The notes beneath the pieces are model-generated. The model saw nothing but the letters and a program-made list of their open reading frames with translations, was not told the origin of the DNA and did not search any database. 64,000 nt of DNA from assembly GCF_000788395.1 (NCBI RefSeq), contig NZ_CP009888.1, positions 1,508,001-1,572,000 on the forward strand, read 5' to 3'. The stretch is from Pseudoalteromonas piratica (GTDB lineage Bacteria; Pseudomonadota; Gammaproteobacteria; Enterobacterales; Alteromonadaceae). Both the position numbers and the translations under genes were made by a program. This document shows, piece after piece, positions 1-64,000 of this stretch; the first letter of the stretch is position 1, and each line of letters starts with the position of its first letter.

Positions 1-1
1 C

Positions 2-844
2 AACCAATTTGGCCGTACTTATCAGGTAGTAATTCAGGCAGAAACCGAGTACCGTAAAGATCCGTCGGATTTAAATAATTACTATGTACGCGCAAGTAAT
101 GGTGAGATGGTGCCATTAACAACACTTGCTAGCCTTGAACCAATTTTAGGCCCAACCAGCATAAATCACTTTAACTTGTATCGCAGTGCAAGTATTACAG
201 GGCAGCCTGCACCAGGTTATTCAAGCGGTGAGGCTATTCAGGTGATGCAAGAGCTGTCAGCACAGTTACCGACAGGTTATATTTATGATTGGGCTGGACA
301 AACGAGACAAGAAATTCAGGCAGGTAATTTAGCACCACTGTTATTTGGTTTAGCGATTATCTTCGTTTACTTATTCCTAGTCGCGCAATATGAAAGTTGG
401 ACAATTCCATTCTCGGTAATTGCTGCCGTACCACTTGCTATTTTTGGGGCAATGAGTGCGCTTTATGCTGTGGGAATGGCCAATAATATTTATGCGCAAG
501 TTGGCTTAATATTGTTGATTGGTCTCTCTACCAAAACCGCTATTTTGATTGTCGAATTTGCTATGGAGCAACGCGCTGCCGGCCACAGTATATTTGAATC
601 TGCACTGAATGCTGCAAGGTTGCGTTTTAGAGCGGTATTAATGACGGCATTCTCATTTGTACTAGGCGTATTGCCACTCGTATTTGCAACAGGTGCGGGT
701 GCCGGAAGCCGAGTTAGTTTAGGTTTAACTGTACTTGCAGGGATGTTAGCCGCGACAATTCTCGGTACGCTACTTATTCCAATTTTCTATGCATTAATTC
801 AAACAATGCGAGAAAAAGTGAAAGGAAAGCTCGCGAGTGAATGA
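2..844 (+). CDS. RND-family efflux pump inner-membrane subunit, C-terminal part (5' truncated by window edge)
   Basis: The reading frame is already open at base 2, so the gene starts before the window. The visible 280 residues match the C-terminal part of an AcrB/MexB-like proton-driven RND transporter: the end of the periplasmic porter region, then hydrophobic helices including the stretch KTAILIVEFAMEQ and the terminal segment LIPIFYALIQ. Such pumps export drugs, dyes or lipids from the inner membrane and periplasm through a TolC-type outer-membrane channel, working with a membrane-fusion protein that would be encoded upstream. The substrate cannot be told from this part. A terminator follows immediately, so this is the last gene of its operon. 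Confidence 0.9.
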   Translation, partial: NQFGRTYQVVIQAETEYRKDPSDLNNYYVRASNGEMVPLTTLASLEPILGPTSINHFNLYRSASITGQPAPGYSSGEAIQVMQELSAQLPTGYIYDWAGQTRQEIQAGNLAPLLFGLAIIFVYLFLVAQYESWTIPFSVIAAVPLAIFGAMSALYAVGMANNIYAQVGLILLIGLSTKTAILIVEFAMEQRAAGHSIFESALNAARLRFRAVLMTAFSFVLGVLPLVFATGAGAGSRVSLGLTVLAGMLAATILGTLLIPIFYALIQTMREKVKGKLASE

Positions 845-870
845 TTAACTCGATAATTTAACAAAAATAT

Positions 871-901
871 AAGGCAAAGAAGCACTTCTTTGCCTTTTTT
901 G
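871..901 (+). terminator. Rho-independent terminator after the RND pump gene
   Basis: A 10-bp stem (AGGCAAAGAA paired with TTCTTTGCCT) with a GCAC loop is followed by a run of T. It lies 27 bases after the stop codon. Confidence 0.85.
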
Positions 902-939
902 TTTTGATATAATCAATAAAAAAATTCCTGAGCAAATTT

Positions 940-1254
940 ATGACACAAGCAGATCATTTGTGGACCATTGAAGAAGCCACCAACCATGCGTACGAGGTGT
1001 TTTTAGAACTGGCACCTGACAACCTATCTGAACAAGACATTATTGAATTTAACAAGTATCGAGAAGATCTTGGTTTTATTGAAGAAAGTGAGCCTGATGA
1101 ATCGTGGCAAGAGTTTACTGAATTTGAAATTGAGCCAGAGCTTTATATTCAAGTATTAGTTGGTTTGGAATTTGAAAACCAAGATATATTATTTGCCAGA
1201 ATATTGATTAGTCGTGACAAAGCAGCCCCATTTGTACACGTTCTTTGGAAATAA
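940..1254 (+). CDS. yciU: DUF440 / HI1450-YciU family putative dsDNA mimic protein
   Basis: This 104-residue, strongly acidic protein matches the YciU/HI1450 family in length and in its conserved pattern: the early AYEVFLELAPDNL block, the central WQEFTEFEIEPE and the final FARILISRDK with a C-terminal LW. Family members have an acidic surface resembling the charge pattern of DNA and are thought to bind DNA-binding proteins such as HU; the cellular role is not settled. The gene stands alone, downstream of a terminator and 122 bases ahead of an outer-membrane protein gene. Family assignment is firm; function is known only from homologues. Confidence 0.88.
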   Translation: MTQADHLWTIEEATNHAYEVFLELAPDNLSEQDIIEFNKYREDLGFIEESEPDESWQEFTEFEIEPELYIQVLVGLEFENQDILFARILISRDKAAPFVHVLWK

Positions 1255-1375
1255 GAAGAGTTACTCGGTAAGAAATAAATTTGGTAAGTAAAATTACATT
1301 TTCTACGCGGACTTTTTTATCTTATTTAGTTAACGTAACAATTTTAGAAGTGGATAAAGGTTTTAAGAGTTATTC

Positions 1376-2167
1376 ATGCGCTCGGCAGTTGTATTAATTT
1401 GTTTATTCTTTTGCGGTAAGCTTTTTGCTGGTGATCCTGATCCGTTCGAGGATTTTGCCATTTATGGTGAAACACCTGTTGATGATAGATATGAAGAAAA
1501 TAAGGGACGGCTATTTTTTGGCGATGTTGAGCTAGGTTTTATTGTCACTACGGGTAATACCAATACCTCGAGTGCTAAACTTAAATCTAATTTGATGCAA
1601 GATGTCAGTAATTGGCGAAATCAGCTGAAATTTGACTCGCTAGTAAAAAAAGAAAATGAGAACGAAAGCAGTTTATCGGCTGCGCGTTATTTTACCTCTT
1701 TACAAAGTAACTATTTACTTAACGAAAGTAACTCGTCTTTATTTTTATACGGCGATTATGAATATGATAAATTTAGCGGTATTGAAAAGCAGGCGAGTTT
1801 TGCAACTGGTTATGGTTGGCGTTTTTTAGAAGGTAAGAAAAATACCATTGATTTAGATATTGGACCGGGTTTGAATTACCAAGAAACAGAGTCGAAGCAG
1901 TCAAACCTTGGTTACTTAGTGAGGTTAGCGCTGCAATGGGAGCGTATTGTCAGTAAGCGTACTCGTTTTAACCAAGATATCAGTGCCGAACATTCCTTAA
2001 GTGGTTTAAATTCAAGAATTAAATCTGAAACCTCATTGGTCAGCCAAATTAGCGGTGCTTTGAGTCTCAAGTTTTCATACCTTTATCGTTACAATACAAT
2101 GCCTGAGGTGGGTAAGCGGCATTACGATGCTGAAACAAGCGCTACCTTTGTATTTAGTTTTAACTAA
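1376..2167 (+). CDS. DUF481 family outer-membrane beta-barrel protein (YdiY-like)
   Basis: The 263-residue protein begins with a signal peptide (hydrophobic core VVLICLFFCGKLFA) and continues with alternating beta-strand segments ending in an aromatic residue pattern, FVFSFN, typical of an outer-membrane barrel terminus. The GDVELGFIVTTGNTNT block is characteristic of DUF481 proteins such as E. coli YdiY, where G-N-T repeats precede the first strand. No enzymatic function is known for the family. The next gene starts 15 bases later and may be cotranscribed. Confidence 0.85.
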   Translation: MRSAVVLICLFFCGKLFAGDPDPFEDFAIYGETPVDDRYEENKGRLFFGDVELGFIVTTGNTNTSSAKLKSNLMQDVSNWRNQLKFDSLVKKENENESSLSAARYFTSLQSNYLLNESNSSLFLYGDYEYDKFSGIEKQASFATGYGWRFLEGKKNTIDLDIGPGLNYQETESKQSNLGYLVRLALQWERIVSKRTRFNQDISAEHSLSGLNSRIKSETSLVSQISGALSLKFSYLYRYNTMPEVGKRHYDAETSATFVFSFN

Positions 2168-2182
2168 TTTGGAACAATTTTA

Positions 2183-2617
2183 ATGTATTCACATAAGCAA
2201 ATAGCTTGGGCTATTTTATTTTTGATGACGTGGATTTTCTCATTCACATTGCTCGCAGTGTATTTGCTTGGGCCAATTACGGGTTTACTTTTATTTGCTG
2301 GATTTGTGCTTTTAGTCGCGTTTTTGTTTCATGGCATGACGGTGATTGTGAAAGACAATACCATTAAGTGGGGGTTTGCGTTTGGTTGGTTTGGTCAAAC
2401 ACTGTCATTGTCAGAGATTGTTTCGTATCAGGCGGTGACAAACTCGTGGCGTCATGGCATTGGTTTACGTATAAGTCATGATGGTTTTGTGTATTCAGCG
2501 CACGGTTTTAAAGCGGTAGAGTTAGTATTACAAGATGACACGAAAATACGTCTTGGCACGAACGATCAAGAAGGATTAATTGCTGCCTTGGATAAACAAA
2601 AAAATAGCGCTCAATAG
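2183..2617 (+). CDS. small inner-membrane protein with a C-terminal PH-like domain, function unknown
   Basis: I do not recognise a characterised family. The 144-residue product has two closely spaced hydrophobic helices (residues about 8-28 and 32-52) followed by a soluble, beta-rich region with VIVKDNTIKWGFAFGW and LRISHDGFVYSAHGF, reminiscent of bacterial PH-like domains that follow paired membrane helices. It lies 15 bases after the DUF481 gene and ends within a terminator hairpin shared with the convergent slyD. Confidence 0.6.
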   Translation: MYSHKQIAWAILFLMTWIFSFTLLAVYLLGPITGLLLFAGFVLLVAFLFHGMTVIVKDNTIKWGFAFGWFGQTLSLSEIVSYQAVTNSWRHGIGLRISHDGFVYSAHGFKAVELVLQDDTKIRLGTNDQEGLIAALDKQKNSAQ

Positions 2618-2630
2618 CGCTATTTTTGTT
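2602..2630. terminator. bidirectional terminator between convergent genes
   Basis: A 10-bp perfect stem (AAATAGCGCT / AGCGCTATTT, loop CAAT) has T on its right and A on its left, so it can stop transcription from both the membrane-protein gene and slyD. It overlaps the stop codon of the former. Confidence 0.85.
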
Positions 2631-2642
2631 TGGTTGCTTATA

Positions 2643-3155
2643 TTAACAACAACCACCGTTTTCGTCGTGTTTGTGCTCTGAGCCACAACCGCCTGCACCG
2701 TGGACGTGGCCATGGGCTAGTTCGTCTTCAGTTGCATCTCGAACATCCAGTATTTCAACATCAAATGTTAAATCAATACCTGACAGAGGGTGGTTGCCAT
2801 CGACAACGACATCTTCGTCTTGAATATCGATAATAACCACTGTTTGCTCACCATCATCAGTCGTTGCACGAAATTGCATGCCGACCTCAATTTCCATGCC
2901 TTCAAACATTGATTTCGGCACTGCTTGCATTAGGCCATCATGACGTTCGCCATAACCATCTTTCGCCGCAACGTCTACGGTAAATGTATCACCTGCTTGC
3001 TTGTCAATGAGTGCATTTTCAAGGCCTGGGATCAAAAAACCAGAACCGATAATGAACTCAAGCGGTTCATTGTCGAATGAGCTATCGATTGCATTTTTGT
3101 CTTTATCCATTACTGAATAATGCAGTTTTACCACTTTTTGCTGTGCAATTTTCAT
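2643..3155 (-). CDS. slyD: FKBP-type peptidyl-prolyl cis-trans isomerase SlyD
   Basis: SlyD catalyses prolyl isomerisation, is a folding chaperone and stores Ni for metalloenzyme maturation. The product has an N-terminal FKBP core split by the inserted-flap chaperone domain (VPKSMFEGMEIEVGMQFRA) and a His/Cys-rich C-terminal tail (HGHVHGAGGCGSEHKH, then CC), the family's metal-binding signature, shorter than in E. coli SlyD. I place the start at the Met encoded at 3155, which gives the usual MKIAQQKVV beginning and has an AGG-containing ribosome-binding site. A longer version from 3173 would overlap ygfZ. Confidence 0.93.
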   Translation of the reverse strand: MKIAQQKVVKLHYSVMDKDKNAIDSSFDNEPLEFIIGSGFLIPGLENALIDKQAGDTFTVDVAAKDGYGERHDGLMQAVPKSMFEGMEIEVGMQFRATTDDGEQTVVIIDIQDEDVVVDGNHPLSGIDLTFDVEILDVRDATEDELAHGHVHGAGGCGSEHKHDENGGCC

Positions 3156-3162
3156 ATCTAAC

Positions 3163-4074
3163 CTAATCTTCAAGTGTGTATGGAAGAGGTGTCACACAAA
3201 GGTGAGACTCTTCATTATCTTTGATGCGAAACTGAGCTTGCTCAGATGTATCGTTTGGCAATACAGCTTGCACATACGTGCCTTCTGCTGTTACTGCAAT
3301 ATTGGTAATTTTACCTGCGCGGCGCCAGTTTTCACCGAGTTGTATTTCTAGCTCGCTGGCATTTTCAATAGTTTGCTCTTTTGCAAATAAACTGTACATG
3401 GCACGTTTGTTTTTACCGAGATATTTCATGCGTGCCACCGTTTCTTGTCCGGTGTAACAGCCTTTGTTAAAGCTAATGCCACCAATCGCTTGTAGATTTA
3501 CCATTTGCGGCACAAATTCATCTAATGTGTCTGAACTTAAACGTGGTAAACCCGCTTTGATTGTAGCAGCAAGCCAATCATTCTCGTGATCTTCAATGGT
3601 TAGTTTACTTTCAAGAGTGGCAAGTTTGTCAGTTTCAACAACCAGCTCTACTAGTCCATTTGCTAAATGTAGTGCATAGCCTAATTCGAATTTAACTAAG
3701 TTAGCTTCAGCAAAAGAGATTGATAATAGTGATTCAATATCGTGTGTGTTTTCAGCAATCAGGCCGATAGTATTTAATGATTCACTCAATTCAAATTCAG
3801 CTTTTGAAAATACACCGTATTTTTTAAGCTCAGCAAAACTTTGATTTGCTTCACTTTCACTTGCAAGTAGTAAAAAGCTTTCCGGTGTGGCGATAAGCTT
3901 ATGTACTGACCATAATTTACCTTTCGCATTACAATGACCAGACCATAAAAATGTACTGTCATTAAGCGAATTTAAGTCTTGCGTTACTTGTCCATGGAGG
4001 TAAGACTTTCTATCTTGACCGCTAATTTCAATCACTTTTTCAGCTATACGATTTGCTAATACCATAATTGCCAT
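3163..4074 (-). CDS. ygfZ: tRNA-modifying/Fe-S maintenance protein YgfZ
   Basis: YgfZ is a folate-binding GcvT-like protein needed for full activity of some Fe-S enzymes such as MiaB. The signature K-G-C-Y-T-G-Q-E is present (NKGCYTGQETVARMKYLG), including the essential cysteine. At 303 residues it is slightly shorter than the E. coli protein. It is divergent from sdhE-ygfX, an arrangement kept in many gammaproteobacteria and linking Fe-S and flavin maturation. A second Met at 4065 is an equally possible start, because neither has a clear ribosome-binding site. Confidence 0.93.
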   Translation of the reverse strand: MAIMVLANRIAEKVIEISGQDRKSYLHGQVTQDLNSLNDSTFLWSGHCNAKGKLWSVHKLIATPESFLLLASESEANQSFAELKKYGVFSKAEFELSESLNTIGLIAENTHDIESLLSISFAEANLVKFELGYALHLANGLVELVVETDKLATLESKLTIEDHENDWLAATIKAGLPRLSSDTLDEFVPQMVNLQAIGGISFNKGCYTGQETVARMKYLGKNKRAMYSLFAKEQTIENASELEIQLGENWRRAGKITNIAVTAEGTYVQAVLPNDTSEQAQFRIKDNEESHLCVTPLPYTLED

Positions 4075-4172
4075 ATCATTATAAATTAATGCATTGATTT
4101 TAACTTAGATTCCTGATGATTGCATGCTTAGCTTTTGCTACTATTAGCAAGCGCTAATTAACGAGGTATGAA

Positions 4173-4424
4173 ATGAGCAATTTAGATAGTAAGGCTAAAT
4201 TACGTTGGGCATGTCGCCGTGGTATGTTGGAACTGGATGTTTTACTGAGACCATTTGTTGATGAAGCCTTTGATGCGTTAAGTGATAAGGATAAAGCGAT
4301 TTTTCAGCGTTTACTGACAGCCGACGATCCGGATCTGTTTGCATGGTTCATGGGTCACGAAGAGTGCAAAGACGCTGAGTTAAATTACATGGTTAATGTC
4401 ATTCTTAATCGTGTCAGAGTTTAG
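4173..4424 (+). CDS. sdhE: succinate dehydrogenase FAD assembly factor SdhE
   Basis: SdhE promotes covalent attachment of FAD to SdhA and FrdA. The 83-residue protein carries the diagnostic R-G-M-L-E-L-D motif at about residues 16-22 and the downstream acidic helix (LLTADDPDLFAWFMG) typical of the SdhE/SDH5 family. A GAGG ribosome-binding site precedes the ATG. The gene overlaps the next ORF, so the two are translationally coupled. It shares a 98-base divergent promoter region with ygfZ. Confidence 0.95.
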   Translation: MSNLDSKAKLRWACRRGMLELDVLLRPFVDEAFDALSDKDKAIFQRLLTADDPDLFAWFMGHEECKDAELNYMVNVILNRVRV

Positions 4425-4815
4425 AATATACGTTAATCAATCCAAATTAATGCCGAGTATTTACATCGGCATTAACCTTCCAATTTTCGCCATTGCACTA
4501 TTACCCGCAAACAACCTGATTTCGATTTGTTGTGTTACAGCCTTTCTGCTCTGTATCAGTTGCTATTGTTATTATCAGCTAAATAAAATGCTGGTTAGTG
4601 AACGTTATTTGTTAGTGGATGAGAAGCAATTTATTATAAGCTACCAAGATGGAAAGAAAATTGGTGATATCAGTCCGTTTAGTATCGTGACGCAATGGTT
4701 TGTTATTATCAAGTTTAAACGTAAACCGGCTAAAAATAGTCAGTTAATTTTATTCAATGCATTATCTCAACAGGATAAAAAACGGCTCCTAAGAGCCGTA
4801 TATCACCAACAGTAA
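4396..4815 (+). CDS. ygfX: YgfX-like inner-membrane protein
   Basis: The 139-residue product has two membrane helices (about residues 24-58) after a short N-terminal strand and a C-terminal soluble half, as in E. coli YgfX, which is always encoded directly after sdhE. E. coli YgfX was first described as the toxin half of a toxin-antitoxin pair acting on cell shape (CptA). Identity here rests mainly on position and topology, since sequence similarity is low. The ORF overlaps sdhE by 29 bases from the ATG at 4396; a GTG at 4411 would give an overlap of only 14 bases and fits the usual YgfX N-terminus better. Confidence 0.7.
   Translation: MSFLIVSEFRIYVNQSKLMPSIYIGINLPIFAIALLPANNLISICCVTAFLLCISCYCYYQLNKMLVSERYLLVDEKQFIISYQDGKKIGDISPFSIVTQWFVIIKFKRKPAKNSQLILFNALSQQDKKRLLRAVYHQQ
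4776..4800 (-). terminator. terminator for nadB inside the 3' end of ygfX
   Basis: Read on the minus strand, a 7-bp GC-rich stem (ACGGCTC / GAGCCGT, loop TTAG) is followed by TTTTTTATCC. It lies 20 bases past the nadB stop codon, within the last codons of the opposing ygfX. Confidence 0.8.
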
Positions 4816-4819
4816 AACG

Positions 4820-6421
4820 TTAGTTTTTGAAAAGCACTGTAGGTTCCGGATTTGCTTTTGGCTCAGGATAGTCGAGCGTGTAATGAAGCCCGCGGCTTTC
4901 TTTTCGCTCTAGTGCACTGCGGATAATTAATTCAGAAACCTGAACTAAATTGCGTAGTTCGAGTAAGTTATTACTAACGCGGAAATTAGTGTAATACTCA
5001 TCAATTTCTTGTTGTAATAATTCAACTCGACGCAATGCACGCTCTAAACGTTTGGTGGTGCGAACAATACCCACATAGTCCCACATAAATAAGCGTAACT
5101 CGTGCCAGTTATGGGTAATGACAATTTCCTCGTCAGAATTTGTCACGCGGCTTTCATCCCAGTTCGGGATAGTAACAGGGCTATTGGGTTGTTCTAGTTG
5201 TGAAATAATATCTTTTGCCGCTGCTTGGGCAAATACAATGCATTCCAGTAAGGAGTTACTGGCCATGCGATTAGCGCCATGCAAGCCTGTATAAGCAACT
5301 TCACCGATGGCATATAAGTTATCTAAATCAGTCTTACCATTAAAATTGGTCATTACACCACCACAGGTATAATGTGCTGCTGGCACAACTGGAATCGCTT
5401 CTTTAGTAATGTCGAGACCAACACTTAGGCACTTTGCATAGATAGTCGGGAAGTGATCGATAATAAAGTTTTTATCTTTATGACTAATATCCAGATAAAC
5501 ACAATTCGCGCCAAGGCGTTTCATTTCATAGTCGATTGCACGGGCTACGACGTCTCGCGGCGCTAGTTCGGCGCGCTCATCAAAATCTGGCATAAAACGT
5601 GTGCCGTCAGGGCGTCTTAAATATGCGCCTTCTCCGCGCATAGCTTCGGTGATCAGAAAGTTCTGTAGTTCAGGGTGATACAAACTGGTTGGGTGGAACT
5701 GATTAAACTCCATGTTGGCTACGCGACAACCTGCACGCCATGCCATTGCAATGCCATCGCCACTGGAAACATCTGGATTTGAAGTGTAAAGATAAACCTT
5801 ACTTGCACCACCCGTTGCAAGAGCCACAAAACGAGCATTAATGATTTCAACTTGTTCCGATAAGCGGTTCCAAACATATAAGCCATGGCAGCGTTTACCC
5901 GAGTGACCTAGTTTTTCATCGGTAATTAAATCGATAGCGTTATATCTTTCAAGCAATTGAATATTTTTGTGCTCTTTAACACGATCGATAAGTGTGGTTT
6001 GAACTGCTTTCCCTGTTGCATCGGCGGCATGTAAAATGCGGCGGTGGCTGTGGCCACCTTCACGCGTTAAGTGGTAACGTTCTTTACCAAGTGCATTTTT
6101 ATCCATATCAAATGGCACGCCTTGCTCAATAAGCCATTTCATACAGGTTTTTGCATTGCTTGCTGTATAGTGAACTGCATCTCGGTCACATAATCCGCCG
6201 CCAGCGGCGAGGGTGTCTTCAACATGAGATTCAACACTGTCTTCTTTATCAAACACTGCTGCAATGCCACCTTGGGCATACATGGTTGAACCTTCGGTTA
6301 ATGGACCTTTACTTAATACAGTTACGTTGCAGTAATTTGCTAACGTGAGGGCCAAAGTTAAGCCTGCTGCACCACTGCCTACGATAACAACATCGGTTGT
6401 TAATTGTGGTGTATTTGTCAT
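4820..6421 (-). CDS. nadB: L-aspartate oxidase NadB
   Basis: NadB oxidises L-aspartate to iminoaspartate using FAD, the first step of de novo NAD synthesis; quinolinate synthase NadA takes the product. The 533-residue protein has the N-terminal dinucleotide-binding loop [15 protein letters not shown], the family block [11 protein letters not shown], the active-site region [15 protein letters not shown] and the late motif [15 protein letters not shown]. Length matches E. coli NadB. It is divergent from rpoE, the same neighbourhood as in E. coli. Confidence 0.97.
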
Positions 6422-6622
6422 ACAAGTATCACTTTACAATGCTATTGAGTTATAAGCGCTATATTAACACCAATTAGCACAATGATAAAAAGACAAAAAT
6501 TGCACTTAATAGTAAGGAAATGAGGAAATAACTTCGATTTATAGCGATAAGCTTATTTTGTGCTAATTTTGCATTAGAAAAGGTGTTAAAGTCAGTTAAT
6601 TAAGTTTTTTATAAAATGAATC

Positions 6623-6649
6623 GAACTTTTTCATAACCCTAGAGTCCTA
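6623..6649 (+). promoter_or_regulatory. predicted sigma-E promoter for rpoE
   Basis: GAACTT at 6623-6628 is followed, after 15 bases, by GTCCTA at 6644-6649. This fits the extracytoplasmic sigma-E pattern (GAACTT, 15-17 bases, TCtaA). It lies about 60 bases before the rpoE start codon and suggests autoregulation, as known for rpoE in enteric bacteria. The rest of the 289-base nadB-rpoE spacer shows no gene. Confidence 0.65.
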
Positions 6650-6710
6650 TATTGTGAATTTATTCTCGGGAACAAGAGAAAGACTATAAACAAGAGGAGT
6701 ACCGGCTCGA

Positions 6711-7292
6711 ATGAGCGAGCAGGATTTGGATTTAGCGCTAGTAAGAAAAGTTCAGCAAGGTGATAAAAACGCATTTAATGTGCTTGTTAAAAAATATCAG
6801 AATAAAGTTGCGAACTTAATTGGACGTTATGTCTCTAACCATGGAGATGTTGCGGATATAGCACAAGAAGCGTTTATAAAAGCATATCGCGCATTACCTG
6901 GTTTTCGAGGTGAGAGTGCGTTTTACACATGGCTTTATCGTATTGCGGTTAACTGTGCTAAAAACCACTTAGTGTCAATGGGACGCCGTCCACCTGCGAA
7001 TGACGTAGATGCGGATGATGCAGAGTTTTACGATGGTGCAGATGCATTGAGAAGTAATTCTACACCCGAAAACTTGTTACTAAGTGATGAAATTAAACAG
7101 GTAATTTTTAAGACTATTGATGGTTTACCAGATGATCTTAAAACAGCAATTACATTACGCGAATTAGAGGGGTTAAGTTACGAAGATATTGCCATGATTA
7201 TGGACTGTCCTGTAGGGACTGTCAGATCTCGGATTTTCCGAGCTCGCGAGGCAATCGACAATCGACTTGACCCAATATTAAATAATGCATAG
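6711..7292 (+). CDS. rpoE: RNA polymerase sigma-E factor (extracytoplasmic stress)
   Basis: RpoE directs the envelope stress response to misfolded outer-membrane proteins and altered LPS. The 193-residue protein contains sigma region 2 (DIAQEAFIKAYRALPGFRG followed by FYTWLYRIAVNCAKN) and region 4 with its helix-turn-helix (LEGLSYEDIAMIMDCPVGTV). It is followed by its regulators rseA, rseB and rseC in the standard order. A GAGGAG ribosome-binding site lies 11 bases before the ATG. A sigma-E-like promoter upstream implies positive autoregulation. Confidence 0.98.
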   Translation: MSEQDLDLALVRKVQQGDKNAFNVLVKKYQNKVANLIGRYVSNHGDVADIAQEAFIKAYRALPGFRGESAFYTWLYRIAVNCAKNHLVSMGRRPPANDVDADDAEFYDGADALRSNSTPENLLLSDEIKQVIFKTIDGLPDDLKTAITLRELEGLSYEDIAMIMDCPVGTVRSRIFRAREAIDNRLDPILNNA

Positions 7293-7301
7293 GTCGCTTA
7301 T

Positions 7302-7892
7302 ATGACTAATTTGAATGAGAAACGAAAAGAACAAATATCGGCTTTGTTTGACGATGAACAGAGTCTTGAAAGCCGGCATTTGGGTGATGAATTAGAACAC
7401 GCAGCATCGCGTTATTCACTGATTGGTGATGTTATGCGTGGTGAGGGTCAATCGCTAATTCAAATCGATATCGCAGATCAGGTCGCGTTAGCATTAGAAC
7501 AAGAAGAAACATATAACCAAGAACCGTTCGCTGAAGATGCCAATGTTACAACGCAACAAAACACAGTAGCCATCTCGAATTGGAAAAAACCGTTTGCACA
7601 ACTTGCTATCGCAGCAAGTGTTGCAGCAGTTGCGGTAATTGGTGTGCAAACCGTACCACAAAGTACCGATTCCATTAATGCAGAGCCACAAATTCAAAAT
7701 TTAGAAACGATTCCTTTCGGTGGTACAGCAACGCCTGTTAGCTATTCTACTGAACCTGCGCTTGAAACCGCACAAAAAGGTTTAAAGGAACTAGAAGAAA
7801 AACGCTTAGGTGCGCTTTTAATTGAGCACCAAAGGCAGTCGCGTATTGCCCAAGCAGAAAAAGTGAAAGAAGACGATTCGGAGAACAACTAA
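7302..7892 (+). CDS. rseA: anti-sigma-E factor RseA
   Basis: RseA is a single-pass inner-membrane protein whose cytoplasmic N-terminus holds RpoE inactive until DegS and RseP cleave it. The N-terminal RseA domain (KEQISALFDDE, then RYSLIGDVMRGE) is clear and a membrane helix lies at about residues 96-115 (FAQLAIAASVAAVAVIGV). The periplasmic tail is short and charged. At 196 residues it is a little shorter than the E. coli protein. It starts 9 bases after rpoE. Confidence 0.93.
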   Translation: MTNLNEKRKEQISALFDDEQSLESRHLGDELEHAASRYSLIGDVMRGEGQSLIQIDIADQVALALEQEETYNQEPFAEDANVTTQQNTVAISNWKKPFAQLAIAASVAAVAVIGVQTVPQSTDSINAEPQIQNLETIPFGGTATPVSYSTEPALETAQKGLKELEEKRLGALLIEHQRQSRIAQAEKVKEDDSENN

Positions 7893-7895
7893 TCA

Positions 7896-8840
7896 ATGCG
7901 ACTATTCGTTGTCTTAGCTTGGCTTGTAGTTGCGTTGCCAAGCTTTGCTTCTGAACCTAATGAAGCCAAGCAGCTATTATTAGATATGGCCGAAACGGTC
8001 AAAAAAAGTAACTTTACCGCCTCATTTGTTGTTGTTAAGGGGCGCAATAATATCGAGCCTTATGCATGGCGCCATGCAAATTACAATGGCACTGAATTAG
8101 AGCACTTAAGTTTGCTTGATGGAGCAGGTGTTGAAATGCTCCGTGTGGGTAATGTGGTTACCTATTTCGAGCCTCAAAATACGCCTTACTCTTTATACAG
8201 CTCATCGCTGGCAGGGCCAATCCCGAGTGTTATCTTTAATGACATTTCAGATTTAGAACCACATTATCATTTTGCTTTGGGTGGGAAGTCACGTATTTCT
8301 GGCCGAGTTGCGCAATTAGTAAGAATTGAGTCAAAAGACCAAAGTAAGTTTAACTACTGGCTTTGGTTAGATGGTCAGTCAAAATTGCCGTTAAAAACTG
8401 CGTATGTGTCAGCAACAGGCGAAATTGTTGAACAATTACAAATGACCAACGTGAGTTTCAGTGAGCAGCCGAGTGTTGAACTTATCGAAATGAGTCAGCA
8501 AAATTTACCAGCGCCAGTGGCAGCAGCATCAGATGATAACAGCATTGAAACATGGCAGATTGAGGCGATGCCAGCAGGTTTCGCGCTGATCAAATCTGAA
8601 CGCCAAACGTTAAACTTAAATGGCGAATTGGCAGATTATTATCTTTATAGTGACGGTTTGATCGAAGTATCCGTTTTTATACAAAGACCTCTTGCCAGTA
8701 ATGGCCGTAGCAAAGCGCTTTCTGCTGGAGCTACTACAGTATTTATTCATCAAGCCGCAGGTTATGAGGTGTCTGTGATTGGTCAACTACCACCAATGAC
8801 TGCTAAACTAGTGGCAGAATCGGTAAAGCGAGCCCATTAA
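7896..8840 (+). CDS. rseB: sigma-E regulatory protein RseB/MucB
   Basis: RseB is a periplasmic protein that binds RseA and shields it from DegS; LPS and lipid signals release it. There is a signal peptide (MRLFVVLAWLVVALPSFA, cleavage before SEPNEAK), an N-terminal LolA-like domain with FTASFVVVKGRNNIEPYAWRH and a smaller C-terminal domain. The length of 314 residues is normal for the family. It starts 3 bases after the rseA stop, so the genes are coupled. Confidence 0.95.
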   Translation: MRLFVVLAWLVVALPSFASEPNEAKQLLLDMAETVKKSNFTASFVVVKGRNNIEPYAWRHANYNGTELEHLSLLDGAGVEMLRVGNVVTYFEPQNTPYSLYSSSLAGPIPSVIFNDISDLEPHYHFALGGKSRISGRVAQLVRIESKDQSKFNYWLWLDGQSKLPLKTAYVSATGEIVEQLQMTNVSFSEQPSVELIEMSQQNLPAPVAAASDDNSIETWQIEAMPAGFALIKSERQTLNLNGELADYYLYSDGLIEVSVFIQRPLASNGRSKALSAGATTVFIHQAAGYEVSVIGQLPPMTAKLVAESVKRAH

Positions 8841-8892
8841 AGCATTGCATTCAGTTCAACTGAATTAACAGATAAACAAAATATCACCTTAT

Positions 8893-9342
8893 ATGATTGA
8901 AAAAACGTTTACAGTGGCCAAAGTGGAGAACACTTTGGTCACTTTTGCATTACCCAAACCTCAGGCATGTAGCGGCTGTGATGGAAAGTGTGGGTCGCTA
9001 ACTTTTGCAAAACTGTTTGCTAATAAGCGCTCAGAACTCACAATTGAAAGCAAAGAGCGGCTGGAAGTAGGTCAAAAAGTTGATCTAGCTTTGGATGACT
9101 CGCATGTCATTAAAATGTCGCTTTTGACCTATATGGTGCCATTGTTACTTGCTCTGATCTTTACAATTGTGTCTACAAACGTATTTGTATTGGCTGAACT
9201 ATGGCAAGTTTTGTTTGCCATAATTGGCGGGTATGTTGGTTTTATATTGGCAAAAGAAAAGCAAAAAGGGTTAAAAAATCGTATTAAAATAAAAAAAATC
9301 CACCCAATCAGCTTACCAATCACGCAAATTAATGGTGATTAA
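8893..9342 (+). CDS. rseC: SoxR-reducing/sigma-E accessory membrane protein RseC
   Basis: RseC is an integral membrane protein of the RseC/MucC family that modestly supports sigma-E activity and, in E. coli, takes part in reducing SoxR with the Rsx complex. The N-terminal cysteine cluster C-S-G-C-D-G-K-C-G is intact, followed by a soluble beta region and two membrane helices (about residues 77-120). Fourth gene of the rpoE operon, 52 bases after rseB. Confidence 0.93.
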   Translation: MIEKTFTVAKVENTLVTFALPKPQACSGCDGKCGSLTFAKLFANKRSELTIESKERLEVGQKVDLALDDSHVIKMSLLTYMVPLLLALIFTIVSTNVFVLAELWQVLFAIIGGYVGFILAKEKQKGLKNRIKIKKIHPISLPITQINGD

Positions 9343-9346
9343 CCCA

Positions 9347-9390
9347 AATTAAGGGTAAAATCGGCGTTTTGATTTTGAACCCTAATTATT
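9347..9390 (+). other. imperfect long hairpin between rseC and lepA
   Basis: AATTAAGGGT pairs with ACCCTAATT (one bulged A), and inside it AAAATC pairs with GATTTT. Only a short, mixed T stretch follows, so it may act as a partial terminator or attenuator separating the stress-response genes from lepA. Function is inference. Confidence 0.45.
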
Positions 9391-9411
9391 TAGAAGTATT
9401 GAATCCAACAT

Positions 9412-11202
9412 ATGAAGCACATTCGTAACTTTTCTATTATTGCCCACATTGATCACGGTAAATCAACGTTATCGGATCGTTTAATCCAAGTCTGTGGTGG
9501 TTTATCTGATCGCGAAATGCAACAGCAGGTATTGGATTCAATGGAGCTTGAGCGTGAACGTGGTATTACCATTAAGGCGCAAAGTGTAACGCTTAACTAT
9601 ACAGCTAACGATGGTGAAACTTACCAATTAAACTTTATCGACACACCAGGACACGTGGACTTTACCTATGAAGTATCGCGTTCTTTGGCTGCATGTGAAG
9701 GTGCACTATTAGTAGTTGATGCTGGTCAAGGTGTAGAAGCGCAAACAGTTGCAAACTGTTACACTGCGATTGAAATGGATTTAGAAGTTTTACCAATTCT
9801 AAACAAGATTGATTTACCACAAGCTGATCCTGACCGCGTTTCAGAAGAAATTGAAGATATCGTAGGTATTGATGCTACTGGTGCAACTCAATGTAGTGCA
9901 AAAACAGGTATCGGTATTGACGCGGTTTTAGAAGACATTGTTAAAAATATTCCACCACCAGAAGGTGAACCAGAAAAGCCTCTACAAGCACTAATTATCG
10001 ATTCATGGTTTGACCCATACCAGGGTGTTGTATCACTTGTGCGCATCAAACACGGTGAACTGAAAAAAGGCGACAAAATCCAGATCATGTCAAATGGTCA
10101 GGTTCATATTGTTGATAAAGTGGGTATTTTTACACCAAAACAAACTGACACCGGTATTTTAAAAACAGGTGAAGTAGGTTTTGTTATTGCAGGTATCAAA
10201 GAGATCCATGGTGCACCTGTAGGTGATACCATTACCCTACAGCGCGAGCCGGCAGAAGGTCCACTACCAGGTTTTAAAAAGGTGAAACCGCAAGTTTATG
10301 CGGGTATGTACCCAATCTCTTCGGATGAATATGAGAACTTCCGTGATGCGCTTTCTAAACTAAGCCTGAACGATGCTTCATTATTCTATGAGCCAGAAAA
10401 CTCAACAGCACTTGGTTTTGGTTTCCGTTGTGGCTTCTTGGGTATGCTTCACATGGAAATTATTCAAGAGCGTCTAGAACGTGAATACGACATGGATCTA
10501 ATCACTACTGCACCAACGGTAGTGTATGAGATTGTTGAAAAGGGCGGTAATGTTATTCATATCGATAACCCGTCTGCATTACCACCGGTTGGTAATATTG
10601 ACGAAATTCGTGAGCCAATTGTTGAAGCAAACATCCTTGTACCACAAGAATACCTTGGTAACGTAATTACCTTGTGTATTGAAAAACGCGGTGTACAAAC
10701 GAAAATGGCTTACCACGGTAACCAAGTGGCAGTGACTTACGAATTACCTATGGGTGAAGTGGTGATGGACTTCTTTGATAAGTTGAAGTCAACCAGCCGT
10801 GGTTTTGCGTCACTTGATTACAACTTCAAGCATTTCCAACCAGCCGACATGGTGCGCGTTGATATTCTTATTAACGGTGATCGCGTTGATGCACTGGCAA
10901 TCATTTGTCACCGCGATGCTTCTCAGTCTCGTGGTCGTCAATTAGCGGAAGCATTAAAAGAGCTGATTCCACGTCAGATGTTCGATATTGCGATTCAAGC
11001 AACTATCGGAGGTCACGTAATTGCACGTACAACTGTTAAACAGCTTCGTAAAAACGTAATCGCGAAGTGTTACGGTGGTGACGTATCACGTAAGAAAAAG
11101 CTATTACAAAAACAAAAAGAAGGTAAAAAGCGTATGAAACAACTCGGTAATGTTGAAGTACCTCAAGACGCCTTCCTAGCCATTTTGAAAGTGGGTAAGT
11201 AA
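9412..11202 (+). CDS. lepA: elongation factor 4 (LepA), ribosome-associated GTPase
   Basis: LepA is a translational GTPase that binds ribosomes and assists initiation or back-translocation under stress. The 596-residue protein has G1 AHIDHGKST at about residues 11-19, the G2 region [11 protein letters not shown]3 DTPGHVDF, G4 NKID, and the LepA-specific C-terminal domain rich in basic residues ([20 protein letters not shown]). It is the first gene of the lepA-lepB-rnc-era-recO-pdxJ series, an order conserved in gammaproteobacteria. Confidence 0.98.
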
Positions 11203-11214
11203 GGAGTTAATTAC

Positions 11215-12150
11215 ATGGCGGGTTATTTTTCAATATTCCTAGTATTGTTGACCTTAGGTTCAGGCCTGATTTGGTTAATCGACCACTTAGTTTACGCGCC
11301 AAAGCGTAAAGAGCGTATTGCAATCGCGCAGGGCTCAAGCCAAGTGCCGTTAACCGAAGAAGTGATCGAACAAATTGCGCCGCAGCATTCTATTGCAGAA
11401 ACAGCGCAATCGATTTTTCCTATGGTTGCCGCCATCACCATTTTCCGTTCGTTTTTGTATGAACCGTTTCAAATTCCATCAGGTTCAATGATGCCAACCT
11501 TGTTAAAAGGCGATTTTATTCTGGTGGAAAAATATTCTTATGGTGTAAAAGACCCTGTTTGGCGTTCGCAATTGATGGATGTAGGTACGCCTGAACGTGG
11601 TGACCCATTTGTATTTAAGTACCCAGAAGACGATAAAATCGATTTTATTAAACGCGTAATTGGTTTACCGGGTGATACCATTATTTACCGCAATAAAGAA
11701 GTTTATATCAAACCAAAGTGCGACGCTGGGCAAACTGATAGCCAAGGTTTAACTTGTGGCCAGTTTAATAAAATGGAACGCGAGTTAATAAATCAAGGTG
11801 AGTTTAGCTTAGCGGGTATTCCACAAATTCGCGCAACCGAGCAGCTTTCGGGTTTAACACACGATATTTTAATTAACCCGGCAATGCCTGAGTTATCTGG
11901 TCGTTACTACCAACAAGCGGGGACCGCGCAGGATGAATGGCGTGTACCTGAAGGTCATTATTTTGCAATGGGTGATAACCGTGATAACAGCCAAGATAGC
12001 CGTGTCTGGGGATTTGTGCCAAAAGAAAATTTAGTGGGTAAAGCTGTGTTTATTTGGATGAGCTTTACTTTTTCAGAAGACGAAGACAGTTTATTACCGT
12101 CTTGGGTGCCAACCGGTGTGCGTTTTGAGCGCCTTGGCAAAATTCAATAA
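11215..12150 (+). CDS. lepB: signal peptidase I
   Basis: LepB removes signal peptides from secreted and outer-membrane precursors at the periplasmic face of the inner membrane. Two N-terminal membrane segments (residues about 3-23 and 63-80) precede the catalytic region: Ser in PSGSMMPTL, Lys in FIKRVIGLPGD and the conserved GDNRDNSQDSRVWGFVP. The Ser-Lys dyad is complete. The extended domain with a Cys pair between catalytic boxes is like that of E. coli LepB. It starts 12 bases after lepA with a GGAG ribosome-binding site. Confidence 0.98.
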   Translation: MAGYFSIFLVLLTLGSGLIWLIDHLVYAPKRKERIAIAQGSSQVPLTEEVIEQIAPQHSIAETAQSIFPMVAAITIFRSFLYEPFQIPSGSMMPTLLKGDFILVEKYSYGVKDPVWRSQLMDVGTPERGDPFVFKYPEDDKIDFIKRVIGLPGDTIIYRNKEVYIKPKCDAGQTDSQGLTCGQFNKMERELINQGEFSLAGIPQIRATEQLSGLTHDILINPAMPELSGRYYQQAGTAQDEWRVPEGHYFAMGDNRDNSQDSRVWGFVPKENLVGKAVFIWMSFTFSEDEDSLLPSWVPTGVRFERLGKIQ

Positions 12151-12167
12151 TTTTTTGAAAGTTAATA

Positions 12168-12845
12168 ATGACTAAAGACGTAAACTTATTATTTAAGAAG
12201 ATAGGTTACAGCTTTAACGACGTTCGCTTGCTAGAGCAAGCAATGACCCATAGAAGTTACCGAGGTGCTCATAATGAGCGCCTTGAGTTTTTAGGTGACT
12301 CGATTTTGAGCTTCGTTATAGCTGATGCTTTGTATCATCAATTTCCAAAAGCCCGTGAGGGTGACTTAAGCCGCATGCGTTCGACGCTTGTACGCGGTCA
12401 GACATTGGCGGAGTTTGGTGTGGAATTTGAACTAGGCGATTTTCTTCGTTTAGGTCCTGGTGAGTTGAAAAGCGGTGGTTATCGCCGTGAGTCGACGCTT
12501 GCTGATGCCGTGGAAGCAATTATAGGTGCTGTATTTTTAGATTCAGACATTGAAACATGTCGTGAATTAGTACTCAATTGGTATCAATCACGATTACAAG
12601 CGATTACTCCAGGTCACAACCAGAAAGATCCTAAAACTTTGCTACAAGAGTATTTGCAGGCCCGCAAAACACCTCTGCCTAGCTATAATGTAATAGATAC
12701 CAAAGGCCAAGCACATAACCAAGTCTTTACTGTTGAGTGCTTAATTGAGAATAAACCTCAAGTAGTAGCTAAAGGAAGTTCGCGTCGTAAAGCAGAACAA
12801 AAGGCAGCTGAACTTGCATTGAAGATGATTAAAGATGACGCTTGA
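12168..12845 (+). CDS. rnc: ribonuclease III
   Basis: RNase III cleaves double-stranded RNA in rRNA precursors and many mRNAs. The signature [10 protein letters not shown] sits at about residues 38-47, with the second metal-binding Asp/Glu in [18 protein letters not shown] double-stranded RNA-binding domain occupies about residues 153-223 (KTLLQEYLQ to [14 protein letters not shown]). Length 225, as in E. coli. Its end overlaps era by 11 bases, implying translational coupling. Confidence 0.98.
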
Positions 12846-13761
12846 TAAAGAAGCACTAGATACACCAATTGACACTCACTGTGGTATGGTGGCAATTGTA
12901 GGTCGCCCAAATGTGGGTAAATCAACCTTGTTAAACCGCTTGGTTGAGCAAAAAGTGAGTATTACCTCACGTAAGCCACAAACTACTCGACACCGTATTA
13001 TGGGTATTCACACTGAAGGTAAATACCAAGCCGTGTATGTTGATACTCCAGGCCTTCACAGTGAAGAAAAACGTGCGATCAACCGTTTAATGAACCGTGC
13101 AGCATCAAGCTCAATTGGTGATGTAGAACTGATTATTTTTGTCGTTGAAGGTACACGTTGGACTGACGACGATGAAATGGTGTTGACTAAAGTAATGGGC
13201 AGCGGCGTGCCTGTGATTCTTGCAATCAACAAAGAGGATAATGTTAAGGAAAAAGAAGAGTTACTACCACATTTGCAGTGGCTGGCAACCAAAGGTAATT
13301 TCCTTGATATGATCCCTATTTCAGCGAAACACGGCAAACGTGTTGAGCAAATAAAACAGCATGTACACAATACTTTGCCACAATGTGAGTTTTACTTCCC
13401 TGAAGACTATGTAACCGATCGTTCAATGCGCTTTTTAGCGGCAGAAATTATTCGTGAAAAGCTAATGCGTTTTATGGGTGATGAACTTCCGTATTCTGTA
13501 ACCGTTGAGATTGAACAGTTTAAATGGATGGACAATGGCGTTTGGCAAATTAACGGCCTAATCTTAGTTGAACGTCAAACGCAAAAGCGCATGGTTATTG
13601 GCAACAAAGGCGAAAAGCTTAAAGTGATCGGTCGTGAAGCCCGAAAAGATCTTGAAGATATGCTTGATAACAAAGTATTTTTAGAACTTTGGGTTAAAGT
13701 TAAGTCAGGTTGGGCTGATGATGAACGCGCGCTTCGCAGCTTAGGCTATGGTGAAGACTAA
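12835..13761 (+). CDS. era: GTPase Era, 16S rRNA maturation
   Basis: Era binds GTP and the 3' end of 16S rRNA and checks 30S assembly. The 308-residue product has G1 GRPNVGKST at about residues 23-31, G3 DTPGLH, G4 NKED (the usual NKxD with Glu-Asp) and a C-terminal KH domain with [20 protein letters not shown]. It begins inside the last codons of rnc, as in E. coli. Confidence 0.98.
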
Positions 13762-13771
13762 GGCCTAATCA

Positions 13772-14452
13772 ATGCAACACTTTGTGCCAGCTTATTTACT
13801 GCATTCACGTCCTTTTAGCGACTCGCAGTTAATGTTGGACTTGTTGGTACAAGGTGTTGGTCATATCCGCTTGCTGGCTCGTGTGAAGGGCCGTAATAGC
13901 GTCAAACAAAAAGCTAATCTTCAACCATTTAGCCGACTTACCGTTCAATACGCTGGTAATGGCGATATCAAATACTTAAACCAATACGAGTTAGAAGGCC
14001 TTGTTTCACTCAAAAACAAAGCCTTGTATTGTGGATTTTATCTAAATGAATTAACCGCACGGTTAACGCCAGTCAATGAACCTCTTGATGAAATATATGA
14101 GTTATATCATCAACATTTAACACAGTTAGTTAATGATGAAGACTACGAACCCATCTTACGTTCATTTGAGTTTCAATTGTTGGAAGCGTTAGGGGTGGGG
14201 CTTGATTTTTCTTTTGATGCTCATGGCTCCGAATTAAAAGATGATACGTATTACCAGTATCAAAATGAACTTGGTTGGCTATCTTTGCGTGGCAGCAAAC
14301 GTGGCTTAAGCGGCAAGCAAATTCAACAAATTGCACAGTTAGATTTTTCTGATAAGCTAACGCGCACATTAGCAAAGCAACTGGCACGCTACTTACTTAA
14401 TCCGCTTTTAGGGTATAAAAAACTGAAAAGCAGAGAATTATTTGGATCTTAA
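13772..14452 (+). CDS. recO: DNA repair protein RecO
   Basis: RecO works with RecR to load RecA on SSB-coated single-stranded DNA at gaps. The 226-residue protein has the N-terminal OB fold (AYLLHSRPFSDSQLMLDLL, then HIRLLARVKG) and a C-terminal helical domain. The zinc cysteines seen in some RecO proteins are absent, as in E. coli. It lies 10 bases after era and 3 bases before pdxJ. Confidence 0.95.
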   Translation: MQHFVPAYLLHSRPFSDSQLMLDLLVQGVGHIRLLARVKGRNSVKQKANLQPFSRLTVQYAGNGDIKYLNQYELEGLVSLKNKALYCGFYLNELTARLTPVNEPLDEIYELYHQHLTQLVNDEDYEPILRSFEFQLLEALGVGLDFSFDAHGSELKDDTYYQYQNELGWLSLRGSKRGLSGKQIQQIAQLDFSDKLTRTLAKQLARYLLNPLLGYKKLKSRELFGS

Positions 14453-14455
14453 TTT

Positions 14456-15187
14456 ATGAAAGATATTTTATTAGGGGTCAATGTTGACCATATCGCCACA
14501 TTAAGACAAGCCCGTGGCACGCAGTTTCCTGATCCGGCTCACGCTGCAACGGTTGCAGAGCATGCAGGTGCTGATGGTATTACCATTCACTTACGTGAAG
14601 ACCGCCGTCATATTCAAGACCGCGATGTTTATGTTATGGCAAAAACCATTCAAACACGTATGAATTTAGAAATGGCCGTTACTGATGAAATGATTGGCAT
14701 TGCGTTAGAAGTAAACCCAGAATATGTGTGTTTAGTGCCAGAAAAACGTGAAGAGCTAACGACTGAAGGCGGCTTAGACGTGATTGGCAATGAAGCAAAA
14801 ATAGCTGATGCTGTTGCAAAGTTAAGTGCGGCGGGTATTAAGGTCTCATTATTTGTTGATGCAATTGACGCGCAACTTGATGCCTGTGCACGCGTAAAAG
14901 CCCCGTTTGTTGAAATTCACACGGGTGCTTATGCAGACGCTGAAACTGATAAAGAGCGTGATGAAGAGTTAGCTCGTATTGCGGCGGGTTGTAAATACGC
15001 AGCGGGCCTAGGTTTAACAGTAAACGCAGGTCATGGATTGCATTATCACAATGTAAAACCAATCGCTGCTATTCCAGAAATTTACGAACTTAATATTGGC
15101 CATGCAATCATTGCCCGTGCAGCGATTGATGGTTTAGCAAAAGCCGTTTCAGACATGAAGCGCTTGATGCTCGAAGCAAGAATGTAA
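14456..15187 (+). CDS. pdxJ: pyridoxine 5'-phosphate synthase
   Basis: PdxJ condenses 1-deoxy-xylulose 5-phosphate with 3-amino-2-oxopropyl phosphate to form pyridoxine 5'-phosphate, the last ring-forming step of vitamin B6 synthesis. The TIM-barrel protein has the N-terminal [15 protein letters not shown], the [12 protein letters not shown] phosphate/active-site block, the EIHTGAYAD motif and GHGLHYHNV. At 243 residues it equals the E. coli length. Last gene of the lepA-to-pdxJ series. Confidence 0.98.
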
Positions 15188-15240
15188 GTTATTTCAGTGA
15201 GGAGTTTTAGCTAAGCCTAGTGTAAAGCTAAAATTTCTTT

Positions 15241-15264
15241 GTCGCTGCTCTTAGAAGCAGCGAC
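15241..15264. terminator. possible terminator hairpin between pdxJ and barA
   Basis: A 9-bp GC-rich inverted repeat (GTCGCTGCT / AGCAGCGAC, loop CTTAGA) lies between the two convergent genes. No real T run follows on either strand, so it may stop transcription only weakly or act as an RNA-end stabiliser. Confidence 0.5.
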
Positions 15265-15340
15265 AGTACTGGAGTTATAAGAAAAGATTTAAGACAGACG
15301 TTCTCGCTTTTATCTTCGGCATTGGTTAAAGATAAAGACC

Positions 15341-18112
15341 TTATTCCACATTCTGTATTGCCCCTGCATCTTGCATTAGTCCCGATAAACAATCTTGTAG
15401 CTCAAATATTTCAGGCTCAATGTCTTTTACTGTTTGCGATTGCTTTAATGCGGTTTCAATAGTTTCTGCTAAAGCTTTAATCTTAGGAACACCTGTATAG
15501 CAGCAAGCGCCATGGAATTTATGAATAATACTGAGTAGCTCATTATTGTTATTTTCGGCAAATGCTTCACTAATTAACTTTTGTGTTTCAGGAATACTCA
15601 ACAGCAGCATGCTGAGCATTTCATTGGCAAGATCTTCCTTACCCCCAGCACGTTGAAGGGCTAGTTGCCAGTCGATCATCATACTTTCAAATGGTGGTTC
15701 GCTACTGATTAGTTTCGCGGGTTGCACTTTGGGTTGGTAATCTTTTGAACCGAACTCGGCAATGGTCTTCATTAATATTTCTTCATCGATAGGCTTAGTT
15801 AAATAGCTGGTAAAACCGCTACTTAACAAAGATTCTTTTTCGCTGGACAGTGCATGAGCGGTCACCGCGATTATCGGCGTTTGCTCATTGAGAGATGACT
15901 CTAAAATCAATTTACATGCAGTGACACCATCCATAATCGGCATTTGAATATCGAGTAATATCACATCGTATTTACGACTTTTCGCAAGGCTTACTGCTTG
16001 AGCACCATTATGCGCAGTGTCAAAACTTTCGATCTTATCTTGTAAAAGGGCACACATTAAACGCAGATTCGCGTCATTGTCATCTACTACAAGGGCTTTA
16101 AGTGGTAGCTTTTCGTCGGTGTTCGTTGGTGTACTGATTGTGGGGTGATCTAACCGGTAAGGCGCAGCGAGAGTGTGGCATAATTTGCGATGATTCATTG
16201 GCTTCGACAAACACGCATCGGCACCTGCGTTAACCACGACTTCACGATAGCTATGAGAAATGGTATTAACCAGCACATATAGATAATCGCATTTTTCTCG
16301 ACATCGTTTGATTAAATCGCGACATGCTTGTAAATCATTGGGGTCTATGTCAATCGCAAGTAAGCCAATATCAAAGTTAAACGGTTGGCTAAAAGCGTCT
16401 TCAAGTTCACCGAGTGAAGTACACGGGGTGACATTTAATTGCCAGCTTTCGAGCAACTCAACAGCTGCTTCAAAACTATGCTCGAAAGGTTCGAAAAATA
16501 GAATACGTTTTTGCTCAAGTGGCGCAAGTGGTAAGTCTACAGCATATTGGTGCTTCGGAATCTCAAGTTCTGCATTAAAGGTAAAGCAGCTGCCTTTTCC
16601 AATAGCCGAATTTAACGAAATCTTACCGCCCATAGCTTCCACTAAATGCTTAGTAATAATTAAACCAAGGCCTGTGCCTCCAAACTTACGGGTAATGCTT
16701 GAATCTGCCTGCCCAAAGGCTAAAAAGAGCGAGTCTTGCTTATTGGCATCAATACCAATACCTGTATCTTTGACAGAAATTAATAGGGTTTGTTTGTAAT
16801 CACTAAGCATGCGACCTGTAACATCAATTGTCACACTGCCATTTTCGGTGAATTTTATGGCATTACTAATAAGGTTAATTAATATTTGTTTAAAGCGAGT
16901 CGGGTCACCAATTACATGATCTGAAATGTCCTTAGCAATATATAGTGAGAGTTCTATTTTCTTATCATGCGCATTGGGAGCTAGCAGAGTCAGGGCTTCA
17001 TTGATGGTATCTCGCAACTGAAAATGAATGTGCTCAAGCTCCATCGCACCCGCTTCAAGTTTAGAGAAATCCAAAATATCACTGATAATGGTGAGTAAAC
17101 TTTTAGCTGAAAATTCGATGGTATCTAGATAGTCTTTTTGATGTTTATTGAGCGGTGTTTTAGATAATTGGCGAGTAAACCCAATCACCCCGTTAAGCGG
17201 CGTTCTGAGCTCATGACTCATTTTCGCAAGGAAGTCTGATTTTACCTGGTTTGCTCGTTGCGCTTCGCGTTTGGCAAAGTTTAGTTTTATATTTTGTGTT
17301 TCGTATTGTTCCAGTGTTTCACGGTAGTCGCTAATGGCTTGATCAATATGTTTTTGCATCTCATCTTTTTGCGTCACCATATTTTCAGCTATATCATTTA
17401 GACCACGTCTTAAAATCTCAAATTCACCGGTCATGCGTTGCGGCAAATTGGTATCAAGTTCACCACTTTTTAGTTGATCGACGGCAAACACTAGTTTTTT
17501 AATTGGATCGCTTAATTTATTTGTGAAACGAAATGCAATGACTAACCCAATTGCAATAGCGAGGCTTATCATAATGATGCTAAACAACATTGCACTTTGT
17601 CTTGCAATGATTGCTCTGTCAGTACTTATTTCAAGATTAATGTAAGCTTTTATAGGCAAGTCTTGCGAAATTAATAAGCTTTCTTGAGAAAGGGTGCTTT
17701 TATCGAAAATCGGAAGTGAAAATAAAATGCTGTGTTTTAGTTGTTTAATATAAAGTTGTTTTGGCAAGGCATTGCCATTATCGAATTTTAAAAGCTCTAT
17801 TTCGGGATAATAATTACTCGTTAGAATGAGTTGATGTTGTGCATTATATAAAACGATGGATTTGATCAGTGGGGCATGTTGATTGTGAGTATCACTGATA
17901 ACGCGCTTTAGCTCGGCGACGTTGTTTTCATTGAGTGCATGTTCAACGGCATTTGCCAAAGGGGTTGCTATTGTTCGGCCTTGTTCAACGAGAAAATCGT
18001 TAAGTTCTTGATAGCGAGTTAAGGTAAAATAACTGCCAAGAATAATACCAACCGCTAAGGTGGGTACTAAGGTTAATAGTATTATCCAGTCTCTTAAGCC
18101 AAATCTACTCAT
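15341..18112 (-). CDS. barA: hybrid sensor histidine kinase BarA (GacS-type)
   Basis: BarA phosphorylates the response regulator UvrY/GacA, which drives CsrB-type small RNAs and so controls carbon flow, motility and biofilm. Domain order: membrane helix (about 9-30), periplasmic sensor, second helix (about 175-198), HAMP, histidine kinase with SHELRTPLNGVIGF (His near residue 300), ATPase with FGGTGLGL, a degenerate first receiver, an intact receiver (DVILLDIQMPIMDG) and a C-terminal Hpt domain with the His in HKFHGACCYTG. The degenerate receiver also exists in E. coli BarA. I use the ATG at 18112; a TTG nine bases upstream is possible. It is divergent from rlmD as in E. coli. Confidence 0.95.
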   Translation of the reverse strand: MSRFGLRDWIILLTLVPTLAVGIILGSYFTLTRYQELNDFLVEQGRTIATPLANAVEHALNENNVAELKRVISDTHNQHAPLIKSIVLYNAQHQLILTSNYYPEIELLKFDNGNALPKQLYIKQLKHSILFSLPIFDKSTLSQESLLISQDLPIKAYINLEISTDRAIIARQSAMLFSIIMISLAIAIGLVIAFRFTNKLSDPIKKLVFAVDQLKSGELDTNLPQRMTGEFEILRRGLNDIAENMVTQKDEMQKHIDQAISDYRETLEQYETQNIKLNFAKREAQRANQVKSDFLAKMSHELRTPLNGVIGFTRQLSKTPLNKHQKDYLDTIEFSAKSLLTIISDILDFSKLEAGAMELEHIHFQLRDTINEALTLLAPNAHDKKIELSLYIAKDISDHVIGDPTRFKQILINLISNAIKFTENGSVTIDVTGRMLSDYKQTLLISVKDTGIGIDANKQDSLFLAFGQADSSITRKFGGTGLGLIITKHLVEAMGGKISLNSAIGKGSCFTFNAELEIPKHQYAVDLPLAPLEQKRILFFEPFEHSFEAAVELLESWQLNVTPCTSLGELEDAFSQPFNFDIGLLAIDIDPNDLQACRDLIKRCREKCDYLYVLVNTISHSYREVVVNAGADACLSKPMNHRKLCHTLAAPYRLDHPTISTPTNTDEKLPLKALVVDDNDANLRLMCALLQDKIESFDTAHNGAQAVSLAKSRKYDVILLDIQMPIMDGVTACKLILESSLNEQTPIIAVTAHALSSEKESLLSSGFTSYLTKPIDEEILMKTIAEFGSKDYQPKVQPAKLISSEPPFESMMIDWQLALQRAGGKEDLANEMLSMLLLSIPETQKLISEAFAENNNNELLSIIHKFHGACCYTGVPKIKALAETIETALKQSQTVKDIEPEIFELQDCLSGLMQDAGAIQNVE

Positions 18113-18205
18113 CGGGTGCAATTGTTATAATGAATTATTATGACACTTGAGTTAAGGGTAAAGACTAAAGCGGTATTAGGCAAACAATTTATAGGGTTAA
18201 TAATA

Positions 18206-19528
18206 GTGGCAAGGTTTTTTAAACCACAGAAAAAGCAACTTACTTCAGAGAAACAAACATTTACCATAAATTCGATGAATCATGAGGGGCTCGGAGTAAC
18301 GCGTGTAAACAACAAAGTAGTATTTGTTGAAGGTGCGCTCAGTGGGGAAACAGTACAAGCAAAACAGCTTACAAATAAAAGTAAATTTGAAAAGTATCAA
18401 ACGGTTAAAGTTATTGAGCAAAGTCCGTTTAGGGTCACACCTTTTTGCCAACACTATCAAGCATGTGGTGGTTGCCAATTACAACACTTAGATACACAGC
18501 AGCAAATAACTGAAAAACAAGCTGCAGTTGATAAATTGTTTGAAAAGTTTGCTAATGTATCAGACTTACCATGGCAATTACCATTAAGCAGCAAGCCTAC
18601 TCACTATCGTCGCAGCGGCAGGGTTGCGGTCATCTATGACAAGAAAAAAGATACATTCTTAGTTGGTTATCGTCAAAAGCAATCAAAGAAAATCATTAAT
18701 ATTGAAAGCTGCGATGTGCTCGTTAGACCTTGGCAAGCGCTCTTTACCAAAATACGTAACTTACTACTTGACTTAAATGCAGGTAATACGATTTCGCATT
18801 TACAACTGTGCTCTGTCGAAAGTGGTGACTATCTAATTGTGCGTCACACTAAACCGCTAAAGAGCAAAGATGTTGCTCAATTGCAGCAAGTTTGTCATGC
18901 AAATAATTGGCAGTTGGTACTCAACAGTGAGAAAGGTGTATTTGATAGTCAAGAGACACCGTATTACTTACTTGATGATTATCAGCTAAAGCTCTTTTTT
19001 GGTTTTGATAACTTTATTCAAGTAAATGCTGACGTCAATAAAGCAATGATTAATCAAGCACTCAACTGGTTAAACTTAACACGAGAGGACAAAGTGTTAG
19101 ACCTCTTTTGTGGCATTGGTAATTTTACCTTGCCACTTGCGACACAGTGTAAAGACGTTGTAGGTGTTGAAGGTGTTGCCTCTGCGATTGAACTGGCAAA
19201 ACTAAATGCAAAAGAAAATCAATTGCCCAATGCCGAGTTTTATTGTCAGGATTTAACTGAAAATATTAAGTCGCAAGACTGGTTTAATCGTGAGTATTCG
19301 GTACTATTGCTAGACCCATCGCGTATGGGGGCGTTTGATATTCTAACTCAACTTAAATTAAAGCGTTTTTCTCGTATACTTTACGTTGCATGTGACCCTG
19401 TAACCATGGCACGTGACAGCAAGCTTTTAATTAATGCCGGTTTTAAGGTGAGTAAAATTTCATTAATGAATATGTTTCCTAATACGTCCCATATTGAAAC
19501 GATGGCGTTGTTTGAAAAGGAGAATTAA
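18206..19528 (+). CDS. rlmD: 23S rRNA (uracil-1939-C5)-methyltransferase RlmD
   Basis: RlmD (RumA) uses S-adenosylmethionine to methylate U1939 of 23S rRNA. It has an N-terminal TRAM domain, a 4Fe-4S cysteine set (C-Q-H-Y-Q-A-C-G-G-C), the SAM site VLDLFCGIGNFTLPLA and the catalytic Cys in VACDPVTMARD. I choose the GTG at 18206 because an AGGG ribosome-binding site lies 9 bases upstream and the product then starts ARFFKPQ, as in homologues. The frame is open further to an ATG at 18140, which would add 22 unconserved residues. Confidence 0.93.
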   Translation: MARFFKPQKKQLTSEKQTFTINSMNHEGLGVTRVNNKVVFVEGALSGETVQAKQLTNKSKFEKYQTVKVIEQSPFRVTPFCQHYQACGGCQLQHLDTQQQITEKQAAVDKLFEKFANVSDLPWQLPLSSKPTHYRRSGRVAVIYDKKKDTFLVGYRQKQSKKIINIESCDVLVRPWQALFTKIRNLLLDLNAGNTISHLQLCSVESGDYLIVRHTKPLKSKDVAQLQQVCHANNWQLVLNSEKGVFDSQETPYYLLDDYQLKLFFGFDNFIQVNADVNKAMINQALNWLNLTREDKVLDLFCGIGNFTLPLATQCKDVVGVEGVASAIELAKLNAKENQLPNAEFYCQDLTENIKSQDWFNREYSVLLLDPSRMGAFDILTQLKLKRFSRILYVACDPVTMARDSKLLINAGFKVSKISLMNMFPNTSHIETMALFEKEN

Positions 19529-19533
19529 TAAAC

Positions 19534-21720
19534 ATGGTATCCATTAGGCAATCGCACTTACTTGCTAATCTAGAGAGCTTTCAAGCTTGGTTAGAGATGT
19601 TGGCCTTAAGCGACGATAAGCAACAGCAGCTTGAGCGAGCTTATGATTATTGCCTAGCATATTGCGAGCAAAAAAAATTAGACGATGAATTTGAAACCAG
19701 CTTGCCTGCTAGCAAAGAAATTGTCGAAATTCTCGCAGAGCTTAATATGGATGCCGAGACCTTGTTAACTGCTTTTTTAACGCCGCTTTATTTAAACGGT
19801 AAGCTCGATAAAGAACATTTAAGCAAACACTTTTCAAGATCGGTCGTTGAGCTGTTAAAAGGTGTTGAACAAATGGCGGCACTTGGTGCACTTAGCTTCC
19901 AAGGTAAAGGCAGCACGCAAATCGACAATATTCGTCGTATGCTATTGGCAATGGTGGAAGATGTGCGCGCGGTGGTGATTAAATTAGCACAGCAAGTGTG
20001 TTTACTACGCGAGCTAAAAAACGCTTCAGAAGAAGAGCGGGTAATTGCTGCCAAAGAAACAGACAACATTTTTGCACCACTGGCGAACCGCTTAGGTATT
20101 GGCCAATTAAAGTGGGAGCTAGAAGACCTTTCACTGCGTTACCTTCACCCCGCAAAGTACAAAGAGATTGCTAAATTACTCGATGATAAACGCATCGCTC
20201 GTGAAAGTTACATGAGTAATATGGTGGCATTGGTAAAAGCCAAGCTTGCTGAGTCAGGCATTGAAGCCGAAGTCTACGGTCGACCAAAACACATTTATAG
20301 CATCTATAAAAAGATGCAGAATAAAAATTACGAGTTTGATCAGTTATTTGATATTCGCGCTATGCGTGTAGTCGTTAGTGAATTGCAAGATTGCTATGCA
20401 GCACTTGGTATTGTGCATACTAACTGGCGTCATCTAAATAAAGAATTCGATGATTACATTGCCACGCCAAAAGCCAATGGCTACCAATCTATTCACACTG
20501 TAGTGTTTGGCCCAGAAGGCAAAACTGTTGAAATACAAATTCGAACCGAAGCAATGCACCAAGATGCTGAGCTTGGTGTTGCCGCACACTGGCTTTATAA
20601 AGAAGGTTCATTGCCGGGTAAGAACTCAGGTTACGAGCAAAAAATTAGTTGGCTAAGAAAGTTACTACAGTGGCAAGAAGAAGTTGTTGACGATGAAGAG
20701 TTTGCTGAAGAGCTTAAAAACCAAGTAGTTGAAGATCGTGTATACGTATTTACGCCGCGCGGTGATATTCTCGACTTACCAAAAGGCGCGACACCACTTG
20801 ATTTTGCTTATTACATTCACTCAAATGTTGGACACCGCTGTATTGGAGCAAAAGTGTTCGGCAAAATTGTGCCGTTTACCCATGAGCTTCACACTGGCGA
20901 CCAAGTTGAAATTCTTACGCAGAAAGAACCTAACCCAAGTCGAGACTGGCTAAACCCATCATTGGGCTATGTCAAATCCTCACGCGCGCGCTCTAAAATT
21001 CATCATTGGTTTAAACAACAAGACCGCGATAAAAACCTTGCCGCTGGTAAAGAAATTCTGGATGCGGAACTTGCTAAGCTGAACTTGCAAACCAAAGATT
21101 TAAAACCAGCATTAACGCGTTTTAACTTGAACTCAATAGAAGATTTACAAGTTGCGGTTGGTGCAGCGGATGTGCGCATAAACCAGCTAATTAACTTTTT
21201 ACAAAATAAACATCTGCCGCAAGATGACGAGTTACCTAAATTCCGTAAATCAGCAAAACCGCGCAAAGGTGATAAGAACGGTATTGTTGTTGATGGTGTA
21301 GGCAGTTTATTAAGCCATGTTGCCAAGTGTTGTGAACCGGTGCCAGGCGATAGCGTACAAGGGTTTATAACTCAAGGGCGTGGCATTGCGGTGCACCGAA
21401 GTGACTGTGAGCAGTTAGAACATTTACGAAGCCAATTTCCAGAGCGTTTTATTGATGTGAGCTGGGCCGATGAAGTGTGTGAACACTACGCAGTAACGAT
21501 TCGCATTGAAGCAAACGATCGCCAAGGGTTGATGCGTGATATCTCGTCAGTGCTTGCTAATGAGAAAACCAATGTGCTGAATATGAATCTGCAAACTAAT
21601 AATGCCCGTCAAACAGCAATTTTTGAAATGAAGATCGAAATCAACAATATCGAGCAGATGAATAAATTGTTAGTTAAGCTATCGCAAGTCGACGGCGTAT
21701 TTTCAGCGGTAAGAACCTAA
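19534..21720 (+). CDS. relA: (p)ppGpp synthetase RelA
   Basis: RelA makes (p)ppGpp on ribosomes stalled by uncharged tRNA (stringent response). The 728-residue protein has an N-terminal pseudo-hydrolase region lacking the HD metal ligands of SpoT, a synthetase domain (EVYGRPKHIYSIYKKM, then FDIRAMRVVV and NGYQSIHTVVFGPEG), a TGS domain (VYVFTPRGDILDLPKGATPL), a zinc-finger-like region (HVAKCCEPVPGD) and a C-terminal ACT domain. It follows rlmD by 5 bases with an AAGGAG ribosome-binding site. Confidence 0.98.
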   Translation: MVSIRQSHLLANLESFQAWLEMLALSDDKQQQLERAYDYCLAYCEQKKLDDEFETSLPASKEIVEILAELNMDAETLLTAFLTPLYLNGKLDKEHLSKHFSRSVVELLKGVEQMAALGALSFQGKGSTQIDNIRRMLLAMVEDVRAVVIKLAQQVCLLRELKNASEEERVIAAKETDNIFAPLANRLGIGQLKWELEDLSLRYLHPAKYKEIAKLLDDKRIARESYMSNMVALVKAKLAESGIEAEVYGRPKHIYSIYKKMQNKNYEFDQLFDIRAMRVVVSELQDCYAALGIVHTNWRHLNKEFDDYIATPKANGYQSIHTVVFGPEGKTVEIQIRTEAMHQDAELGVAAHWLYKEGSLPGKNSGYEQKISWLRKLLQWQEEVVDDEEFAEELKNQVVEDRVYVFTPRGDILDLPKGATPLDFAYYIHSNVGHRCIGAKVFGKIVPFTHELHTGDQVEILTQKEPNPSRDWLNPSLGYVKSSRARSKIHHWFKQQDRDKNLAAGKEILDAELAKLNLQTKDLKPALTRFNLNSIEDLQVAVGAADVRINQLINFLQNKHLPQDDELPKFRKSAKPRKGDKNGIVVDGVGSLLSHVAKCCEPVPGDSVQGFITQGRGIAVHRSDCEQLEHLRSQFPERFIDVSWADEVCEHYAVTIRIEANDRQGLMRDISSVLANEKTNVLNMNLQTNNARQTAIFEMKIEINNIEQMNKLLVKLSQVDGVFSAVRT

Positions 21721-22511
21721 TGAGCCAAAGCCACAATATTGAAATTCTGCTTAATATAATGAGCAAATTACGTGATCCCGACGGTGGTTGCCCTTGGGAC
21801 TTGCAGCAAGATTTTGCCTCAATTGTGCCGCACACCCTTGAAGAGGCTTATGAAGTAGCCGATTGTATCGAACGAGCGGACTTGCTTGAGCTTAAAGATG
21901 AGTTGGGTGATTTACTGTTCCAAATTATCTTTTATGCGCAACTTGGGAAAGAACAGCAGCTATTTAACTTTGACGATATTGTTGCGGCTATTTGCGATAA
22001 ATTAGTGCGCCGTCACCCGCATGTATTTGCCAATTCAGAAGTGTTTTCTGAAGAACAGCTAAAAGCGAATTGGGAAGAGCAAAAGGCTACAGAGCGTAAA
22101 CAAAAATCAAAAACGAATACTCTTGATGATATTCCTCATGGCTTACCAGCACTGACGCGTGCGCAGAAAATTCAAAAACGTGTTGCCAGTGTTGGCTTTG
22201 ATTGGCCATCAGTTAAAGGGGCGCTTGATAAAGTCGAAGAAGAGTTTCAAGAAGTTCGTGAAGAGCTAGAATCAAACGGACCAGATGAAAAATTGGCTGA
22301 AGAGCTAGGCGATTTACTGTTTGCTTTAGTCAATGTAATTCGCCATTCAGGGTTTAACGCTGAGCAGGTGTTGCGTAACGCTAATAATAAGTTTGTAAGG
22401 CGTTTTAATTCCGTTGAATTAACCATTACCAAGTCAAAACCAATGAAAGAAGCAAGCCTTGAAGAAATGGAAGCGGTTTGGCAGCGTGTTAAAAAGCTTG
22501 AGAAAGCGTAA
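21720..22511 (+). CDS. mazG: nucleoside triphosphate pyrophosphohydrolase MazG
   Basis: MazG hydrolyses nucleoside triphosphates to monophosphates and in E. coli lowers ppGpp under starvation. Both tandem MazG domains are present, each with its acidic metal-binding helix pairs: EEAYEVADCIE with ELGDLLFQIIF, and EEFQEVREELE with ELGDLLFALVNVIRH. Length 263 equals E. coli. Its ATG shares a base with the relA stop codon (TAATG), so expression is coupled to RelA. Confidence 0.98.
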   Translation: MSQSHNIEILLNIMSKLRDPDGGCPWDLQQDFASIVPHTLEEAYEVADCIERADLLELKDELGDLLFQIIFYAQLGKEQQLFNFDDIVAAICDKLVRRHPHVFANSEVFSEEQLKANWEEQKATERKQKSKTNTLDDIPHGLPALTRAQKIQKRVASVGFDWPSVKGALDKVEEEFQEVREELESNGPDEKLAEELGDLLFALVNVIRHSGFNAEQVLRNANNKFVRRFNSVELTITKSKPMKEASLEEMEAVWQRVKKLEKA

Positions 22512-22601
22512 ATTTCATTTGAGCAAAATGGCAACTTTTAGTATAATGTTTTCCCGTCTTGTTGATTGCCTTTAACGGCAATATTGTCTATTAATTCCTG
22601 A

Positions 22602-25649
<3,048 letters not shown>

Positions 25650-25670
25650 TTGACACTTAATTTGTAGCTG

Positions 25671-25705
25671 AAAAAACCGCTGTTTTGCAGCGGTTTTTTG
25701 TTTTT
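25671..25705. terminator. terminator after eno
   Basis: An 8-bp GC-rich core stem (AACCGCTG / CAGCGGTT, loop TTTTG) is flanked by A on the left and T on the right, so the stem can extend and work in both directions. Confidence 0.9.
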
Positions 25706-25788
25706 CTGAACAAAGTAAACTGAAAATAATTGAAATAATAATTTAATATCAATAGCATAGTGTATTTTTAACATAAGGAGATGGAATT

Positions 25789-27828
25789 GTGGTTAAATCC
25801 TATATTGTCTTATTTTTATCGGTGTTTTTGATATCTTGTTCGACTGACAAAGATAAAAATCAAGCACCCGAAATTTTAGCTATTGATAATATTACACTTG
25901 TAGAAGGTGAGAGCAAACAGATCAGTGTTGATGCTAAGGATGCGGAAGGGGATATTCTAAGTTTTGACTGGCAAGTTCCTAATGGATTACTTATATCTGG
26001 GAGTGGGAAATCTGTAGAGTTGTTAGCTGAAGACGTCTTAGAAAATACAAACTATATTGTAAAACTAACAGTTTCAGATGGTAAGAGCTCAGTTGATACA
26101 CAATTTGAAGTTTTTGTAACGGAGCGACCTTTTTCTTTTGTAGTACAATATAACGAAAAAATTAAAGCCGGTGAACCTTTGGAAATCACTCTCGTAGAAC
26201 AAGGTGAAGAAATAATTTCTAGTTCGATCGCATTTGATACTTATTTAGAACCAATTATAAATCAAATCACCCCTACTTTTTATGAAGTACTCTTCCCTAA
26301 GGTCTATGAACAAGAGTTACTTAATTTTACGTTAGTTGCAAATAACGATAAAGGAGAAGAATTTTCAGTTGAGCAAAATATTGATGTTGATATTAACCTC
26401 CGTCCAAAGCCTGTTGTATACCCTCATGAAATCACACCAATAAAAGTTGATGATTCATACGAGTTTTACATTGATTGGCCGTTTACAGACGAAGATGAAA
26501 TTGCTTCTTATGAGTTGCATACAGATGATGAGTCAGCCACAATTACTCAAATTGCTGGTAGCCAATTTAAAGTTAATATTGATTCATTAGAAACATTCGA
26601 GTTAGTAATGATAGCTACGGATAGATTTGGTCAATCTAATTCTTTATCAAAAGTGTTTAATTATAGCAATACATTAGTTGAGCAAATAGTGTTGAACCCT
26701 TGGCCTGAGTATTATTATTTACATGAGCAGGGAACTGTTTACCTTAAACTAGTAAATGCTCCAGATAATATAGGAATTGTAGAAACAAAATGGGAGCAAA
26801 TATCTGGTGTTCCGTTTACTATTATTGAGAGTAAGAGTGAAGAGCTAACGATTATTCCGACGCAATATTCTGACGAGCCCGTAGTCGTTAAGGCGACGGT
26901 TACCCTATCAAACGGCAATAAACAGATAATTGAACAAGAACTAGATATTATTAAAGATACAGCGTTTTCTGTAGTTGTATTACCTTCTGATACTGTAGAT
27001 GAAATACTAACTGACTTGGCGAAATCTACTATCTTTGATATTAATAATGATGGTATTGGTGATCAGATTGATATTGAAAACGGCCTCATACAGGTTGCAT
27101 TGTCCCGAGAGGATGGCAGCATTGGTGAACTTAAAAATGCGGGAAAAATAAGTTACCATCAAGATTATACACGACAAAACAGAAAGTTTTTAGGAAGTTT
27201 ATCTGAGCGTAGAGCGTTAGCTAGTTATACTCTCAAAGATGTAACAGATGTTGACGGTGATGGTATTGTAGATCTTGTATTGGATGACTCTTATCACACT
27301 AGTGAATATAGTTATGATGGTGTGACTTATTGGGTTAAGGGGCGAGCAGAGGGGAATGGTATTATACCTACATCCTTCTACGGAGATTATTTACTGCTGG
27401 ATAGTTGGACTTATAGCCTAGAACATTTAATAGACATCAATGGTGACTCTATTAAGGATGCTATTTATTCAGGTTTGGTGGGTGGTCGCAATTATAACTC
27501 TACTCTGCCTGACAACACTCTTGAGGCCAATTACTTTAATAGGGCTGGCTTTTTCCCAGGTATGGGGGCGCGAACAAGTATAGTTGCTAAACTTTCTAAT
27601 CGTAAGTCTACCGAATATTTATACTCTCCATTTTCAAATGACGACAAAGAGCATATATATATTTATGGGCAAAACGACACAACAAATAACTTTGAACTTT
27701 TAACTAGGTTAAAAGTAAAAGATGTTCTACCGTATGGGTTTCAGCTTACTAGTTATGATGTGGATAACGATGGGGAGTTAGAGCTAGTTTTTTACCGTGG
27801 CAATTATGTTCGAATGCTGAAGTTTTAG
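25789..27828 (+). CDS. large surface lipoprotein with Ig-like repeats and Ca-binding FG-GAP/VCBS-like repeats
   Basis: I recognise no named protein. A lipoprotein signal (VFLISC, Cys about residue 17) is followed by an Ig/PKD-like domain (QAPEILAIDN to VSDGKSSVDTQFEV), further beta-sandwich repeats, and a C-terminal part with at least four Asp-rich loops: DINNDGIGD, DVDGDGIVD, DINGDSIKD and DVDNDGELE. Such loops bind Ca and occur in integrin-like propeller repeats. The predicted place is the outer-membrane surface or periplasm. The GTG start has a GGAG site 8 bases upstream. The gene is A/T-rich, stands between terminators and interrupts otherwise housekeeping genes, which suggests an accessory, strain-variable gene. 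Confidence 0.75.
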   Translation: MVKSYIVLFLSVFLISCSTDKDKNQAPEILAIDNITLVEGESKQISVDAKDAEGDILSFDWQVPNGLLISGSGKSVELLAEDVLENTNYIVKLTVSDGKSSVDTQFEVFVTERPFSFVVQYNEKIKAGEPLEITLVEQGEEIISSSIAFDTYLEPIINQITPTFYEVLFPKVYEQELLNFTLVANNDKGEEFSVEQNIDVDINLRPKPVVYPHEITPIKVDDSYEFYIDWPFTDEDEIASYELHTDDESATITQIAGSQFKVNIDSLETFELVMIATDRFGQSNSLSKVFNYSNTLVEQIVLNPWPEYYYLHEQGTVYLKLVNAPDNIGIVETKWEQISGVPFTIIESKSEELTIIPTQYSDEPVVVKATVTLSNGNKQIIEQELDIIKDTAFSVVVLPSDTVDEILTDLAKSTIFDINNDGIGDQIDIENGLIQVALSREDGSIGELKNAGKISYHQDYTRQNRKFLGSLSERRALASYTLKDVTDVDGDGIVDLVLDDSYHTSEYSYDGVTYWVKGRAEGNGIIPTSFYGDYLLLDSWTYSLEHLIDINGDSIKDAIYSGLVGGRNYNSTLPDNTLEANYFNRAGFFPGMGARTSIVAKLSNRKSTEYLYSPFSNDDKEHIYIYGQNDTTNNFELLTRLKVKDVLPYGFQLTSYDVDNDGELELVFYRGNYVRMLKF

Positions 27829-27840
27829 GACTAAGCTCGT

Positions 27841-27900
27841 AATGAGAAGTTAAACGTATATAAGCTGCATATATTGAAAGTCACTTCTCATTTATTTTAG
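27841..27900 (+). terminator. long-loop hairpin after the lipoprotein gene
   Basis: A 10-bp perfect inverted repeat (AATGAGAAGT at 27841 and ACTTCTCATT at 27883) encloses a smaller AT palindrome around AGCTGC and is followed by TTATTTTA. Likely the 3' end of the lipoprotein transcript. Confidence 0.55.
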
Positions 27901-27914
27901 GTTTACGGATAAGA

Positions 27915-27938
27915 AACCCTGTATCTGCAGGGTTTTAT
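27915..27938. terminator. bidirectional terminator between lipoprotein gene and mutH
   Basis: A 7-bp stem (AACCCTG / CAGGGTT, loop TATCTG) has TTATT to the right on the plus strand and TTTCTTAT when read on the minus strand. It separates convergent genes. Confidence 0.65.
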
Positions 27939-28014
27939 TGCATTTGATATTACTTTTTTGCACGAGATGTTTGGGAAAGGTGCAGTTAAGCATATTTTAA
28001 AACTCCTGTTACAG

Positions 28015-28686
28015 TTAACTAAACTGCTTGGCTAAAATTTGCCGTGTGAATTCTGTTTTAAGGTAGTAACCGCGTGGCAATGTCATAATTTCACAGCCAT
28101 TTGGACCAATAGCTTGGGTAAGTGCTTTACTGTTTGCCGCTTTGGGGCGAAGCTGTAGAACTTGGCCAAAATGCCCATTCAATTGCTCAATATTACCAAG
28201 CGCAATCATTTCAGTGAGCTCCTCCCAATCTTTTTTTAATAATGCTTCCTCTTGTTGACTTGGCTGCCATAAAAAGCCACTTCCAATAATGCGATCAGTC
28301 GGTGCAAGATCGCGTTCTGATAGAATGGGTAACCATAAAACGTGAGAAAGCTTCTTTTTCACGACAGAGTTTTGCCAGGTCACACCATGAAGATTTGTTA
28401 AGGGGGTAATCGACACATAGGTTGTTTCTAAGGGTTTTCCGGTATAAGAAATAGGCAGTGTTTTAAGCTCAACACCTAGATGTGGAAAATCAGGTTCAGG
28501 TTTTGATGCCGCAGTTGCGCCTAGTACATACTCAATCAGTTGACCAATCCAACCTTTCTCTCTCAGTAGGTTGTCAGGTGTTTTAAATGCATATTGTGTT
28601 GCAATTTCGCCAAGTGTTAATCCTGCAATAGCATTAACTCGCATCATTAACTCTGGAATATCTCTCGGGGCGTTTGGCTTGTTCAT
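28015..28686 (-). CDS. mutH: DNA mismatch repair endonuclease MutH
   Basis: MutH nicks the unmethylated strand at hemimethylated GATC sites when activated by MutS and MutL, so its presence implies Dam-directed mismatch repair. The 223-residue product has the catalytic D-x6-E-x-K arrangement in DFPHLGVELKTLPI and the downstream family blocks LSHVLWLPIL and HFGQVLQLRPKAANSKALT. I use the ATG at 28686, which gives the normal length; an in-frame TTG at 28722 is less likely. Confidence 0.95.
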   Translation of the reverse strand: MNKPNAPRDIPELMMRVNAIAGLTLGEIATQYAFKTPDNLLREKGWIGQLIEYVLGATAASKPEPDFPHLGVELKTLPISYTGKPLETTYVSITPLTNLHGVTWQNSVVKKKLSHVLWLPILSERDLAPTDRIIGSGFLWQPSQQEEALLKKDWEELTEMIALGNIEQLNGHFGQVLQLRPKAANSKALTQAIGPNGCEIMTLPRGYYLKTEFTRQILAKQFS

Positions 28687-28881
28687 AAAAATGCATTGTG
28701 AAGTAAAAGTTAAGTTTATCAAATATAGTCTGTTTGAATAACCTTAAAATTGAATGGCTTGTACAGAAAATGCACTGCTTTTTAATGGGAGTGTTTTTCA
28801 AGTGTTTTATTGTTTTAAGTTGCTGAAATATATTGGGTTTTTGTTTTTGTTATCTATGGAGGTAAAAGTATTATGATGTAT

Positions 28882-29016
28882 TTATGCACTAAATACACAA
28901 ATATGAACAGTGTTATCCACAGAAACTGTGGAGAACTACGTTAAATTATAGCTCTATTGTGGATTTGTTTGAGAAATGTGCGAATATTTATGATTTTATT
29001 CACAACTTGTGGGTAA
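28882..29016. promoter_or_regulatory. cluster of DnaA-box-like 9-mers in the mutH-rppH spacer
   Basis: This AT-rich spacer of about 410 bases holds no gene. It contains two perfect DnaA boxes, TTATCCACA at 28913-28921 and TTATTCACA at 28996-29004, both on the plus strand. Three one-mismatch boxes lie at 28882-28890 (TTATGCACT, plus), 28927-28935 (minus, TTCTCCACA) and 29008-29016 (minus, TTACCCACA). The arrangement suggests a DnaA-binding or titration region; no replication gene is nearby. Confidence 0.5.
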
Positions 29017-29098
29017 GCTGAGTATATGCTGGTTTTTCATTTGCTGTTAACTAAGGATTATGGAACAATCGAGCTATATTAAGAATTAAAAGAGGCAC

Positions 29099-29614
29099 AT
29101 GCGGGTGATAGATGCCGAAGGGTTCCGTGCCAACGTTGGAATAGTTATTTGTAACAACCAAGGACAGGTTTTTTGGGCAAGACGCTATGGTCAGCATTCT
29201 TGGCAATTTCCACAAGGTGGTGTTGATCAAGGTGAAACGGCCGAACAAACCATGTACCGTGAATTAAATGAAGAAGTCGGTTTGAAGCCTGAAGATGTTG
29301 AAATTATAGCAAGCTCCAAACATTGGTTACGTTATAAGCTGCCGAAACGTTTAATTCGTCGAGATTCTAGTCCGGTTTGCATCGGTCAGAAACAGAAGTG
29401 GTTTTTACTCAAACTGCGTTGTCCAGATGAGGATGTGGATTTATCAAAAACAAATCATCCTGAGTTTGATGATTGGCGATGGGTAAGTTATTGGTACCCT
29501 GTACGGCAAGTTGTTTCATTTAAACGGGATGTATACCGCCGAGTGATGAAAGAATTTGCTCCTCACGCAATGCCATTTCACAAAAAAGATTCACAATGGC
29601 GGCATAGGCGCTAA
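29099..29614 (+). CDS. rppH: RNA pyrophosphohydrolase RppH (NudH)
   Basis: RppH removes pyrophosphate from the 5' end of primary transcripts and so starts 5'-end-dependent mRNA decay. The complete Nudix box is present ([11 protein letters not shown]... followed by RELNEEVGL), after the family start [19 protein letters not shown] and HSWQFPQGG. The 171-residue length fits. An AGAGG site lies 5 bases before the ATG. It is divergent from mutH and 14 bases ahead of ptsP, the same order as in E. coli. Confidence 0.97.
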
Positions 29615-29628
29615 TTAATGAGGTCATT

Positions 29629-31905
29629 GTGCTTACAGCATTGAGAGAAATTGCACAGAAAGTGTCGCAACAAACTAGTTTAAAAGCGGCATTAGAGTGT
29701 TTTGTTTTAAGTGTTAAAAGCACAATGAAAACAGATTGTTGCTCCGTTTATTTCGCTGATTATGCACAAGATTCGTTTGTTTTAATGGCTACTGAAGGGT
29801 TAAACCCTGATGCGGTTGGTAATTTCAGAATTGGATTTACCGAGGGCCTTGTCGGTCTTGTTGCACAACGTGAAGAAGCCATTAACCTAGCGTTTGCCAA
29901 ATCTCACCCTCGCTTTAAACTTGCTCCAGAAGTTGATGAAGAAATTTTTAATGCATTTTTAGCAGTGCCAATTGTTCATCAAGGTAAAATATTAGGCGTT
30001 ATTGTTGTTCAGCAAATAGCGGCACGTGTGTTTAACCAAGATGAAGAATCGTTTTTAGTTACTTTGTCAGCACAACTTGCGGCTCAGCTAGCCAATGCAG
30101 AAATTCAGCATCTGCTAGAGTTTGATCAATCAGAACAAAAAACAACCTGCTTAAAGGGCTTAAGCTCAGCGCCGGGTATTGCCCTTGGCAAAGCTTATGT
30201 CGTCGCGCCCAGTATAGACTTTAGCCAGTTAGAATTAATGAAATCCGATGCCCCTGCAGAGCAAATCAGGCTATTTCACCATGCAGTGATTACCACTCGC
30301 AAGGAGTTTCGGCGTATGGCCGCACAGCTTGATTCAGATCTCGGGCAAGAAACCTTGGCTGTTTTTACTGTCTATGAGCAGTTACTTGAAGCAAAAAGCC
30401 TTGGAGATCAAGTGGAGGATAAGATCAACCAAGGTTGGTGTGCGAAAAGCGCTTTAAAACTCGTAATTGAAGGCCTTGTTGCGCAATTTATGTCAATGCA
30501 AGATACCTACATACGCGAACGGGCCATTGATATTCAAGATATTGGCTTACGTGTATTACACCATTTACTAAACAGTGAAATAAAAAAGCACAGCTTTGAT
30601 TCTCCAATTATTTTAGTCGCAGACATGATTACACCAACCATGCTTGCAGATATACCCAGAGAGATGCTGGCAGGTGTTGTGAGTATTAGTGGCGCGGCAA
30701 ATTCCCATGCATCAATTCTCACCCGTGCTATGGGACTTCCTGCTATTTGGGGCCTTTCTGGCTTACCTATTTCACATGTCGCAGACAAAGAATTGATTCT
30801 AGATGCGTATGCCGGACGAATTTATATTTCGCCAAGTAAGGCATTGATTAATGAATACTCGAGATTGCAGCGTGAAGACGCCCGTTTACACGATACTTTT
30901 GATGCAGAGTATAATCTTGAAGCAGCTACATTAGACGGTGAGGAGATTAAGTTATACGCCAACACCGGCCTTGAAGTGTCAAATGACTTAATCAATGCGA
31001 AATACCTTGATGGTATCGGTTTATACCGCACAGAAGCATGGTTTATGCAACAAGACTCTTTCCCTAGTCAGGCAGAGCAAGAAGTGTGGTACCGAGACAT
31101 ATTAACGGCCTATCATCCAGCACCTGTTACCATGAGAACACTGGATATTGGCGGCGATAAATCTCTCAGTTACTTTAATTTTACTGAAGAAAATCCATTT
31201 CTCGGTTGGCGTGGGATCCGTATTAGTTTAGATCACCCAGAACTCTTTTTAGAGCAAGTCAAAGCAATGCTAAAAGCGAATATGGGCTTAGGTAATCTAA
31301 AAATCATGTTGCCAATGGTGGCCGATGTGAATGAGGTTGAGTCGGCAAAACGGCTTATTCAACAAGCATTTTTTGAATTACAAGAAGAATGGGTGCCAGC
31401 ACACGGTACGCTCGATATGCCAGAAATAGGAATAATGCTTGAGGTGCCTTCTAGTGTGTATTTACTGCCTGAGTGGGCTAATAGTGTTGATTTTTGTTCG
31501 GTAGGTAGCAACGACTTAACACAATACATGCTTGCCGTTGATAGAACAAACTCCCGTGTTGCTAATTTATTTGACAGTTATCATCCCGCAATTTTACGTG
31601 TGTTGAATGATATCGCCATTCAGTGTCTTGATTATGAACTGCCTTTTAGTTTGTGTGGCGAATTAGCAGCGGACCCTGAAGGAGCATTATTATTAGTAGC
31701 AATGGGCTATCGTAATTTAAGTATGAGCCCAAGTGCAATTAATAAAGTAAAATATGTCTTAAGGCGTTTACATGTAAGTGATATGGAAGCCTTACTAAAA
31801 ACCTGTTTAGCGGCTAGAAATGCCAAACAAGTACACAGGCTATTACGGGAATTCATTATTCACCACAAGTTAAGCCAAATTTTGTATACTAGCTCAGTCC
31901 ACTAA
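29629..31905 (+). CDS. ptsP: phosphoenolpyruvate-protein phosphotransferase PtsP (enzyme I-Ntr)
   Basis: PtsP is the first enzyme of the nitrogen-related phosphotransferase chain and passes phosphate from PEP to NPr. The 758-residue protein has an N-terminal GAF domain (residues about 1-160; MLTALREIAQKVSQQTS start, with CSVYFAD), the enzyme I N-terminal domain, the phosphohistidine loop GAANSHASILTRAMG and the PEP-binding barrel with TLDIGGDKS, GWRGIRISLD and SVGSNDLTQYMLAVDR. Translation starts at GTG. It is likely cotranscribed with rppH. Confidence 0.97.
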   Translation: MLTALREIAQKVSQQTSLKAALECFVLSVKSTMKTDCCSVYFADYAQDSFVLMATEGLNPDAVGNFRIGFTEGLVGLVAQREEAINLAFAKSHPRFKLAPEVDEEIFNAFLAVPIVHQGKILGVIVVQQIAARVFNQDEESFLVTLSAQLAAQLANAEIQHLLEFDQSEQKTTCLKGLSSAPGIALGKAYVVAPSIDFSQLELMKSDAPAEQIRLFHHAVITTRKEFRRMAAQLDSDLGQETLAVFTVYEQLLEAKSLGDQVEDKINQGWCAKSALKLVIEGLVAQFMSMQDTYIRERAIDIQDIGLRVLHHLLNSEIKKHSFDSPIILVADMITPTMLADIPREMLAGVVSISGAANSHASILTRAMGLPAIWGLSGLPISHVADKELILDAYAGRIYISPSKALINEYSRLQREDARLHDTFDAEYNLEAATLDGEEIKLYANTGLEVSNDLINAKYLDGIGLYRTEAWFMQQDSFPSQAEQEVWYRDILTAYHPAPVTMRTLDIGGDKSLSYFNFTEENPFLGWRGIRISLDHPELFLEQVKAMLKANMGLGNLKIMLPMVADVNEVESAKRLIQQAFFELQEEWVPAHGTLDMPEIGIMLEVPSSVYLLPEWANSVDFCSVGSNDLTQYMLAVDRTNSRVANLFDSYHPAILRVLNDIAIQCLDYELPFSLCGELAADPEGALLLVAMGYRNLSMSPSAINKVKYVLRRLHVSDMEALLKTCLAARNAKQVHRLLREFIIHHKLSQILYTSSVH

Positions 31906-31919
31906 CACTTAGGTTATTC

Positions 31920-32723
31920 ATGTCTGATATTTCGATTGTTTTTTTTAGCTGTTTAGCACTCGGTTGTCTAGTTGGCTTTTTAGCTGGATTACTCGGCATT
32001 GGAGGCGGGTTAATAATTGTACCAGTGCTCAGTTACTTATTATTAGCACTTGATTTAGTGCCAAATGAACAAGCTATGCTAGTGGCAATTGCAACCTCCT
32101 TAGCGTCCATTATCTTTACTTCTTCTAGCTCTGCTTTTGCCCATCATCGCAATCAAAATATTCCTTGGCATATTGCGCCTTGGGTTTTAGTAGGCGTTTC
32201 TGTTGGCGCACTTTTAAGTGGTGTCATTGCGACCGGTATTAGCAATGATACCTTACAGTTAATTTTTGCGAGCTGTGTCATCTTTATTGCAATTCGCATG
32301 ATTTTGCCTCACCAACCAAAAGAACAATCAGCATTGCCCCATGGCAGTATTTTGACACTGGGCACCAGTGTAATTGGCGCCATTTCTGGTATGGTTGGGA
32401 TCGGTGGCGGCGCATTATTGGTGCCGTTTTTAACTTATTTTAAATTAGACATGCGCAAAGCAATTGGCTGCGCCGCGTTGAGTGGTATTTTAATCGCAAC
32501 GTTTGGGGTGGTAGGTTACATTAGTTTGGGCTTACAATACCACGATATTAATGAAGGGTTTATTGGCTATGTTTATTTGCCTGCATTGATTGGCATAGTG
32601 CTAACGTCAGCGCTTTTTGCTCAGTTAGGCGCAAAAGCTGTGCAATATTTACCTGTTAAAATAATAAAACGAATTTTTGCGGCACTATTAGTAATTGTTG
32701 CAATTAGAATGTTAAGTAGTTAA
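31920..32723 (+). CDS. TauE/SafE family permease (YfcA-like)
   Basis: A 267-residue protein with about eight hydrophobic helices arranged as two homologous halves; each half carries a glycine-rich GLLGIGGGL or GMVGIGGGALLVP motif, the TauE/SafE signature. Family members are thought to export sulfite, sulfoacetate or similar anions, but the substrate here is unknown. It lies between ptsP (14 bases) and lgt (18 bases), a placement shared by related marine gammaproteobacteria, and is probably part of the same transcript. Confidence 0.88.
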   Translation: MSDISIVFFSCLALGCLVGFLAGLLGIGGGLIIVPVLSYLLLALDLVPNEQAMLVAIATSLASIIFTSSSSAFAHHRNQNIPWHIAPWVLVGVSVGALLSGVIATGISNDTLQLIFASCVIFIAIRMILPHQPKEQSALPHGSILTLGTSVIGAISGMVGIGGGALLVPFLTYFKLDMRKAIGCAALSGILIATFGVVGYISLGLQYHDINEGFIGYVYLPALIGIVLTSALFAQLGAKAVQYLPVKIIKRIFAALLVIVAIRMLSS

Positions 32724-32741
32724 AAGGAAAGGTGGAAATAA

Positions 32742-33533
32742 GTGGATTTTCCAAATATTGATCCAGTATTTATTGAGTTAGGACCAATAAAAGTACACTG
32801 GTACGGCATGATGTATTTGATTGCTTTTGTAACTGCATCGTATTTAGCATCGCGTGCTGCCAGTAAACCTAACAGTGGCTGGACAAAAGAGCAAACCAGT
32901 GACTTGTTATTTTATGGCATGTTAGGTGTGATTTTAGGCGGACGCTTTGGCTACGTCTTGTTTTACCAATTTAGCTACTTTTTAGAAAATCCATTGTATT
33001 TATTTAAAATTTGGGAAGGTGGCATGTCTTTCCATGGCGGTGTAATTGGTGTTGTCTCAGCAATCGCTTGGTTTGCCAAAAAACAAAATAAAACATTATT
33101 GGGTGTGGGAGATTTTGTCGCACCGCTGGTGCCTTTAGGATTGTTCTTTGGTCGTATAGGCAACTTTATAAATGGCGAACTCTGGGGTAGGGTGTCTGAT
33201 GTGCCATGGGCTATGGTATTTCCAACAGGGGGCCCTGTGGCGCGTCACCCATCGCAACTTTATGAAGCAATTTTAGAAGGGCTTGTACTCTTTGCGATAA
33301 TTCAGTTTGTAAATAGAAAACCGCGCCCAGAAGGGGTTATTGGTGGCTTATTCTTATTTGGTTATGGTTTCTTCAGATTTATCGTTGAATACTTCCGTGA
33401 GCCAGATGCGCATATTGGTCTGTATGGCGGTATCATCTCGCAGGGACAAATTCTATCACTTCCAATGATTTTAGCCGGCCTTGGTTTAATGTTATGGGCT
33501 TCAAAGCGCCAACAAAAAGAGTGTAATGCATGA
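32742..33533 (+). CDS. lgt: prolipoprotein diacylglyceryl transferase
   Basis: Lgt transfers diacylglycerol from phosphatidylglycerol to the lipobox cysteine of prelipoproteins, the first step of lipoprotein maturation in the inner membrane. The 263-residue multi-helix protein has [30 protein letters not shown] with the essential His, the Lgt signature [14 protein letters not shown] and RHPSQLYEA. Start is GTG with AAAGG upstream. Its last four bases overlap thyA (ATGA), as in E. coli. Confidence 0.98.
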
Positions 33534-34381
33534 AACAGTATTTAGAGTTATGTCAACGCATTGTTGATGAAGGTCACTGGGTTGAAAATAAGCGCACAGG
33601 AATTCGCTGCTTAACTGTTGTGAATGCTGATTTAGAATATGATGTGGCAAATAATAAGTTTCCATTAATTACCACCCGTAAAAGTTTTTACAAAGCTGCT
33701 ATTGCAGAGTTACTGGGTTACTTACGTGGTTATGATAATGCTGCGCAATTTAGAGCGATTGGTTGTAATACCTGGAATGCCAATGCTAATGAAAATACGG
33801 CTTGGTTAAATAATCCTCATCGTAAAGGTGAGGATGATATGGGGCGTGTTTATGGGGTACAAGGGCGCTCATGGCAAAAGCCAGATGGTACGACGCTTGA
33901 TCAACTTAAAAAGATTGTTGAAAACCTCAAACAAGGCATCGATGATCGCGCCGAAATCCTCACTTTTTATAACCCTGGCGAGTTTGAAATGGGGTGTTTA
34001 CGTCCGTGTATGCATACGCATACCTTTTCACTTTTGGGCGATACGCTTTATTTAACATCTTACCAGCGTAGCTGCGATGTGCCGCTTGGCCTTAACTTTA
34101 ACCAAATTCAGTGTTTTGTATTGCTTGCATTAATGGCGCAAATTTGCGGCCTAAAACCGGGGAAGGCATATCATAAAATTGTGAACGCACACATTTATGA
34201 AAATCAACTCGAATTAATGCGCGATGTACAGTTAAAGCGTGAGCCTTTTGAGTCACCTAAACTTATCATTAACCCTGAGATTAAAACATTGGAAGATATT
34301 GAAACTTGGGTAACGACCGATGATTTTAAAGTGGAAGGTTATCAATATCATGAGGCAATAAAGTATCCATTTGCCGTGTAA
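33530..34381 (+). CDS. thyA: thymidylate synthase
   Basis: ThyA methylates dUMP to dTMP with methylene-tetrahydrofolate. The catalytic Cys lies in LRPCMHTH and the substrate-binding [15 protein letters not shown] block is intact. At 283 residues it is longer than the 264-residue E. coli enzyme and has a divergent active-site surround, with His-rich CMHTHTF in place of CHAFFQF; this resembles the longer ThyA branch seen in Vibrio and Alteromonadales. Translationally coupled to lgt by a 4-base overlap. Confidence 0.95.
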
Positions 34382-34402
34382 TATAATAAGGAAAATTAAA
34401 CC

Positions 34403-35281
34403 ATGAAAGCTGTTATTCCTGTAGCTGGCTTAGGAACCCGTATGTTGCCAGCAACAAAAGCAATACCGAAAGAAATGCTGCCGATTGTTGATAGGCCATT
34501 GATTCAATATATTGTTGAAGAAGTTGCGGCTGCTGGTATTAAAGAAATTGTATTAGTTACCCATTCAAGTAAAAATTCAATAGAAAACCATTTTGATACC
34601 AGTTTTGAACTTGAAGCAACGTTAGAGCGTCGTGTAAAACGTCAACTACTTGAAGAAGTACAAGCAATCTGTCCGAAAGATGTCACCATTATTCATGTTC
34701 GTCAGGGTGAAGCTAAAGGGTTGGGTCATGCTGTTGAATGTGCAAGACCTATCGTGGGAGATGCGCCTTTTGCTGTAGTATTACCTGATGTAATTTTGGA
34801 CAATGCCAGCTGTAATCTAAGCAAAGATAATTTGGCGGATATGCTGTCGCGTTTTAATGAAACCGGAAATAGCCAAATTATGGTTGAAAAAGTGGCAGAT
34901 GAGGATGTCGATAAGTTCGGTATTGTGAATATCAATGGCAATGATCTTTTACCCGGCGGTAGTACAGCAATCAAAAATATTGTGGAAAAGCCAAACCGTG
35001 AAGATGCTCCTTCTAATTTAGCGGTTGTAGGGCGTTATGTACTGGATAAGTCAATTTGGCCTTTATTGAAACAAACACCGCTAGGTGCAGGCAATGAAAT
35101 TCAGCTGACTGATGCAATCGCTATGTTAATGAAAGAGCAACAAGTTGATGCCTATTATATGAAAGGCAAAAGCCATGATTGCGGCTCGAAATCAGGCTAT
35201 ATGAAAGCTAATATAGAATACGCGCTACGCAGAGATGATTTAAAGGGCGAACTAAAAGCCCATATCAAAACGCTGCTTTAG
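34403..35281 (+). CDS. galU: UTP-glucose-1-phosphate uridylyltransferase GalU
   Basis: GalU makes UDP-glucose, the precursor of LPS core, exopolysaccharide and galactose metabolism. The N-terminal nucleotidyltransferase motif [17 protein letters not shown] is complete, followed by [14 protein letters not shown], the metal-binding VVLPDVIL and the sugar-binding [15 protein letters not shown]. Length 292, slightly shorter than E. coli GalU. It ends at a strong terminator that separates it from the flagellar region. Confidence 0.97.
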
Positions 35282-35302
35282 TTAACGTTATTGAATAAAA
35301 AG

Positions 35303-35332
35303 AAAATGCCACTTCAAAGTGGCATTTTTTTT
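35303..35332 (+). terminator. Rho-independent terminator after galU
   Basis: A 9-bp stem (AATGCCACT / AGTGGCATT, loop TCAA) is followed by eight T. It lies 23 bases after the galU stop codon. Confidence 0.92.
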
Positions 35333-35372
35333 GCTTGGTTTTTAGCATTAAAGCATATTTGAGGCGGATGAA

Positions 35373-35972
35373 ATGAAACAGCCAGTATTTATCGTTTTAT
35401 TAACAGTGTTGCTTGCTGGTTGCGCGGGAGAGCCCATGTATACCCAATCATCAGAGGCGAAGGTTTTCAATAAAACGACCGTATCAGAGCGAAATCTTCA
35501 TAGCTTTGCGAAACAACTCGCTGTCTCGATGTTTGACACAATGCCAAAGCTAAACGCTGATAATCGAATTGCTGTAGGATCTTTTTTACCGGAAGGTGAT
35601 TTAATCGATCAGCAAAATTATCAATTAGTCACACTCGGTAATCAAGTTCAATCAAGTTTGCAAACACTCTACACTCAAGTCGGTGCGAGTGTTATTGAAT
35701 TTAAAGCTTCAGAACACATTAATATTGCCGATAACCAAGATATTATGCTTTCTCGAAAGCAGAGTGATTTAGCAAATAAATTAGCCATCAATTATTTTTT
35801 AACAGGAACAATCAGTCAAGTTGAGAATGGATTTATTGTGAATGCACGGTTGATCGATTTAGCTGATAAACGTGTTGTTTCAGCTGCAACTGAGATATTT
35901 CCAGCGAACCTTAATTGGCAAAAAAATAAAGTATTACTCAGAAATGGAAAGCTTTATAGGAGCACCTATTAA
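35373..35972 (+). CDS. FlgO-family outer-membrane lipoprotein, copy 1 of 3
   Basis: A lipoprotein signal peptide with lipobox LLAGC (Cys 17) precedes a FlgO domain: LHSFAKQLAVSMFD, AVGSFLPEGD, GNQVQSSLQTLYTQ and FLTGTISQVENGFIVNARLID. In Vibrio, FlgO is an outer-membrane lipoprotein that with FlgP and FlgT forms ring structures around the polar flagellar motor. This is the first of three tandem paralogues ahead of flgT, flgP, flgN, flgM and flgA. Of the three it is the most divergent. Its stop overlaps the next start (TAATG). Confidence 0.8.
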   Translation: MKQPVFIVLLTVLLAGCAGEPMYTQSSEAKVFNKTTVSERNLHSFAKQLAVSMFDTMPKLNADNRIAVGSFLPEGDLIDQQNYQLVTLGNQVQSSLQTLYTQVGASVIEFKASEHINIADNQDIMLSRKQSDLANKLAINYFLTGTISQVENGFIVNARLIDLADKRVVSAATEIFPANLNWQKNKVLLRNGKLYRSTY

Positions 35973-36628
35973 TGAAAGTTTCATTTTTAAAAACAGTTAG
36001 CCTCGTATCAATGGCTTCTTTAGTTGTTGGTTGTTCAATTTTTGACGCTCCTAAGGAAACCGTTGCAGCGACGGACAAAACGGCAATGCAAATTGATAGC
36101 CGATTTCAAGCTTATAGTGCTGAATCCTTCATGGCTAATAAAGGCTCGGTGAAAGAAATAAAAAATATTAATCACTATGTTCGTGGTTTGATGCATCAAC
36201 TGGCAGATAATATTAAATACGTTAACCAAAAGACACCTATAGCAGTAATGAGCTTCGTTTTATTGGATAGCGACCTGCAAAAAACAACGTTAGTGGGGAA
36301 TCAAATAGCAGAGAGTTTTGTGCACGAAATTCATAAATTTGGATTGCCAGTCTTAGATTATAAAACCACAGATTTTTTCAGAATAAGCGAAGAGGGTGAT
36401 TTTATTTTTAGCCGAGATTATATGGAACTTAGAGCAGATCTCCCAATTGATTACGTTTTATCGGGTACCTTAACAAAGCATCAAAAAGGGTATCTGGTTA
36501 ACGCCAGAATAATTGGTATAAAGTCAAAGGCTGTAGTTGCTTCAGCTCAAGGGCTTGTTCCTGATTACGCAATTAAGTCATTGCAGAATACAAAAAGTAA
36601 TGATGGTATCCCGCTTCGAAAAGGGTAA
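35972..36628 (+). CDS. FlgO-family outer-membrane lipoprotein, copy 2 of 3
   Basis: The 218-residue product has a lipobox SLVVGC, then a longer linker than its neighbours and a FlgO domain with YVRGLMHQLADN, AVMSFVLLDSDL, GNQIAESFVHEIHKFGLPVLDY and VLSGTLTKHQKGYLVNARIIG. The shared GNQ...E and SGTL blocks show it is a paralogue of the genes on both sides. Translation is coupled to copy 1 by a one-base overlap. Confidence 0.82.
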   Translation: MKVSFLKTVSLVSMASLVVGCSIFDAPKETVAATDKTAMQIDSRFQAYSAESFMANKGSVKEIKNINHYVRGLMHQLADNIKYVNQKTPIAVMSFVLLDSDLQKTTLVGNQIAESFVHEIHKFGLPVLDYKTTDFFRISEEGDFIFSRDYMELRADLPIDYVLSGTLTKHQKGYLVNARIIGIKSKAVVASAQGLVPDYAIKSLQNTKSNDGIPLRKG

Positions 36629-36638
36629 TGAGGCCGCT

Positions 36639-37205
36639 ATGAAATATTTGTGCATTTTGACTGCAGCTTTTCTTTCCGGCTGCATCAGTAATACTCAACA
36701 AACTCCCCCTGTAGAAGCACCTGTGGTGAGCGAAGTCGAAATTTATCACCCTTCTTATCGTATTTATCCAATTAATGATTATTTATTAGATGAATATGTT
36801 GAACAGTTGGCTATGAAGCTAATAGAGAATCTAAATGCTGAGCCAGATGCAGTTAGGTTAGCGGTGTCTTCATTTGTTGACTTAGACGGTTCATTGCAAA
36901 CCGCAAGTCGACTTGGTAATCAGTTAGCAGAATCGATGCTTACGGAAATACAAGCGTTTGGTCTGAATGTTGTTGATCATAAAGTTATGCCCATGATGCG
37001 CATTGATAGTGGCGGAGATTACAGTTATTCAAGGGATGTTTTACAATTAAATACCAAAGGGCATATTAATGCTGTTTTAAGTGGGACATTATTGTATAAA
37101 GAAAATGGCGTTGTTATAAACTCGAGGATTACTAGTTTAGAAAACCAGAGTATCCTAGCGAGCGCAAAATACGTTATTCCATACAGTGTTGCATTTGATA
37201 ACTAA
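36639..37205 (+). CDS. FlgO-family outer-membrane lipoprotein, copy 3 of 3
   Basis: I start this gene at the ATG at 36639, which gives a clean lipoprotein signal (MKYLCILTAAFLSGC) and follows an ATGAGG ribosome-binding site; the open frame extends about 100 bases further into copy 2 but that part is not signal-like. The FlgO domain shows AVSSFVDLDGSLQTA, GNQLAESMLTEIQAFGLNVVDH and VLSGTLLYKENGVVINSRITS. It is closer to copy 2 than to copy 1. A role in the outer-membrane flagellar ring is inferred from family and neighbours. Confidence 0.82.
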   Translation: MKYLCILTAAFLSGCISNTQQTPPVEAPVVSEVEIYHPSYRIYPINDYLLDEYVEQLAMKLIENLNAEPDAVRLAVSSFVDLDGSLQTASRLGNQLAESMLTEIQAFGLNVVDHKVMPMMRIDSGGDYSYSRDVLQLNTKGHINAVLSGTLLYKENGVVINSRITSLENQSILASAKYVIPYSVAFDN

Positions 37206-37285
37206 ATAATAAAAAGAACTTGTTTGAGCTAATTCAGAACTTAAACGTAACTTTCATTCCGGGCGTCCAATTTTTAATCTTTAAA

Positions 37286-37362
37286 GTTCCCGTAGCTCAG
37301 TTGGATAGAGCATTCGCCTCCTAAGCGAAGGGTCGCAGGTTCAACTCCTGCCGGGAACGCCA
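37286..37362 (+). tRNA. tRNA-Arg (anticodon CCT)
   Basis: A complete 77-base cloverleaf: acceptor GTTCCCG / CGGGAAC, D arm GCTC...GAGC, anticodon arm TTCGC-CTCCTAA-GCGAA with anticodon CCT (reads AGG), T arm GCAGG-TTCAACT-CCTGC, discriminator G and an encoded CCA. It sits alone within the flagellar locus. The 255 bases downstream, up to the convergent flgT end, show no gene and no clear terminator. Confidence 0.96.
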
Positions 37363-37617
37363 AGACTCAACTCTAAAAAACCTTAAACGCTATGGTTTAC
37401 TTTCATCATTTTACTTTTATTGGTAGTTACTACTGGATATTAGTGTGCAAAAAAGTAGGTAATTACTTTAAAGCCGGGTAGGTTGATCAAATGTTCAATT
37501 ACTATTTAATGGCTCTTAAAGTGAGTGCATTTAAACTCAGTTTGATACCGTTAATATAACTGTTTACGTTGTTGGTAGTTTTGCATCCACTGAGTAAGAT
37601 GATTCTTCATACACGCG

Positions 37618-38763
37618 TTAAAAACTAGCGAGTGTAACCAAATCACCCAATTGCACATTTGCTAGTAATTTATCACCAATGACTTTGGCAATCGCAGTAT
37701 TTTGATTAACTTGTGTAACTCGAAGCTGATAATCAGTATTTATGATCAATTGCTTCTGATTAAACCCTTTGCGCAATGCGACATGTAACTTTTGACCTTT
37801 AACCAAGTTGTTTTCAGAGCCAAGACTAATGATGATTGTGTCATGGTCGATGCTTAAAATTCGTGCTTGTGCGGGGGTACACGCTAAATCACTTGCTAAA
37901 TCTTGTCCTAACTTTAAGTTGATGTCTGTAATAGCTTGGCCATAAGGCATGGTCCAAAATCTTTCGCTATTCACATCGATTCGAGCTGACTTTTTTGTTT
38001 GCCACGTTGCAAAAGTGTCATAGTGCTTTTGCGTTATTAACTCGCCAGTCAGTCCGTTATACAAGGCTGTGTTTAAGGTAAAGAAGCGCTCAAATGCTTT
38101 ATTTTGCCAAAAAGATAACGATGAGTTTTGTTGCTCACCTAATGAAACATCATCAATCTGAGACACCCACACAAATTGACTGTTATTTTGGTCGGCAATT
38201 TGTTGAATTAATTTACTGGTATTCGCATCATGGTGTGCGGTGAATAATGACTTTGTATTTAGCTTGCGATTAATATCAGATTTTGTATTAAATAAATGAT
38301 TGAATTGAGATAAATGGGTTATCAATTTGTCACTGTAAGCTTTTGGAAGTTCAAATATTTGTCCATAAGTTGCTTGTTCTGGAAACTTAAAACCAGCGCG
38401 TGTAATAGCAATATTTTTCTTTAATGATGAGTTTTGACAAGTTTCACTGTCATCAAGAATATCAATTCTCACTGAAATAGATAATGTGTCAGAAGATTGC
38501 AGTTCATCAATTACTTCAATTTGATTAATCGCGCCATGTGAGTAAATTTGTGTTGTTGGTGCTTGCCAAATACCGTTTACCACTTGTTGTAAACTTGAAA
38601 CTTGCGCACCAGAGAAGAGTAATGCTTGTTGGATTGCATCTTCAGTGGCCATTAATCTTGCTTGTTCAATGTTGCCGTTTCTTATTTTGGCTTCACCAGT
38701 TGATTCGTACCAAACTGCTTGACTTGAAAAGCTTGCAAACATCATCAGTGCGATTAAGCGCAT
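37618..38763 (-). CDS. flgT: flagellar H-ring/T-ring assembly protein FlgT
   Basis: FlgT is a periplasmic protein that builds the H ring around the LP ring and anchors the MotX/MotY T ring in the sodium-driven polar flagella of Vibrio and relatives. The 381-residue product has a signal peptide (MRLIALMMFASFSSQAVW), the N-terminal domain motif STGEAKIRNGNIEQARLMATEDAIQ (here given in parts: RNGNIEQAR and MATEDAIQQALL), two paired Cys in the middle, and a C-terminal domain with VKGQKLHV. It is divergent from flgP, as in Vibrio. Confidence 0.92.
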   Translation of the reverse strand: MRLIALMMFASFSSQAVWYESTGEAKIRNGNIEQARLMATEDAIQQALLFSGAQVSSLQQVVNGIWQAPTTQIYSHGAINQIEVIDELQSSDTLSISVRIDILDDSETCQNSSLKKNIAITRAGFKFPEQATYGQIFELPKAYSDKLITHLSQFNHLFNTKSDINRKLNTKSLFTAHHDANTSKLIQQIADQNNSQFVWVSQIDDVSLGEQQNSSLSFWQNKAFERFFTLNTALYNGLTGELITQKHYDTFATWQTKKSARIDVNSERFWTMPYGQAITDINLKLGQDLASDLACTPAQARILSIDHDTIIISLGSENNLVKGQKLHVALRKGFNQKQLIINTDYQLRVTQVNQNTAIAKVIGDKLLANVQLGDLVTLASF

Positions 38764-38823
38764 GGTTTTACTCTCTCATTTTAATGATACCTTGTTTATT
38801 CAATTTCTATACCAAGCTTAGAC

Positions 38824-38838
38824 TGGCTCAAAAATTGC
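38824..38838 (+). promoter_or_regulatory. sigma-54 promoter for flgP
   Basis: TGGCTC-AAAAA-TTGC has the -24 GG and -12 GC dinucleotides separated by exactly 10 bases, as sigma-54 requires. The predicted start is near 38850, 26 bases before the flgP start codon. Confidence 0.75.
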
Positions 38839-38875
38839 TTTTAATAACATAGATTATTTTTCTATGGTGAGTGAT

Positions 38876-39340
38876 ATGTCACATTCTTTTTTTCAAACAA
38901 CCGTTATTGCAGGGTGTATATTATTGGGTGGTTGTAGCCAAATGTTTGATAAACATGTTGAGTATGAGTATCAAACGCCAGAAAATTTCCCGGTATTATA
39001 TGCAGTTGGCTATGCTCCAATTAGTTTGCAGCCCGGCAGTACCGAACAGCAGAAGGCGATTATGGCGATGAAAGCATCTAAGTTAGAGGCATATCGCGAA
39101 CTGGCTGAACAAGTGTATGGACAAAAAGTTGACGCGCAAACAAGTGTACAAGGCATGGTTGCAAACAACGACTCGTTAAAGGTACGAGTTCAAGGGGTTG
39201 TAAGAGGGGCTAAGGTTGTTAAAAGTTATGCGGTTGGTGATACTTATGCTACAGAAGTTGAGCTGGATATGAAGCTGGTGCACGATCTGTATGTAGGTCA
39301 AACTAGACCGAGAAGCGTAAAAAAAGTGACTTACTTTTAG
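38876..39340 (+). CDS. flgP: flagellar outer-membrane lipoprotein FlgP
   Basis: FlgP is an outer-membrane lipoprotein needed for polar flagellar motility; it forms a disc or ring outside the motor. The product has lipobox LLGGC and a C-terminal LPP20-like domain with AVGYAPISLQPG, AMKASKLEAYRELAEQVYG and VRGAKVVKSYAVGD. I prefer the ATG at 38876, which has GGTGAG 5 bases upstream; an ATG at 38864 adds four residues. It has its own sigma-54 promoter. Confidence 0.92.
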   Translation: MSHSFFQTTVIAGCILLGGCSQMFDKHVEYEYQTPENFPVLYAVGYAPISLQPGSTEQQKAIMAMKASKLEAYRELAEQVYGQKVDAQTSVQGMVANNDSLKVRVQGVVRGAKVVKSYAVGDTYATEVELDMKLVHDLYVGQTRPRSVKKVTYF

Positions 39341-39358
39341 CATGAGTCACTTTTTCAA
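39318..39358. terminator. bidirectional terminator between flgP and flgN
   Basis: An 11-bp perfect stem (AAAAAGTGACT / AGTCACTTTTT) flanked by A and T lies over the flgP stop codon and just after the convergent flgN. Confidence 0.88.
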
Positions 39359-39363
39359 AACTA

Positions 39364-39777
39364 TTACGCCTTCAACCCTCTGGCGATCGGGTTAGGTAGA
39401 GAGATTGATTTACCCGTTTTATCGTATCCAGATTGATTCTTGCCAAATAAAATGTCTTTTAATTTTTGTGACGCTAGTTGACTTTGGTTTGCTGCCACCT
39501 GGTTTACATCGTTTTGCTTTTTACAATCAGCAAGTAGCTGATTAATTTGACTGATTTCATCTTTAAAAGATGAGATATCAGTGTCTCCTTGGTCAAAAAG
39601 CTTAGCGATATGTTGATCGCGCTGTTGAATTGAACGAAGTGATTCAACTTTGCTTTCTACAACAGATATTAGATTTTCATGATCGCGTGAGACAATAGCA
39701 TCTAGCTCTTTTTCTAAAAGCTGAGACATGTTATTTAGCTCATCGAGTTGTTGCGATAATATCTGTTCTAAGCTCAT
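39364..39777 (-). CDS. flgN: flagellar export chaperone FlgN for FlgK/FlgL
   Basis: FlgN is a helical cytoplasmic chaperone that holds the hook-filament junction proteins FlgK and FlgL for export. The 137-residue protein is all-helical with charged heptads (LDELNNMSQLLEKELDAI, then VESKVESLRSIQQRD), the typical FlgN N-terminal pattern. It starts 3 bases after flgM, the usual flgM-flgN pair, and both are probably made from the sigma-28 promoter ahead of flgM. Both substrates, FlgK and FlgL, are encoded in this window. Confidence 0.9.
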   Translation of the reverse strand: MSLEQILSQQLDELNNMSQLLEKELDAIVSRDHENLISVVESKVESLRSIQQRDQHIAKLFDQGDTDISSFKDEISQINQLLADCKKQNDVNQVAANQSQLASQKLKDILFGKNQSGYDKTGKSISLPNPIARGLKA

Positions 39778-39780
39778 TGT

Positions 39781-40098
39781 TTATCGACCAAAAAGTTTAA
39801 ATTCTAATTTGTTGATGTTTTCAGCAAGCTTTTCAGCATCAATTTTGTATTCACCATTTGCAATGGCTTTTTTAAGCTCATTCACTTTCTTGTGGTCAAT
39901 ACCAGAAGATTGCTCAGCTTTTTCATTTAGCTTTTTAAGCTGTTGAGCCTGAGGTGTAATGCTTACAGAATCACTTGTTGCTTTAGCTGTCGCAGTATTT
40001 ACTTGCACTTGTTTTGCTGAGTCAGTTGCTTGCTGTTTGGTATTCTCAAGCCTGACATTAGCCTGGCTGTTTGAACCCTGATTTATTTGATTAACCAT
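39781..40098 (-). CDS. flgM: anti-sigma-28 factor FlgM
   Basis: FlgM binds and inactivates sigma-28 (FliA) until the hook is complete, when it is exported. The 105-residue protein has the disordered, Gln/Ala/Thr-rich N-terminus and the sigma-binding C-terminal half with VSITPQAQQLKKL and VNELKKAIANGEYKIDAEKLAENI, the FlgM signature. A consensus sigma-28 promoter lies just upstream, indicating autoregulation. Confidence 0.95.
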   Translation of the reverse strand: MVNQINQGSNSQANVRLENTKQQATDSAKQVQVNTATAKATSDSVSITPQAQQLKKLNEKAEQSSGIDHKKVNELKKAIANGEYKIDAEKLAENINKLEFKLFGR

Positions 40099-40131
40099 GA
40101 CAATTCTCTCTACTAAGATTTCTCATCCTAG

Positions 40132-40158
40132 TTATCGGCATTTAAGGTACAACCTTTA
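40132..40158 (-). promoter_or_regulatory. consensus sigma-28 promoter for flgM-flgN
   Basis: Read on the minus strand: TAAA at 40158-40155, 15 bases, then a perfect GCCGATAA at 40139-40132. This matches the sigma-28 consensus. It ends 33 bases before the flgM start codon. Confidence 0.88.
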
Positions 40159-40229
40159 GTAAAAAAGTAGATAATTTTTAAAAATTTCTAACTTGTTATT
40201 TAACCTGAATTTCATCTTTTAGTACAGCG

Positions 40230-40946
40230 TTAAATGTTTACTTCAACTTGAAGTGCATTGGTTACTTGGGCCTGAATCTTTTTTCCAGATTTAACATTTC
40301 GGATGGCAATATTGTCACCAACTCTGCCATCTTCGAGTGCCTCTCCTTGTGTTTTTATTGTCATGCCCTTAAAACTTGCAAGAATCGTCACTTTATCACC
40401 TTTGCACACGTTACAAATGTAATTGTAGTTGATAGATTGACCCGCGCGAACATTACGCTTTGAGCGGCCACCAATCAAAAACTCTTTGGATTTAAATTGA
40501 TTTGAGCGAGTAAGGTGTTTGGCAACCTTTTTAGTTGTTAAATGTTTGGCTGTAATTTTTTGACCTTTGCTAATTCCTTTAGCTGCAGTAATTACTTCAA
40601 TTAACTCTTGTTGGCGTGTATGCACGAAAACTTGCCAACTATTTTGATCTAAACACTTAATTTTTATAGTAGATTGCCGATTATTATTAAGTGGATTTGC
40701 AGCGCTAAGTTGTAATGGCGTTTTGCAAGAACGTGATTTAATGCGTGAATCTAGCGGTAAGGCTGTGATTGAAAGCTCTGAATTAGTTTGTTGAGCATTC
40801 ATTTTGTCTCTTTGTTGAGAGACAAAGTCAATCGCAAGTTGCTGCAACTCTAATTTATTATACTCTTTAGCTTTGAGTGAAGTCATAGCAAGAGATGTAA
40901 TTTGTATTAAAATGAATAAATACAGGTTTTTTTTAAACAAACTCAT
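40230..40946 (-). CDS. flgA: flagellar P-ring chaperone FlgA
   Basis: FlgA is a periplasmic chaperone for assembly of the FlgI P ring. The 238-residue product has a signal peptide (about residues 1-27), a Cys pair in the first half and the C-terminal SAF domain with ISKGQKITAKHLTTKK, RNVRAGQSINYNYI and EGRVGD-like EDGRVGDNIAIRNVKSGK, the FlgA hallmark. It is transcribed away from cheV, followed after 131 bases by flgM and flgN on the same strand. Confidence 0.95.
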   Translation of the reverse strand: MSLFKKNLYLFILIQITSLAMTSLKAKEYNKLELQQLAIDFVSQQRDKMNAQQTNSELSITALPLDSRIKSRSCKTPLQLSAANPLNNNRQSTIKIKCLDQNSWQVFVHTRQQELIEVITAAKGISKGQKITAKHLTTKKVAKHLTRSNQFKSKEFLIGGRSKRNVRAGQSINYNYICNVCKGDKVTILASFKGMTIKTQGEALEDGRVGDNIAIRNVKSGKKIQAQVTNALQVEVNI

Positions 40947-41087
40947 AATGTTTCGACTATGCTTTATGGGTAAAACAAGGTATAACTAAGTAGTGTCAAA
41001 ATTATGGCACAGAGGTCGTTATACGGTAGTACAATAACAAAGAAGCAAGAAGCATACCTTTTCATTGCTTCAAGTTAGGAGATTGAA

Positions 41088-42020
41088 ATGGCAGGCATTT
41101 TAGATTCGGTTAACCAACGAACGCAGCTCGTAGGCCAAAACAGATTAGAGCTATTACTGTTTAAATTAAAAGGCAGACAGCGCTTTGGTATAAACGTGTT
41201 TAAAGTACGAGAGGTTTTACAGTGTCCTAACTTAACTGCAATGCCTAAATCTAATCATTTTGTTAAAGGCGTTGCACATATTCGTGGGCAAACTATTTCA
41301 GTTATCGACTTATCTTTGGCTATCGGTGGTCCAGGCATTCAAAACACCAAAGATTGCTTTATCATTATCACTGAATATAACCGTTCAGTGCAGGGTTTCT
41401 TAGTTGACTCGGTTGAGCGTATTGTCAATATCAACTGGGAATCGATTATGCCACCGCCTTCTGGTTCTGGCCGCTATTCTTATTTAACCGCAGTGACCGA
41501 AATCGAAAAAGAATTGGTTGAAATTCTCGACGTTGAAAAAATCCTTAATGAAATTTGTCCTGTAAATACAGAAGTAAGTGCTGACCTTCTTTCTGACGGC
41601 GAAATGCAAAAAGATCTCGGTGAGCGAATTGTCTTTATTGCTGATGATTCGACCGTTGCGCGTAATCAAGTGAAAAGGGCATTGGAACCATTAGGTGTGC
41701 AAACGGAAGTTGCAAAAAATGGCCGTGAAGCACTTATCAGACTGAAAGAAATTGCCGATCAAGATTGTCAAAACGTTATTACTGAACGAGTTGCATTATT
41801 AATTTCTGACGTAGAAATGCCTGAGATGGATGGCTACACCTTGACTGCTGAATTAAAAGCAGATCCGCGAATGGCACCTTTGCACATTATTTTACACACA
41901 TCTCTCAGTGGTGTATTTAACCAAGCCATGGTTGAGAAGGTAGGTGCCGATGATTTTATCGCTAAGTTTAACCCAGATGAGTTAGCAACTGCGGTTAAGA
42001 AATGGGTTCATGAAGCGTAG
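41088..42020 (+). CDS. cheV: chemotaxis coupling protein CheV (CheW-receiver fusion)
   Basis: CheV links chemoreceptors to the kinase CheA and adjusts signalling through its receiver domain. Residues about 1-160 form a CheW domain (FGINVFKVREVLQ, GVAHIRGQTISVIDL) and residues about 180-305 a receiver with the phospho-acceptor Asp in LISDVEMPEMDGYT and the Thr/Lys pair in LHTSLSG and IAKFNPDE. It is followed by cheR; this pair ahead of flgB is standard in Vibrio, Shewanella and Alteromonadales. Confidence 0.95.
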   Translation: MAGILDSVNQRTQLVGQNRLELLLFKLKGRQRFGINVFKVREVLQCPNLTAMPKSNHFVKGVAHIRGQTISVIDLSLAIGGPGIQNTKDCFIIITEYNRSVQGFLVDSVERIVNINWESIMPPPSGSGRYSYLTAVTEIEKELVEILDVEKILNEICPVNTEVSADLLSDGEMQKDLGERIVFIADDSTVARNQVKRALEPLGVQTEVAKNGREALIRLKEIADQDCQNVITERVALLISDVEMPEMDGYTLTAELKADPRMAPLHIILHTSLSGVFNQAMVEKVGADDFIAKFNPDELATAVKKWVHEA

Positions 42021-42037
42021 AGCAGCGAGTAATAAAT

Positions 42038-42862
42038 TTGAACAAAAATCTAGATGATAAAGAATACCAGCAGTTTAGAAGCTTTTTAGAGCAACAATGC
42101 GGTATTGTTTTAGGCGATAACAAACAGTACTTGGTTAAAAGTCGTTTGGCACCTTTAATGGCGCGTTTTGAAGTTGCATCTTTATCTGAATTAGTCACAA
42201 AGACATTAAGTCCTCGTGAACGTCAACTTCGAGCTGCTGTTGTTGATGCAATGACAACAAATGAAACTTTGTGGTTTAGGGATACTTATCCGTTTGAGCT
42301 ATTAAAGAATAAGCTTTTTCCAGAACTTTCCGAGTTACGTCGCCCTATCAAAATTTGGTCAGCTGCTAGCTCATCTGGTCAAGAACCATATTCTATTGCA
42401 ATGAGTGCAGCAGAGTATAAACAATCAAAGCCAGGTGGACTTGCGGGTGTTAATATTGTTGGTACGGATATTTCAAATACTATGTTAGATATCTGTAAAA
42501 ATGCAGAATATGATTCTTTGGCGTTAGCTAGGGGCTTGTCACCAGAACGTCGCCGCAAGTTTTTTACAGATTCTGGTCACGGTATGGCAAGGGTAAATGA
42601 CGATATTAAACGTATGGTGAGTTTCCGTCATCTCAACTTGCTCGATTCATATGCACTCATGGGCAAATTTGAAATCATTTTCTGCCGTAATGTCCTTATT
42701 TACTTTTCGCCTGAAGTTAAAGCGAAAATTATTAAACAATTCCACCAAGCGCTTAATCCAAAAGGGTATTTATTTTTAGGTGCGTCTGAATCCATGACCG
42801 GTCTGAGTGATGATTTTGAAATGATCCGCTGTAACCCTGGTATTATTTATCAAAAAAAATAA
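42038..42862 (+). CDS. cheR: chemotaxis protein methyltransferase CheR
   Basis: CheR methylates glutamates of chemoreceptors with S-adenosylmethionine. The 274-residue protein has the N-terminal helical domain ending DAMTTNETLWFRD, the SAM-binding IWSAASSSGQEPYSIAM, DISNTMLD and the catalytic-domain motif EIIFCRNVLIYF. The only reasonable start is TTG at 42038, with a weak ribosome-binding site 17 bases after the cheV stop, suggesting low or coupled translation. Confidence 0.95.
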   Translation: MNKNLDDKEYQQFRSFLEQQCGIVLGDNKQYLVKSRLAPLMARFEVASLSELVTKTLSPRERQLRAAVVDAMTTNETLWFRDTYPFELLKNKLFPELSELRRPIKIWSAASSSGQEPYSIAMSAAEYKQSKPGGLAGVNIVGTDISNTMLDICKNAEYDSLALARGLSPERRRKFFTDSGHGMARVNDDIKRMVSFRHLNLLDSYALMGKFEIIFCRNVLIYFSPEVKAKIIKQFHQALNPKGYLFLGASESMTGLSDDFEMIRCNPGIIYQKK

Positions 42863-42878
42863 CTTCACATATTAGTTT

Positions 42879-42894
42879 TGGCTCTCAAATTGCA
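42879..42894 (+). promoter_or_regulatory. sigma-54 promoter for flgBCDE
   Basis: TGGCTC-TCAAA-TTGCA has -24 GG and -12 GC separated by 10 bases. The predicted transcription start is near 42905, about 23 bases before the flgB ATG and inside the left arm of the adjacent inverted repeat. Confidence 0.75.
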
Positions 42895-42930
42895 TAACTT
42901 CTCCAAAGTCACTTTTTTGGAGAAGTTATG
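42893..42930 (+). promoter_or_regulatory. 15-bp perfect inverted repeat covering the flgB ribosome-binding site and start codon
   Basis: CATAACTTCTCCAAA at 42893-42907 is the exact reverse complement of TTTGGAGAAGTTATG at 42916-42930, with an 8-base loop. The right arm contains the GGAG site (42919-42922) and the ATG of flgB. RNA reading through from cheR would fold and hide both; RNA starting at the sigma-54 promoter lacks most of the left arm. Confidence 0.75.
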
Positions 42931-43332
42931 GCTATCAGTTTTGACAGAGCATTAGGTATACATCCGCAAGCAACATTGGCTCGTTCACAAAGAGCAGAGG
43001 TGTTAGCAACTAACATTGCTAATGCAGATACGCCTAACTACAAAGCGCGCGATATCGATTTTTCTAAAGCCTTAGAACAGGCAAAATCAAGTCAGTCAAA
43101 GCGCCTTGCAACCACTCACGAAAAACACTTCGATCTATCAATTAATAGCTTAGAAAGTAATACGCTTTACCGGATCCCAAACCAGCCTGATACAGGTGAT
43201 GGCAATACTGTAGATATGCAGCTTGAACGAGGTAAATATGTTCAAAATGCTATGGAGTATCAAGCGAGTATTAACTTTCTCGGCGGCAAATTTAAGGGCT
43301 TGAAAAAAGCACTTGGCGGTCAGGGAGCATAA
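42928..43332 (+). CDS. flgB: flagellar proximal rod protein FlgB
   Basis: FlgB is the rod component nearest the MS ring. The 134-residue protein has the rod/hook N-terminal motif RAEVLATNIANADTPNYKARDIDF and the C-terminal MEYQASINFLGGKFKGLKKAL. First gene of flgB-flgC-flgD-flgE. Its start codon and ribosome-binding site form the right arm of a perfect inverted repeat next to a sigma-54 promoter, which may block translation from read-through RNA. Confidence 0.97.
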   Translation: MAISFDRALGIHPQATLARSQRAEVLATNIANADTPNYKARDIDFSKALEQAKSSQSKRLATTHEKHFDLSINSLESNTLYRIPNQPDTGDGNTVDMQLERGKYVQNAMEYQASINFLGGKFKGLKKALGGQGA

Positions 43333-43334
43333 TT

Positions 43335-43757
43335 ATGAGTTTGTACAACGTATTTAATATTTCCGGGACAGGCATGAGTGCGCAATCGGTTCGATTGAAT
43401 ACTACGGCTAGTAATTTATCGAACGCAAACTCAGTGAGTTCCAGCGCCGATGAAACATATCGAGCAAGACACCCTGTATTCTCAGCCGAGTTGAGCAAGG
43501 CCCTTAACTCGCAACAGGGAGAAGCTGTGGGTGTAAAAGTGCTCGGTATTGTAGAAAGTGATAAACCACTTAAACGAGAGTTTAATCCAGAGCATCCGTT
43601 AGCAGACAAAGATGGCTTTATTTATAAGCCAAATGTCAATGTGGTTGAAGAAATGGCCAATATGATTTCAGCATCTCGTAATTATCAGACTAATGTGCAA
43701 GTAGCTGATGCTGCAAAACAAATGTTATCTCGCACATTGAGAATGGGTCAAAACTAA
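43335..43757 (+). CDS. flgC: flagellar proximal rod protein FlgC
   Basis: FlgC is a rod subunit placed next to FlgB. The 140-residue protein starts with the conserved FNISGTGMSAQSVRLNTTASNLSNA block and ends with the family's VEEMANMISASRNYQTNV helix. It starts 2 bases after flgB, so the genes are coupled. Confidence 0.97.
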   Translation: MSLYNVFNISGTGMSAQSVRLNTTASNLSNANSVSSSADETYRARHPVFSAELSKALNSQQGEAVGVKVLGIVESDKPLKREFNPEHPLADKDGFIYKPNVNVVEEMANMISASRNYQTNVQVADAAKQMLSRTLRMGQN

Positions 43758-43769
43758 TAGGAGCAGGTT

Positions 43770-44456
43770 ATGACAACTAATGTATCAAATGATAGTTATA
43801 TCGACTCATTGAAGTGGCAGCAACCTACTGGCGTGCCAGATGCGAATAACAATGATCAACTCACACAATCAGACTTTTTTGCATTGTTAACACAGCAGCT
43901 TTCTTATCAGGACCCTACAAAACCTGCAGATAATGATCAAATGATTGCACAGATGACGAGCTTTTCGATGGCTGATGGTATCAGTCAACTGAATAGCAAT
44001 TTTGAAAGCTTTGCATCATCAATGACATCAAACTCAGCGCTGCAAGCATCTACTTTAGTAGGCAAAGATGCACTTGTACCTTCTTCAGTATTGGAACTAA
44101 CTGATGGAAAACCATCGAAAGGAAGTGTAGCACTGGATCAGGCTGCACATGATGTAACAGTGAAGATTAAAAACGATGCGGGTGAAGTAGTTCGTACAAT
44201 TGATATCGGTTCTAAAGCTGCTGGTGCTACAAAGTTTGAATGGGATGGTAAAGACCAAAGCGGAAATCCATTGCCACCTGGCAATTATGCAATGACTGCA
44301 GAAGGAAGAGTTGCTGATGGTGAGTACACAAGTTTTCCAACAGGTGCATTTTTAAATATTTCAAGCGTTAGTTTGAAAGGTACACATGGCCTAGTTCTAA
44401 ATACTGGTGCGGGCTCGGTTAATTTGAGTGACGTTGTAGAAATCGCTCAAGGCTAA
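43770..44456 (+). CDS. flgD: flagellar hook cap / assembly protein FlgD
   Basis: FlgD caps the growing hook and is replaced when the filament forms. The N-terminal FlgD motif LTQSDFFALLTQQLSYQDP with TKPADNDQMIAQM is present, followed by the Ig/Tudor-like cap domain (VRTIDIGSKAAGATKFEWDG). Length 228, as usual. It lies 12 bases after flgC with a GGAG ribosome-binding site. Confidence 0.97.
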   Translation: MTTNVSNDSYIDSLKWQQPTGVPDANNNDQLTQSDFFALLTQQLSYQDPTKPADNDQMIAQMTSFSMADGISQLNSNFESFASSMTSNSALQASTLVGKDALVPSSVLELTDGKPSKGSVALDQAAHDVTVKIKNDAGEVVRTIDIGSKAAGATKFEWDGKDQSGNPLPPGNYAMTAEGRVADGEYTSFPTGAFLNISSVSLKGTHGLVLNTGAGSVNLSDVVEIAQG

Positions 44457-44537
44457 TCTTGGCATTAAATTTGAATATTAATTTAGTGTAAAGCAGTTAA
44501 TTACCTATTTTTAAACTGCACATTTTAGAGGTGAATT

Positions 44538-45860
44538 ATGAGTTTTAATATTGCATTAACGGGATTGGCAGCAGCACAAAAAGATCTCGATGTAACAGCA
44601 AATAATATTGCAAACGTAAACACAACCGGTTTTAAAGAATCACGTGCTGAGTTTGCAGATGTTTATGCAGCATCAGTGTTTAGTTCAGGCAAGACAAAAA
44701 ATGGCGATGGTGTGCAGACCACTGTAGTTGCACAACAATTTAATCAAGGATCATTGCAGTTTACGCAAAATGCCCTTGATTTAGCCATTACAGGCGAAGG
44801 CTATTTTGCAATGACTGATTCTTTATCATCACAAGATTATACCTATACGCGTGCTGGTGCATTTAAGCTAAATAAAGATAACTTTGTTGTTGATGCACAA
44901 GGTAACTTTTTACGTGGCTTCCCAGTTGACCCTTCAAATGGTGATACGACTTCGGTAAGTTTGAGTACTGCAACTCCGATTCAGATACCAGATGCATCAG
45001 GCGCACCACGTGCAACAAATAATGTTTATACATCATTTAACTTAGATGCGGGCGCAAGCCAACCAACCGTAGCTCCGTTTAACCCAACGGATTCTGCTAC
45101 ATTTAATGCTTCAACATCAACAACCGTTTATGATTCGCTGGGTGAGCCGCATATTATGCAGTTTTTCTTTTTAAAGACAGCTACAAATAATCAATGGGAA
45201 GTTCGTGCAACTTTAGATGGACAGGAGTTTGATAATACGGGTACTAACCCGGCTGCAGCTCCTGTATCAACATTTACATTTGATTCAAGTGGTTTACCTA
45301 ATGCACCTGTAACGGCACCAAATACAACATTTGATCCAGTATCTCTTACAGCCGGAAATTTATCAGCCCTTTTATCAAATGGTGCTACTTTCCCAAATGA
45401 CGTTAATATTAATTGGCGTGATGAAGCCGGTACTGCAAATAAGCAACCTACTCAGTATGCAAGTCGTTTTGAAGTAAAAGCGCTTGAACAAGATGGTGCT
45501 ACTGTAGGACGTTTAACAGGTATTGATATAGGCACCGATGGTAAAATAGTTGCTTCTTACAGTAATGGTGATTCTACCTATATCAGTCAAGTATCTATGG
45601 TACGCTTTGCGAACTCTCAGGGTTTATCACAAGTAGGTAATACAGCTTGGAAAGAGAGTTTAACGTCAGGTGAGCCAATTGCAGGTGAACCAGGTTCTGG
45701 CACCCTTGGAACAATCAACTCAAGTGCCCTTGAGCAGTCAAATGTTAACCTAACCAACGAATTGGTTGATTTGATTTCAGCTCAGCGTAACTTCCAAGCA
45801 AACTCGCGAGCATTAGAAGTTAACTCAACACTACAACAAAATATTTTACAGATCCGATAA
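44538..45860 (+). CDS. flgE: flagellar hook protein FlgE
   Basis: FlgE polymerises into the hook, the flexible joint between rod and filament. The N-terminal rod/hook motif LDVTANNIANVNTTGFKESR and the C-terminal SNVNLTNELVDLISAQRNFQ are intact, with variable surface domains between them. Length 440. An 81-base gap separates it from flgD, and a strong terminator follows, making flgE the last gene of the first rod-hook transcript. Confidence 0.97.
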   Translation: MSFNIALTGLAAAQKDLDVTANNIANVNTTGFKESRAEFADVYAASVFSSGKTKNGDGVQTTVVAQQFNQGSLQFTQNALDLAITGEGYFAMTDSLSSQDYTYTRAGAFKLNKDNFVVDAQGNFLRGFPVDPSNGDTTSVSLSTATPIQIPDASGAPRATNNVYTSFNLDAGASQPTVAPFNPTDSATFNASTSTTVYDSLGEPHIMQFFFLKTATNNQWEVRATLDGQEFDNTGTNPAAAPVSTFTFDSSGLPNAPVTAPNTTFDPVSLTAGNLSALLSNGATFPNDVNINWRDEAGTANKQPTQYASRFEVKALEQDGATVGRLTGIDIGTDGKIVASYSNGDSTYISQVSMVRFANSQGLSQVGNTAWKESLTSGEPIAGEPGSGTLGTINSSALEQSNVNLTNELVDLISAQRNFQANSRALEVNSTLQQNILQIR

Positions 45861-45888
45861 TCTAAAATATCTAATTCACTTCTTCAAT

Positions 45889-45912
45889 GGGCTGATCTAT
45901 CAGCCCTTTTTA
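45889..45912 (+). terminator. Rho-independent terminator after flgE
   Basis: A 7-bp GC-rich stem (GGGCTGA / TCAGCCC, loop TCTA) is followed by TTTTTATT. It lies 28 bases after the flgE stop codon. Confidence 0.9.
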
Positions 45913-45959
45913 TTCCCTCAATGCTCCTCTTTAAGCGTCAATTTTCTACCCCTCGTTAT

Positions 45960-45975
45960 TGGCACTATTTTTGCT
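45960..45975 (+). promoter_or_regulatory. sigma-54 promoter for flgFGHI
   Basis: TGGCAC-TATTT-TTGCT is a near-perfect sigma-54 element with GG and GC 10 bases apart. Predicted start near 45986, 27 bases before the flgF ATG. Confidence 0.88.
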
Positions 45976-46012
45976 CTAGTTAACTATTAGAGATAACTAA
46001 AGGGCTGTGCTG

Positions 46013-46759
46013 ATGGATAAACTACTTTACATCGCCACCTCAGGTGCAAAACAAAACATGCTGGGTATCGCAGTTAAAGCGAATAACCTCGCGAATGCGA
46101 AAACAACGGGCTTTAAGGCTGACTTAGAACAAGCACGTTCAATGCAAGCATTTGGCGAAGGTTTACCAACACGTGTTTTTGCCATGGAAGAAAGACCTGG
46201 TTCGCGTTTAAGTGCAGGCGCGATGTCAATGACAGGTCGAGAACTCGATATTGCGATTGGCGAAAATGGTTGGTTAGCTGTGCAAGATGCTAATGGTGAA
46301 GAAGCCTACACGCGTTCAGGCAATTTAAAGATGAGCGAAACAGGCCAGCTTTTTACTGCTAATGGCTTACCGGTAATTGGTGAAGCTGGTCCGGTTATTT
46401 TGCCGTTGCCAATAGAGAAAGTGCAGATTTCGAAAGATGGCATGATCCAAGTGAGACCACAAGGGGCACCTGCAAACTTTATTGAAGATATTGATAGGCT
46501 CAAGTTAGTTAGTGCCTATGGTGTGCAGCCACTTGAAAAAGGGCTCGATGGCTTATTTAGAAATAAAGAAGGGGAAGTGCTTGATACTGACCCTAATATG
46601 ACTGTAACGAGCGGTGCGTTAGAGATGTCTAATGTTAACCCGGTTGATGAGATGGTCGGCATGATCTCACACCAACGACAATTTGAGTTACAAGTCAAAA
46701 TGATGAAAACAGCTGAGAAAATTGACGAAAGCCAATCTTCTCTAATGCGAATTTATTAA
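46013..46759 (+). CDS. flgF: flagellar proximal rod protein FlgF
   Basis: FlgF is a rod subunit between FlgC and FlgG. The product shows AVKANNLANAKTTGFKADL near the N-terminus and EMSNVNPVDEMVGMISHQRQFELQ near the C-terminus. I start at the ATG at 46013, which has AAGGG 8 bases upstream and gives the usual MDKLLYIATSGA beginning; the open frame begins two codons earlier at GTG. It heads the second rod operon behind its own sigma-54 promoter. Confidence 0.97.
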   Translation: MDKLLYIATSGAKQNMLGIAVKANNLANAKTTGFKADLEQARSMQAFGEGLPTRVFAMEERPGSRLSAGAMSMTGRELDIAIGENGWLAVQDANGEEAYTRSGNLKMSETGQLFTANGLPVIGEAGPVILPLPIEKVQISKDGMIQVRPQGAPANFIEDIDRLKLVSAYGVQPLEKGLDGLFRNKEGEVLDTDPNMTVTSGALEMSNVNPVDEMVGMISHQRQFELQVKMMKTAEKIDESQSSLMRIY

Positions 46760-46777
46760 TGGTTTTTGGAGGTTAGT

Positions 46778-47566
46778 ATGCATCCTGCATTGTGGATTAG
46801 TAAAACAGGTATCGATGCGCAGCAAACCGATACATCTGTGATCTCAAATAACTTAGCGAACGCAAGTACAGTTGGCTATAAAAAGAGTCGTGCAATTTTT
46901 GAAGATTTGCTCTATCAGAATATTAACCAACCGGGTGGCCGCTCATCACAAGATACTCAGTTGCCATCAGGCTTAATGCTTGGTGCGGGTTCGAAAGTGG
47001 TTGCAACACAAAAGAACTTCTCGCAAGGGAATATGTTAACTACCGACAATTCAATGGATTGGATGATTCAAGGACAAGGTTTTTTTGAAGTTGCTATGCC
47101 GGATGGTAGCCTCGCTTATACGCGCAATGGTCAATTTACTACAGATGAAGAAGGGCGAATTGTTACATCAGGTGCAGGTTACCCGTTACAACCAGAAATG
47201 AATGTGCCTGATGATGCGCAGCAGATTATCGTTTCTCAAGATGGTGAAGTGTCTGTACGTATTGCAGGGCAAGCTGATAATGCTGTAATTGGTCAGTTAA
47301 CCATATCGGATTTTATCAATCCGTCTGGTTTAGAACCTATGGGTCAAAATTTATATACGGAAACCGCAGTCAGTGGGGCACCAGTGCAAGGTAATCCAAG
47401 TATTGATGGTTTGGGAGTAATTGTTCAAGGCTCACTTGAGACCTCAAACGTAAATGTAACAGAAGAGTTAGTTAACTTAATCGAAACGCAGCGAGTATAT
47501 GAAATGAACTCGAAAGTCATTTCATCTGTTGATGAGATGTTAAGTTACATTAACCAGCAACTTTAG
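46778..47566 (+). CDS. flgG: flagellar distal rod protein FlgG
   Basis: FlgG makes the distal rod. The 262-residue protein starts MHPALWISKTGIDAQQTD, contains VISNNLANASTVGYKKSRAIFED and the rod-specific segment INQPGGRSSQDTQLPSG that sets rod stiffness, and ends with SNVNVTEELVNLIETQRVYE. The ATG at 46778 follows a perfect GGAGG site. Confidence 0.98.
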   Translation: MHPALWISKTGIDAQQTDTSVISNNLANASTVGYKKSRAIFEDLLYQNINQPGGRSSQDTQLPSGLMLGAGSKVVATQKNFSQGNMLTTDNSMDWMIQGQGFFEVAMPDGSLAYTRNGQFTTDEEGRIVTSGAGYPLQPEMNVPDDAQQIIVSQDGEVSVRIAGQADNAVIGQLTISDFINPSGLEPMGQNLYTETAVSGAPVQGNPSIDGLGVIVQGSLETSNVNVTEELVNLIETQRVYEMNSKVISSVDEMLSYINQQL

Positions 47567-47578
47567 TAGGTGATTGCC

Positions 47579-48262
47579 ATGGGTAAGTTAGTTTTAGCAA
47601 TTGTTTCAGGGGTGTTATTGAGTGGGTGTGTCACCACCGCGAATCGTTTTGTCGAACGTGATGACCCTTATTATGCGCCACTGTATCCAGAAGACACCAA
47701 TGTTTCGCAAGTAAACACTGGGTCGCTATTTAATACTCACTACTCAAATGACCTCTACTCTGACCAAAAGGCATTGCGCCAAGGTGACATTATTACCGTT
47801 GTGTTGAGTGAATCGACACAAGCCTCTAAAACGGCAAAAACGGAAACCGATCGTGAAACCGATTTTTCATTATCTCCTGTTACTGGATTAGGTGGAAATG
47901 CTATTACCATTAATGGTGATGCACTGCAGTACGGTGTCGGTTCTGAAGGCTCCTACAAAGGGGATGCTAAATCGGACCAATCCAATAGCTTAAACGGTAA
48001 TATTTCGGTCAATGTAATGCGTGTTTTACCGAATGGTAATTTAGTTATCCGTGGTGAAAAATGGTTAACGCTTAATACGGGTGAGGAATTTATTCGCTTA
48101 GAAGGCATTGTGCGTCCGAAAGATGTCAGCGCCGATAACATGGTGATGTCAAATCGCATTGCTAATGCGCGTATTCAATACTCAGGCAAAGGCGCACTCG
48201 CAGATGCGCAGGAAGCGGGTTGGCTTTCACAATTTTTCCTAAGCCCATTAAATCCTTTTTAG
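47579..48262 (+). CDS. flgH: flagellar L-ring lipoprotein FlgH
   Basis: FlgH forms the L ring in the outer membrane. It has a lipoprotein signal (LLSGC), the L-ring segment [23 protein letters not shown] and the C-terminal [22 protein letters not shown] motif. I start at the ATG at 47579 after AGTAGG; an in-frame GTG lies three codons upstream. The gene overlaps nothing but is only 8 bases from flgI. Confidence 0.97.
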
Positions 48263-48270
48263 GAGGCAGC

Positions 48271-49362
48271 ATGCGATATTTTGCATTTATTATAGTATTA
48301 CTTGGTGCAATTCATTTTCCGGCATCAGCTGAACGCATTAAAGATGTCACAGCCGTTGAAGGCGTGAGAAATAACCAGTTGGTAGGTTATGGCTTAGTTG
48401 TTGGTTTACCAGGTACAGGCGAAAAAAGTAGTTTTACCGAACAAAGCTTTAAAGCGATGTTAAGCAGCTTCGGTATTACGCTACCGGCGAATTTAAAGCC
48501 AAAAATAAAGAATGTTGCAGCCGTGGCTGTGCATGCCGATTTACCGCCCTTTATAAAGCCAGGACAAACTATTGATGTAACGGTTTCGTCAATTGGTAGT
48601 GCATTGAGCCTTCGTGGTGGTACGCTAATTCAAACTTTTTTGAAAGGCGTTGACGGCAACGTGTATGCGATTGCTCAGGGAAGTTTGGTGGTAAGTGGAT
48701 TAGGTGCAGAGGGAGCCGATGGCAGTAAAGTGTTAGTAAATACACCAACTGTAGGGCGGGTCCCTAATGGCGCGATAGTAGAGCGTTCTGTTGCATCTCC
48801 TTTTAATCAGGGCGATCACATTACATTTAACCTACACCGTCCAGACTTTTCTACCGCAAAAGCGTTATCAGATACAATTAACGATCTTGTGGGTCCTAAT
48901 ACGGCAACGGCAATGGATGCAGCTTCTGTAAAAGTACTCGCGCCACGTGATCCAGCGCAACGTGTTGCCTATCTTGCGACCTTAGAAAATCTCGAATTTG
49001 AACCGGCAGATAATAGCGCGAAAATTATTGTTAATTCACGAACTGGCACCATTGTGATTGGTAAAAACGTTACCTTAGAACCTGCCGCGATAACTCATGG
49101 AGGTTTAACGGTAACGATTGCAGAGCAACAAAATGTAAATCAACCAAATCCGCTTGCTGGTGGTCAAACGGTTGTAACCGAGCAAAGTATCATTGATGTT
49201 GCTCGTGACGATACTCGTGCCTTTGTATTTGATCCCGGAGCAAGTTTAGATGATTTAGTGCGAGCCATTAATGAGGTTGGTGCAGCTCCAGGTGACCTAA
49301 TGGCAATTTTAGAAGCGCTTAAAGAAGCCGGTGCTATTAGTGGGCAGTTAATTGTAATCTAA
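48271..49362 (+). CDS. flgI: flagellar P-ring protein FlgI
   Basis: FlgI forms the periplasmic P ring around the rod, helped by FlgA. The 363-residue product has a signal peptide cut after FPASA, the conserved [20 protein letters not shown] beginning and the [12 protein letters not shown] and [11 protein letters not shown] motifs. The ATG at 48271 has a perfect AGGAGG site; the upstream extension of the open frame lies within flgH. A terminator follows 64 bases later. Confidence 0.98.
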
Positions 49363-49425
49363 CGCAATCGTTACGGGATAGCACTATGCTGTCTCTTAAT
49401 AAAAGACATATTTAATCTGTTATTG

Positions 49426-49468
49426 AAGGCCTGATTTCGAAATTTTCTCGAAGCAGGCCTTTTTTATT
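49426..49468 (+). terminator. Rho-independent terminator between flgI and flgJ
   Basis: An 8-bp stem (AAGGCCTG / CAGGCCTT) extended internally by TTCGA / TCGAA is followed by TTTTTATTT. It splits the rod-ring genes from flgJKL. Confidence 0.9.
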
Positions 49469-49489
49469 TAGCATTAATGACTAAAGGTT

Positions 49490-49505
49490 TGGATCAATTT
49501 TTGCA
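49490..49505 (+). promoter_or_regulatory. sigma-54 promoter for flgJKL
   Basis: TGGATC-AATTT-TTGCA keeps the -24 GG and -12 GC with 10-base spacing; the inner CAC is replaced by ATC. Predicted start near 49516, 40 bases before the flgJ ATG. Its position directly after a terminator supports it. Confidence 0.65.
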
Positions 49506-49555
49506 TTGAAATATTAGAGTGTTTCGTAGCCAATTTTTTGAATGAGAGCTGACTT

Positions 49556-50542
49556 ATGGATGGCAACAACATAAATCATCAACAAAGCTTCTTTGATTTA
49601 AGCAATTTAAACTCTTTGAGAGAAGAGGCATTGCAAGGCGATCCTGATAAAAAAGCACTAAAGCAGGTTGCAGCACAATTTGAATCTATTTTTACGCAAA
49701 TGCTGTTCAAAAGTATGCGTAAAGCGAATGAGGCATTTGAAGATGAAGACAGCCCTTTTAATGCCAGTAGTGTGAAATTTTATCGCGATATGCATGATCA
49801 GCAGTTATCGATGGAATTATCGCAAAGTGGTGCACTAGGGCTTGCTGACATTATTGTTGAGCAGTTATCGCCAACACCTGGCAAGTACACTCCTGCAAGT
49901 TTATTTTCACCAAGTCAAATTGCACCTATGGTTTCTAAACCAACTGAGCCGGTAGAGGAAATCAAAGAAACTGTGACAGCTTCAAATGATGTAAAAGTAA
50001 TTGAAAGTGAGCAATCATTTGTTTCTGAACTTTGGCAACATGCAAAACAAGCTGCCGAAAAAATTGGTTTAAGTCCTGCTGTTATGCTTGCGCAATCGGC
50101 GTTAGAAACAGGGTGGGGCAAATATGTGATAACCAAGAGCGATGGGCAAAGTTCCAACAACTTCTTTAACATCAAAGCGGATAAATCTTGGCAAGGTGAC
50201 AAAGCAGCCAAAGCATCGCTCGAATTTGAAGATGGCGTGGCAGTGAAAAAGCAATCTAACTTCAGAGCTTACAACAACATTGCTGAAAGCTTTGATGATT
50301 TTGTAAACTTTTTACAGCAAAACCCTCGTTATAAATCAGCATTAAAAACAACAGCAAACCCAACTGAATATCTTAACGAGCTGCAAAAGGCTGGTTATGC
50401 AACTGACCCTAATTACGCACAAAAAATAATAAATGTACTCAGCAGAAGTGAATTTAATGATGCGATTAAATCAGTCGCTTCAGGAATCAATGTAAAGGAT
50501 ATGATGAAAAGTTCGATAACAGGTTTAGGAGGCAGTGACTAA
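49556..50542 (+). CDS. flgJ: rod-assembly scaffold and peptidoglycan hydrolase FlgJ
   Basis: FlgJ caps the rod and cuts peptidoglycan to let it through. Residues about 1-110 form the rod-cap domain (AAQFESIFTQMLFKSMRKANE, then YRDMHDQQLSMELSQSGALGLAD). Residues about 155-300 form a glucosaminidase/muramidase domain with LAQSALETGWGKYVI and NNFFNIKADKSW. Both halves are present, as in Salmonella, unlike the single-domain FlgJ of some bacteria. Confidence 0.97.
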   Translation: MDGNNINHQQSFFDLSNLNSLREEALQGDPDKKALKQVAAQFESIFTQMLFKSMRKANEAFEDEDSPFNASSVKFYRDMHDQQLSMELSQSGALGLADIIVEQLSPTPGKYTPASLFSPSQIAPMVSKPTEPVEEIKETVTASNDVKVIESEQSFVSELWQHAKQAAEKIGLSPAVMLAQSALETGWGKYVITKSDGQSSNNFFNIKADKSWQGDKAAKASLEFEDGVAVKKQSNFRAYNNIAESFDDFVNFLQQNPRYKSALKTTANPTEYLNELQKAGYATDPNYAQKIINVLSRSEFNDAIKSVASGINVKDMMKSSITGLGGSD

Positions 50543-52554
50543 TGTCTTTTAATCTACTTAATATTGCAAACTCAGGAGTTCGCGCTAGCTCTGAGTTACT
50601 GCAAACGACCAGTAAAAATATCACCAATGTAAATACTGAAGGTTATGTTCGTGAACGTACAGAGCACAGAACACTCTTTGATAATCAAGTCGGTTTGGGT
50701 CAGACCTTTCGCTTGGTGAATGACTTTGCACAGCAACAATTGAATCGTGATGTATCTAATCTTGCTTTTTTCAATCAGTTTGTTGATGAATCTGCGCGAG
50801 TCGATAGTTTGTTTGCTGAAGAGTCTAATAGTTTATCAACTAGCATGAATTCTTTGTTTAATTCACTGCAAGAGAGTTTAAATCAACCTTCATCCATGGT
50901 AAGTCGCTCACTCTTTTTTAATGATGCACAAGGCTATATTGATCAATTAGGTCGACTTTCTGGCATTGTATTTGACCAAAAAACCATTGTTAATGATCAG
51001 CTTGAAATCTATACCGATGAAGCAAATGGACTTATTAATAAAATCAGCGAACTTAACCTTGCTATTGCATCGGGCTCTTCAGGACCTGATGGCAGTGCGC
51101 TTAATAGCACGATTAATCAGCGCGATTTAGCAATTAAAGAACTGGCAGAATACATCGATATTGAAACACTTGATGGCCCAAATGGTGAAAAGCTAGTTTT
51201 TATGGGCACAGGTGAAGCCGTGGTGATGGAAAATGGTGCATTCAATCTATTTTCTTTATCAGGTGACCCTGATCCAAATTTTAAAGACTTAAAACTCGAT
51301 GTGGATTCAGGTAAAGCAATTCCTCTTGAAGTAAATACTAGTTTACTGAAAGGAAAAATTGGTGGTCTTTTAGCTTATCGAGAAGATATTCTAATTCCAT
51401 CACAGAATAAACTTGGTCAGCTTAGCCTTGCAATGGCTGACGCGTTTAATCAGCAAAATAGATTGGGTTTAGATGCCGATGGTGAGTTAGGTGGCGACCT
51501 TTTCACCATTCCAACAGCGGGTGCTTATGCGTATGCTGCAAATACTGGTACAGCTCAAGTAACAGGTACAGTAGAAGCTGGCAAAGGCAGCGAAATTCCG
51601 GCAACCGATTTTCTAATTGAATATACAGCCGCAAACCAAATTACGGTTTCAGCACTTGATAAGTATGGCAACCCAACTGGGACGCCGATTGTTGCGAATG
51701 TGGTAGCGGGTCAAGCCGATTCAACCACCGCAGTTGGCGGAGAGTTGTTTGGTTTACAAATTAATTTGACTGCGGGTGCTAATGTTGGTGACCAATTTGA
51801 ATTAAAATTGAACTCGGATGCCTCTACAAATATCAAGTTAGCTACTAATCGACCTGAGGATTTGGCACTCGCTTCACCAATTCGCACCAGTAATAATATT
51901 AATAACCAAGGTACAGGCAGTATTTCTTCTAGTACGGTCACAGACACAAGTGCTGCTGGCTTTACAGCAGGCCCGCCCCCTTCTTTAACTAATGGGCCAA
52001 TCACTGTTACCAAAACCGCTAACCCGAATGAATTTAATATCACAGATGGTACGCCTCCAGTGACCACTACGGTCGTTCTGACGCCGCCCTATGACAATGT
52101 GTTGAATCAGTCCGGAGCTCCTTACAATGCTTACGGCTTTGATTTTAGTCTTGAAGGTGCTCCGAATGCAGGCGACACATTTACCATTGAATTTAATACC
52201 AATGGTTTTGATGATAATCGCAATGGCTTAATGCTTGCGGGGCTGCAAGATAAAGAGCTTGTTCGAGCAAATGTTGATGCATCTCCAGGGGGTGATAATT
52301 TAACAAAACTTAATGAAGCTTATGGCAATCTAATTACTGATGTGGGTATTAGAACTTCGTCAGCCAAAACAAATCAAGTTGCATTTGAAGCTCTAGCCAA
52401 TCAATCAAACGCATGGTATGAGTCAATTTCTGGCGTTAATTTGGATGAAGAAGCTGCAAATCTTTTAAGGTTTCAGCAGTCATACTCTGCCGCAGCGCAA
52501 ATCTTAACAACAGCAAGAACTGTTTTTGACACCATATTGAATGCAGCGAGGTAA
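50542..52554 (+). CDS. flgK: hook-filament junction protein 1, FlgK
   Basis: FlgK joins hook to filament and is exported with chaperone FlgN. The N-terminus ANSGVRASSELLQTTSKNITN with VNTEGYVRERTEH and the C-terminus VNLDEEAANLLRFQQSYSAAA are typical. At 670 residues it is longer than the 547-residue Salmonella protein because of an enlarged, surface-exposed central region (about residues 320-560) rich in Ala, Thr and Gly. Start codon overlaps the flgJ stop (TAATG). Confidence 0.97.
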   Translation: MSFNLLNIANSGVRASSELLQTTSKNITNVNTEGYVRERTEHRTLFDNQVGLGQTFRLVNDFAQQQLNRDVSNLAFFNQFVDESARVDSLFAEESNSLSTSMNSLFNSLQESLNQPSSMVSRSLFFNDAQGYIDQLGRLSGIVFDQKTIVNDQLEIYTDEANGLINKISELNLAIASGSSGPDGSALNSTINQRDLAIKELAEYIDIETLDGPNGEKLVFMGTGEAVVMENGAFNLFSLSGDPDPNFKDLKLDVDSGKAIPLEVNTSLLKGKIGGLLAYREDILIPSQNKLGQLSLAMADAFNQQNRLGLDADGELGGDLFTIPTAGAYAYAANTGTAQVTGTVEAGKGSEIPATDFLIEYTAANQITVSALDKYGNPTGTPIVANVVAGQADSTTAVGGELFGLQINLTAGANVGDQFELKLNSDASTNIKLATNRPEDLALASPIRTSNNINNQGTGSISSSTVTDTSAAGFTAGPPPSLTNGPITVTKTANPNEFNITDGTPPVTTTVVLTPPYDNVLNQSGAPYNAYGFDFSLEGAPNAGDTFTIEFNTNGFDDNRNGLMLAGLQDKELVRANVDASPGGDNLTKLNEAYGNLITDVGIRTSSAKTNQVAFEALANQSNAWYESISGVNLDEEAANLLRFQQSYSAAAQILTTARTVFDTILNAAR

Positions 52555-52559
52555 ATTGA

Positions 52560-53786
52560 ATGCGTTTATCAAACAACATAATGTATCAAAACAACCTTGA
52601 TAAAATTTTAGAAAATCAGCAGAAGGTTGCTGTTGCGCAAGAAAAAGTGTCAACCCAAACACGTATATTGACACCTTCTGATGATCCAGCCGCTTCTGCG
52701 CAAGCTCTGTTATTAAGTGAACGAATTGATATAAATAATCAATTTCAAAAAAATAACAGCTATTTAACGAGTAAGCTACAGACTGAAGAAAGTGTACTGC
52801 AAAATATTAAAACATCACTGCAGCGAGGTTATCAATTAACGGTGCAGGCAGGTAATGGCGCATTATCTGAACAAGATAGAGAAACCATAGCTGAGGAAAT
52901 GAAGTCAATTCAGGCGACTTTATATGATTTAATGAATTCAAAATCTGAAGATGGCAAATTTATCTTTTCAGGTTTTCAAGATAGTAATCAAACTTATGTA
53001 TTTAATGGGGCTACTGGTACTTATGACTATCAAGGTGACCAAGGTAACCATGAGATGCAACTTGCAGTAGGTGTAACTCTTCGTTCAAGTGATAATGGCA
53101 TCGATGCATTTGAGAATGTTGATGAGCGACTAAATGTTAATACCAATACCCCAACCGTTGGCGGTGGCATTACAGGTGGGTCAGTATATGTTAAGGAACA
53201 AGCACAATTTGATTCCTTTCATAAAGCTAATTATGACCCGTTAGTGCCTGCGAATAATAACCTTCAAGTTACAGTTACTGCTGGAATACCTGATACTTAT
53301 GCAATAACGTTAGGAGGTACGCCTGTAGGGGGCGGCAACTTTACAAATGATACAATTAAGTTTCAAGGCATGGAAATTAACTTAGCGGGTGTTGCGCCAG
53401 GTACCGCAGATTTCTCATTAGCACCACCAGAAAAGAAAAATATGCTAAATACTTTAGAGGAACTAATTACTGGTCTTACGAACCCTGGATTGTCAAATGA
53501 TGCATATCAAGAGTATCTGGCAGATGGTATGGTTGGAATTACGAATGCCCAAAATCAAGTTTCCATTACTCAGGCGAATTTAGGCGGGCGGATTAATGTT
53601 GCAGAGCGTTTACTTGGTTCAACGGCTGATATCAATATTAACCATAAAGAATCAAAAGCGAAGCTAGTTGAACTTGATATGGCAGAAGCCATTACAGAAT
53701 TAACGAAAGAGGAAACAGCTTTGCAAGCTTCGCAGGCAACTTTTGGCCGCTTAACACAGCTTTCCTTGTTTGATTACATTCGTTAA
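52560..53786 (+). CDS. flgL: hook-filament junction protein 3, FlgL
   Basis: FlgL is the second junction protein, next to the filament. The flagellin-like N-terminus (MRLSNNIMYQNNLDKILENQ, SDDPAASAQALLLSERID-like block) and the C-terminus MAEAITELTKEETALQASQA are present with a variable centre. Length 408. It begins 5 bases after flgK and ends at a strong terminator. Confidence 0.96.
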   Translation: MRLSNNIMYQNNLDKILENQQKVAVAQEKVSTQTRILTPSDDPAASAQALLLSERIDINNQFQKNNSYLTSKLQTEESVLQNIKTSLQRGYQLTVQAGNGALSEQDRETIAEEMKSIQATLYDLMNSKSEDGKFIFSGFQDSNQTYVFNGATGTYDYQGDQGNHEMQLAVGVTLRSSDNGIDAFENVDERLNVNTNTPTVGGGITGGSVYVKEQAQFDSFHKANYDPLVPANNNLQVTVTAGIPDTYAITLGGTPVGGGNFTNDTIKFQGMEINLAGVAPGTADFSLAPPEKKNMLNTLEELITGLTNPGLSNDAYQEYLADGMVGITNAQNQVSITQANLGGRINVAERLLGSTADININHKESKAKLVELDMAEAITELTKEETALQASQATFGRLTQLSLFDYIR

Positions 53787-53808
53787 AGAATAAACTTTCA
53801 AATGATTT

Positions 53809-53832
53809 AAAGCGGGGACTTCCCGCTTTTTT
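53809..53832 (+). terminator. Rho-independent terminator after flgL
   Basis: An 8-bp stem (AAAGCGGG / CCCGCTTT, loop GACTT) is followed by a run of T, 22 bases after the flgL stop codon. Confidence 0.9.
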
Positions 53833-53876
53833 TATGCCTATTTATCAATTTGTCCCTAAAATTTAGATAAAACACA

Positions 53877-53903
53877 TAAAGTATATTATTTTTTGGCCGA
53901 TAC
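53877..53903 (+). promoter_or_regulatory. sigma-28 promoter for flagellin gene 1
   Basis: TAAA at 53877-53880, a 15-base spacer and GCCGATAC at 53896-53903 match the sigma-28 consensus with one change in the last base. Predicted start near 53910, giving a leader of about 180 bases. Confidence 0.82.
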
Positions 53904-53909
53904 ATTAGT

Positions 53910-54088
53910 TAGCCAGAAATTTAATTTAAATTAAGCTATTGAAAATTAATAAAAAATATAAAAAATAATCTAAAGGAATTTTTTTTCCTCCCGATAACAG
54001 AATTAACTTAGAGAGATACTGAATACATCGTAACTCTCTTTAAAAGAGAAATTGAAAGTAAGTAATATTTACTTCGGGAGAAAGAACC
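53910..54088 (+). promoter_or_regulatory. structured 5' leader of flagellin gene 1
   Basis: The leader holds two competing hairpins: AGAGAG (54010-54015) can pair with CTCTCT (54034-54039), or TCTCTT (54035-54040) with AAGAGA (54044-54049). A third stem (AAGTAA / TTACTT, 54056-54074) stands just before the GGGAG ribosome-binding site. Regulatory use is inference. Confidence 0.45.
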
Positions 54089-55057
54089 ATGGCACTTTAT
54101 GTAAATACAAACGTAAGTTCATTAAATGCTCAACGTCAGTTAATGAATTCAGGTAACGCTCTAGATCAATCTTTCCAGCGTTTATCTTCAGGTCTTCGTA
54201 TCAACAGCGCAGCTGACGATGCAGCAGGTCTACAAATTTCTGATCGTCTTCAATCGCAAATCAACGGCCTGAACCAAGGTAACCGTAATGCTAATGATGG
54301 TATTTCACTTGCACAAACAGCTGAAGGTGCAATGGATGAAATTACAGGTATGTTCCAGCGTATTCGTACACTGGCACAACAAGCATCAAATGGTTCAAAT
54401 ACTGATGAAGACCGCTTAGCTATTCAAGAAGAAATTCGTCAACTTTCTTCTGAAGTAAACCGTGTAGCTACTGATACTACCTTTGGTGGTCAAAATTTGT
54501 TAGATGGTACCTACGAAGCAAGTTTTCAAGTTGGTGCTGATGCCGTTCAAACCATTGGCTTTTCAATGCAAAATGTTGGCGGTACAGCAGCAATTAACAG
54601 TTTGAGTGCTAACGGCGGTTTTACATTGTCAGGCATCGCTGGTGTTGCAAGTGCCGTAACTGGTCAACGTTTATCTACACTAGCTGAAGGTGCTTCTGAT
54701 ATTGGCGGGGCAGCACTGACAACAGATACATTTGCAGCATCTTTTATTGCCACTGCAATAAGTGTTTCTAGCCAAGTTAATGCGCAAGTAACGCTTGCTG
54801 GTGTTGACTCATTGATTGCTGTTGTTGATAAAAAGCGTGCTGAATTGGGTGCAGTGCAAAACCGTTTCCAATCGACAATTCGAAACCAATCTAATATTGC
54901 TGAAAACTTGAGTGCAGCTAAATCACGAATTAAAGATGCAGACTTCGCTGCAGAAACAGCGGCGTTAACACGTAATCAGATTCTTCAACAGGCGAGCCAA
55001 ACTATTTTAAGTCAGGCTAACCAGCGTCCACAGGCTGCATTAAGTCTATTAGGATAA
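54089..55057 (+). CDS. flagellin, copy 1 of 3
   Basis: Flagellin is the filament subunit. The 322-residue protein has the conserved N-terminal helices ([38 protein letters not shown]) and C-terminal helices ([31 protein letters not shown]), with only a short central region. The first of three adjacent flagellin genes, transcribed from its own sigma-28 promoter with a long structured leader. The centre is nearly identical in protein to copies 2 and 3. Confidence 0.97.
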   Translation: MALYVNTNVSSLNAQRQLMNSGNALDQSFQRLSSGLRINSAADDAAGLQISDRLQSQINGLNQGNRNANDGISLAQTAEGAMDEITGMFQRIRTLAQQASNGSNTDEDRLAIQEEIRQLSSEVNRVATDTTFGGQNLLDGTYEASFQVGADAVQTIGFSMQNVGGTAAINSLSANGGFTLSGIAGVASAVTGQRLSTLAEGASDIGGAALTTDTFAASFIATAISVSSQVNAQVTLAGVDSLIAVVDKKRAELGAVQNRFQSTIRNQSNIAENLSAAKSRIKDADFAAETAALTRNQILQQASQTILSQANQRPQAALSLLG

Positions 55058-55065
55058 TTAAGAGA

Positions 55066-55102
55066 AATGCCCTTATCAGATGGGGTAATAGATAAGGGCA
55101 TT
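55066..55102 (+). repeat. 12-bp perfect hairpin after flagellin gene 1
   Basis: AATGCCCTTATC at 55066-55077 pairs with GATAAGGGCATT at 55091-55102. No T run follows, so it is not a standard terminator; it may protect the 3' end of the flagellin mRNA. Confidence 0.6.
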
Positions 55103-55305
55103 AAAAGGGATATTTAAAGCGGAGGCAACTGCAGAAAATATCCAAACAAGTAAGTATAAGAAACCAGTCGGTCTCTCGTACTGAAATGATTAAGCAAATA
55201 TAGTACCAAGTATAAAACAAGTTTTTTGACACCGCTATGTTTGCCACTTACTTTCGATCTCTTTTCATTAAAAAGGAGCCTTATTTATAAGGCTCCTTTT
55301 TTATT
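55103..55305 (+). other. gene-free structured region with orphan flagellin leader motif and terminator
   Basis: No ORF is supported here. A stem GGATATTT / AAATATCC (55108-55115 and 55136-55143) shows in its loop AAAGCGGAGGCAA (55116-55128), identical to the ribosome-binding leader of flagellin gene 3. A strong terminator ends the region: AAAAGGAGCCTTA / TAAGGCTCCTTTT at 55271-55300, loop TTTA, then T. The stretch is either the long 3' part of the flagellin 1 mRNA, a small RNA, or the remains of a lost flagellin gene. Confidence 0.5.
55271..55305 (+). terminator. Rho-independent terminator about 210 bases after flagellin gene 1
   Basis: A 13-bp perfect stem (55271-55283 with 55288-55300) with loop TTTA and trailing T run. 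No gene lies between it and the flagellin 1 stop codon. Confidence 0.9.
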
Positions 55306-55357
55306 TCTTGTTTTGGCATGGATATTGATTGTTATTAACTTGAACAAGATATGTAGG

Positions 55358-55384
55358 AAAAGTTAGGTGGTTAATTGCCGCTTT
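55358..55384 (+). promoter_or_regulatory. weak sigma-28-like element for flagellin gene 2
   Basis: AAAA at 55358-55361, a 15-base spacer and GCCGCTTT at 55377-55384 resemble TAAA-N15-GCCGATAA with several changes. No better match is seen in the 203 bases between the terminator and the start codon of flagellin gene 2. Confidence 0.4.
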
Positions 55385-55507
55385 TGTATGAAAGTAGGCA
55401 AATATTTTCCTAGACCCTAATGGCATTGTTGCAAGTGGTGCGATTGTACTGCGTTTACCGGGTTACTCATATCTAACCATAAAAAAAGAGATAGAGAGAG
55501 TAAGATT

Positions 55508-56479
55508 ATGGCTTTATATGTAAATACAAATGTAAGCTCGCTAAATGCCCAGCGCCAACTAGATAAATCAGGCGGTGATTTAGATACGGCCTTTAAACGT
55601 TTGTCTTCTGGTTTAAGAATTAATAGTGCAGCTGATGATGCGGCTGGTCTTCAGATTTCTGACCGTCTTCAATCGCAAATTCTGGGCTTGAATCAGGGTA
55701 ATCGAAACGCGAACGACGGTATTTCACTTGCGCAAACTGCCGAAGGTGCGATGGATGAAATGACAACCATGTTGCAGCGTATGCGCGTACTTTCTCAGCA
55801 GTCAGCAAATGGTTCAAATACCGACGAAGACCGATTGGCACTTCAAGAAGAAATACGTCAACTTTCTGAAGAAATCAACCGGGTGGCAACAGATACGACA
55901 TTTGGTGGACGAAATCTTCTTGATGGCAGTTATGCAGCTAGTTTCCAAATAGGTGCAGATGCTGTTCAAACAGTTGGTTTTAGTATGCAAAACGTAGGTG
56001 GTACAGCAGCGATTAACAGTTTAAGTGCTAATGGCGGCTTTACCCTGTCGGGAATAGCAGGTATTGCGAGTGCAGTTACAGGGCAGCGTTTATCAACTCT
56101 TGCAGAAGGCGCATCGGATATAGCTGGTGCAGCTCTGACTACAGATACTTTTGCTGCTGCGTTTATTGCTACTGCAATTAGTGTATCAACGCAAACAAAT
56201 GCTCAAATTGTGATGGCTGGTGTTGACTCATTAATTGCCGTGGTCGACAAAAAGCGCTCAGAACTAGGTGCGGTGCAAAACCGTTTCCAATCGACCATTC
56301 GTAACCAAGCGAATATTGCAGAAAATTTAAGTGCAGCAAAATCACGAATTAAAGATGCTGACTTTGCAATGGAAACTGCGCAATTAACGCGAGCACAGAT
56401 ATTACAACAGGCTAGCCAAACAATTCTTGGCCAGGCAAACCAAAGGCCTCAAGCTGCATTAAGTTTGCTTCAAGGCTAA
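55508..56479 (+). CDS. flagellin, copy 2 of 3
   Basis: The 323-residue flagellin keeps both conserved ends ([18 protein letters not shown] and the C-terminal [15 protein letters not shown]) and differs from copies 1 and 3 mainly in D1-domain residues such as [19 protein letters not shown], and in [16 protein letters not shown] in the centre. Its ribosome-binding site is GAGAGAG rather than GGAGG, and its promoter match is the poorest of the three, so it may be expressed less or at another time. A terminator follows 15 bases after the stop. Confidence 0.97.
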
Positions 56480-56494
56480 TATTATTTCTTATTA

Positions 56495-56521
56495 AGAAGC
56501 TCCTTTTCAGGGGCTTTTTTT
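56495..56521 (+). terminator. Rho-independent terminator after flagellin gene 2
   Basis: A 7-bp stem with one G-T pair (AAGCTCC / GGGGCTT, loop TTTTCA) is followed by a run of T. Confidence 0.8.
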
Positions 56522-56550
56522 ATGCCAGTAAAAAAAATTAAAAAAATTGC

Positions 56551-56577
56551 TAAAGCAAATTCTAAAGATGTCGATAA
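56551..56577 (+). promoter_or_regulatory. sigma-28 promoter for flagellin gene 3
   Basis: TAAA at 56551-56554, a 15-base spacer and GTCGATAA at 56570-56577 match the sigma-28 consensus with one change. It lies about 100 bases before the start codon. Confidence 0.8.
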
Positions 56578-56676
56578 GCCGACTAGAACACCTAATTTAG
56601 GATTCTAATTTGGGCATTTTAAATAAGTAGGGGTACTTATTTAAATTGCACTTTAGTTAATAAAGCGGAGGCAATT

Positions 56677-57645
56677 ATGGCTTTATATGTAAATACAAAT
56701 GTGAGCTCTTTAAACGCTCAAAGACAATTAAGTCAGTCAGGTACAAACCTTGATACTTCGTTCCAGCGATTGTCATCAGGTTTACGCATTAATGGTGCAA
56801 AAGATGATGCTGCTGGTATGCAGATTTCAAACCGGCTTACTGGCCAGATTAATGGCTTAAACCAAGGTATTCGAAATGCCAATGACGGTATTTCATTAGC
56901 GCAAACAGCTGAAGGTGCGATGGATGAAATTACGGGTATGTTTCAACGTATGCGTACATTGGCACAACAAGCATCAAATGGTTCAAACACTGATGAAGAC
57001 CGTTTAGCACTGCAAGAAGAGATTCGCCAGCTTTCGTCTGAAGTGAATCGTGTTGCTGAAGATACGACATTTGGTGGCCAAAATCTTCTAGACGGTAGTT
57101 ATGATGCAAACTTCCAAGTTGGTGCTGATGCTGTACAGACCATTGGATTCTCTATGCAGAATGTTGGTGGTACTGCTGCAATAAACAGTATTAGTGCAAA
57201 TGGTGGCTTTACATTATCAGGTATCGCTGGTGTTGCAAGTGCGGTAACTGGTCAGCGTTTATCAACTCTAGCAGAAGGTGCATCAGATATTGGTGGTGCT
57301 GCGCTGACAACAGATACTTTTGCAGCGTCTTTTATCGCAACTGCAATTAGTGTTTCAAGCCAAGTAAACGCTCAAGTAACGCTTGCTGGTATGGACTCTT
57401 TGATAGCCGTTGTTGATAAAAAACGTGCAGAATTAGGTGCTGTTCAAAACCGTTTCCAATCGTCAATTCGAAATCAAGCGAATGTTTCTGAAAACTTGAG
57501 CGCTGCTCGCTCACGTATTCGTGACACAGATTTCGCTGCGGAAACTGCTGCGTTAACTCGTAATCAGATCTTACAGCAGGCAAGTACGTCAATCTTAAGC
57601 CAGGCGAATCAAAGACCACAAGTGGCCCTTTCTTTACTTGGCTAA
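56677..57645 (+). CDS. flagellin, copy 3 of 3
   Basis: A 322-residue flagellin with the same ends and nearly the same centre as copy 1, but with its own changes in the N-terminal D1 region (GAKDDAAGMQISNRLTGQ) and near the C-terminus (QASTSILSQANQRPQVALS). The ATG follows a strong GCGGAGG site. It has a clear sigma-28 promoter and is followed by flaG, with which it may be partly cotranscribed. Confidence 0.97.
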   Translation: MALYVNTNVSSLNAQRQLSQSGTNLDTSFQRLSSGLRINGAKDDAAGMQISNRLTGQINGLNQGIRNANDGISLAQTAEGAMDEITGMFQRMRTLAQQASNGSNTDEDRLALQEEIRQLSSEVNRVAEDTTFGGQNLLDGSYDANFQVGADAVQTIGFSMQNVGGTAAINSISANGGFTLSGIAGVASAVTGQRLSTLAEGASDIGGAALTTDTFAASFIATAISVSSQVNAQVTLAGMDSLIAVVDKKRAELGAVQNRFQSSIRNQANVSENLSAARSRIRDTDFAAETAALTRNQILQQASTSILSQANQRPQVALSLLG

Positions 57646-57652
57646 ACGACTC

Positions 57653-57701
57653 GCTTAAGCTGATTACACAGGCATTTAAACGCTTTGCAATCAGCTTAAG
57701 C
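57653..57701 (+). repeat. 13-bp perfect inverted repeat between flagellin gene 3 and flaG
   Basis: GCTTAAGCTGATT at 57653-57665 pairs with AATCAGCTTAAGC at 57689-57701 around a 23-base loop. No T run follows. It may let part of the transcription continue into flaG while protecting the abundant flagellin mRNA. Confidence 0.6.
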
Positions 57702-57727
57702 TATACTTGTGAAAAGAGGATATTGTT

Positions 57728-58141
57728 ATGAATACTATTCAAGAACCACTGACGAGTGTATTCGACACTAATAACGCACCTATAAAACAAGAAGCGACAC
57801 CAGTTATTGGTACGGATCGTGCTAATGATGAGAAAAGTCCTGCACAAGTAATTGTGCGACCTGAAACTAGCTCAGTCGGTGAGCAAGAACAAAATTTCTT
57901 TGAAGAAATTAAAGAAAACTTAAAGAAAATTAATGACTTTATACCTGTTAGTTCGACAAACTTAGTTTTTGAGTTTGATGAACTTGGTGAGCCACCTGTG
58001 GTGAAAGTGATTGATAAGTCAAATGATGAAGTGATACGCGAAATTCCTCCACAGGAAATACGGGAGGTTGCTAAAGCTTTTGAAAATTTGGCCGATAAAT
58101 TAAATACTCAAACAGGGATCTTATTTAACGATTCTGTATAG
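57728..58141 (+). CDS. flaG: FlaG family flagellar protein
   Basis: FlaG proteins influence filament length in polar flagellates. The 137-residue product has a poorly conserved N-terminus and the FlaG core: INDFIPVSSTNLVFEFDELG, VVKVIDKSNDEVIREIPPQE and the final helix. It stands between flagellin gene 3 and fliD, its standard place in Vibrio and Pseudomonas. The AAGAGG ribosome-binding site is clear. Confidence 0.93.
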   Translation: MNTIQEPLTSVFDTNNAPIKQEATPVIGTDRANDEKSPAQVIVRPETSSVGEQEQNFFEEIKENLKKINDFIPVSSTNLVFEFDELGEPPVVKVIDKSNDEVIREIPPQEIREVAKAFENLADKLNTQTGILFNDSV

Positions 58142-58175
58142 AGTGAACTGAAGTGAATTTTAAAGAGGTTGAATC

Positions 58176-59570
58176 ATGGCAAGTATTACATCAGCAGGAG
58201 TCGGCTCTGGTTTAGATTTGGAAAGCATAATTAAAGCTTCTCTCGATGCTGAGAATATTCCTAAACTTCAAGCTTTCGCCACAAAAGAAGAGTCACTTCA
58301 AAAAGAGTTAAGCTCTATTGATACTATCAGTTCGGCAATTTCCCAACTTGAATCCACTGTCAAAAAGTTAAGTGATATTGATAACTTTAATAAACGTACC
58401 GCCTCTATTACTCAACCTTCATCCGGGGATATCATTGGTGTAACTACAACCAAAAATTCAACCGCTGGAAATTTTAATATTGAGGTCGTGCAATTGGCTC
58501 AAGGTAGTCGTGCAGTTTCTAATACTGGGTTTACTGCAAGTACCGATGTTGTCACTGCGACAGGTGGAACATTAACCTTTTCTGCTGGCAGCTCAAGTTT
58601 TGATGTTGTCTTAGACGCTGGGGCAACGCTTGAAGATGTTCGTAATGCTATTAATGATGAAAATTCCAACTTTGGCGTTATTGCTAACATTATCAACACC
58701 GGTTCTGAATCAAAACTGGTTTTAACCTCAAACAAAACGGGTACAGGAAATGACTTGGTCGTAAGTAATAATACAGCCGAGTTAGATGCCGTTTCCACTG
58801 TGGCAAATGGTGGTGGTGCCGGTGGGCTAGCAATTGCCGCTTCGGACCAAGCGACCGATGCAATCATCAAAGTTGATGGCATAACAGTAACCAATGATTC
58901 TAATACATTTACTGATGCTGTCCAAGACATGACTATCACAGCAAAAAAAGTAAGTGAAAATAACGAAACAGCTCGTATTAATGTTGATTACGATAAAGCT
59001 TCAGTTAACACTCTCATAGATGAATTTATAGCAAACTACAATAACTTGATTGGCAATATCGGATTTCAAACACGCATTGGGAATCCGTTAAATGGTGATG
59101 CTTCAATGCGCTCATTAGACAATCAGTTGACAAGCATTCTTGGTACAAATTTAACTGGCCTTGAGCCTTTTGGCACGATATTTGATATTGGTTTAGGTAT
59201 CGACAAAGATGGTTACCTTGAGAAATCCACACTCGTCAGAAGTGTTAATGATTCATTAGATAATTATTATGACAAGGTTGGTGAAGCATTTGCCGGTGAT
59301 AATGGCATAGCAAAACAGTTTCAAGGCTTGATTGATAATTATATTGATTCAAAAGGGATCATCAAGGAACGTTCTTCTTCTTTAAATCAGCAACTAGATG
59401 ATATGGAAGAAGATATATTAAATCATGAATATAGAATGGAGCAACTCGAGATTCGACTCAGAAAGCAATATTCTTCATTGGATGTACTACTCGCGGAAAT
59501 GCAATCAACGCAGTCTTATTTGAGTGCGCAACTTGCAAGTTTGCCTGGTTTCACTTCAGCTAAAAAGTAG
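58176..59570 (+). CDS. fliD: flagellar filament cap protein FliD
   Basis: FliD caps the filament tip and helps flagellin polymerise. The 464-residue protein has the N-terminal motif SAGVGSGLDLESIIKASLDAE, the FliD central domains (TTKNSTAGNFNIEVVQLAQ and TEL/AVQDMTITAKKVSE) and a C-terminal coiled coil (LNQQLDDMEEDILNHEYRME, then LEIRLRKQYSSLDVLLAEMQ). It precedes fliS by 11 bases. Confidence 0.96.
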   Translation: MASITSAGVGSGLDLESIIKASLDAENIPKLQAFATKEESLQKELSSIDTISSAISQLESTVKKLSDIDNFNKRTASITQPSSGDIIGVTTTKNSTAGNFNIEVVQLAQGSRAVSNTGFTASTDVVTATGGTLTFSAGSSSFDVVLDAGATLEDVRNAINDENSNFGVIANIINTGSESKLVLTSNKTGTGNDLVVSNNTAELDAVSTVANGGGAGGLAIAASDQATDAIIKVDGITVTNDSNTFTDAVQDMTITAKKVSENNETARINVDYDKASVNTLIDEFIANYNNLIGNIGFQTRIGNPLNGDASMRSLDNQLTSILGTNLTGLEPFGTIFDIGLGIDKDGYLEKSTLVRSVNDSLDNYYDKVGEAFAGDNGIAKQFQGLIDNYIDSKGIIKERSSSLNQQLDDMEEDILNHEYRMEQLEIRLRKQYSSLDVLLAEMQSTQSYLSAQLASLPGFTSAKK

Positions 59571-59581
59571 GGTAAAAGATA

Positions 59582-60007
59582 ATGTATAATGCCAAAGTAA
59601 AAAACTACCAAAAAGAAGCACTAAAAACCCAAGTTGCTGGTGCTGACCGTTATGAATTGATACAAATGTTAATGGCTGGTGTAATTGAAAAATTAGTCAT
59701 GGCTAAAGTATCGATAGAAAGACAGAACTTAGAAGCTAAAGCAGAGCACCTTTCTAAAGCAAGCGCAATTATTGAGGCACTTAGAGGTTGTATTGACTTT
59801 GAAGTGGGTGGTGATGTTACAGAAAACTTATATGCTCTTTACAGTTACATGCTTGACCGATTAATTGATGCAAGTATTAAAAATGATCCAGAAATAGTAG
59901 AAGAAGTTTCTAATTTAATTAAAGAAATAAAGCTTGGGTGGGATGCTATTCCAGTGGATGTTAGAGAGCAAACCCTGAATGGGGAAGCTAACGCAAGTGT
60001 CGGATAA
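59582..60007 (+). CDS. fliS: flagellin export chaperone FliS
   Basis: FliS binds the C-terminus of flagellin and prevents polymerisation in the cytoplasm. The 141-residue helical protein shows YQKEALKTQVAGADRYELIQ, LMAGVIEKLVMAK and the C-terminal IKEIKLGWDAIP, all typical. It overlaps the next small ORF. Confidence 0.96.
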   Translation: MYNAKVKNYQKEALKTQVAGADRYELIQMLMAGVIEKLVMAKVSIERQNLEAKAEHLSKASAIIEALRGCIDFEVGGDVTENLYALYSYMLDRLIDASIKNDPEIVEEVSNLIKEIKLGWDAIPVDVREQTLNGEANASVG

Positions 60008-60281
60008 CGTTGAAAAAATATTAAGTCAGCTTACTTCAGATATAGAAAAAAGTAGCTATGAGACAGCAATCGATAGGCTTAGTGAATTCAAGAAAAAGTT
60101 TGAATTTGAAATTAATCGGCAAGACTTGACTGATATTGAACAAAAAGCGTTACTTTCTCAATTTGGATTATTTGAGCAATTGGTTACTAAAATATCTGAA
60201 AATAAAAAATCTTTAAGCAAAGAAATAGCTCAGTTCAAGCGAAATAACACTAAAATAAATAAGTACATTCAACATAAGTAG
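59979..60281 (+). CDS. small helical protein, probable FliT-like flagellar chaperone
   Basis: A 100-residue (94 from the GTG at 59997) charged, wholly helical product with heptad-like spacing (LSEFKKKFEFEINRQDLTD, ENKKSLSKEIAQFKRNNTK). Sequence alone does not place it in a family. Its position directly after fliD and fliS, overlapping fliS by up to 29 bases, is that of fliT, the FliD export chaperone, and its size and fold pattern agree. The identification as FliT is inference. Confidence 0.55.
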   Translation: MGKLTQVSDNVEKILSQLTSDIEKSSYETAIDRLSEFKKKFEFEINRQDLTDIEQKALLSQFGLFEQLVTKISENKKSLSKEIAQFKRNNTKINKYIQHK

Positions 60282-60290
60282 CAGGCGAAT

Positions 60291-62408
60291 ATGTCTTCAA
60301 TTGATCAGGAAATAAATCAACTAGCTTCCTCTATTGATAATGCAAAATCTCAAATTGAACGTGAATCTAAGTTCGTAGAACAAGCAAATAAGCAGTTTGA
60401 AGCAAATTTATTGGCATTCAAACATTATTTCCCTGATATATATGAAAGATTTGTAAGTTATCAGCCAACTGACAAATTCAATTTATTCGTCAACAATAAC
60501 GGCTCTGGTAATATTACTGACACTAAATTAAATGTCCCTTTTTATTCCGAAGATCCAATTTTGCAAAGTCAAAAGCAGGTTGATGATGCGATTGCACTTC
60601 CTGAGGTTTGCAGAGTAGATCAGTCTGTCATTGAACATTTATCTAACGAAACTAACTTTGTTCATGTAGACCTTCTGAAAAGTATTGGTGTTGTTTACAA
60701 CAAAGCTAAAAGTGAGCTACCTCCAAATAACAAACTTGATGATGTAATTCCAAGTGTGATTATTTTTGGGGTAGGCCTTGGGTATCACTTGAGCTATTTA
60801 AATGAACAAGTAAAAGCGTCATATATTAATATATTTGAGCCCAATGAGGATTATTTCTTTGGTAGTTTATTTTGTTTCGACTGGGCTAATTATTTAAAGA
60901 GAATTGACGACCAAGGAAGTGCGCTTTATATCGGTATTGGTGTGCCGGAAGAAGAGTTATATGAAGAGTTATACCGAAGAGCTCAATATTTGGGAGCTTT
61001 TAGCATTTCTAATTCATTCTTTTATCAACATTACCCCTCTCAAGAAGTAAATGAGTTAATTGAAAAAATTAAAATTAATTTTCATCAGTTTTTTATGGGC
61101 TGGGGGTTTTTTGATGATGCGTTAATGAGCATTGCTCATACTTTGGAAAACACACAGAAAGATATTAACTTGTTGGTTCAGCATGACAAACTGCCTACTG
61201 AAATTGAAAAGTTCCCTATCTTTATTGTAGCAAATGGGCCATCACTGGATAAGGATATCGAAGTAATTCGAGCAATGAAGGATGAAGTGGTTTTGGTATC
61301 TTGTAACTCTGCCACTACAGCTTTACTCAAACAAGGTATCATACCGGATTTCCATGTTGCATTAGAGAGAACAAAAGCAACTGCGGACTTTCTTACAGCA
61401 TTTATAACACCTGAGCAGCGCAAAAAAATAGGTTTGATCACAGTTAATGTTATGTATCCTGAAGTACCTGAGTTGTTTGGATGGTGTGGAGTTGGTTTTA
61501 AAGGGAATGAACCTGGAACAAGCATTTACCACATTGCTGAGTATATAAAAACGCAGAAAATTACGACCACTGTGGGGTATTGCAATCCGTTGGTGGGGAA
61601 TACAGCTCTAAGTTTCTTCGCGAGTAAAAAGTTCAAAGAAATTTATTTATTTGGTGTTGATAATGGGTATGTAGACCCAAATCACCATCATTCTAAAGCT
61701 AGTTATTACTACAATGACAAAGGTTCCACTATTCATAACCCTCTTAAGATGGGTAATGAAATGGTTGTTGAAGGAAACTTTGGTAAAAAAGTAATCACAG
61801 ACCACTTTATGTATACAGGCAAAGAGCAAATGGAGCGCCTGCTTGAGTCATTCAAAGGAACGCATTTAAATTGTTATAATTGTAGTGATGGTACTAAAAT
61901 TGAGGGAGCATTACCTCTTCACTCTTCGGATATACTACTCGACCAACAGCCAACAACAAAACAACATGTAATTCAGTTTATTAAACAAGAATGTTATAAG
62001 CCGTTTGATAAAAGTATAGATGCAAAAGAGTATTTAGATTTTGATATTTTTGAGAGTATCTGCAGCAGTATGGTTGAAATTTTAGAGCAACCAATGAACT
62101 CTCGTGAGCAAGCGTTGGAAAATTTACTGGCTAGCCTTCGTTTCTTGTATTCTTTCAAACAGGAAGCACGATACGCCCATTTATACTTGATTTTAGAAGG
62201 TGAATGTTTGTACACAAGTTCAATACTTCTAAGCGCACTTTATAATTTCGGAACCTCAGAAGAAGCATTGCCTTACTATTCAGACGCACTTGTACTTTGG
62301 ATTGATTTTTTGAAGCAAGCACCTACTTATTATCGCGAACGCTGGAATCAGTTGAGTGATTATAGTTTTGATTACAGCAAACCCTCGGTTGAAAATATTG
62401 AAAATTGA
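60291..62408 (+). CDS. motility accessory factor (Maf/DUF115) flagellin glycosyltransferase
   Basis: Maf proteins attach nonulosonic acids such as pseudaminic or legionaminic acid to flagellin in the cytoplasm. The 705-residue product has an N-terminal coiled coil (about 1-50), a Rossmann-like region with IFGVGLGYHLSYLNE, and the MAF_flag10 core with IFIVANGPSLDKDIEVI, VLVSCNSATTALLKQGI-PDFHVALERT and YLFGVDNGY. It follows the three flagellin genes and their chaperones, its likely substrates. Sugar specificity is not visible. Confidence 0.88.
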   Translation: MSSIDQEINQLASSIDNAKSQIERESKFVEQANKQFEANLLAFKHYFPDIYERFVSYQPTDKFNLFVNNNGSGNITDTKLNVPFYSEDPILQSQKQVDDAIALPEVCRVDQSVIEHLSNETNFVHVDLLKSIGVVYNKAKSELPPNNKLDDVIPSVIIFGVGLGYHLSYLNEQVKASYINIFEPNEDYFFGSLFCFDWANYLKRIDDQGSALYIGIGVPEEELYEELYRRAQYLGAFSISNSFFYQHYPSQEVNELIEKIKINFHQFFMGWGFFDDALMSIAHTLENTQKDINLLVQHDKLPTEIEKFPIFIVANGPSLDKDIEVIRAMKDEVVLVSCNSATTALLKQGIIPDFHVALERTKATADFLTAFITPEQRKKIGLITVNVMYPEVPELFGWCGVGFKGNEPGTSIYHIAEYIKTQKITTTVGYCNPLVGNTALSFFASKKFKEIYLFGVDNGYVDPNHHHSKASYYYNDKGSTIHNPLKMGNEMVVEGNFGKKVITDHFMYTGKEQMERLLESFKGTHLNCYNCSDGTKIEGALPLHSSDILLDQQPTTKQHVIQFIKQECYKPFDKSIDAKEYLDFDIFESICSSMVEILEQPMNSREQALENLLASLRFLYSFKQEARYAHLYLILEGECLYTSSILLSALYNFGTSEEALPYYSDALVLWIDFLKQAPTYYRERWNQLSDYSFDYSKPSVENIEN

Positions 62409-62886
62409 TACTGAAAGATTTCATCTAAGAGAGCTTTCTGATTCTGATGCCAGTGAGCGATATTTAAGTTGGTTTCAAGATACAACAACTCAACAGTTTA
62501 TTGCTAAAAAGGCAGAAACAATTTCACAATTAAAGGAATATATTCTCGAAAAAAAAACAGATAAAAATTGTCTGTTTTTAGGGGTTTTCTATCAAGGTAT
62601 TCACATCGGAAATATTAAGTATGAGCCGATTGATATCTCGAAAGCTCAAGCTACTATGGGGATTTTAATTGGGGAGAAGGATTGGCGAGGCAAAGGGGTT
62701 GCCGGTGAAGTGATTATGGCGTCGTCAATTTACTTACGCGAGCATTATGGCATCAACCGTATATTACTAGGAGTTGAGCAGGAGAATAGTGCAGCGGTGC
62801 AAGCGTATAATAAGCTTGGCTTTGTAAAATATAAAGTAACGCCTGATGGGCTATATATGAGCCTTGAACTCAACAGCGTTAATTAG
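62398..62886 (+). CDS. GNAT-family N-acetyltransferase, probably in flagellar sugar modification
   Basis: The product has the GNAT fold: N-terminal RFHLRELSDSDASERYLSWF, strand KIGN-like IHIGNIKYEPI, the acetyl-CoA loop EKDWRGKGVAGEVI and the C-terminal ENSAAVQAYNKLGFVKY. Related enzymes N-acetylate amino sugars during pseudaminic acid synthesis (PseH) or act on proteins (RimJ/RimL); placement after the Maf gene favours a sugar role. The start is unclear: TTG at 62398 or 62389, or GTG at 62356, all overlapping the Maf gene end. It ends 4 bases into the convergent neighbour. Confidence 0.75.
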   Translation: MKIDTERFHLRELSDSDASERYLSWFQDTTTQQFIAKKAETISQLKEYILEKKTDKNCLFLGVFYQGIHIGNIKYEPIDISKAQATMGILIGEKDWRGKGVAGEVIMASSIYLREHYGINRILLGVEQENSAAVQAYNKLGFVKYKVTPDGLYMSLELNSVN

Positions 62887-63881
62887 CTTATTAACGAGAT
62901 AAACGTATCATCGTGAATTGTTAAGAAATCCAATCGTCTGTGTTTTTTAGTTCTGTGGCCTATTGCTAACAGTAAGTCTCTACTCGATATGCATCGCCTT
63001 AAATACCCATAACGACTTAGCATACAATGATCGGGCTGTGAGTTAACTTGTGGTTGAAAAATGCAGACGTTTAACCCGAGTAAATAGGCTTCTATAAGCA
63101 AAGTGGACGCCATTCCTATCACTAAATCATACTGCATGAGCTGTTGATGGCTAAACGCTTTATTGCGGCAATTATAGGCCGGTATTTTACGTTTTAGTTT
63201 ATTTTCTTTCGGGTGAAATTTGACACTTAGGTTGTGCTTAGCACGTAATTGCCTTAAAACTTTCAAAGTTGCAAAGAATGTTGTTTTCTCGTTATAACCG
63301 TAAATTTGCTGAATTTGTTGACGGCTTAACGTGTTACTTATTGGCTCGCTAATAAAGAGTGTATTACCGGATGGCGTTTTGACCTTTCTCATTGGTGGCC
63401 GTAATGTCAGTGATCTTAAATAGGGTTGCCCACCACAGGCTATTTCAGCATACTCAGGTATTTCGTTTTTAAATTCTATTAAGGCTTTGTTGTCAGGCAA
63501 AATTACCTTGTCTGGTAGAACAAACTTATTAAATTGTTTAAAACGAGTTTGATAATTTTGCCACTGATCAACAAAGGAAACAGTTTTAATATCGAGTCGC
63601 CTAGCGGCTTTTATAATATTAGGCTCAATTTGATTTTGATTGCTAGTGCCGAGCAAAACAAGTTCGGGTTGAAATGTATTGAGTTGTGCTAGTGCCTCAT
63701 CACTTGTTTTTGTCACTTTGTGAGGAATATTCGCAAAATTTTGAAAATAGTTTGTAGCACTTTGGCTGACACATAAACTTATCGCAAATTTCGCCGATAA
63801 CTTATTAAACACAGTTCTGATAATTTGCGCAGCACCAATATCGCATACGAATATAAATAAGCGCTTTTTAATTGCTGTCAT
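62883..63881 (-). CDS. unrecognised protein with a glycosyltransferase-B-like pattern
   Basis: I cannot name this 332-residue protein. The N-terminal strand-helix repeats (FIFVCDIGAAQIIRTVFNKL; PELVLLGTSNQNQIEPNIIKAA) and the C-terminal half with SVKFHPKE and YDLVIGMASTLLIEAYLLGL resemble the two Rossmann-like domains of GT-B sugar enzymes, where a late Ser-Thr and Glu bind the nucleotide sugar. Placed beside the Maf and acetyltransferase genes, a role in surface or flagellar sugar transfer is reasonable but unproven. It overlaps the upstream partial ORF, so the two form an operon. Confidence 0.55.
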   Translation of the reverse strand: MTAIKKRLFIFVCDIGAAQIIRTVFNKLSAKFAISLCVSQSATNYFQNFANIPHKVTKTSDEALAQLNTFQPELVLLGTSNQNQIEPNIIKAARRLDIKTVSFVDQWQNYQTRFKQFNKFVLPDKVILPDNKALIEFKNEIPEYAEIACGGQPYLRSLTLRPPMRKVKTPSGNTLFISEPISNTLSRQQIQQIYGYNEKTTFFATLKVLRQLRAKHNLSVKFHPKENKLKRKIPAYNCRNKAFSHQQLMQYDLVIGMASTLLIEAYLLGLNVCIFQPQVNSQPDHCMLSRYGYLRRCISSRDLLLAIGHRTKKHRRLDFLTIHDDTFISLIS

Positions 63882-63999
63882 TATTATTACACTTAAATGA
63901 TATCAAGCTGGTGTAAATATTGCAGATGTTCTCTTGAAAAACAACGTATTGTGGAGCTTTTACTTTGTCTCTTAAAGAAAATTCAGGCGCTAAGCTTTG
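63868..63999 (-). CDS. C-terminal end of an unidentified protein (truncated by window edge)
   Basis: On the minus strand, a frame open from the window end codes for 43 residues ending at a TAA at 63870-63868. It reads APEFSLRDKVKAPQYVVFQE and continues to an Asn-rich tail. Its stop lies 14 bases inside the next gene, a spacing typical of coupled genes. The other two minus frames have early stops. Too short to identify. Confidence 0.4.
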   Translation of the reverse strand, partial: QSLAPEFSLRDKVKAPQYVVFQENICNIYTSLISFKCNNNDSN

Positions 64000-64000
64000 G

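Follow-up and report, generated by a model that had tools for sequence, protein, structure and literature searches.

The junction between cheR and flgB raises the question of how a flagellar rod operon can be kept from being expressed by RNA that runs on from the chemotaxis genes in front of it. In V. cholerae, flgBCDE requires FlrBC, sigma-54, an intact export apparatus, the MS ring and FliG, and cheV of the same organism is independent of FlrBC and sigma-54 (PMC7064773). Since the rod-hook operon is thus bound to the assembly checkpoint and cheV is free of it, read-through from cheVR would bypass the checkpoint. By analogy, the same wiring presumably holds at the Pseudoalteromonas locus described here, which lies in a 64-kb stretch of DNA (the window) that was analysed as a whole.

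The cheR–flgB junction

The upstream gene cheR (42038..42862, forward strand), the presumed source of read-through RNA, matches the NCBIfam CheR model PRK10611 with an E-value of 2.4e-45, which lies under the curated cut-off, and the cheV call derives from a CheW-like plus receiver layout that stays under every cut-off shown. The first gene of the rod-hook operon, flgB (42928..43332, forward strand), is recognized by TIGR01396 (FlgB) with 121.2 bits against a cut-off of 59.05; flgC, flgE and flgF likewise pass their NCBIfam cut-offs. Between the cheR stop at 42862 and the flgB ATG at 42928 there are 65 nt, and the GG of a sigma-54 promoter is reached 17 nt behind the cheR stop. This promoter, TGGCTCTCAAATTGCA (−24/−12; 42879..42894, forward strand), conforms to the consensus and displays GG-N10-GC spacing. 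The predicted transcription start (+1) is at 42905 on the same strand, 12 nt past the C of the −12 GC.

Promoter and start codon are linked by a perfect inverted repeat of 15 bp. Its left arm, CATAACTTCTCCAAA (42893..42907, forward strand), starts within the end of the −12 element and reaches +3, so that the predicted +1 falls within the arm. The right arm, TTTGGAGAAGTTATG (42916..42930, forward strand), contains the GGAG (42919–42922) and the ATG (42928–42930) of flgB. The loop between the arms comprises eight bases (42908..42915, forward strand), two of which form an additional terminal G-U pair in RNA. With this 16th pair the RNA hairpin has a folding energy of −20.9 kcal/mol (z −8.6), and none of 200 shuffled sequences is equally stable. 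An earlier note, made from the letters of this DNA, had described a repeat burying the GGAG and the ATG of flgB, together with a sigma-54 element whose RNA would retain about three of the 15 left-arm bases; the letters and the repeat agree exactly with its description.

Among perfect repeats with loops of 3 to 20 nt the flgB repeat is the longest in the window. The runner-up, a 14-bp perfect repeat with a 4-nt loop situated between two flagellin genes (55270–55301), is probably a terminator. Exact copies of the arm in the 4.8-Mb genome are limited to the two arms at flgB. A dispersed-repeat origin was rejected on this ground, and all matches with at most two mismatches (11 + 9) are not above the reversed-pattern control (14 + 15). 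No Rfam family reaches its gathering score at the hairpin, the sole match in the window being a tRNA at 37286–37359, and no intrinsic terminator, defined as a stem with an immediate U-run, is called at the locus when scanned up to 40 nt past the ATG.

Accessibility of the flgB start

The accessibility of the start was expressed as opening cost, i.e. the energy required to unpair the start codon together with the 14 nt preceding it. For flgB of the window this cost is 22.6 kcal/mol in read-through RNA and 3.9 kcal/mol in the predicted sigma-54 RNA, values of thermodynamic folding that take no account of ribosomes leaving cheR or of co-transcriptional kinetics. The unpaired probability of the Shine-Dalgarno sequence (SD) is 0.00 in the read-through RNA and 0.61 in the predicted sigma-54 RNA; the corresponding values for the ATG are 0.02 and 0.55. 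RNA initiated upstream is thus predicted to pair the SD and AUG of flgB, as a hairpin of the T4 gene e type requires. The same tendency is found for the 35 loci with a significant hairpin in the survey described below, in which the median unpaired probability of the SD is 0.00 in read-through and 0.41 in sigma-54 RNA, and that of the ATG 0.36 and 0.62, respectively.

The position of the 5′ end is decisive for this outcome. Moving it upstream raises the opening cost at the window locus to 6.3 kcal/mol at −2, 10.7 at −4, 13.2 at −6 and 21.7 at −12. The start within the left arm is predicted from the −24/−12 element, and the outcome is sensitive to a shift of 4 nt. Mapped flgB starts were sought in transcript papers on Pseudoalteromonas and Alteromonas and none was found in the text passages searched.

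Conservation of pairing

The closest named record among the matches listed is Pseudoalteromonas sp. P1-9 (L031), with a FlgB identity of 96%. In the three nearest distinct relatives (L002, L003 and L031, the last with L188 as an identical sequence) the left arm keeps 13 to 15 of its 15 letters, despite divergence of the flanking sequence in front of the promoter. Both left-arm substitutions seen in these relatives convert a Watson-Crick pair to G-U. In other Pseudoalteromonas the same positions are paired with other letters, namely 14 of 15 in L189, L190 and L005, 12 in L006 and 11 in L004, while pairing in a register shifted by one base comprises 14 positions in L018 and 12 in both L019 and L215. 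The last three were misplaced by MAFFT in alignment A2 and were therefore paired by fixed register.

Pair counts were restricted to the 18 loci of group A, which share a common layout; group B was excluded, L018, L019 and L215 standing in the wrong register. Over ten stem positions in these 18 loci, 135 pairs are Watson-Crick, 30 are G-U, one is A-C and 14 are of other kinds. In alignment A1 (18 sequences) 91.7% of the cells are paired, compared with 42–57% in slid controls, and 18 cells are changed on both sides, compared with a shuffled mean of 5.8. The covariation score of 0.425 (shuffled 0.258, sd 0.023) is reached by none of 500 shuffles; four pairs carry a change on both sides, a number matched by 68 of the 500. 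Covariation of the arms, in combination with 30 G-U against a single A-C, indicates that selection acts on the RNA. The G-U ratio by itself is not decisive, because a G-rich right arm favours G-U, and the slid controls are independent of it. Pairing is thus maintained by compensating changes, both in alignment A1 of group A and in the Pseudoalteromonas registers.

The hairpin is not general in Pseudoalteromonas. Among the 82 distinct sequences of the genus in which cheR was found, 53 carry a called terminator, and six of these 53 show a difference in opening cost between the two RNAs (gain, see below) of at least 6 kcal/mol; seven have a short spacer without a terminator, and all seven reach this value.

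The Pseudoalteromonas loci listed, with or without hairpin, share a GTCA....TTGGAG block (42908–42922 and equivalents) that extends from about +4 up to the SD. The block resembles a site of the FleQ/FlrC type and may represent a downstream site for activator binding that overlaps the SD.

Hairpins and terminators upstream of flgB

The survey covers 279 flgB loci, 278 of which have enough upstream sequence; a sigma-54 site (score at least 16, leader at least 8 nt) is present in 272 of the 278. One representative was taken per group at 85% identity, a grouping that merges duplicate loci, giving 146 representatives. The loci were classified by the distance between the cheR stop and the sigma-54 GG (spacer; short, at most 40 nt) and by the presence of an intrinsic terminator in between, called by a simple rule. 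As gain we define the amount by which opening costs more in read-through RNA than in sigma-54 RNA.

cheR lies upstream in 128 representatives, and in 75 of these an intrinsic terminator precedes flgB. Short spacers without a terminator (n = 22) show a median gain of 10.1 kcal/mol, with 17 loci at 6 or above. For long spacers without a terminator (n = 31) the median is 4.5 (14 loci at 6 or above), for terminator-bearing loci (n = 75) it is 3.0 (14 loci), and where cheR was not found (n = 18) it is 3.5 (three loci). Gains of the short terminator-less and the terminator-bearing class differ with p = 1.3e-8 (Mann-Whitney U test, MWU). The difference is robust to spacer limits from 25 to 100 nt and to other terminator cut-offs (largest p 1.7e-7), and at spacers of 41–150 nt the median gain is 6.5 without (n = 40) and 3.0 with a terminator (n = 47; p = 6e-5).

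Shuffling bases −11 to +2 alone understates hairpins that use the promoter as left arm (the group of L177), and swaps of the whole promoter were added. Here the promoter stretch of each locus, from −27 to about +2, is exchanged for the corresponding stretch of every terminator-bearing representative (n = 75), so that all donors are real sigma-54 promoters. The own stretch stands out at p ≤ 0.05 in 18 of the 22 short terminator-less loci, compared with 12/31 long terminator-less loci, 14/75 loci with a terminator and 4/18 without a detected cheR (short terminator-less versus terminator, MWU p = 2.3e-9). When donors are taken from within the class and from other genera only, the own left segment still outperforms them at p ≤ 0.05 in 28 of the 44 short terminator-less loci of the survey and the replication, with a median excess of 6.0 kcal/mol, which argues that left arms fit their own genes. 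Nine of the 44 short terminator-less loci miss p ≤ 0.05 in the swap control, most clearly L045 and L403.

For replication, 60 further loci were chosen by genus, unread, among the matches listed; the prediction was written beforehand and the same code was used. 59 were usable, L356 being dropped for want of a sigma-54 site. Several genera overlap with the first set, the swap donors of which were reused. Short terminator-less loci (n = 22) again show the largest median gain, 9.8 kcal/mol, with 18 at 6 or above and 17 with swap p ≤ 0.05. The long terminator-less class (n = 23) has a median of 6.5 (13 and 8 loci, respectively), the terminator class (n = 13) one of 3.1 (4 and 5 loci), and the single locus without cheR a gain of 1.6 that reaches neither limit. 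Short and terminator classes differ with MWU p = 2.1e-4 for the gain and 0.0045 for the swap z. The split into hairpin or terminator is nevertheless a tendency and no strict either-or, because some terminator loci have a hairpin (14/75 in the survey, 5/13 in the replication) and long terminator-less loci have it in part (12/31 and 8/23).

In both sets together, short terminator-less spacers occur in 18 genera, of which 17 contain at least one significant locus; in 16, half or more of these loci are significant. The 17 genera fall into three families (f1, f15 and f25), most of them into f1. Recurrence of the hairpin in 16 genera besides Pseudoalteromonas had not been foreseen in the earlier note. 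In a class-level sample of 28 loci from beyond the order there were no short-spacer terminator-less loci.

As a control within the same genomes, flgF was inspected, which is driven by sigma-54 and lies downstream of flgE. The control comprises 28 of the 33 genomes of the short-spacer terminator-less class, with 27 usable flgF loci; in the flgF and class-level analyses L313 was dropped (no sigma-54 site) and L316 and L317 were omitted as second-copy matches. A terminator between flgE and flgF is found in 25 of the 27, with a median gain of 0.3 kcal/mol. A gain of at least 6 occurs in 2/27 and swap p ≤ 0.05 in 1/27; the two with the high gain are the sister species L292 and L293, which combine a terminator with a gain of about 9–10. 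In the window, the flgF promoter (45960..45975, forward strand) is devoid of a hairpin enclosing the start, a terminator-like hairpin is present between flgE and flgF, and opening of the flgF start costs 8.0–8.6 kcal/mol in read-through and 9.9 in sigma-54 RNA. The rarity of the hairpin at flgF in the same genomes shows that neither sigma-54 promoters as such nor genome composition account for the flgB hairpin.

Proposed function

The cheR–flgB junction is probably a read-through insulator that is built into the sigma-54 promoter of a checkpoint-controlled rod operon. Polymerase arriving from cheVR would transcribe both arms, upon which the SD and start codon of flgB would be paired and initiation by ribosomes blocked. 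The sigma-54 RNA, predicted to begin inside the left arm (at other loci just past it), would be devoid of the left arm and its start would be open. In this way flgB would be translated solely from its own activator-controlled promoter, and the left arm would substitute for the intrinsic terminator that many relatives have between cheR and flgB. The hairpin covers the flgB start only. flgC, the start of which lies 2 nt past the flgB stop, may be translationally coupled to flgB; flgD and flgE have starts of their own, and their silencing would need coupling, Rho-dependent polarity acting on the untranslated RNA, or a read-through that does not extend over the full length. The idea of insulation, put forward in the earlier note for the entire flgBCDE, receives partial support from the comparison for the flgB start: paired changes maintain the hairpin, only RNA starting upstream of the predicted +1 contains it, and it tends to replace a missing terminator. 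For the distal genes it would depend on the additional steps just named.

Three other explanations have to be weighed. The hairpin might mainly serve the 3′ end of the cheVR message, as exonuclease barrier or terminator, with hiding of the flgB start being incidental. It does occupy the position of the terminator of relatives, and in 8 of the 44 short-spacer loci a terminator-like call coincides with it, five times with a clear and three times with a borderline T-run. However, such a call is absent from the flgB hairpin in the window and in 36 of the 44 loci, and a 3′-end hairpin need not include the SD, yet it is the SD that is closed in the read-through RNA of the 35 significant loci (median unpaired probability 0.00 against 0.41), which makes this explanation unlikely. 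Very unlikely is a DNA palindrome at +1, bound by a flagellar activator of the FlrC/FleQ type or by a repressor, of which the RNA hairpin would be a by-product. Activators of this type have been reported to bind downstream of +1, and the GTCA....TTGGAG block, kept with or without hairpin, would suit such a site, but it is restricted to the loop and the right arm. The left arm varies while pairing persists, G-U outnumbers A-C by 30 to 1 in the stem of group A, and stems differ between lineages.

Chance complementarity between a C/T-rich sigma-54 promoter and a G-rich SD accounts for some pairing, as terminator-bearing loci also beat the swaps somewhat (14/75 at p ≤ 0.05), and single weak loci such as L045 and L403 may be due to it. 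As an explanation of the short-spacer terminator-less class as a whole it is highly improbable in view of the swaps with real promoters, the replication, the covariation and the flgF control in the same genomes.

The read-through insulator suggests how a checkpoint-bound operon can lie 65 nt downstream of a gene that is exempt from the checkpoint in V. cholerae, and do so without leaking. It offers a testable design rule for terminator-free insulation of operons, in which the promoter doubles as anti-SD strand and the start position is the key. It is also a warning that the downstream SD has to be taken into account when internal promoters are interpreted: operon prediction and transcript counts would score read-through from cheVR into flgB as productive, although it may be silent.

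Relation to known systems

In the fold-back inhibition of IS10 and IS50, the transposase start is covered by a hairpin that arises in read-through RNA and is missing from the element's own RNA. This hairpin is made from the end of the element and serves self-restraint of a mobile element. The flgB junction shares with it a hairpin over the start in read-through RNA alone, but is not a case of mobile-element self-restraint. The intrinsic terminator between cheR and flgB found in 75 of 128 representatives lies in the same place and has the same presumed purpose; unlike the hairpin, it halts the polymerase, requires a U-run and enough room in the spacer, and is independent of where the flgB RNA starts.

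The closest parallel is found in phages. The late promoters of T4 gene e, I-TevI, I-TevII, I-TevIII, segB and Aeh1 mobE are placed such that their RNA does not include the 5′ part of a hairpin hiding the ribosome-binding site (RBS), and for gene e the reported effect is 100-fold (PMC3014915; PMC2988022). In the phages and, by prediction, also at flgB, longer transcripts from upstream hide the RBS, and a promoter recognized by an alternative sigma factor frees it by initiating beyond the 5′ side of the stem; no homology is implied. The phage cases are late genes and homing endonucleases, whereas flgB heads a chromosomal flagellar operon, is driven by sigma-54, and shows the hairpin in many genera and tied to the absence of a terminator. 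The principle is thus known from phage T4; the new points are that the hairpin is connected with terminator loss and that the promoter serves as anti-SD strand. A search of open-access papers revealed no report of such a hairpin for flagellar or sigma-54 operons, in agreement with the earlier note, which knew of none for flagellar rod genes, and no RNA or protein data or experiments on the flgB loci.

Architecture in other lineages

The hairpin is built in different ways. In the group of the window the left arm extends from −12 to about +3. For the f25 group (L177, L247 and L257) the promoter itself forms the arm, from about −28 to −12; in L178, GGCACACCTCTTGC stands opposite GCAGGAGGTGTGC. 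In f15 (L146, L259, L272 and L274) the left arm spans about −23 to −6. Stem sequences vary between lineages. The spread of left-arm positions points to a repeated origin, but the short-spacer genera cannot all represent independent origins, because most belong to one family.

Up to 40 nt past the ATG, nine of the 44 short-spacer loci carry a terminator-like call, one of which (L147) lies inside flgB. A clear T-run up to the ATG follows the flgB hairpin in L353, L354, L355, L380 and L394, and a borderline one in L236, L372 and L374; to judge from their letters, the five clear cases may also terminate transcription. With somewhat less assurance than for the window locus, we consider it rather likely that Gammaproteobacteria have repeatedly made the sigma-54 promoter of flgB the anti-Shine-Dalgarno strand, or a strand of a terminator, for its own gene. 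The position of +1 would then decide on translatability, and one element would act as promoter, as translational lock and in some lineages as terminator, guarding the assembly checkpoint from chemotaxis leakage.

In Ferrimonas (L039 and L040) and in L144 the sigma-54 promoter of flgB sits inside an intrinsic terminator, which in L039 reads AGGCGTGCC..GGCACGCCT followed by TTTGCTTTT. Judged by sequence, this arrangement is a further putative route of flgB insulation that uses the promoter's own letters. Rheinheimera (L043, L046 and L048) and L389 combine a weak SD (AGGAT) with a stem of TTGTCATC or TTGCCATC with GATGGCAA, the predicted +1 being located mid-arm. A second, more distant FlgB with 40–47% identity is encoded in twelve genomes (G020, G032, G046, G049, G052, G057, G060, G068, G073, G083, G088 and G097) and perhaps belongs to a second flagellar system.
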